Shown: positions 1 to 26,113, counted from the stretch's first letter. The stretch is 26,113 nt of DNA from a virus (IMGVR_UViG_3300032240_001579:1-26113); one strand, 5' to 3'. Numbers and translations: made by a program. Notes: a model not told the origin generated them from the sequence alone.

Positions 1-63
1 GCTTGCCTTCATTCAACCGAATGGGCGCAATACCTGGAAGAAAAGAAAGGCGCCGTTCTGTAA
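1..63 (+). CDS. C-terminal end of an unknown gene (partial at window edge)
   Basis: Frame 1 is open from the left edge to a TAA at 61-63 and encodes about 20 residues ending in EEKKGAVL. The stop overlaps the ATG of the next gene by one base (TAATG), which is typical of translationally coupled phage genes, so this frame is more likely coding than the frame-3 extension of the next ORF. Too little is present to recognise a family. Confidence 0.5.
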   Translation, partial: ACLHSTEWAQYLEEKKGAVL

Positions 64-197
64 TGTTAACCTTCATTGTAACCCTATTGGCCTGTATTGT
101 GTTCCCACCGGTAATCCTGGCCGTGCTTGGGTATTTGTTGTTGGGTGTGTTTGGCGGAATTGTTGGGTTGTTCCTTGGGTTTATGGTGTTTGAATAA
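63..197 (+). CDS. Small hydrophobic membrane protein
   Basis: This encodes 44 residues that are almost entirely hydrophobic. One segment runs from about residue 3 to 24 and a glycine/leucine-rich second segment from about 25 to 42, separated only by a short turn, so it is either one long or two tightly packed membrane helices. I chose the ATG at 63 because it overlaps the preceding stop (TAATG) and has AAAGG upstream; a TTG at position 3 in the same frame would add a charged stretch with no support. The family is not recognised. It could be a small inner-membrane phage protein; nothing specifically shows holin function. Confidence 0.55.
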   Translation: MLTFIVTLLACIVFPPVILAVLGYLLLGVFGGIVGLFLGFMVFE

Positions 198-201
198 TCT
201 T

Positions 202-414
202 ATGAACGAAACCCCTGAAAAAATTAAATATGTGTTCCCAATCAAAAAAAACGGCAAAATTTACCGCTACATGGTACGGTTTATCGAAAACGGTTACCGC
301 ACTTATATTGGTTGTTTTAAAACCCAAGAGGAGGCGGTGATTGCGTTAAACAATTATGAATCCAAGCGAAAGGGGAAACATAATGAAAGACCCATTCAAC
401 AACGAAGTATTTAA
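202..414 (+). CDS. Small AP2-like DNA-binding domain protein
   Basis: This is a 70-residue basic protein. Residues about 14-48 resemble the AP2-type three-strand-plus-helix fold found in the arm-binding region of phage integrases and in some homing endonucleases: a strand with YRYMVRF, then a TYIGCF strand, then the helix TQEEAVIALNNYE. The acidic/Ala helix following G-x-F is the hallmark I used. No catalytic domain follows, so it is a stand-alone domain. The ATG at 202 is chosen because the in-frame upstream part only re-reads the preceding membrane gene. There is no clear Shine-Dalgarno; the start lies 4 nt after the previous stop, suggesting coupling. The end overlaps the next gene. Function is inferred from the fold only. 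Confidence 0.6.
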   Translation: MNETPEKIKYVFPIKKNGKIYRYMVRFIENGYRTYIGCFKTQEEAVIALNNYESKRKGKHNERPIQQRSI

Positions 415-718
415 CGAAATCAAACCCCACATTGTTGCGAAGTTTAAAAAGTTCCACATGGATAACCCCCATGTTTATCCGCTTTTCAAACGATTCTCTT
501 TTGAGGCCATGAAATCCGGGCGCAACTATTTCAGCACCCAAATGATTTTGGAAAGGATTCGTTGGTATATTGAAATTGAAACCAAGGGTGATGTTTTCAA
601 AATTAACAACAACCACGCCCCTTGTTACGCCAGGTTGTTAATGGTTGAACACCCGGAATTGGGTAACTTTTTCAGGCGCCGGGTTACCAACCGTGGCCAA
701 CAAAATTTGTTCTTTTAA
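383..718 (+). CDS. Conserved phage protein of unknown function
   Basis: The product has 111 residues. The pattern is one I recognise from many phage genomes: a helical N-terminus, a PHVYPLFKRFSFEA segment, a FSTQMILERIRWYIE helix, then FKINNNHAPCYARLLM and a C-terminal FFRRR. The function of this family is unknown to me; proteins like this usually sit among DNA-metabolism or accessory genes. I chose the ATG at 383 rather than an in-frame ATG at 356 because AGGGGAA lies about 7 nt upstream of 383 and because 356 lies deep inside the previous gene. It overlaps the end of the AP2-like gene by about 30 nt in another frame. The stop lies four bases before tRNA-Leu. Confidence 0.75.
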   Translation: MKDPFNNEVFNEIKPHIVAKFKKFHMDNPHVYPLFKRFSFEAMKSGRNYFSTQMILERIRWYIEIETKGDVFKINNNHAPCYARLLMVEHPELGNFFRRRVTNRGQQNLFF

Positions 719-722
719 CTTA

Positions 723-809
723 CGGGGTGTGGCGGAATTGGTAGACGCATGGGACTTAAAATCCCAAGGGGGCAACCCCGTGACGGTTCGATTCCGTCCA
801 TCCCGACCA
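723..809 (+). tRNA. tRNA-Leu (anticodon UAA)
   Basis: A complete class II tRNA of 87 nt. The acceptor is 723-729 with 799-805 (one G-U pair). The D stem is GCG/CGC at 732-734 and 746-748. The anticodon stem is TGGGA/TCCCA at 750-754 and 762-766, with loop CTTAAAA and anticodon TAA at 757-759. A long variable arm follows, as expected for leucine. The T arm is GACGG/CCGTC at 782-786 and 794-798, with loop TTCGATT. The 3' CCA is encoded (807-809), so it needs no CCA addition. It would read UUA, a codon that AT-leaning phages use more than GC-richer hosts. Confidence 0.97.
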
Positions 810-862
810 TTTAGGGCAATATAGACGGAAGCCTTTTCCCGCCAATGTTTGTAACCGTGTTG

Positions 863-884
863 GCCGAACGGTGCCCAATTCGGC
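863..884. other. Hairpin between tRNA-Leu and the convergent metallopeptidase gene
   Basis: GCCGAA at 863-868 and TTCGGC at 879-884 can pair, with a 10-nt loop. It sits between the plus-strand tRNA and the end of a minus-strand gene, where a two-way terminator would be expected, but neither strand has a convincing U-tract. Confidence 0.3.
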
Positions 885-888
885 TATT

Positions 889-1170
889 TCACAACCACTT
901 ATTCAATTTCAAAATTTTGAAAATTGCTTCATCCAAAGTTTCAACTACTCTATGCGGAATCGGTTCTTCATAAGTAAATTCTATTGCGTGAATGATTTCA
1001 TGGATAAAAGTTTTGGCCGTGTCCGTGTTACTCATGCCAAGTTTTAAAATAATCGTTTTATCCTCTTTAATACATAGCCCCATGCAAGAATGGTCATCCT
1101 GGATGATTTCTTGCCACAACACTTTGTAATAAATGCCCCGTTTGATTCGGACTTTTGATGGAATTTTCAT
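889..1170 (-). CDS. Small HExxH zinc metallopeptidase-like protein
   Basis: The product has 93 residues. HEIIH at residues 57-61 is the zincin metal-binding and catalytic motif. It lies in the helix TFIHEIIHAIEF, and a further acidic helix (VVETLDEAI, residues 76-83) could supply the third ligand glutamate. The N-terminal half (residues 4-45) looks like the short beta-sheet that precedes the catalytic helix in the small SprT/IrrE-like phage proteins. No signal peptide is visible, so it should act in the cytoplasm. It is read opposite to its neighbours. The ATG at 1170 has TAAGG close upstream. The substrate is unknown; candidates are a host regulator or a DNA-bound protein, by analogy with the wider families only. 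Confidence 0.72.
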   Translation of the reverse strand: MKIPSKVRIKRGIYYKVLWQEIIQDDHSCMGLCIKEDKTIILKLGMSNTDTAKTFIHEIIHAIEFTYEEPIPHRVVETLDEAIFKILKLNKWL

Positions 1171-1222
1171 GCCTTAATTATTTTCTACTTTTTACGTTTA
1201 GTTGTGAAATACTAAAGGTGGC
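1171..1222. promoter_or_regulatory. Divergent intergenic region
   Basis: This 52-bp AT-rich gap separates divergent starts at 1170 (minus) and 1223 (plus), so promoters for both directions should lie here or just inside the neighbours. For the plus gene AAAGGTGG is a good ribosome binding site. I see no clear -35/-10 pair on either strand. Confidence 0.35.
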
Positions 1223-2245
1223 ATGGATGCTAAAGTTGCCCTTTATCAAAAGTTAAAGGCACTAGCGTCCGATTTGGGGCGGGTGCCGAAACGTGACGAA
1301 TTTGTTGCCCTATACGGTGAAACCCAATACCGGAAGGCATTCGGTTCTTTTACCGTTTTTTTACAGGGCGCCGGGCTAAAGGAAGAATCCAAGCCGGAAA
1401 AAAAGCCCAAGTTCAAATTTAAAAAGTCCCACCTGGAATCATTTAAGATTAACGAAATCGACCTGGATTCGTTGTTTGAACAATTCGGCAACCCCGAAAT
1501 TTTACGCATTACCGCACAACCCGATACCCACATGAAAAACCGTGACCATGGCGCCGTTAACGCCTATTTGGAATTCGTGGAGTGGTACCAACCCCATATT
1601 GCCATCATCGGCGGGGACTTAATGGACGCTGATGGGATTTCTCATTGGCCATCCGGTTCCCTGGAACCAAAGGCATTCATTCCCGAAGTGGTGGAAACCC
1701 GTCAATTCCTTGACCAACTTCAATCCAAGGTTGGCCCCACCGGGCAAATTCTTTACATTGAAGGTAACCACGAGGATTGGATACGCCAGGCCATGGTTGC
1801 CAAAATGCCGGAATTTTTTTACGGGTTGGCGGAACTTGGGTTAATGCCGGACTTAAAAGCATTGTTGGAACTGGATGCCAGGGGAATCCAGTTGTTCCCG
1901 GTAAATGAGATTGTCAAAATCGGGAAAGCCCACTTCACCCATGGCCTTTATACCGGCCCAAGCGCCCCTAAGAAACACTTGGACACGGTAAAGGGCAATA
2001 TCTATTATTTCCATACTCACGATGTTTTAACGCATCACCAACCGTCTATTTCGGGGTATATAGAATCCGCATCCCTGGGATGCCTATGCCGTTTGGATGC
2101 CCCATTTCTGAAGGGCAAGCCAAACAATTGGGTTCACGCCTTCGGGGTGTTCGAGTTTCAACGCAACGGCAATTATTCCTTTTACTGCCCAAAAATTTTT
2201 AACGGTTCCTTTTCCTTTAACGGGAAAAGGTTTGGGGGGAAATAG
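1223..2245 (+). CDS. Calcineurin-like metallophosphoesterase with N-terminal homing-endonuclease-associated repeat
   Basis: The product has 340 residues and two parts. Residues about 5-52 match the short helical repeat often attached to HNH/homing endonucleases (LGRVPKRDEF, then a helix, then AFGSFTVFLQGAGL), a presumed DNA-binding element. A lysine-rich linker (55-70) follows. Residues about 93-330 are a calcineurin-like phosphoesterase with metal-ligand motifs in order: DTH (101-103), GGDLMD (130-135), GNHED (181-185), FTHG (238-241) and FHTHD (263-267). These support a dinuclear metal centre that hydrolyses phosphoester bonds. AAAGGTGG lies 5' of the ATG. The pairing suggests a nucleic-acid or nucleotide substrate, but that is inference. 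The stop lies at the edge of the tRNA-like element. Confidence 0.85.
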   Translation: MDAKVALYQKLKALASDLGRVPKRDEFVALYGETQYRKAFGSFTVFLQGAGLKEESKPEKKPKFKFKKSHLESFKINEIDLDSLFEQFGNPEILRITAQPDTHMKNRDHGAVNAYLEFVEWYQPHIAIIGGDLMDADGISHWPSGSLEPKAFIPEVVETRQFLDQLQSKVGPTGQILYIEGNHEDWIRQAMVAKMPEFFYGLAELGLMPDLKALLELDARGIQLFPVNEIVKIGKAHFTHGLYTGPSAPKKHLDTVKGNIYYFHTHDVLTHHQPSISGYIESASLGCLCRLDAPFLKGKPNNWVHAFGVFEFQRNGNYSFYCPKIFNGSFSFNGKRFGGK

Positions 2246-2327
2246 GTGCCCACTTAGCTTAACGGAAAAGCATTCAAGGCATGGACGCATTCTTGAAATA
2301 TCCCGTTCGAATCGGGGGTGGGCGCCA
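2246..2327 (+). tRNA. tRNA-like element with oversized anticodon loop, isotype undetermined
   Basis: Between two genes there is a cloverleaf-like sequence. GCCCACT (2248-2254) pairs with GGTGGGC (2317-2323), followed by G and CCA at 2325-2327. TA follows at positions 8-9. The D arm is GCTT/AAGC (2257-2260 and 2268-2271) with a GG-containing loop. The T arm is CCCG/CGGG with the canonical loop TTCGAAT (2306-2312). The anticodon stem TTCAAG/CTTGAA (2273-2278 and 2292-2297) encloses 13 nt instead of the normal 7 inside a shorter stem, and no U33-anticodon can be assigned. The acceptor plus T helix is also one base pair short, or shifted by one with a terminal U-G. It may be a degenerate tRNA, a tRNA mimic or a processing element. 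Confidence 0.55.
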
Positions 2328-2340
2328 ATAAAGGGGATGA

Positions 2341-2928
2341 ATGAAACGGATTGAAATTTACTTGGTGGGGTTTAGTTGTTTCCTTGGTTCCATGTTGGCT
2401 TGCAATAAGGCTTTAACGCCTACTAGGCCGACATACGAAACGCCCCTAGCCGTCCAAGTGGATTCCATACCCAAGGTTGAATTGGTTGATACAAACGCCC
2501 AAGGCGCTGAAATGGCCATGCTTAATGATGCCTTATCCGATTTAAACAATGTCCTGGCGTCCGATTGCTTTCAGGCGGATGTTTTGGCCGGGCAATTTAC
2601 CGAAACCAATAACCTAACCAATCAAGAAATCTATGATTTGTTCCGATTGAAACCCATTCAAATTGCCGTCACCATGTATTCGGGTTCGTGGGTAGAAAAC
2701 CACTTGATTGGCGTAATTGGTTACTATTCGCCGGCATATCCAAATACCGTATTTCAAAACCGGCACTTTGTTTCCGACCACTTTAAAAGCGCCTCGAACC
2801 TTTTGCATGAGATAGCGCACATTTTGGGGTTTAATCATGATTTGGTTTACTCTACTTCGGTTCCATACCAAATGAATGATATTTTCCAGGAATGTGCCGG
2901 GGAACTTGGAATAGCGGTTACGGAATGA
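2341..2928 (+). CDS. Lipoprotein zinc metalloprotease, metzincin-type motif
   Basis: The product has 195 residues. Residues 1-20 are a lipoprotein signal peptide ending in the lipobox SMLAC with Cys21, so the mature protein should be lipid-anchored outside the cytoplasm. The elongated motif HEIAHILGFNH (residues 156-166) is the metzincin HExxHxxGxxH zinc site: His156, His160 and His166 as ligands, Glu157 as catalytic base. A methionine at 178 (PYQM) is a possible Met-turn. AAGGGG precedes the ATG. It overlaps the convergent endolysin gene by 11 bp at the 3' ends. Not a usual structural or lysis gene; it may act on the host surface, exclude other phages or benefit an infected cell. The target cannot be told from the sequence. 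Confidence 0.75.
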   Translation: MKRIEIYLVGFSCFLGSMLACNKALTPTRPTYETPLAVQVDSIPKVELVDTNAQGAEMAMLNDALSDLNNVLASDCFQADVLAGQFTETNNLTNQEIYDLFRLKPIQIAVTMYSGSWVENHLIGVIGYYSPAYPNTVFQNRHFVSDHFKSASNLLHEIAHILGFNHDLVYSTSVPYQMNDIFQECAGELGIAVTE

Positions 2929-3301
2929 AAAACCGCTTCCCGGACATGGGGGGCATACACTGAAAATGAACCCAACCCTTGGTGTAATCAGGGTGTTCGC
3001 ACCAAAGGCCAATCCGTTCCAACACGGAAACATTATCCAAACAAAACTTGGCTAGGGCGCCATCCTTATCCTGAATGTCGCAAGCGTTACCGCTAAGGTG
3101 TTTGGATACCCTGGCGGTGGATTTACCGGCTTTTATCAATTCCATTTGTAATTCGTCCGAACGAAGTCCGGAAGTTACAATCATGGGTTTAGCATAAATG
3201 GCACGAAATTCATTCATGCGCCCAAGTAACAAGGCCAGGTTTTTATCAATTATGGGATTAGTTGGAAAACCGTGCGGATTCAATTCCTTTAAAGTAATCA
3301 T
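2918..3301 (-). CDS. Endolysin, M15-family peptidase
   Basis: The product has 127 residues, the usual size of a single-domain M15 endolysin. Motifs in order are SGLRS (residues 44-48), SKHLSGNACDIQD (66-78), which holds the zinc ligands His68 and Asp75, and GWVHF (109-113), which holds His112. This is the zinc site of peptidoglycan L-alanyl-D-glutamate / D-Ala-D-Ala peptidases. There is no signal peptide, so a holin or membrane protein is needed for access to the cell wall. AAGGGTGGGG precedes the ATG. It is the last gene of the minus-strand block and lies some 6 kb from the other lysis-like genes at 9231-10213. Its 3' end overlaps the convergent protease gene by 11 bp. Confidence 0.88.
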   Translation of the reverse strand: MITLKELNPHGFPTNPIIDKNLALLLGRMNEFRAIYAKPMIVTSGLRSDELQMELIKAGKSTARVSKHLSGNACDIQDKDGALAKFCLDNVSVLERIGLWCEHPDYTKGWVHFQCMPPMSGKRFFIP

Positions 3302-3324
3302 GCCCCACCCTTGTTGGTAGGAAC

Positions 3325-3362
3325 GCCCCCCTACTTTTCTAGGGATTCCATTTTCGGGGGGC
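3325..3362 (-). promoter_or_regulatory. Strong hairpin in the leader of the endolysin gene, with an alternative fold
   Basis: GCCCCCC at 3325-3331 and GGGGGGC at 3356-3362 form a perfect 7-bp GC stem. The same C-run can instead pair locally, CCCTA (3329-3333) with TAGGG (3340-3344) around a CTTTTC loop, so the two hairpins exclude each other. On the minus strand it lies about 25 nt upstream of the endolysin ATG and its ribosome binding site. There is no U-tract on the minus strand; on the plus strand it is followed only by TTTAT, so it is a poor terminator. A role in mRNA stability or endolysin timing is inference. Confidence 0.4.
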
Positions 3363-3404
3363 TTTATCGACCACGCCGGATCGGTTCCTATAAACTATTC
3401 TAAT

Positions 3405-3743
3405 CTAAAACCCATAGGTTTTGTCATAATTTTTCAAACCGATCACAATTGCCCTATCAATCCATTGCCAGAAAATTGCCTTTTGATCGGAATTCAATGT
3501 GGAATACGGATTGCCGTCATAAACCATTTCAGAGTTTCCAGGATCAAATTCGATTTTGATTCCATTTGTGGGAACCACATATCGAAAATGGGGCATGGGA
3601 TGCCCACCGGATGCGGGGTCGTAATCGTATTGAAGCAGATATTGAAAAATGGAATATGCCCGGTTGTCTTTTGTTTGAAGTTCAACCGTATGATTATCTA
3701 ATTGGGTAAGTGTTTTAATTCTTGGCAATGCGGGTGTTGGCAT
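3405..3743 (-). CDS. Hypothetical protein (112 aa)
   Basis: The family is not recognised. The protein is acidic to neutral and aromatic-rich, with short beta-like segments in the first half (KTLTQLDNHTVELQTKDN) and a Trp-rich helix FWQWIDRAIVIGL near the C-terminus. There is no signal peptide or membrane segment. AAGGAG lies 6-7 nt upstream of the ATG at 3743, a strong start. It lies 10 nt after the preceding gene in an unbroken series following the fibre genes, so a virion-associated or fibre-assembly role is possible but unproven. Confidence 0.7.
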   Translation of the reverse strand: MPTPALPRIKTLTQLDNHTVELQTKDNRAYSIFQYLLQYDYDPASGGHPMPHFRYVVPTNGIKIEFDPGNSEMVYDGNPYSTLNSDQKAIFWQWIDRAIVIGLKNYDKTYGF

Positions 3744-3753
3744 TATTTACTCC

Positions 3754-4032
3754 TTACGCCGGGTAAAACCGGTTGTTCATGGCAAGTTTAAAAAGCCCGT
3801 TCAATTGAGGAAATAACCTAAGGCGTTCCCGCTCAGGAAGACTTTGAACAAAGGCGTCATCCCAAATTCGTCTAATTTGGCCTTCAATATATCGAAGTTC
3901 AAGAAATGCGGTTTGGTCGCACCCCTGTTCGTTCATCGCATCCCCCGCTTGCTGAAAAGCGTTCACCACATAGGTGTCATGAATGTTGATTAGCGCCGGC
4001 CTGTATTTTTCGTTGTATGGATTGAATGCCAT
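3754..4032 (-). CDS. Hypothetical protein (92 aa)
   Basis: The family is not recognised. It is mostly helical by composition: YRPALINIHDTYVVNAFQQA, then a central helix FLELRYIEGQIRRIWDDAF and a C-terminal segment LRLFPQLNGLFKLAMNNRF. It has no signal peptide or membrane segment. The start is firm: GGAGG lies 5 nt before the ATG and the ATG abuts the stop of the upstream 52-aa gene (TAAATG). It belongs to the same series of small genes between the fibre protein and the endolysin. Confidence 0.7.
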   Translation of the reverse strand: MAFNPYNEKYRPALINIHDTYVVNAFQQAGDAMNEQGCDQTAFLELRYIEGQIRRIWDDAFVQSLPERERLRLFPQLNGLFKLAMNNRFYPA

Positions 4033-4191
4033 TTAAACCTCCAAAATGGATGAAATTGTTCCGTCCCGTTTTTCAGCACGATAGTTGTTCCCGTCGGCTC
4101 TAAGTTCGGCCAGGCGAACGGTTAATGCGCCTTCCTCTATTTCTTCAATGAGTTCAAACCCTGTTTCAATTTCTTTCCAAATTGTAATCAT
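4033..4191 (-). CDS. Hypothetical 52-residue protein
   Basis: A short ORF that fills the gap between two good genes. It encodes 52 residues starting MITIWKEIETGFEL and ending GTISSILEV. The ATG at 4191 lies one base after the stop of the large upstream gene and its TAA abuts the next ATG, with the next gene's GGAGG inside its last codons. This tight packing is the main evidence that it is real. It is acidic in the first half (IEEIEEG) and looks like a small alpha/beta domain. The family is not recognised. Confidence 0.65.
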   Translation of the reverse strand: MITIWKEIETGFELIEEIEEGALTVRLAELRADGNNYRAEKRDGTISSILEV

Positions 4192-4192
4192 A

Positions 4193-7018
4193 TTAAGGCC
4201 CCATGCTCTTCACTGATGCGTAGTTTAAAGTATATCCAGATCCGCCGGCAGTTGCGACCGATGCTCTAATGAATTTTGGAAGATGCCCTTGAAGCGGATT
4301 GGCATGACCAATCGAGTTAGTAGCTACCGTCACAGTTGATCCGTTAATATTATACCAGTTAGATCCATCCTCTGAACCTTGAATTACAAAACTCGGAGAT
4401 CCGCCCGTCCCACCCGCACCAAGAGACACCACCAAATATGGCTGATTTGTTCCCTCTGTAAAAAGCGCCGACGATGATGATCCAAGAGTATTTGGGTTCA
4501 TCGTTCGGTCAATGAGTCGCCTCATTAAACTACTGTTTCCAGCCCGACCGATTCTGATCGCTGACATGGTGAACGATGGAGTCGTTCCCGTAACGGTCCG
4601 GACGTACCTGAACCCGATCCCCGCGAGCTTCATCACTGGGGAATAGTAGGTGCCCGTGGCCGTGATTCTCTCAAAATGGTAAACATCGTAGAAATTAACC
4701 CCATCCATGGTTTCTTGAAGAACAATATCAAGCGTTGGAGTGGTGCCTGAAACGGCCGTGATCGCAACTTGAAACGCCACCGATTGGATGTTTGTCGTTG
4801 CAATGTTTGCGGATGTTGTCGTTGTTGTGATTGCGCCCGATGCAATGTCGGTTGTGGTTGCTGATGCCAAGTTGTCAGATGTGACGGAAGCAACAGCGGT
4901 GACCGAAGAAACTGTTGAAACAGTCGTCAGGGTGCCCGATGCGACAGAAATGGCGTTGGTGCTACCCACCGGAGCGTTATAGGTCCACGAGGTTGCCGTA
5001 GTGGCTCGGACTACCGTGGTAATTGTGCCTGAGGTGTAGGCCGTTGCAATCGTTCGCACCTGAACACACCCAGCGCATTGCACTAACCAAGCACCCGGTG
5101 ATGGTGTAGACGTAACCAAGTTCACGTTTTGAGCTGATCCGTATGGAATCGCCTGAAGCGCAATCCAATTTGTCCCGTCAAGCGTTCCTTGAAAGGATAA
5201 GGTTGCAGTAAACGTGCCTCGAATATCCATGGCGCAAGCAGTGTATCCGGCCACGTTGACTACCGTGAATCCGTTCAATGCGCTAATGCTTCCGAATGTC
5301 GTTGGTCCGTTTGGTCCAAACTGAACGACTTGATCGTAAGCGATGTTGACCGGGGTGGAAAAGGCAGTATTTGCGGAACCAAGTGCCGGGGTTTTGGTAT
5401 TAATTGCAGAAAGGGTTGCCTCGGTAGATGCTCCAGTGGGGAGAGAAACGGTTCCGCTAATGTTTGCAATGTTACCAATGGTGTTGGTGCCCGATGGAAT
5501 CGGGTTTTCAAGCATTACAACGCCGGTACTTTGATTTGCAACAAGCGTTACGTTTGCCGTTCCTGTTGCCACCGTGTTTCCACGAAGGCGCACATATTTC
5601 AAACCCGAACAATTTATTTGAAAAATGTTGTTTGTTGTAAAGTTGTATGCGGTTCCGCCGGAAGTAAGGGCAATTGATGGGGTTCCGTACCAATTAGATC
5701 CATCAAGCGAACCCTCAATTGTAATTGTTCCGGTCCATGTTCCAGATACTTGGGCGCCAACGGTTCCGGAACCATCGACGGCAAGAACTACGTTAGACGT
5801 TCCAGTGATATTTCCGGCAGTTTGATAATCGGCTTGGGTCACCGATGCCCTAACAAGAATAGGGGGCACAATTTCTGAAAACCTAGTAATTGATTGAATC
5901 GTTCCGCCAGTTAGTGCGGTGTTGATTCTAACTCGAATATATCGGGCGTTTAAAGGAACAACATAAATAATACTTTGATTTGATGCTGAAATGGCCCCGG
6001 TAATTGGTGCGCTTGCGGTGTTCAGAGAATTGTAAACCCCGATATTAAAAAATGTGGAGTTATCATTTGATCCTTCAAACACATAAGAACCACCGCTTGC
6101 GGAACAATTCAGTTGAATAATTGCAATTTTGTACCCATCACAAGCCGTTGAACCGCTTGAGCCGGACAAAATGTTTACGTTAACCGCCGAAACTCCGCCG
6201 GGTCCGGTAACAGAAAAGTCCGGTGCCACCACCCTTTGTGTCCCGCTTGAGATTCCGCCGTTTCCGTAATCAATTCCCGTTCCATTTGAAGTATATTGGT
6301 TTGATGCAACCCGAAGTGTGTAAGCATCACTAGCGCCCTGATTAAATGAAGCCGGCCCACCGGCCGAAGAAGTAAGCAAGAATGGTGGCGGGCTAGTATA
6401 TCCGACCGGATTTCCATTCCAGTAATCAAGAGAAGTAGAAATTGTTCCCGCCGATCCCTCAATAATTACAGGAATGGAAGTGGTTGTGGAAATGTTGTCG
6501 ATGTCAACTTTGAGATTGTTGGTCATCGGGTCCATGTTAGGAGTAACTAAGTTCCCGCCGTTGATGAATCCCACCGATAAGGCGTCATTGTATCCTGAGG
6601 TTGTAGAACTTGGTAAAGGCCACCCAAGTTGTCCCCCAAATGATGAGTTTAAAAGGTTAATGTCTAACCCCTCTTTACCCGTAATTGAATCAGTGGTGGA
6701 AAGGATTGGTTGCGTCCCGGTACCGTCATAAATTGCGGTTGGGGCGCTTGCCAGGTCATAAATAACTTGAAGTGGCCCACCGGGAAATCCGGTTGTGTCA
6801 TAAGTAAGATAAAGAATTGGGTCGGAATAACTACCGCCCAAATTAGAATCATGCCCGGAAGTGGTGTAAATGATTCGTTGTGCGGTTACATCAATAATTG
6901 CAAAAAGCCGGGTAAAATCAAAAACCGCCCCGACAACGCTATTAAAGTTTGAAAAATCAACCTGTTGAATTCCTGGGCTATAAATACTTGCATCGGCTGG
7001 AAGAACTGTTTTTGCCAT
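4193..7018 (-). CDS. Large repeat-bearing putative tail fibre / virion surface protein (941 aa)
   Basis: The 941 residues are rich in Ser, Thr, Gly and Asn, with almost no Lys and few charges, typical of phage fibres. After a unique N-terminal region (1-290) I see five modules with a shared signature: a strand, EGS-x-DGSNW, then 40-60 residues later a (K/R)Y(V/I)R(V/L)R strand. The first element lies at about 312-324, 431-444, 605-618, 763-777 and 876-889; the second at about 358-366, 473-481, 651-658, 803-810 and 914-922. This suggests beta-sandwich (carbohydrate-binding or discoidin-like) domains. A low-complexity T/S/A linker lies at about 690-745. AGGGT precedes the ATG. Receptor binding is inferred from composition and position. 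Confidence 0.7.
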   Translation of the reverse strand: MAKTVLPADASIYSPGIQQVDFSNFNSVVGAVFDFTRLFAIIDVTAQRIIYTTSGHDSNLGGSYSDPILYLTYDTTGFPGGPLQVIYDLASAPTAIYDGTGTQPILSTTDSITGKEGLDINLLNSSFGGQLGWPLPSSTTSGYNDALSVGFINGGNLVTPNMDPMTNNLKVDIDNISTTTSIPVIIEGSAGTISTSLDYWNGNPVGYTSPPPFLLTSSAGGPASFNQGASDAYTLRVASNQYTSNGTGIDYGNGGISSGTQRVVAPDFSVTGPGGVSAVNVNILSGSSGSTACDGYKIAIIQLNCSASGGSYVFEGSNDNSTFFNIGVYNSLNTASAPITGAISASNQSIIYVVPLNARYIRVRINTALTGGTIQSITRFSEIVPPILVRASVTQADYQTAGNITGTSNVVLAVDGSGTVGAQVSGTWTGTITIEGSLDGSNWYGTPSIALTSGGTAYNFTTNNIFQINCSGLKYVRLRGNTVATGTANVTLVANQSTGVVMLENPIPSGTNTIGNIANISGTVSLPTGASTEATLSAINTKTPALGSANTAFSTPVNIAYDQVVQFGPNGPTTFGSISALNGFTVVNVAGYTACAMDIRGTFTATLSFQGTLDGTNWIALQAIPYGSAQNVNLVTSTPSPGAWLVQCAGCVQVRTIATAYTSGTITTVVRATTATSWTYNAPVGSTNAISVASGTLTTVSTVSSVTAVASVTSDNLASATTTDIASGAITTTTTSANIATTNIQSVAFQVAITAVSGTTPTLDIVLQETMDGVNFYDVYHFERITATGTYYSPVMKLAGIGFRYVRTVTGTTPSFTMSAIRIGRAGNSSLMRRLIDRTMNPNTLGSSSSALFTEGTNQPYLVVSLGAGGTGGSPSFVIQGSEDGSNWYNINGSTVTVATNSIGHANPLQGHLPKFIRASVATAGGSGYTLNYASVKSMGP

Positions 7019-7027
7019 ATCTGTACC

Positions 7028-8857
7028 CTATCCAAAAATAATTGCGTTAACAATTGTAATGATTGTGTTGTCCGTTGCCGAAGTTACTCTTCCGGCGCTA
7101 TCAATTGTGGCCTTTAAAACCGGGTAAGTCCCCGCCGTAACGCCGGTTGCAGATAATGTCGCGGTGCTTGTACCGGAAGCAACCGTTACGTCACCCGTTA
7201 ACGACATATTTTCGGTAACTTTGCGCCATTGGGTTGGGTATGCAACCGGATTATATCCCGCCCCACCAATTGCAATTACCATTACATAGGATGCCCCTAA
7301 ATACCAAACCCCGTCATTAACTGTATAAGTAATCCCGTTGTTATAGTCCCCGGTCCAATTAACGGCATTGTACGCAACGCTATTTGATGCCGAAGTTACC
7401 CGGCCCTTGGAATCAACCGTAATGTTGGCGTTGGTATAAGAACCCGCAACTACACCCGAAGTTGGTAAAGATACGTTTACCGCACCCGTGGTGGGGCTTA
7501 CCGAAATAGAACCGTCCGAACTATTAACCGAAGTAACCCCGCCGGAACTGGAACCGTTTGATGCAAGGGTTATCCTTCCCTTGGAATCAACTGTAATGTT
7601 GGCATTGGTGTATGCCCCCGCCGTAACGCCGGTTGCGGATAATGCCGAAATATTGCTTCCAAGGGGAACTGAAACATCCCCAGTAATGGCCGAACGCTTG
7701 GCAACAACCGCCCCCGTGGTGGGGCTAATTGTTAATGTCCCATCGGCATTGGATACGGAAGAAACTCCGGCCGGGATGCTTGAAATAGCATTATCCACAT
7801 AAGTTTTAACGGCGTGTTGTGTGGGGTATAATGTATCCGAAACACCCAAGGTTCCACTTGTGCTTTTATTGGCAACATTCTCCGGAGTAAACCCAAGGGA
7901 ATCCTGTTTAGCATTTAATGCGGTTTGGGTAGCGGTTGATATGGGTTTGTTTAAATCCGAAGTATTATCAACATTCCCCAAACCAACGGCGTTTTTATCC
8001 AGGGTTTGCCAAGTCTTATCCCCACGCCAGTATTGGGCGGTTGTGCCTGGCGTAATTGTTGATTCTTTACCATTTAGTGCTGTTTGGGTGGCCGTGGAAA
8101 TAGGCTTATTTATATCGGAAGTGTTATCGACATTTCCAAGTCCCACCGAACTTTTATCAAGCGTTTGCCAAGTTTTATCACCACGCCAGTATTGGGCGGT
8201 TGTGCCTGGGGTAATGGTGGGTTCTTTTGTCGCTAATCCGGGGACGGTTGGAAGGTCGGCGGTTCCGGCCAGGTCACCGGATAACTTCAATTTACCTTTT
8301 AAAACTGTAGTTGCGTCCGGTGTAGTGCCCGAAATAACGGCATTATCCACATAGGTTTTAACTGCATTTTGGGACGGATAAAGGGTGTTGGAAGTCCCCA
8401 GGGAAGTGTTGGTGGATTTGTTGGCAATGTCTTCCGGGGTATATCCCAATAAGTCTTGTTTGGCGTTTAAAGCGGTTTGGGTGGCCGTAGAAATGGGTTT
8501 ATTCAGGTCGGAAGTGTTGTCCACATTCCCCAACCCAATATCCGATTTGGTTAAAACAACATCACCGGTTTGGGTATTCACCGAACGCACCGGCGCAACG
8601 GTGGCCGGGTCAACCCATTCAATATCGTATGAAGTGTTCGACGCCTTTACCAAAACCTGGCCAGTTGTTCCGCCTGAGACAACGCCTTCACCCGGAATGC
8701 CCTGGGTTCCCACATCCTGAATAATCAGGGTTTTGGCTTCAACCCGGACTTCAATAATTTCATTGTTCTGAACTTCGGTTACAATCGTGGTTGAATCGGT
8801 TTCAATAACCGTAATTGCCGTTGGTTGTTGATCGGCAATCGTAACCTGGTCATTCAT
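7028..8857 (-). CDS. Tail fibre protein with GLGNVDNTSD repeats (609 aa)
   Basis: A clear phage fibre. The N-terminal ~75 residues include a short collagen-like GTQGIPGEG. Three copies of GLGNVDNTSD followed by NKPISTATQTALN come next, interspersed with two copies of AQYWRGDKTWQTLDK and two of NAVKTYVDNA or HAVKTYVDNA. The second half has three copies of a VTAGxYTNANITVDSKGR-type unit, and residues about 505-550 resemble a CBM5/12-like aromatic module ending in PTQWRKV. Such repeats form trimeric beta-helical shafts in related fibres. The start overlaps the previous stop as ATGA, with GAGGTGA upstream. It is probably attached near the baseplate; adhesion is inferred. Confidence 0.85.
   Translation of the reverse strand: MNDQVTIADQQPTAITVIETDSTTIVTEVQNNEIIEVRVEAKTLIIQDVGTQGIPGEGVVSGGTTGQVLVKASNTSYDIEWVDPATVAPVRSVNTQTGDVVLTKSDIGLGNVDNTSDLNKPISTATQTALNAKQDLLGYTPEDIANKSTNTSLGTSNTLYPSQNAVKTYVDNAVISGTTPDATTVLKGKLKLSGDLAGTADLPTVPGLATKEPTITPGTTAQYWRGDKTWQTLDKSSVGLGNVDNTSDINKPISTATQTALNGKESTITPGTTAQYWRGDKTWQTLDKNAVGLGNVDNTSDLNKPISTATQTALNAKQDSLGFTPENVANKSTSGTLGVSDTLYPTQHAVKTYVDNAISSIPAGVSSVSNADGTLTISPTTGAVVAKRSAITGDVSVPLGSNISALSATGVTAGAYTNANITVDSKGRITLASNGSSSGGVTSVNSSDGSISVSPTTGAVNVSLPTSGVVAGSYTNANITVDSKGRVTSASNSVAYNAVNWTGDYNNGITYTVNDGVWYLGASYVMVIAIGGAGYNPVAYPTQWRKVTENMSLTGDVTVASGTSTATLSATGVTAGTYPVLKATIDSAGRVTSATDNTIITIVNAIIFG
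8022..8209. repeat. 29-bp direct repeat within the fibre gene
   Basis: Identical 29-bp copies (beginning CCACGCCAGTATTGGGCGG) lie at 8022-8050 and 8181-8209, 159 bp apart, which is exactly 53 codons. They encode the duplicated AQYWRGDKTW element, so loss or gain of one unit by recombination would keep the frame. Confidence 0.8.
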
Positions 8858-9228
8858 CTAGTCACCTCAGGTGATACATAAACGGTACCTTGCATAAGGC
8901 GCCGAACCGTCCCGCCGGTGTTTAATTCTAAGTCCCAGGTGAAATTTGTAATGGCGTTTTCAAAATCGGTTGCAGTATTAACCGCAATGGAAGCGGTATC
9001 CACGGCGCTAATCAACATGGTGAATTTCCCAACATTTGAACCCGTTTGGGGCAAAATCGTAATGGTAATTGCCTGGGTAACGGTTGGGTCAGAATACGAA
9101 CGCCGGATTTGGGCTTGCATGGTCATTCCGGTTAAATCAATAGGGGCGCCGGTGGAATCGGTGTAAAGGCAATCCCGTTGAAAAGTTGCCCCTTGTTCTA
9201 TGTAAAGGTCATATTTACCGGCCGACAT
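8854..9228 (-). CDS. Ig-like baseplate/fibre-associated protein (BppU-N-like)
   Basis: The product has 124 residues. The pattern IEQGATFQRDCLYTDSTG, then PIDLTGMTMQAQIR, then a C-terminal strand GTVRRLMQGTVYVSPEVTR is one I know from short phage proteins next to fibre genes. They are predicted to be Ig-like beta-sandwiches similar to the N-terminal domain of siphophage BppU, which attaches receptor-binding parts to the baseplate. A linker role for the neighbouring 609-residue fibre is inferred from adjacency (4-nt overlap with it). AGGGGAA lies upstream of the ATG, inside the end of the previous gene. Confidence 0.65.
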   Translation of the reverse strand: MSAGKYDLYIEQGATFQRDCLYTDSTGAPIDLTGMTMQAQIRRSYSDPTVTQAITITILPQTGSNVGKFTMLISAVDTASIAVNTATDFENAITNFTWDLELNTGGTVRRLMQGTVYVSPEVTR

Positions 9229-9230
9229 AG

Positions 9231-9518
9231 TTATTCCCCTGACTTACAGTTAATCAAATCTTCCCGTAACTTAAAAACATAATCAGAATATGCCTTAAAT
9301 GTCTTAATGTCCATGCAATGTGCCCCGCCCATCGTTGGATCATCCAAGTTAAATTCTTGAGAAACTTCGGGATGTTTAATTCTATTGCACATAAAACTGG
9401 AATGCGCCGGGTTGCCTGAATCATAGAAGAACAAACACGACCACCCATCGGGTTGATCCGGCAAGCCGGCACATCCAGAAAGCGAAAGACTAAGGCAAAT
9501 TGCCAGTAATGGCTTCAT
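9231..9518 (-). CDS. Small lipoprotein, possible outer-membrane spanin
   Basis: This encodes 95 residues. Residues 1-16 form a lipoprotein signal peptide with lipobox LSGC and Cys16. The mature part carries four further cysteines and no membrane segment. I take the ATG at 9518 rather than the longest in-frame start at 9608, because the extra 30 residues are a lysine-rich shadow of the upstream gene and would bury the signal peptide. The beginning overlaps the upstream gene by 29 nt in another frame. A lipoprotein start nested in the end of a membrane/coiled-coil gene is the layout of Rz/Rz1 spanins, but this protein is not proline-rich, so the spanin call is tentative. Confidence 0.65.
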   Translation of the reverse strand: MKPLLAICLSLSLSGCAGLPDQPDGWSCLFFYDSGNPAHSSFMCNRIKHPEVSQEFNLDDPTMGGAHCMDIKTFKAYSDYVFKLREDLINCKSGE

Positions 9519-9693
9519 TCGCTTTTTTAACTTCCTCTTTTGTTTTTGCTTTTTCGGCTTCCAAAATTGCTTCCGCCAAATGGGATTCCTTAGCGTGTTC
9601 CTGGGCAACCTGGATTGCTTTAATGAACGATGAAATCACGCTAATGATTTTTGGAAGGGCAATGATGGCCTGTAAAATTAACGCCAAGTTCAT
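9490..9693 (-). CDS. Small membrane protein with coiled-coil tail, lysis-cassette candidate
   Basis: This encodes 67 residues. Residues about 2-28 are a hydrophobic helix with one early proline and a lysine (IIALPKIISVISSFI). The rest is a charged helix (AEAILEAEKAKTKEEVKKAN) likely to form a coiled coil. The start overlaps the previous stop as ATGA. The end overlaps the lipoprotein start in another frame. Together with the lipoprotein this is compatible with an inner-membrane spanin partner or a small holin-like protein. The length is short for an Rz protein, so the call rests on topology and context only. Confidence 0.6.
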   Translation of the reverse strand: MNLALILQAIIALPKIISVISSFIKAIQVAQEHAKESHLAEAILEAEKAKTKEEVKKANEAITGNLP

Positions 9694-9968
9694 TTTTTAA
9701 TTGCCGAAATCAGGCTAACAATTTGTGGAATGATAAACGCCAACAAGTCCACGGATTCGGCAACCGTCATTGCTTTTAGTTCCGAAGGGACTTTATCAAT
9801 GTCATTATAGGCGGAAATTAACTTTGCCTTTAATTCTTCGTTGCCCTGGATTTTAATAATAATATCCGCAATGTCGGACGCTTGGACGCCATCCTTGAAT
9901 TCAACCGCCAGTAATTCGGCAATTGCCATAATGCCGGCCAACACTTCCTTAATTTCTTTATTGTTCAT
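9690..9968 (-). CDS. Small helical phage protein of unknown function (92 aa)
   Basis: The family is not firmly recognised. There are three helical blocks: residues 3-25 (KEVLAGIMAIAELLAVEF), 30-55 (DIADIIIKIQGNEELKAKL) and 62-92, the last ending in a hydrophobic run, VDLLAFIIPQIVSLISAIKK. The start of this last run resembles segments in small phage proteins that accompany holin and spanin genes. It is linked on both sides by 4-nt ATGA overlaps. The C-terminal hydrophobic helix could associate with membrane. A lysis role is inferred from neighbours. Confidence 0.6.
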   Translation of the reverse strand: MNNKEIKEVLAGIMAIAELLAVEFKDGVQASDIADIIIKIQGNEELKAKLISAYNDIDKVPSELKAMTVAESVDLLAFIIPQIVSLISAIKK

Positions 9969-10213
9969 GGTTTTTCCCCTTTATCAATTGATAATCGCCC
10001 TTCAATTTTTGCAAGTGAACGCTCAATAAATGAAAGTTTATCAACAATTTTATTTTCCAATGCTTCGTGTTTTTCTTCAAGTTTTGCTATTTTTTCAATG
10101 GCTTCCTTGATTTTTTCTTTGTTCCAATTTCCTTGGGCTTCCAGGCGCACCAACCAAACAATGCCAATAACGGCAAGGGTAACGATTCCGGTAAGTTCAA
10201 ACGATAAGTTCAT
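9965..10213 (-). CDS. Membrane-anchored coiled-coil protein, holin/i-spanin candidate
   Basis: The product has 82 residues. Residues about 4-23 are a transmembrane helix (FELTGIVTLAVIGIVWLVRL), followed by a charged coiled coil with heptad character (IEKIAKLEEKHEALENKI and IERSLAKIEGRL). This N-in, C-out layout suits an inner-membrane spanin; XhlA-type haemolysins have the reverse order. I use the ATG at 10213; an in-frame TTG at 10228 adds only MLGGL and has no better ribosome binding site. It opens the cassette after a 108-bp gap and overlaps the next gene by ATGA. Confidence 0.6.
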   Translation of the reverse strand: MNLSFELTGIVTLAVIGIVWLVRLEAQGNWNKEKIKEAIEKIAKLEEKHEALENKIVDKLSFIERSLAKIEGRLSIDKGEKP

Positions 10214-10321
10214 TAAGCCCCCAAGCAAAATTGCGGTTACACTAGGTTTATTTTAAACGCTAGTTCCATCAATTTAAAGACTTAAAAAAGTTGTTGCGCC
10301 GTGCAAAATTTTCGGTGGGGT
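10214..10321 (-). promoter_or_regulatory. Gap before the lysis-like cassette
   Basis: This 108-bp AT-rich gap is the longest on the minus-strand block, apart from the endolysin leader, and precedes the small-gene cassette. On the minus strand I see TTGATG and a TAAAAT box, but only 11 nt apart, so a sigma70-type promoter is not well supported. A weak TTGC/GCAA stem followed by a T-run (CTTTTTT, minus strand) just after the methyltransferase stop could be a minor terminator. Confidence 0.3.
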
Positions 10322-10897
10322 TTACGGTTTATACCACCCGATTTGATACCCGACGAATGCCGGTTTAATGCCCAATTGTTCCATGAACACTTGCACCATG
10401 AAATGTTTTCCCTGGGTGTCCGAATGCCTATCATCCACCACTACCAGGCACCCCCTGGGCAATTTAGCCCATACGGTTGCCAGTTCAGCCATGTGGTGAA
10501 ACATGGAATCCAAGGCTATGGATGGGTGCCAATCAAACGAATCCAAATAAAGTAACGTCATGTCGTATAAATCCACATCCGAAAGCCCGGAAAGCATATT
10601 TAACGAATTGGCGCATATTACTTCCGTATGCTTTACCTGTTTCCGAGCAATTTCCACGAATTCGGGGTTAATATCTACGGACTTCACTCGTACCGGTAGG
10701 CGTTCCGCTAACCAATCCCAAATAAGGGTTGATTGGCCATCACCACCCCAATTCCCCTCAATCCTGGCGGTGCCGGTTTCGACAATCAAGCCAGGGCGGT
10801 TTTCGACATGGGAAACCATTAAAGCAAAGGTTTCCAGGCGGTGGTCTAGTTTTTTAAAGGTTTCATTCTCTAAAAATTCTTTAATTACCGGGTTCAT
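10322..10897 (-). CDS. Class I SAM-dependent methyltransferase-like protein
   Basis: The product has 191 residues. The Rossmann-type motifs are visible: IVETGTARIEGNWGGDGQST at about 38-57 as the glycine-rich SAM loop (with an unusual insertion before GGDGQST), SVDINPE at 73-79 with the acidic residue that binds the ribose, LLYLDSFD at 115-122 and VVVDD at 152-156. The arrangement resembles class I enzymes often annotated as Methyltransf_24, whose members act on sugars or small molecules. Its start overlaps the stop of the GT9 gene by 4 nt, so the two are co-translated and probably work on the same substrate, perhaps a glycan. Acceptor unknown. Confidence 0.75.
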   Translation of the reverse strand: MNPVIKEFLENETFKKLDHRLETFALMVSHVENRPGLIVETGTARIEGNWGGDGQSTLIWDWLAERLPVRVKSVDINPEFVEIARKQVKHTEVICANSLNMLSGLSDVDLYDMTLLYLDSFDWHPSIALDSMFHHMAELATVWAKLPRGCLVVVDDRHSDTQGKHFMVQVFMEQLGIKPAFVGYQIGWYKP

Positions 10898-11877
10898 AGT
10901 TTGCTAACCCCCCACTTGGCGAATTCAACCGGGTCGGGAAGCCAGGAACGCAAGTTGTCATCACCCACAAATTCCGCCGTAACTTCATTATCAACATTCG
11001 GGCAATAATCCAAAATGTCCCAAATACCGCCCTTGCCGAAATTTTGCATACGCCACAACCATTGGCCACGGCGCCAATGCCCGATATGGTCCGTATGCTT
11101 ACAGGTGGCCACGAAACCAATCCAGGCGTCCGAATCAACGGCCATGTGCAATGGGGACGAATCGTTGGTTAAAAGCACCTTGGATTGCTTTAAAATGGAA
11201 ACGGTTTCCATGATGGAAAGTTTGTTTCTCATATCAACACAACCGTCCGTCATTACATCAACGGTGCCCCGGTTATCGTCCGTGTTCGCACCTACTATAA
11301 CTGGTAAACCGCCTTCGGAAATGATTGTTGAAATCACGGAATCCCAAAACTCTTTAGGAAATGTTTTGGATTGCCAATGCTTCCCTGGATGCAACACAAC
11401 GGCCCGGCTTAAATCAAAATCTGGCTTGTACCCCACATCCGCCAACATAACTTCCTTGTCGGCCACGGGAAGGGTAAGGCGCAAGGCGCATAATGATGGG
11501 AAATCCACGCAATTCGTAATCATGTGGCTGAAAAATTGCCATACCAGGTTCGTGTCGTTTGGTTGGGTAATCGTTTCAAACACCAAATAATTATCGTGGT
11601 TTGGCCGGACTTTTTTGGTGTGAAAAACATCCTTAAAATTCAGGTGCTGAAACAATTCCGGGTGTTCGGTTTCTAAACTAATGTCGCATCCCTTGAATGT
11701 TTTTAGGGCATAACGCAAGGTAGGTTCGGCGCAAATTTGGTCACCCAAACCGCCCCAGGTGCGAAATAAAAGGTTTTTTTCAACCCCGTTTTGAATCGCA
11801 ATTGTGGTTCGAAACGATGGGATAAAAACGGCCGGAATTTGGACTTTATCGAATTTGGTGTATTTGGTTTGTTCCAT
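10894..11877 (-). CDS. Glycosyltransferase family 9 (heptosyltransferase-like)
   Basis: The product has 327 residues. The N-terminal domain contains GGLGDQICAEPTLRYA (42-57), the GT9 glycine loop. The C-terminal domain has VVLHPGKHWQSKTFP (160-174), a VIVGANTDD strand (193-201) and TNDSSPLHMAVDSD (237-250), which corresponds to the nucleotide-sugar binding motif of heptosyltransferases. The family builds the inner core of lipopolysaccharide from ADP-heptose; the phage copy may use another sugar. TAAGGTG precedes the ATG. It lies between the RCC1 fibre genes and the lysis-like genes, so it could modify a virion protein or the host surface. Both are inference. Confidence 0.85.
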   Translation of the reverse strand: MEQTKYTKFDKVQIPAVFIPSFRTTIAIQNGVEKNLLFRTWGGLGDQICAEPTLRYALKTFKGCDISLETEHPELFQHLNFKDVFHTKKVRPNHDNYLVFETITQPNDTNLVWQFFSHMITNCVDFPSLCALRLTLPVADKEVMLADVGYKPDFDLSRAVVLHPGKHWQSKTFPKEFWDSVISTIISEGGLPVIVGANTDDNRGTVDVMTDGCVDMRNKLSIMETVSILKQSKVLLTNDSSPLHMAVDSDAWIGFVATCKHTDHIGHWRRGQWLWRMQNFGKGGIWDILDYCPNVDNEVTAEFVGDDNLRSWLPDPVEFAKWGVSKL

Positions 11878-11913
11878 AAATACACCTTAGCGCACTACGA
11901 AAAATTTGCAACC

Positions 11914-13419
11914 CTATTGATTGTAAGAAATTGCCACGCTATCCACGGCCCCGGACGCCACCGGGGTTGTCCCAAATGTTGAATTTGATGCCCCAATTGT
12001 TACCGAATACGCCGTGCCTGGGGTAACCGAAATTTGAAACGAACTTGGGAAGTTTGGTGCTGATGTTGATTGTTGGTTAGCCACATAAATCCCCGGAATG
12101 ATTGTTGGCGAACTTCGTGGAATTGTATCACCCAACCCAAGTTGTCCGTTATTGTTTGCCCCCCAGGCATATATCGTACCGTTTTCCGCTACCGCATACG
12201 CACTTTGATAGTTTGCAACAACACGAACAAATTTTGTGGAACTAACTGAAGAAATTAAAGCCACCGATGATTGCGAACCTGATGATGTTCCATTTCCTAA
12301 TTGACCGGAAGAATTATAACCCCATGAATATAAATTTCCGGTTGTGCTAATTGCCAAACCAAAATCACTTCCTAAAACCATTGATGAAAATTTAGTAATT
12401 CCGTTGCTAATAATTGTTGGGGTTGACGTCAACACGGGTAACCCTGTGTAAACGTAAAACCAACCGGCTAAATCGCCCGATGTTGTGATACCGCCAGTTT
12501 TTGTTATATAACTAAATGTTAATCCACCAGGCAATAAAACGGGAGAACTTCTGTTTGCTGTATCACCAACGCCAAGCAAAAATTGGGCATTATTCTGGCC
12601 CCACCCATAAACTTGTCCGGACGGAGTTAAACCCCAGACGGCCAACCTATTATATTTTGTAATTTGTTTAAATGTTAATCCGCCCAATACCGCTACCGGG
12701 GAACTTCTAGCGGTATTTACAACGCCAATTCCAAGGGTTCCATATCCATTATCCAAACCCATGGTATAAGCGGTTCCGGTATTTGATAACATTACCGGCA
12801 CATAATCGCCGGTTCCGTTCAATATAACATCAGTAAATGTTAATCCGCCAACCACTAATGTTGGAGAACTTCGGGGCACAACATCATTGGTTCCAAGCAT
12901 TCCAAAATAATTAGCACCGGCGCCATAAAGTTTCCCGTCACTATTTAAAAAAAATGTAGCCGAAACACTGCTCCCATTGCTTGGTGTAACCTTGATTGGT
13001 GTCAATCCACCAACAACCAGGGTTGGGGAACTTCTTGAAGTGGTGTCGTTAGTGCCAAGTTGTCCACTAATGTTCCATCCCAATCCATATAAAGCGCCCG
13101 ACGAATCTAAAACAAATGTGTTTCCAATTTCTTCGCTATTTGTTTGATCATTAAAAATTTTTGATATTTTTAATGATTGAATTAGCGTTGGAACACTTCT
13201 TGAAGCAACATCACCAACCCCAAGCTCACCGTCATTATTTCTACCAAACGAGAATGTTGCGCCCGATTGGGTTCTAATAATTCCAGTCCCCACCGGCCCC
13301 GTAATTCCACTTGATAGGGTTGTTAAGGTATATTTCGGCGTAACCGTAACGCTAGTAACTCCGGCCGGTGGCGTAAATGTTCCGCTTGTTGTGAATGTTT
13401 GAATTGATGCGTTTGCCAT
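11914..13419 (-). CDS. RCC1-repeat beta-propeller fibre-like protein, copy 3
   Basis: The product has 501 residues. The N-terminal ~30 residues carry the fibre-type motif TFTPPAGVTSVTVTPKY. About eight RCC1-type units follow, each with an aromatic-x-x-G-x-N core, then GxLGxGD, RSSPT and a hydrophobic GGLTF strand. Two are degenerate (a unit lacking the W-G core around GDLAGWFYVYT, and AYTMGLD). The C-terminal ~50 residues (VTPGTAYSVTIGAS...VAISYNQ) match those of copies 1 and 2. RCC1 propellers are seven-bladed interaction domains; the flanking fibre-type ends make a virion adhesin likely. The ATG lies 3 nt after the previous stop with only a weak GGA upstream, suggesting translational coupling. 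Confidence 0.85.
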   Translation of the reverse strand: MANASIQTFTTSGTFTPPAGVTSVTVTPKYTLTTLSSGITGPVGTGIIRTQSGATFSFGRNNDGELGVGDVASRSVPTLIQSLKISKIFNDQTNSEEIGNTFVLDSSGALYGLGWNISGQLGTNDTTSRSSPTLVVGGLTPIKVTPSNGSSVSATFFLNSDGKLYGAGANYFGMLGTNDVVPRSSPTLVVGGLTFTDVILNGTGDYVPVMLSNTGTAYTMGLDNGYGTLGIGVVNTARSSPVAVLGGLTFKQITKYNRLAVWGLTPSGQVYGWGQNNAQFLLGVGDTANRSSPVLLPGGLTFSYITKTGGITTSGDLAGWFYVYTGLPVLTSTPTIISNGITKFSSMVLGSDFGLAISTTGNLYSWGYNSSGQLGNGTSSGSQSSVALISSVSSTKFVRVVANYQSAYAVAENGTIYAWGANNNGQLGLGDTIPRSSPTIIPGIYVANQQSTSAPNFPSSFQISVTPGTAYSVTIGASNSTFGTTPVASGAVDSVAISYNQ

Positions 13420-13422
13420 AAT

Positions 13423-14889
13423 TTATTGTCCGTAGGTAATGGTCATTGAATCAAGTAAACCATAGGAAACTTGCGTTGCCCCGAAAAATGAATAGCTAAC
13501 CCCAAAAGTAATAGAATAAGCGGTGCCGGGTACCACCGTAAGGTTAGTTGATGATGGCATTGGTAATGCGGATTTGTTTACCAATTGCGGTAAAACGGGC
13601 GCCGGCATTAGGGTGGGGGAACTTCTATTTACGACATCGTTTAACCCAAGTTGCCCGTTTCCGTTTTGCCCCCAGGCGTACAACTGGCCGGAAGTGTTAA
13701 CACCATAATTTACTGCACTGTAACCATTGTTGATTTTTGCAAATGTAAGTCCACCAAGCACGGCCACTGGGGAACTTTTTAATAAAAAATTGGTGCCGTC
13801 ACCCGTTTGTTGGCCCCATACATAAGCCTGGCCGGACGTTGTAAGCCCAAAGGAAACCCCAATATCTTTCCAGGTTAAACCACCCACAACCAAAACGGGC
13901 GAACTTCTGGCGGAAACAACTGTTCCATCACCAAGCAACCCACTATTAAATCCCCACCCGTATGCTTGGCCGGCGGTAGTTAAACCGAAATTATAACTAT
14001 TATTGTTTACAAGTTTTGAAAAGGTAAGTCCGCCCAATACAAGGGTTGGGGAACTTTTTGGAATAACCGTATTATCCCCAATGTTTCCGTTGGTATTTAA
14101 CCCCCAGGCATACGCCTGGCCGGTGGTGGTTAATCCTAAAAAATTATACCCATAGTTTGGATCACTTGCTACGGATGCAAAAGATAACCCACCTAAAACT
14201 AAAGTTGGAGAACTACGCCAAGTGGTATCCCCTACGCCCAATTGCCCATAGGTATTATCACCCCAGGCATATAGTTGGCCGGCCGTTGTAAGCCCAAAAA
14301 ATGAAGCCCGACACCCAAAAATGTCTTTAAACTTTAACCCACCCGCTACCAATGTCGGGGTGCTTTTTGGAATTAGCGTTCCATCACCCATCAACCCACT
14401 GGTATTAGATCCCCAGGAATACAAATCCCCGGTAATGGTTAATGCAAAAGCGTTGTTGATGGCGGTTAATGTCTTAACCACTGGCGCCGGAACTGAAATA
14501 AAAACCGGGGATGTTTTTGCAACGGTTGTTCCGTCACCTAACTGGCCAAATCCGTTTTGCCCCCATGTGTATAAACTTCCTTGTTTAATTCCGGCGGTAA
14601 CTGGAAATGTTGATGCTCCACCGGAAACCAAATATTCAAAAGAAAGGTTACCGGCCACCGCCACCGGGGAACTTTTTGTTACAATCGTTCCATCCCCAAT
14701 TTGGCCGGTTAAATTTGAACCCCATCCATAAGCATAGCCATCCTGGGCAACTAAAAACGAACTGCCGTTGTTTGAAATGTCGAATGTTGGCCCGTTCTTA
14801 TAGCTTGGCGTAACGGTGATGTTTGTCACCCCGGCCGGTGCCGTCCACGTTGTTGAACCCGTTATTGTGATTTGTGAAGTTTGTCCCAT
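13423..14889 (-). CDS. RCC1-repeat beta-propeller fibre-like protein, copy 2
   Basis: The product has 488 residues. The N-terminal motif TTWTAPAGVTNITVTPSY is shared with the neighbours. Eight RCC1-type units are visible from their cores: AYGWGSN, LYTWGQN, LYSWGSN, LYAWGDN, AYAWGLN, AYGWGFN, AYVWGQQ and LYAWGQN, each followed by GxxGDGT, KSSP or RSSP and GGLTF. The C-terminus (VVPGTAYSITFGVSYSFFG...TITYGQ) is also shared. No signal peptide is present. The ATG overlaps the end of copy 1 closely (stop TAA, one base, ATG) with no strong Shine-Dalgarno. An alternative to an adhesin would be a protein that mimics a host regulator, but the fibre-type ends and position argue against this. Confidence 0.87.
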   Translation of the reverse strand: MGQTSQITITGSTTWTAPAGVTNITVTPSYKNGPTFDISNNGSSFLVAQDGYAYGWGSNLTGQIGDGTIVTKSSPVAVAGNLSFEYLVSGGASTFPVTAGIKQGSLYTWGQNGFGQLGDGTTVAKTSPVFISVPAPVVKTLTAINNAFALTITGDLYSWGSNTSGLMGDGTLIPKSTPTLVAGGLKFKDIFGCRASFFGLTTAGQLYAWGDNTYGQLGVGDTTWRSSPTLVLGGLSFASVASDPNYGYNFLGLTTTGQAYAWGLNTNGNIGDNTVIPKSSPTLVLGGLTFSKLVNNNSYNFGLTTAGQAYGWGFNSGLLGDGTVVSARSSPVLVVGGLTWKDIGVSFGLTTSGQAYVWGQQTGDGTNFLLKSSPVAVLGGLTFAKINNGYSAVNYGVNTSGQLYAWGQNGNGQLGLNDVVNRSSPTLMPAPVLPQLVNKSALPMPSSTNLTVVPGTAYSITFGVSYSFFGATQVSYGLLDSMTITYGQ

Positions 14890-14890
14890 G

Positions 14891-16405
14891 TTATTGCTCG
14901 TAATTAAGGGTTAATGAATCAACAAGCCCCAAGGATACGGGCGTTTTATCAAAAAACGAATATCCAATACCAATATTGATTGAATAGGTTGCGCCGGGGG
15001 TTATTGGAACGGTTATTACTGTTGGCATTGGGAATGGTTGTTTGCCGGTTACTTGCGGATAAGTTGCGCTTGAAATCAATACTGGGGAACTTTTCGGAAT
15101 AATAGTCCCATCACCTAGTTGGCCATAACCATTATAGCCCCAACCATAAACTTGATTGTTTGAAAGCGCAAAATTTGAACTAATGGCGGTTGAATCCGGC
15201 CCACTCAAAATTTTTGTGAATGTAAGCCCACCAAGCACGGCAACCGGAGAACTTTTCGGAATAATAGTCCCATCACCAAGTTGGCCATCACTATTGATAC
15301 CCCAGGCATAACAACTTCCCGATGTTGTTAATCCCATGGCGCCAAACGATGCCCCCAAAATGTCTTTCCACGTGAATCCCCCAAGAACTAAATTTGGTGA
15401 ACTTTTTGGAATTAGTGTCCCATCACCCAATTGGCCATAAGTATTGTCACCCCAGGCATATAGTTGGCCGGATAGGGTGAGGCCAAAAACATTTTTTCCT
15501 GTATTGATAATTTTAGAAAATTTTAATCCACCCACTACCGCCACCGGCGAACTTTTGGAAATAACAGAATTATCACCCAATTGCCCGTTAGTGTTTAAAC
15601 CCCATGAATATGCGGTTCCATCCGCTAATAATCCAACAACACTAAGGGTGTTTGGTGTTAAAAGGTTTTTAGCCGGGTATAACGAATCGAAAACCAAACC
15701 ACCCAAAACCGCCACCGGGGAGCTTTTTGTTACGAATGTGCCATCACCAAGGTTTCCCGTTATGTTGGTGCCCCAGGCGTAAGCCAAACCGGATGTTGTT
15801 AATCCAATTGCAAATTCTGATCCAGAATAAAGTTTTTTAAATTTTAATCCGCCAGTTAATAATGTCGGAACACTTCGGTTCAAAACATCATTTACCCCAA
15901 GTTCACCTTTTAAATTTCTGCCCCATGCATATACATCATTGTTCCCAAATAATGCATAAATGGAAGCGGAACCAACCGCAACTTTCATTGCTTGGCCAAT
16001 TGATGAAATTAAAACCGGTGAACTTTTGGCAACCACCGTCCCATCACCTAATTGACCAAAACTGTTTTGCCCCCAAGAGTAAATTTTTCCGTTTGAAATC
16101 CCAAAACAACAATCACCTAAAGAACCAATTGCATTGTTTGCAACATCATCAAACTTTATTCCACCAACAACCGAAACAAATGAACTTTTTGATGCAACGG
16201 AATTGTCACCCAATTGGCCAACACCATTATTTCCACTTCTATAAATTGTCCCATCCGGCGCCAATAAAAACGATGCATATATATCACCACCAAATCCCAG
16301 ATAGTTTGGAACTCTGTAATTTGGTTTAACCGTTACCGATGTTACGCCGGCCGGTGCCGTCCAGGTTGTCGATGCTGTAATGGTTTGGGTTGCAATGTTT
16401 GCCAT
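14891..16405 (-). CDS. RCC1-repeat beta-propeller fibre-like protein, copy 1
   Basis: The product has 504 residues and is the first of three tandem paralogues in transcription order. The motif TTWTAPAGVTSVTVKPNY lies at about 13-30. Eight RCC1-type cores follow: IYRSGNN, IYSWGQN, VYAWGRN, AYAWGTN, AYSWGLN, LYAWGDN, CYAWGIN and VYGWGYN. The middle and later units are nearly identical in GQLGDGT-IIPKSSPV and LGGLTF. The C-terminus (ITPGATYSINIGIGYSFFD...LNYEQ) is the conserved end. AAGGTGGG lies well placed before the ATG, the only strong ribosome binding site of the three. Each unit is about 54 residues, seen also as DNA repeats at 15087-15277. Host-contact function is inferred. Confidence 0.87.
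   Translation of the reverse strand: MANIATQTITASTTWTAPAGVTSVTVKPNYRVPNYLGFGGDIYASFLLAPDGTIYRSGNNGVGQLGDNSVASKSSFVSVVGGIKFDDVANNAIGSLGDCCFGISNGKIYSWGQNSFGQLGDGTVVAKSSPVLISSIGQAMKVAVGSASIYALFGNNDVYAWGRNLKGELGVNDVLNRSVPTLLTGGLKFKKLYSGSEFAIGLTTSGLAYAWGTNITGNLGDGTFVTKSSPVAVLGGLVFDSLYPAKNLLTPNTLSVVGLLADGTAYSWGLNTNGQLGDNSVISKSSPVAVVGGLKFSKIINTGKNVFGLTLSGQLYAWGDNTYGQLGDGTLIPKSSPNLVLGGFTWKDILGASFGAMGLTTSGSCYAWGINSDGQLGDGTIIPKSSPVAVLGGLTFTKILSGPDSTAISSNFALSNNQVYGWGYNGYGQLGDGTIIPKSSPVLISSATYPQVTGKQPFPMPTVITVPITPGATYSINIGIGYSFFDKTPVSLGLVDSLTLNYEQ
15087..15277. repeat. 29-bp direct repeat between RCC1 units of copy 1
   Basis: Identical 29-bp copies (beginning GAACTTTTCGGAATAATAG) lie at 15087-15115 and 15249-15277, 162 bp apart, exactly 54 codons or one propeller blade. 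The identity at DNA level suggests recent duplication or gene conversion of blades. Confidence 0.8.
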
Positions 16406-16414
16406 ATACCCACC

Positions 16415-17101
16415 TTACAGTAAATAATACTGGGTTCCATCGTAAAATACTCCCCGGTTCCAGTAAGGGGCATAAACCACATAGTTGGCGGATAACCCTT
16501 CAATGTTTTTACCGTTGGGATTGATTGTTAATGCGTTGGTTGATAACGCCCCGCCCACATCCTTAAAATAAAACACGCTGTATGCGCTTGGGGATGCCGG
16601 CATGGTTACGGTAATTGCCCCGGATGTTGTATTTACTTCCATCACCTGGTTGGCATTGGAAGTGGTTAAAGTGGTGTTGGCCGTAATGGAAGCCGACCCG
16701 CTAATACCGCTTCCGGCCCGTTTCCAGTTGGTTGCACTTGAAAGGGCGTTTCCGGTGTTGTTATCGGTTAACGAAACATAGGTGATTCCCGTTCCATCCT
16801 GAACGATTGAACCAATGTAATAAGTGGTTGTGGCATCGTATTCAGGCGTTCCCAATTGCATCAAATACGACAATTGGTAGGTTACCAGGTAAAACAGGGC
16901 GTTCATGTCCTCAATTGCCGGACTGTTGCCCCCGATAACCGCATTAAACCACCCGGAAAGGTATTGGCTTAACCCTTGAATGGTTGTTGGGTTAGTGGTG
17001 TAGTTTGGCGTTCCGTTGGCCAAACTTCCGAATTGGGAAATTTGCGTTCCGCTTGCCGTTGAACCGAAAACCTTTTGAATGTACCTGTTTAACCTTGGCA
17101 T
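16415..17101 (-). CDS. Tail fibre / adhesin N-terminal protein with CBM5/12-like module
   Basis: The product has 228 residues. The N-terminal half (residues 1-85: IQKVFGS, QFGSLANGTPNYTT, IQGLSQYLSGWFNAVIGG, PAIEDMNALFYLVTYQLSYL) is a pattern I recognise in tail fibre proteins of proteobacterial phages and is likely the baseplate-attachment part. Residues 88-128 (YDATTTYYIGSIV...YVSLTDNNTG...NWKRA) form a small aromatic module like the chitin-binding CBM5/12 fold. The rest is beta-rich, ending in YWNRGVFYDGTQYYLL. AAGGGG precedes the ATG. It lies directly before the RCC1 genes and after the last baseplate gene, the usual place for the first fibre gene. Confidence 0.83.
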   Translation of the reverse strand: MPRLNRYIQKVFGSTASGTQISQFGSLANGTPNYTTNPTTIQGLSQYLSGWFNAVIGGNSPAIEDMNALFYLVTYQLSYLMQLGTPEYDATTTYYIGSIVQDGTGITYVSLTDNNTGNALSSATNWKRAGSGISGSASITANTTLTTSNANQVMEVNTTSGAITVTMPASPSAYSVFYFKDVGGALSTNALTINPNGKNIEGLSANYVVYAPYWNRGVFYDGTQYYLL

Positions 17102-17110
17102 TTTGTCCCC

Positions 17111-17872
17111 TTATGTTGCTAATGCGTTAGCATACGAAACCCATGGCCAGGAAGGCCATGTTGAAAATCCGTAATTAGAAAATGGTTCAATGTTGTAACC
17201 CTGATACAACTTCCAGTTAGCGCCCACAACCGGGGTATTGTTTAGGTTGTTATCAACCAAGGATTGGTAATAAACCCCTGAATACTTAACCGCCTGGTTG
17301 GTTGAATAGGTGGTGGTGGCGTTCCAGGTGGGGTAATTGGCCACTTCCCCATAACTTGGCATTCCGAAAAACTGGACATTGTTGCGGTAAATAACCGTCA
17401 TCCGAACGCCCATTGGCCGGGGCAATGCGCCTTCCTTAATAAAGAATTCAACCAATTGTTGTGCCCCGATTGCATCGGCAAATAGGTAGGTAATTCGCAT
17501 GGTGGTATGGTCATAAATGAACAACACCCCAGGGAAGGAAATGGCTAGGAAATCTTGAATGTCGGCCAGGCTTGAACCGTAAACCGTTTGGGCAACCCTT
17601 AGTTTAATGTATTCCCGAAATTGGGCATCCGTTAGGGTCATTGCCCCGGAAAAGTTATATCCGTACCTATCGGCCCCAACATACTTGCCCAACACATCCA
17701 ATTGGACGCCCACGGCCGTATCAATGGTAAAGGCGTCTTCAAGGGTAGCCGGCAACTGATTTGCCACCAACATATTGACGAACGCCTGAACGGTTGCCAC
17801 CGCATTCGGTTGTTCCGAATACTGCATGATTAACAGGCTAGAATAATAACTTTTTATTTCCGCATCCGTCAT
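17111..17872 (-). CDS. DUF2612-like baseplate protein with C-terminal CBM5/12-like module
   Basis: The product has 253 residues. Residues 1-165 match the pattern of DUF2612-type baseplate proteins that follow baseplate J, in a position like that of P2 gpI: an N-terminal helix, VGVQLDVLGKYVGADRYGY, AQFREYIKLRV and a IYRNNVQFFG strand. Residues 183-223 (WNATTTYSTNQAV...YYQSLVDNN...NWKLY) are a CBM5/12-like module also seen in the next gene. I chose the ATG at 17872, which shares one base with the stop of baseplate J (TGATG), rather than an in-frame TTG at 17875. It would link the wedge to the fibres. Confidence 0.8.
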   Translation of the reverse strand: MTDAEIKSYYSSLLIMQYSEQPNAVATVQAFVNMLVANQLPATLEDAFTIDTAVGVQLDVLGKYVGADRYGYNFSGAMTLTDAQFREYIKLRVAQTVYGSSLADIQDFLAISFPGVLFIYDHTTMRITYLFADAIGAQQLVEFFIKEGALPRPMGVRMTVIYRNNVQFFGMPSYGEVANYPTWNATTTYSTNQAVKYSGVYYQSLVDNNLNNTPVVGANWKLYQGYNIEPFSNYGFSTWPSWPWVSYANALAT

Positions 17873-19050
17873 CAAATCACCGTAATTGCAATGTTACCGG
17901 AAAGAATCGAAAATTGTTTATTTTTTGCCGAATTTGTCAGGGTGTTGGTATATGTGCCACCCACCGTTAAACAAAATCCGGCCCCCGTAACTAGGGTATT
18001 CGGGTCAATTTGTTGAACGCAAGTGGCCAATTTGTTGACGTTCATGGTGGCATAAACGCCAGGCGCCAGTAATCCAGGCAATTGTGCCAGGATTGCGGTT
18101 GTGTTGGGCGGGTTAATCCCGTCCAAGGATGAAGCGTTAAACTTGATATAAAGGGTTTCGGAAACCACCCCGTCCCATCTAACGGTAAAAATAGTCCCGT
18201 CCGCTTGGGTAATGTTGTAGGTGGTCGAACCCTTCATGCCACAACCGGCATTTCGTTTCTTGTAAATGGCATTGGCAATTTCTGCCGATGTTCCACCCGA
18301 TGCGATAACCCAAATGGAATGGCCCGGAATACCGTCCCCGTTGGTGGTGTCGGTGGTGTTTTCGTAAATCGAAACCGCTGTAATCCCGTTAATGTTGTTC
18401 AGGGAAGCGTACAGGGCGTTGTAATAGCCTTGGGACGCCAAGGAAACGGACTTTTGCCGGCGTAACCTTAGGGCGGAATCGGTTTCTTCGTCAATCCCCA
18501 GGCTTGTGTAAGTGTATGGGTTATTGATTAGGGTAACGCCCAAAACAACCGTAACGGGCACCGTAATGGTGTTTGGGGTGGTCAGGATTGCCCCGGTTTT
18601 GGATGCCTGAAAGGAATATTGGTAAGTTCCGGCCACGGCCGGGGTTTGAGTTGAAAGTAATTGGAATTGGGTTCCGGTGTTGTCCTGGACGGTAAAAGGA
18701 TTGTCCGGGTATAAGTCCAACCCATTAAGCGTACAGGCGCCGGATACGGTAATGGATACCGGGGTAATGGTGTGGGTACCCGCTTGGCGTTGAATCCCGT
18801 TAATGGCCACCCTGGCATCCAAGGAAGTCCCAACCGCCTTATCCGGGTCAAAACTGTTATAGATTTGGGTAAGGAAATCCAGGTTATCAATGGCGCACTG
18901 GATGAAAATGTTCATCAACTGGCCGTCCGGGGAATCCGGCGTTAATGTAATGTCCGTCCCGTAAATGCCTTCCAGGGCGGTGGAAAGTTGAGCATATAAA
19001 TCGTTGTAGGAATTCGTTGTTAAACCCGTGCTAGTAATTGCGTTTGCCAT
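17872..19050 (-). CDS. Baseplate J-like wedge protein
   Basis: The product has 392 residues, the usual size for this family. N-terminal features (GLTTNSYNDLYAQL, ITLTPDSPDGQLMNIF, NSFDPDKAVGTSLD) and the central GIDEETDSALRLRRQKSVSL with NALYASLNNINGITAVSIYEN are those of baseplate J / P2 gpJ / Mu gp47-type proteins. These form the baseplate wedge and trigger sheath contraction. It overlaps the upstream gp25-like gene (TAATG) and the downstream gene (TGATG), consistent with one translated series. Confidence 0.93.
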   Translation of the reverse strand: MANAITSTGLTTNSYNDLYAQLSTALEGIYGTDITLTPDSPDGQLMNIFIQCAIDNLDFLTQIYNSFDPDKAVGTSLDARVAINGIQRQAGTHTITPVSITVSGACTLNGLDLYPDNPFTVQDNTGTQFQLLSTQTPAVAGTYQYSFQASKTGAILTTPNTITVPVTVVLGVTLINNPYTYTSLGIDEETDSALRLRRQKSVSLASQGYYNALYASLNNINGITAVSIYENTTDTTNGDGIPGHSIWVIASGGTSAEIANAIYKKRNAGCGMKGSTTYNITQADGTIFTVRWDGVVSETLYIKFNASSLDGINPPNTTAILAQLPGLLAPGVYATMNVNKLATCVQQIDPNTLVTGAGFCLTVGGTYTNTLTNSAKNKQFSILSGNIAITVI

Positions 19051-19406
19051 TATACCCCCACCGTAACGCTTCCAAGAATGGTGTTTGTGCTATAAACCGT
19101 TGTTGCCTGGTATTGTACCGTCAGGTTCCTATTGTTATCCAATTCCACCGAAAGTTCAATCAAACCCGAAACCCCCTCAGTGTTTACAATGGTGGTGCTA
19201 ATGGCGTTGGTAATGGCCACCCGGTTTTTACCGCCCAATAAATGGAACCAATCAATCCCCTGATTTGTTGCAAAAAAACAGTCACCAAGAAAACTTTGCA
19301 ACCTGGTTTCGATATTTTGCATAACGGCATCCTGATCAATTAGATAATCGTTTTTGCCCTTCCCAAACGTCCAATCATGATTTGAATCTAGTGCCCTAAC
19401 TTTCAT
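19050..19406 (-). CDS. gp25/gp46-like baseplate wedge protein
   Basis: The product has 118 residues. The central block YLIDQDAVMQNIETRLQSFL followed by FFATNQGIDWFHLLG is the pattern of the Mu gp46 / T4 gp25-like lysozyme-fold wedge proteins, which cap the first sheath ring. Its place directly upstream of baseplate J matches other myoviruses. The start overlaps the stop of the spike gene. No alternative function is likely. Confidence 0.85.
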   Translation of the reverse strand: MKVRALDSNHDWTFGKGKNDYLIDQDAVMQNIETRLQSFLGDCFFATNQGIDWFHLLGGKNRVAITNAISTTIVNTEGVSGLIELSVELDNNRNLTVQYQATTVYSTNTILGSVTVGV

Positions 19407-20137
19407 TCCAGTAACCCCGCTAAATGTGTTGAAATTGTTGAAATATCAGTTCCAAGGGTGGTGATTGTGGAAGCGTTAACCGGCACCCCACTAACCCCGG
19501 CCCCGCTTGTTACGCCCGTTACCGTAAGCGTTGAAATTGCCGTACAAAGGCCATTCAGTTTGGTGCAAAGGTTGGTTAATTCGGTTTTAAGGTTATATGT
19601 AGAATTATCAATTTTTACTTTGGATGACGAAACCGCAACCTGGGTGTTTCCATTGTATAACTTGGCGTGGCTTGTGTCATAGGTCATGGCCTGGGCGTTG
19701 GCCTTGGTTCTAAGCCCCACCAAAACCATGGCGTCCGCCAAGGAGTGGGTTCGGGTGCTATTTGGTAAGGTGGTTTGGTTGTAGCTAAACCATATATCCA
19801 AATCCCTATCGTTGAAAAAGATAATGCAATTGTCACCTTTGGTGATTGGGAAGGTAAGCCCCGCCGTCCCGCCGTATAGGCTAACCACCGGGCACTGAGC
19901 TAATAGCGGGTAACTTTTGGGCACCTGTAAATAAGTCCCGTTTGGTTGCTTTTCAACAAACGCCCGTTGGTAAACAAAAGAAACTTGCGCCGTTTGAGTG
20001 GCCGAATCAAATGATTCAATTTTACCGATGGCATGGCAATTCAGCTTCAACATGATGTTGCGCTCAAACTCCATCATTAAATCCGTAAGCGTTGGTTCGG
20101 TAACTAGGATGTTTGGTAAGTCTGTTGGATCGGCCAT
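19403..20137 (-). CDS. Baseplate spike protein, Gp138-type
   Basis: The product has 244 residues. Residues about 30-150 resemble the Gp138 N-terminal OB-fold domain: LNCHAIGKIESFDSATQTAQ, then a short strand, YPLLAQCPVVSLYGG, FPITKGDNCIIFFNDRDLDIW and RTHSLADAMVLVGL. The remaining part (HAKLYNGNTQVAVSSSKVKI) is a short beta-helical needle, and the tail ends in T/S/G-rich coiled or helical sequence. It plays the part of T4 gp5/gp138 or P2 gpV at the tip of the tube. It overlaps the next gene by 4 nt. Confidence 0.87.
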   Translation of the reverse strand: MADPTDLPNILVTEPTLTDLMMEFERNIMLKLNCHAIGKIESFDSATQTAQVSFVYQRAFVEKQPNGTYLQVPKSYPLLAQCPVVSLYGGTAGLTFPITKGDNCIIFFNDRDLDIWFSYNQTTLPNSTRTHSLADAMVLVGLRTKANAQAMTYDTSHAKLYNGNTQVAVSSSKVKIDNSTYNLKTELTNLCTKLNGLCTAISTLTVTGVTSGAGVSGVPVNASTITTLGTDISTISTHLAGLLE

Positions 20138-20139
20138 TT

Positions 20140-21024
20140 TTACACCCCTTCAATCTTTCCGGTGATGGCACTACCAACCAGGGTAACCGTTGTTGTGGCT
20201 TCCCCGGAAACGGTGGGGGAAATAATGCCCTGATGTTTGATGCCATTAACCTTGTAATCGGCGTTTTGGATTGCGTTGTAATAATTACCAAAATATTTAC
20301 TTTTTAATTGAATCTTTTGGTTCAGAATAATTCCGGGTTCAAACACCATGGTAACTTGCACATATTGATCTTGTAAAATGGGCGTCCCAATCAACCCATT
20401 TTCTGAGGTAATTTCTGGTAACGATGCCGGTAATCCCCGGTTCATTGGGACAATGTTGGCAATGCCATTGTCGATTGAAAGGTTGCCTTTAGTTAATTTA
20501 AACAGTTCTGAAACGGTGTTGCCGTCGATTGTAATTTGTTTAGTGGTTTTTTTCCCATCATCCACAATGGTTCCAACCTGGATTCCGTAGCTTCCCAGGC
20601 TTTTCAGCATATCCTTGTATATTTGCATATAAGAAATGTTGGCACCGTAGGTTTGGGAATAGTAAGCGCCGGCCAGGGCAAACCCAATGTCATTGCTTTC
20701 GATTGTGGTAATCCAGTTAACCCCCTGGCGGACCGATTGCGCCACGGTGATATTACCCCGGAAAATAACCTTTAAATCTTCATCGTACCCGGCTTTTAGG
20801 GTTAGCGTTCTGGCTTGTTGGGCAATGCCGTAATCGTGATAATCCCGGCGCAATTGTGAACGGTGTTTTTCGGATAGATTATACAGTTTTAAAATTGAGG
20901 TATTGGAGGAAGTCCACGCCTTGCGGTTAATATCAAATTCCAATGTAATTGGTGGGGTTATCGTTAATTTCGTCCCCGCATTTGTATCAATTTCTAAGGT
21001 GTATTGGCGTTGCTTTCTAACCAT
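20140..21024 (-). CDS. Baseplate hub protein
   Basis: The product has 294 residues. It starts MVRKQRQYTLEIDT with a first beta-barrel-like domain (LTITPPITLEFDINRKAW, ILKLYNLSEKHRSQLRRD, LTLKAGYDEDLKVIFRGNI). A middle helical part follows (YMQIYKDMLKSLGSYGIQVG) and a C-terminal beta domain ends in ATTTVTLVG. These are the parts of phage hub proteins that join the tube to the spike. It lies between the plug and the spike gene, as expected, and overlaps the plug gene by 8 nt. Confidence 0.82.
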   Translation of the reverse strand: MVRKQRQYTLEIDTNAGTKLTITPPITLEFDINRKAWTSSNTSILKLYNLSEKHRSQLRRDYHDYGIAQQARTLTLKAGYDEDLKVIFRGNITVAQSVRQGVNWITTIESNDIGFALAGAYYSQTYGANISYMQIYKDMLKSLGSYGIQVGTIVDDGKKTTKQITIDGNTVSELFKLTKGNLSIDNGIANIVPMNRGLPASLPEITSENGLIGTPILQDQYVQVTMVFEPGIILNQKIQLKSKYFGNYYNAIQNADYKVNGIKHQGIISPTVSGEATTTVTLVGSAITGKIEGV

Positions 21025-21358
21025 TCAGGTACGCCTCGAACTGGTCAACTTCGCCCGATGTTAAAATATACATTTTGGCGTTACCGGATGAAAAATCCTG
21101 AATGTTGGTTGGTTCTAGGTTTCCCTTCATAGTCACGGCCATGCCAAAGGGTAGGATGTTTTTAAATTGTTGTAATAGGTTTGGTGAAGTTACCACCCGC
21201 AACCCGGTAACCGTGAAATTATCCCCATAGGAAATGGACATAAACCAACCGTATTGTTGGGATTTATATTCAAGGGAAAGGCTAATTGCGGAACCGTCCG
21301 GCAAGTAAAGTTGTTGGGATTGTTTCGGGTCGGAAGTGATTTGGTTCACGCTATACAT
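21017..21358 (-). CDS. Baseplate plug-like protein (113 aa)
   Basis: The product has 113 residues. It is beta-rich: QQLYLPDGSAISLSLEYKSQ, QYGWFMSISYGDNFTVTGLR, then a helix NLLQQFKNILPFGMAV, and DFSSGNAKMYILTSGEV near the end. This is the pattern of the small proteins directly upstream of hub genes in compact myoviruses, called baseplate plug in the cyanophage Pam3 structure. The name is by resemblance and position. The start shares a base with the end of the Dit-like gene. Confidence 0.65.
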   Translation of the reverse strand: MYSVNQITSDPKQSQQLYLPDGSAISLSLEYKSQQYGWFMSISYGDNFTVTGLRVVTSPNLLQQFKNILPFGMAVTMKGNLEPTNIQDFSSGNAKMYILTSGEVDQFEAYLNG

Positions 21359-22233
21359 TAGAAAAGCCCCGTTGGATTAAATGTTGTGGTTGATTCATTC
21401 AACTGTTGGGCGCCCTGGGCGGTAACCGTGGAAACCGCTTCAATGTTTCGGCCATCCGAAGTGGTGGGGGATAACACTTGTGTTTCGGTGATGGAATCGA
21501 AAGCGTAATATCGGCGGAAGGTAATTTCAAAATCCGTAATCATCCGGGTTTCGGCGTTCTGAACCGCCCGGAATGATTTCATCACCATGTTATTAAAAAC
21601 GGCCCATGGGGTTTGAACTGTAAATAAAGTTCGATTAACCCAATAATTGTAAAAGGTCAGGAAATACCGTTGTTGCCTGGTTTGAAGTTTAACGGATACC
21701 CCATTAACCACGGCACTAACATCAAACAGGCTTTCAACCGCCGTAACGGCCGTGTTGGCAATGGTATAAGCGTAAATGGCTTCATTAATTGCGTTTAAGG
21801 CGGTTGCGGAAAAACCTGGGGTATATGCGGAAAGGGTGTAAAGTTTTTGGCGCAATTGATTTACAATTTCCGGGTAAATCGGCGCTTCGTCCGTAACTTC
21901 GCCAACAAACCCATGAACCGTAATTGTTTCCGGCCGTAGGGCAATGTTATCCGTTAGGTTGTCGTTCTTTTCCGAATAGTGTTCGGTAACTTCGCTTTCC
22001 AGGGATGCCGTGTTTTCGCCTTCATACTGGAACAAAATGGAAGTGGGTGAAAGGTTTTTCCTGGGAAGTCCGGGCGCATTGGAAACCGTTTGGGTGTTCT
22101 TTACAGGAATTGAAACGATTCCCTGTTGATTTTGAATGCCAACATTTTTAACCGGGGTAACCAGGATAAGGTTGGAAAGTGATGTTACCGCCGTTGCGCC
22201 TTGGGCTAATGATGAAATGTTGATGTCACTCAT
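21358..22233 (-). CDS. Dit-like distal tail / baseplate protein
   Basis: The product has 291 residues. It has a long beta strand block (SPTSILFQYEGENTASLESE), then LRPETITVHGFVGEVTDEAP, a helical middle (LRQKLYTLSAYTPGFSATAL) and a C-terminal part with FLTFYNYWVNRTLFTVQTPW and TRMITDFEITFRRYYAFDSI. These are features of Dit-like/DUF6046-type tail proteins that form the ring between tube and hub. It follows the tape measure gene with a 4-nt overlap. Confidence 0.72.
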   Translation of the reverse strand: MSDINISSLAQGATAVTSLSNLILVTPVKNVGIQNQQGIVSIPVKNTQTVSNAPGLPRKNLSPTSILFQYEGENTASLESEVTEHYSEKNDNLTDNIALRPETITVHGFVGEVTDEAPIYPEIVNQLRQKLYTLSAYTPGFSATALNAINEAIYAYTIANTAVTAVESLFDVSAVVNGVSVKLQTRQQRYFLTFYNYWVNRTLFTVQTPWAVFNNMVMKSFRAVQNAETRMITDFEITFRRYYAFDSITETQVLSPTTSDGRNIEAVSTVTAQGAQQLNESTTTFNPTGLF

Positions 22234-23429
22234 ACACTAAGCCCCTTTGGTTGCGAATAATAAGCCACCTTCACATCCTGGCCAAAAATTTCCAACATTG
22301 AATGTTTCATTTTATCCACGGTTGATTTATCCGGGTTGCCATGAATGTGCATATTTACGGTGTTGTTTTTCACCGGGGCACCCTCACGGCTTGGAACTGG
22401 AATTGGAACACTTGGCATAATGTTTGCCGGCGCATTATTCATTTCTACCGCTTTTTTAAAGAAATCTTGCCCGGCTTTTGACTTGATGAAATCCCCCATT
22501 CCCTTGAATGTGTCTTTTCGTTTCTTGGCTTCATCCTTATCGGCAAAAATGCTTTCCTGGAAATGTTCAAACTTATCCCATTCTCCAAGCAAATAAATGA
22601 TTCCGGCAATCGCCGTTGCAATTGGGTTTAGATAAAGCGCAAGCCCCACCAATACCGCCCTAAATGCGCTAGAATGTTCCCAAAGTTTTTCCATGGCCGT
22701 AACCAATGGTTCAACGGCTTTTAGGGCGTGTTCAAGCGTTGAAATCATTTCCCGCCCGTGCTTTACGGCAAACTCTTTTGAAAACTTTTCAACATGGCGG
22801 ACAAAGGTTTGCCATTGTGAATCCAGGTTGGCCAATGCTTCAATTTGCCCCTTGGATAAGGCATACGGGTCACGGTAATCCCCTAGTGGCTTCCGCAAGC
22901 GTTCAAGCCCCTGGCGGACTTCCGGGGTAATGTGTAAACCCTTAAACATTTCATTTAACAGGTTTTTATCTGACCCGGTTTTATGAAGCATTTCCTGGAT
23001 GGACGCCAAAACTTCGGGAATGTTTTTCATTTCCGAAATGTCGGTTTTGCCCATTTGGCGCATTAGTTCGGTAAAGAACGGTGGAACTTGCCCGGTGGCC
23101 TGAATTTGTCCAATCGTTTCGGACATTCCTTGCAACACGGCGTCCGCCTGGTCACCGGATACCTGAACCGTGTTCATGGCATAACGCCAGTTTTGAACAA
23201 ACTTCGGGTCAAGGTCGAACGCCTTGGAAAAAACTTCTAATTGGGCGCCAAACTTGGCACTGCCCACGGTGGCCCGCTCAACCGCATAAAACAGGGCAAG
23301 CACGGACGCCTTGGCCATAAGGGCACCGGTTTCAAGGGCAACAACTCCCTTTTGAATGGCGCCAATACCTTTAACGGTTTGGTCGGTGCCTTTGATTCCG
23401 ATGTTTACAAATAATTCCGCTACATTCAT
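22230..23429 (-). CDS. Tail tape measure protein, short
   Basis: The product has 399 residues, mostly helical. The N-terminal part (LFVNIGIKGTDQTVKGIGAI, GALMAKASVLALFYAVERA, FDLDPKFVQNWRYAM) is the usual start of tape measure proteins. One membrane-like helix lies at about 257-281 (RAVLVGLALYLNP followed by TAIAGIIYLL). The C-terminus contains NTVNMHIHGNPDKSTV, a common ending. Length sets tail length, so a short tail, of the order of 60 nm, is expected. The start overlaps the frameshifted chaperone ORF by ATGA, and the next gene by ATGA. Confidence 0.92.
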   Translation of the reverse strand: MNVAELFVNIGIKGTDQTVKGIGAIQKGVVALETGALMAKASVLALFYAVERATVGSAKFGAQLEVFSKAFDLDPKFVQNWRYAMNTVQVSGDQADAVLQGMSETIGQIQATGQVPPFFTELMRQMGKTDISEMKNIPEVLASIQEMLHKTGSDKNLLNEMFKGLHITPEVRQGLERLRKPLGDYRDPYALSKGQIEALANLDSQWQTFVRHVEKFSKEFAVKHGREMISTLEHALKAVEPLVTAMEKLWEHSSAFRAVLVGLALYLNPIATAIAGIIYLLGEWDKFEHFQESIFADKDEAKKRKDTFKGMGDFIKSKAGQDFFKKAVEMNNAPANIMPSVPIPVPSREGAPVKNNTVNMHIHGNPDKSTVDKMKHSMLEIFGQDVKVAYYSQPKGLSV

Positions 23430-23605
23430 CTATGCAACTCCATGTATGCCGATTCGTAATCGGAAAGGAATTTTTCGTAAGCCATGGCCTGTAAGACTTC
23501 CCTAGCGTTAAATTCCTTCACTTCGTTTAGGGTACCATAACCGGCCTTTACTAAACGAAAGAAAATAACCAGGTCGTCGTCTTCTGCCCTTATACGAGGT
23601 CGGCT
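23426..23605 (-). CDS. C-terminal extension of tail assembly chaperone, read by -1 frameshift
   Basis: The frame is open from 23680 to a TGA at 23426-23428, with no ATG, GTG or TTG until a GTG at 23521, so it cannot be started normally. From codon 9 it encodes a well-formed protein: DDDLVIFFRLVKAGYGTLNE, then VKEFNAREVLQAMAYEKFL and SDYESAYMELHR, which matches the second half of GT-type tail assembly chaperones. It is in the -1 frame relative to 23590-23979. A simple slip site A-AAA-G lies at 23605-23608 on the minus strand, at Lys125; there is no canonical heptamer. The frameshift product would have about 184 residues. The TGA overlaps the tape measure ATG. Confidence 0.7.
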   Translation of the reverse strand, partial: SRPRIRAEDDDLVIFFRLVKAGYGTLNEVKEFNAREVLQAMAYEKFLSDYESAYMELHR

Positions 23606-23979
23606 TTTACTTTCTCCAGTAGGGGAGAGAACTTCGCATAAAGGCTTTTCGTAAAAGGCAAAAGGTTTTCCTTTGCAACTTCAATGCAAACTTGAAAATA
23701 ATCTTGCCGGGCGTCAACATCCTCGAAGGTGTTTTCGTCAATCTTTAACCCCTTATAGGTCACCCGGCGTAAGCACGGTTGCAACGCCTTTTCGATTCTT
23801 TCGGAAGCCAACCCGATGCAAAACAAATCCTTGAAAAAGTTAACATCAACTTCCTGTTTTGGATCAAGTTTAAGCCCCTTGCCCTCTTCTGCCACGGCCT
23901 GATAAAGCGCCTTAGATTCGGCAAACGGGGCAACTGTAATTTTCAGTTCTGCCCCGCTTGGCATAATTACTGTTTTCAT
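23590..23979 (-). CDS. Tail assembly chaperone (short form)
   Basis: The product has 129 residues. Characteristic of phage tail chaperones (lambda gpG / T-type roles) are MPSGAELKITVAPFAE, VNFFKDLFCIGLASERIEKA, LRRVTYKGLKIDENTFEDVD and ENLLPFTKSLYAKF. It lies between tube and tape measure, where these proteins coat the tape measure before tube assembly. It has GGGGA upstream of the ATG. The gene ends at a TAA (23590-23592), but a second reading frame continues past it, see the frameshift entry. Confidence 0.9.
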   Translation of the reverse strand: MKTVIMPSGAELKITVAPFAESKALYQAVAEEGKGLKLDPKQEVDVNFFKDLFCIGLASERIEKALQPCLRRVTYKGLKIDENTFEDVDARQDYFQVCIEVAKENLLPFTKSLYAKFSPLLEKVKADLV

Positions 23980-23989
23980 TCAATCCCCG

Positions 23990-24445
23990 TTAGGTGATAG
24001 CCCGTGGAGAATTGCTGAACCGAATGTGGTAAATTGCAACACTTTGTTCGGTATCGCCTTCCACGTTTGATTTGCCTTCCACCTGCTTGGTGAAAATCCC
24101 ACCGCTTGTAATGTAGGTATCGGATGCAATGTTGCCTTTTCCGTCCCCGATTTTCTTCACAAATTCGCCAAACATGAGAACCACGCCGGCAAAATTGGCC
24201 TGTTGCTGAACTAACAGGTTATTCATGAATTTGTCGTCAGCGGAACCCCGTACCAGGCGCATAACCAAATCCGCCTGTTTCCCGGATTCATTCAACCCAT
24301 AGATTGAATTTCCGTTTTTACCGGTTTTCACCTGGGCAATTTCATTTGGAAAGGTAAGCGTTACGGCGTCCCCATCCGCCAAATCCGCCAGGATTCGGTT
24401 GTTAATGGTAATTGTGTCATTTCCCGACATTGCGATAGTTGCCAT
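23990..24445 (-). CDS. Tail tube protein
   Basis: The product has 151 residues. The pattern MSGNDTITINNRILADLADG, VTLTFPNEIAQVKTGKNGNS, DLVMRLVRGSADDKFMN and NLLVQQQANF is typical of the DUF3277-type tube proteins of Mu- and P2-like myophages. The C-terminal DTEQSVAIYHIRFSNSP is a beta strand block. It follows the sheath gene by 16 nt with AAGGGGAA ahead of the ATG. The tube is the inner hollow channel of the tail. Confidence 0.9.
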   Translation of the reverse strand: MATIAMSGNDTITINNRILADLADGDAVTLTFPNEIAQVKTGKNGNSIYGLNESGKQADLVMRLVRGSADDKFMNNLLVQQQANFAGVVLMFGEFVKKIGDGKGNIASDTYITSGGIFTKQVEGKSNVEGDTEQSVAIYHIRFSNSPRAIT

Positions 24446-24461
24446 TTTATTCCCCTTTTAA

Positions 24462-25586
24462 TTAAGCGTTAACGGTTACAATTACGGTTGAACTGTGAAT
24501 TGCGCCGGCTACTTTTAATGCAATTTGAATAAGTGGTGCCTGGCGGGAAGCCCGAACGCTTGGAAGTTGGGATGCCACCGGGCTTGAATAAATGTAATAT
24601 CCCCGTTGTGCAATGTTCGCCACTAAGTCCGCTTGGTTACCGAAAGTAACCGGGCTATTCCATTCGCCTGGCGCACAATACTGGTTAGAAACCGATTGTT
24701 CCAACACTTTACGGTAAGCACCCTTCAGGATGCTCATGCCGTTTTCAGTTTGGGGGATTTTGGTGCCGGTTTGTGCTAGGGCATTGAATCCGGCAACCTG
24801 AAGGGCGCCAGTAAGCCATTGAAGGTTGTAAATATCATCAAAAAACCCGTTGGCACCGCTAGTAAGGGTTTTGGATACGCCCTGAATGGAAGCGTAAACA
24901 TCAACGCCATTGGTGTTACAGGTGTTAAGAATGGTTTGGGTCATGGACGGATCGGCCGACACGCCAACCAAGTCTTTAAGGTGCATGGTTGCGGTGGTGT
25001 TGCTACCGTTGAAATCAACCGAAAGCGCCCGTGAAGCGTAGGAAGCCATCATAACCAGGGCATCAACCGCCGTTGCCGAACCGTAGAAAAGTGCACGGGA
25101 TTGGGTATAGTTGTTAGATTTAAGCAACCCAAGCACCGATGCAATGTCGGCGGAAACATTGGTTACAAAAAACGCCATTTTGTTTAGGGTTTGAATTACG
25201 GCGCCAGTTGCAAGCATATCGGCACTAGATTGAATGTTGGTACACATTACGCCGAAATATTGAACCAAATCCTTGGTGCGGGTAACGGCATGGTCGAGAG
25301 TTTCAGCCGAATTCAGGGTGATAACTACCAGGTAACCCCCACCGGCCAAAATGTTTGGTTTTTGGGAGAAAACCGCAAGCGCCATTTTATAGGTGTCTGA
25401 ACTGGAACCGAAGTCCGTGGAAACTTCGTCCGGGGACAAATAAATTTTGTAACCGGCACTTCCGAAACCGCTACCGGCGGTGTCATCGGTGAAAATCGCA
25501 ATGTTTGAAGTGTTGTAATATCCAAGCCCGGCGCCGGGTTGGGAAACCGAAATGTTAATTACATTTGAAATGTTAAGTTGTGCCAT
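24462..25586 (-). CDS. Tail sheath protein, DUF3383 type
   Basis: The product has 374 residues. It begins with NISNVINISVSQPGAGLGYY and NTSNIAIFTDD, continues through KIYLSPDEVSTDFGSSSDTY, AVFSQKPNILAGGGYLVVIT, and FFVTNVSADIASVLGLL, and ends with LPSVRASRQAPLIQIALKVA and VIVTVNA. This is the DUF3383-type sheath pattern. The sheath contracts to drive the tube into the cell. It has AAGGGAGAA before the ATG, a strong site fitting a major protein. It follows the neck gene by 13 nt. Confidence 0.92.
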   Translation of the reverse strand: MAQLNISNVINISVSQPGAGLGYYNTSNIAIFTDDTAGSGFGSAGYKIYLSPDEVSTDFGSSSDTYKMALAVFSQKPNILAGGGYLVVITLNSAETLDHAVTRTKDLVQYFGVMCTNIQSSADMLATGAVIQTLNKMAFFVTNVSADIASVLGLLKSNNYTQSRALFYGSATAVDALVMMASYASRALSVDFNGSNTTATMHLKDLVGVSADPSMTQTILNTCNTNGVDVYASIQGVSKTLTSGANGFFDDIYNLQWLTGALQVAGFNALAQTGTKIPQTENGMSILKGAYRKVLEQSVSNQYCAPGEWNSPVTFGNQADLVANIAQRGYYIYSSPVASQLPSVRASRQAPLIQIALKVAGAIHSSTVIVTVNA

Positions 25587-25599
25587 CGTTTATTCTCCC

Positions 25600-26113
25600 T
25601 TAAAAATCTGTTGTTACATCCGCATTTTGGAAATTGTTGTAATACCCAATGCCCGTTTTCTTCATTACTTCATATTGTAGATTGACATTCAAATTAAATC
25701 TATACGGAATTGCCGAACCGTCCACCTGGGATAAGTTGGTAAAGTTGGAGGTTATCCGGCCAATATGAAAGGAATTTAATTCCATTTGCTTTTCCGCATA
25801 GTCGGACGAAAGCGCCATTAGAACTTCCTCTTTCCTGTCCCTGGCATCCGGCCCCCGGCTAATCAAATCCATGGTAACATTTGCCAACATATTCACGGAC
25901 TGGACGTCCTGGTTAGTAACAGAATCGAACCGATTTGTTACCCCGAACGGTTTGCAAAAAAGGGTTTCAACGGCAATAAACAACCCTTCATCGGTCGGCA
26001 TATTGATTTTTTGATCCCACAAATAAACCCGGCCATCCGGTAACCCAAGTTGGTGTTGCAAAATGTCGCAAAATAAATGTAATGCGGTGCCAACAAACAC
26101 CTTTAAAACCGCC
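25600..26113 (-). CDS. Neck/tail-terminator-like protein (partial at window edge)
   Basis: The frame is open from the right edge to a stop at 25600. A GTG at 26100 is in frame, but there is no ribosome binding site ahead of it, so the gene probably starts beyond the window. The visible 170 residues include FCDILQHQLGLPDGRVYLWD, PTDEGLFIAVETLFCKPFG, SVNMLANVTMDLISRGPDAR and a C-terminal YRFNLNVNLQYEVMKKTGIG. Position just before the sheath gene and this strand pattern suggest a neck or tail terminator protein. The family is inferred. Confidence 0.7.
   Translation of the reverse strand, partial: AVLKVFVGTALHLFCDILQHQLGLPDGRVYLWDQKINMPTDEGLFIAVETLFCKPFGVTNRFDSVTNQDVQSVNMLANVTMDLISRGPDARDRKEEVLMALSSDYAEKQMELNSFHIGRITSNFTNLSQVDGSAIPYRFNLNVNLQYEVMKKTGIGYYNNFQNADVTTDF

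Follow-up and report, generated by a model that had tools for sequence, protein, structure and literature searches.

The host range of a phage is set by its receptor-binding proteins, and two described systems come closest to the locus analysed here. In fibres of the T2/S16 type, as set out in PMC12892980 (citing Dunne et al. 2018), a separate small adhesin, gp38, is carried at the end of gp37 and combines a conserved attachment part with a variable, glycine-rich head. In the branched complex of the Ackermannviridae, represented by TSP1-4 of CBA120 with the XD domains of TSP4, a phage has several adhesins, which are trimeric tailspikes, and the basal domains are of gp10 type (PMC8825819). RCC1 propeller heads are absent from the adhesin classes in the literature that we searched, and no description of RCC1 propellers as phage adhesins was found in the open-access papers covered. 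(Papers on RcGTA, rumen phages and prasinoviruses returned for 'RCC1' contain the term as a gene or strain number, not as the domain.)

RCC1 proteins as such are already known from phages and from some virions. PHROG assigns them to three families in its category 'DNA, RNA and nucleotide metabolism', and the jumbo phages and Vequintavirinae (W70_237-239, GAP32 gp1, phAPEC6, 121Q, PBECO4) resemble the present phage in having RCC1 genes, often several, with some of the products in virions. The virion of Escherichia phage W70 contains RCC1 proteins from three consecutive genes (PMC11370258), that of GAP32 contains an RCC1 protein (PMC5259590), and phAPEC6 has eleven copies (PMC7247149). The W70 proteins, at 40-43 kDa, are shorter than the capped proteins discussed below and are described as DNA condensation proteins; for both W70 and phAPEC6 the authors suggest a part in condensing or packing DNA, an analogy drawn from the eukaryotic name (PMC11370258, PMC7247149). 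The premise of the first-pass annotation, that RCC1 propellers are known mainly from eukaryotes and bacterial effectors, was therefore incomplete, since they are also common in phages and some have been detected in virions by mass spectrometry. A different arrangement is seen in the Pseudomonas phages PollyC and Littlefix, in which an RCC1 propeller lies in the C-terminal part of the tail fibre. Here RCC1 is fused to a long T7-type stem, with neither caps nor a separate adaptor, and the annotations go no further than tail fibre or tail fibre assembly. PollyC is a cultured T7-like phage, and its gene in tail-fibre position combines RCC1 with a match to the T7 tail N-domain (6.7e-5, just under the Pfam cut-off).

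The locus that we describe lies in an IMG/VR virus record, a viral and not a cellular genome, whose full length of 26,113 bases is referred to here as the window. Its minus strand carries a contractile-tail operon, with three RCC1 genes in the fibre block. The order of this operon runs from a sheath-like protein (24462) and a tube protein (23990), both labelled from their position and from matches to DUF3383-type phage proteins, through a Dit-like protein (21358) and a hub (20140) to a baseplate J-like protein (17872-19050; PF04865, 3.5e-11; 54 relatives) and a DUF2612 baseplate-type protein (17111-17875; PF11041, 1.1e-21). Just downstream of the latter is a short fibre or adaptor of 228 residues (16415-17101), directly followed by the RCC1 genes, a GT9-family, heptosyltransferase-like glycosyltransferase (10894-11877; PF01075, 6.8e-8) and a methyltransferase-like protein (10322-10897; weak match to Pfam Methyltransf_25, 0.008) that overlaps the glycosyltransferase by 4 nt. 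The flanks are thus those first described, a fibre-like gene upstream and a glycosyltransferase downstream. Further small genes and fibre genes are also present in the operon. We think it very probable that the three RCC1 genes encode exchangeable tail-tip adhesins carried on the short fibre of a contractile-tailed phage, their propellers binding the host surface. Support for this reading comes from the RCC1 fold, the position after baseplate J, DUF2612 and fibre, the recurrence of the arrangement, fusions to fibre stems, an exchange site in related phages, the conserved caps and the occurrence of RCC1 proteins in the virions of W70 and GAP32.

The RCC1 identity of the three genes is beyond doubt from their sequences. 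Gene 1 (14891-16405, 504 residues) has a good Shine-Dalgarno sequence, AAGGTGG, whereas gene 2 (13423-14889, 488 residues) and gene 3 (11914-13419, 501 residues) have weak ribosome sites and start only 1 and 3 nt past the preceding stop, a combination that suggests coupled translation of genes 2 and 3. Pfam PF00415 matches with E-values of 1.8e-57, 4.1e-46 and 2e-44 for genes 1, 2 and 3, in 7, 6 and 6 separate stretches, and all 19 RCC1 matches above the curated cut-off in the window fall within these three genes. The RCC1-like domain PF25390 is likewise recognised in them at 176-207 bits, against a cut-off of 150. The repeat motif occurs 8, 7 and 5 times, compared with a mean of 0.1-0.2 in shuffled sequences. 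The original description of about eight repeats in three adjacent genes of 488-504 residues is confirmed. Gene 3 is the most diverged and most degenerate copy, with a repeat near residues 310-335 that lacks the motif; pairwise identities among the three proteins are 49, 40 and 40%. The common ends reported for the three copies were also found, with N-terminal motifs APAGVTSVTV, APAGVTNITV and PPAGVTSVTV, C-terminal motifs TPGATYS, VPGTAYS and TPGTAYS, and final residues YEQ, YGQ and YNQ.

An AlphaFold2 model of gene 1, built from 18 sequences (pLDDT 85.5, pTM 0.79), predicts a closed β-propeller in which residues 41-446 form eight four-stranded units, in agreement with the eight repeats. RCC1 and UVR8 propellers have seven blades, a number that is typical of these proteins and not needed for membership of the Pfam family, whereas gene 1 is modelled with eight. 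Its best solved Foldseek matches are eukaryotic RCC1-type proteins, with UVR8 at 1e-34. The likeness to the eukaryotic RCC1, UVR8 and HERC2 propellers lies in repeat sequence and fold; those proteins, in contrast, have cellular functions and no phage attachment caps. Matches to viral models (BFVD) cover more of the protein, the tail fibres of Pseudomonas phages Littlefix and PollyC reaching a TMq of 0.70-0.71.

Outside the propeller, the gene 1 model has three N-terminal and five C-terminal strands, set apart from it by low-confidence hinges at residues 32-40 and 447-459. These segments, an N-cap (residues 1-31) and a C-cap (residues 460-504), are what had been noticed as a fibre-type motif and a common end. 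In our reading of the model, the two caps are probably one split attachment domain, with the propeller inserted between them. Profiles of the N-cap and C-cap, searched against every ORF in the collected loci, occur in the correct order in 84 ORFs (a redundant set); of these, 83 have RCC1 repeats. Conservation across six aligned proteins is highest in the N-cap, and among the three window copies its identity is 55-65%, compared with 22-68% for the blades. A known fold for the cap domain was considered and dropped: searched alone against PDB and Pfam, the domain gave no significant match, only noise such as antibody scaffolds.

The short fibre is predicted to have a helical N-terminal part of low confidence, a β region and a C-terminal knob (residues ∼135-228, pLDDT ∼95). 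Foldseek relates the knob to CBA120 TSP4 (9e-7), T4 gp9 (5e-4) and T4 gp10 (6e-4). The window fibre itself has no Pfam match to a T4 gp9/gp10-type domain, and its homologue in locus L315 matches T4_gp9_10_N at 4e-7. As modelled, the knob folds like the trimeric tail domains of XD1/gp9 type, which are not established to dock through their threefold axis (PMC8825819). The comparison with the Ackermannviridae extends to gp10-type domains and to several adhesins per phage; here, however, the XD1/gp9-like knob is terminal and the heads are RCC1 propellers, not tailspikes. Related phages have fibres in this position that are 43-50% identical to the window fibre.

The same order of genes, a fibre ending in a knob of ∼90 residues, one or more capped RCC1 genes, a GT9 glycosyltransferase and sometimes a methyltransferase, recurs in 39 contigs, or 33 once near-duplicates are removed. 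These loci were gathered from RCC1-only queries and, separately, from glycosyltransferase queries, and both gave the same order. The first-pass annotation had proposed a search for RCC1 beside this type of fibre in other phages, and such an arrangement was found in about 30 loci. The caps are kept in nearly all members. In one glycosyltransferase search RCC1 was next door in 20 of 22 loci, the two exceptions being among the most distant; in L325 the cassette lacks an adjacent glycosyltransferase, a relative of which lies elsewhere on the same contig (L400). The methyltransferase is an optional member, with homologues after the glycosyltransferase in L294, L302 and L309. Neither the glycosyltransferase nor the capped RCC1 proteins have a close match among 50,697 GenBank phages. 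What appears to be new is the cassette of split caps, gp9-type adaptor and glycosyltransferase, and its recurrence in uncultured phages.

Of the sequence evidence, fusions argue most strongly that the RCC1 proteins belong to a fibre. In L293 the N-terminus of the fibre is joined straight to a capped RCC1 protein, the knob being absent (PHROG tail fibre, 3.7e-12, together with RCC1), and L314 has two separate stem-RCC1 fusions in tandem. These fusions also give indirect support to attachment of the RCC1 protein at the fibre tip. The earlier suggestion of a propeller-based adhesin, as a putative function, is well supported by fold, by position, by these fusions and by the presence of RCC1 in a cultured T7-type fibre.

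Syntenic phages without RCC1 were sought with the baseplate J-like protein as query, and all 54 loci found in this way lack both RCC1 and this glycosyltransferase. In the nearest two relatives (L089, L094) the flanking genes are kept around a longer fibre and a small downstream gene. In L091, L092 and L099 the fibre is followed, at the RCC1 position, by a glycine-rich adhesin, in which Pfam Gly_rich_2 (PF21722) is detected for L092 and L099. Since glycine-rich adhesins or other fibres occupy the same position, the locus is, on gene order, an exchange site for adhesin heads.

These observations suggest how such a tip might be built. The short fibre would be anchored near the baseplate, with its gp9/gp10-type β domain at the end. 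The RCC1 protein would dock on this end through a small β domain made jointly from ∼31 residues at its start and ∼45 at its end, holding out an eight-bladed propeller whose faces and loops could bind the host surface. The propeller would be the exchangeable head, in place of which relatives have glycine-rich adhesins, other fibres or a stem-fused capped propeller. We propose that the RCC1 adhesin works like a gp38-type tip, by analogy and outside the gp38 family. The likeness lies in a separate adhesin that ends the fibre and joins a variable head to a conserved attachment part, here the caps kept across loci, and in the glycine-rich adhesins that replace RCC1 at the same locus in relatives. 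The differences are that the window heads are RCC1 and, as modelled, eight-bladed rather than polyglycine-II, PF21722 being found only in relatives at this locus; that the predicted attachment is split between the N and C termini; that the caps have no detectable sequence relation to solved structures; and that the locus has up to three paralogues and a paired glycosyltransferase.

What does the late glycosyltransferase, with or without the methyltransferase, act on? It may modify the propellers or the host surface glycan that they recognise, and we regard these two substrates as roughly evenly balanced. The enzyme belongs to GT9 by PF01075 (32.6 bits against a cut-off of 22) and matches heptosyltransferase II (1psw) at 3e-7 by profile; the NCBIfam heptosyltransferase models match far below their cut-offs only, so that its sugar cannot be assigned. 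It adjoins capped RCC1 in about 30 loci. More broadly, a GT9 or GT-like gene lies beside phage RCC1 in 31/80, 46/69 and 35/45 loci from three RCC1 searches, compared with none of 54 phage baseplate-J loci and none of 80 cellular RCC1 loci (Fisher p at most 7e-9, the viral sets overlapping and not being independent). A first count of any glycosyltransferase beside RCC1 was too generous, many of its matches being to an unconfirmed GT-like region that is often joined to an N-terminal sulfotransferase. For this second enzyme type, Pfam and PDB give no match to a glycosyltransferase, and its profile resembles the GT9 set only weakly (probability 34%); it is called GT-like here because no family test confirms it. 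That the enzyme alters the host surface and not the adhesin, through receptor masking or superinfection exclusion, with the linkage arising because the same glycan is concerned, is a serious possibility, if somewhat short of an even chance. GT9 is the family of LPS heptosyltransferases, and related glycosyltransferases are found without RCC1, next to terminase-like genes, in L405 and L373 (both on one contig), L389, L394, L397 and L398, so that adhesins are not the only partners of the enzyme family. Immediate adjacency, with a median gap of 4-18 nt in the first, slightly broader count, nevertheless recurs with two enzyme types and in unrelated phages, and the enzyme sits in a late structural operon, which makes a virion substrate at least as likely. 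Either way, the linkage of propeller and sugar enzyme offers a way into virion glycosylation or receptor masking.

The number of heads poses a concrete structural question. Unfused cassettes carry one RCC1 copy in 27 loci and three in 4 (the window, L302, L315 and L320), and none carries two. In the RCC1 tree the L315 triplet and the L320 triplet each form one clade, so tandem expansion occurred more than once; the sequences support at least two independent triplications within a locus, in line with the expandable set of adhesins first envisaged. Copies 1 and 2 of the window are sisters. Resolution in the tree is poor (10 of 34 branches starred) and does not fix the place of gene 3, so we do not claim that the window triplet arose once. 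Expansion of this kind would give the present phage three different heads. It is quite conceivable, although we would put it below an even chance, that these are alternative adhesins that compete for one docking site, so that virions would be mixed and differ in receptor range. The shared caps and more diverged blades of the window copies, together with the independent expansions, fit such competition, which leaves the recurrence of three rather than two unexplained.

A single hetero-trimeric tip, with one of each propeller on a threefold fibre and homotrimers in the single-gene relatives, would account for that recurrence, but we consider it unlikely. The restriction to one or exactly three copies is suggestive only, the triplication has recurred, the closely spaced starts of genes 2 and 3 suggest coupled translation, and the knob fold belongs to trimeric phage proteins. 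On the other hand, there are just four multi-copy loci, for which the chance of this pattern is 0.06 if half of multi-copy loci had three; the fused locus L314 has two copies; uncapped jumbo-phage arrays have at least seven, and L048, a contig of jumbo-phage size, has an array longer than the triplets; and gp38-type fibres place a separate tip protein on the gp37 trimer (PMC12892980). Competing alternative heads account for the data equally well as a three-component tip. We are more doubtful of the composite proposal that this is a widespread and previously undescribed receptor-binding cassette, that split caps mount eight-bladed propellers, either as homotrimers or as heterotrimers from three genes, on an adaptor fibre of gp9 type, that a dedicated glycosyltransferase decorates them, and that phage 'regulator of chromosome condensation' proteins are generally surface adhesins and not DNA condensers.

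An internal or DNA-organising role in the virion, with condensation of the phage genome as suggested for phAPEC6 and W70, is very improbable for the RCC1 products. It is favoured by the name, the PHROG category, the detection of RCC1 proteins in W70 and GAP32 virions and the suggestion of the W70 and phAPEC6 authors (PMC11370258, PMC5259590, PMC7247149). Against it, the window genes belong to the tail operon, within its fibre block; the propeller is placed on the outside by fusions to fibre stems (L293, L314) and to the T7-type N-domain of the PollyC fibre; the genes are syntenic with glycine-rich adhesins; and the published assignment rests on the eukaryotic name and not on experiment. Under the tail-tip adhesin reading, the recurrence of the cassette and the fibre-stem fusions would re-file the phage RCC1 group as host-recognition proteins.

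Two minor observations concern relatives. In L146 the C-cap profile matches at 4e-4 and the N-cap profile, in the right place, at 2.2, so that kinship of the caps with a glycine-rich adhesin domain is only suggestive. By sheath and baseplate J, no cultured phage is closer than Bdellovibrio phage phi1422, a distant match at 46 and 43% identity.

Seven RCC1 genes lie in tandem on a 110-kb phage contig (locus L048, 6591-14352), six encoding proteins of ~370 residues and one a shorter product, and all without the caps, the conserved terminal segments that flank the propeller in the cassette proteins. In large phages (L038, L163 and many further loci recovered by an RCC1 search), the gene after those for RCC1 proteins encodes a putative enzyme of ~590 residues, in which a sulfotransferase domain at the N terminus is linked to a region of the second, GT-like type.

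Relatives of the cassette glycosyltransferase also occur away from RCC1 genes, flanked by terminase-like genes, at L405 (3866-4921), L389, L394, L397 and L398, where several adjoin a DNA-methylase-like gene. One phage, IMGVR 3300048819_000088, carries both terminase-side and RCC1-linked copies.

The window contains a second fibre block (4193-8857, minus strand), comprising a 609-residue protein with repeats common to many phage fibre families and a 941-residue protein that matches the carbohydrate-binding F5/8 type C domain. Relatives are present in L089 and L094, the nearest baseplate-J relatives, and in L292 and L311.

Two further genes may encode metallopeptidases. The small product of 2341-2928 (plus strand), which has no match in Pfam, combines a lipoprotein-like signal with a HEIAHILGFNHD motif, a metzincin-type zinc site, and is possibly a secreted phage metalloprotease. 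A 93-residue protein with an HEIIH motif (889-1170, minus strand) weakly matches DUF6782, a putative metallopeptidase family (4.5e-4). Nearby, on the plus strand, are a calcineurin-like phosphoesterase domain fused with a homing-endonuclease-associated repeat (PF18780; 1223-2245) and a phage-encoded tRNA-Leu (TAA; 723-809).
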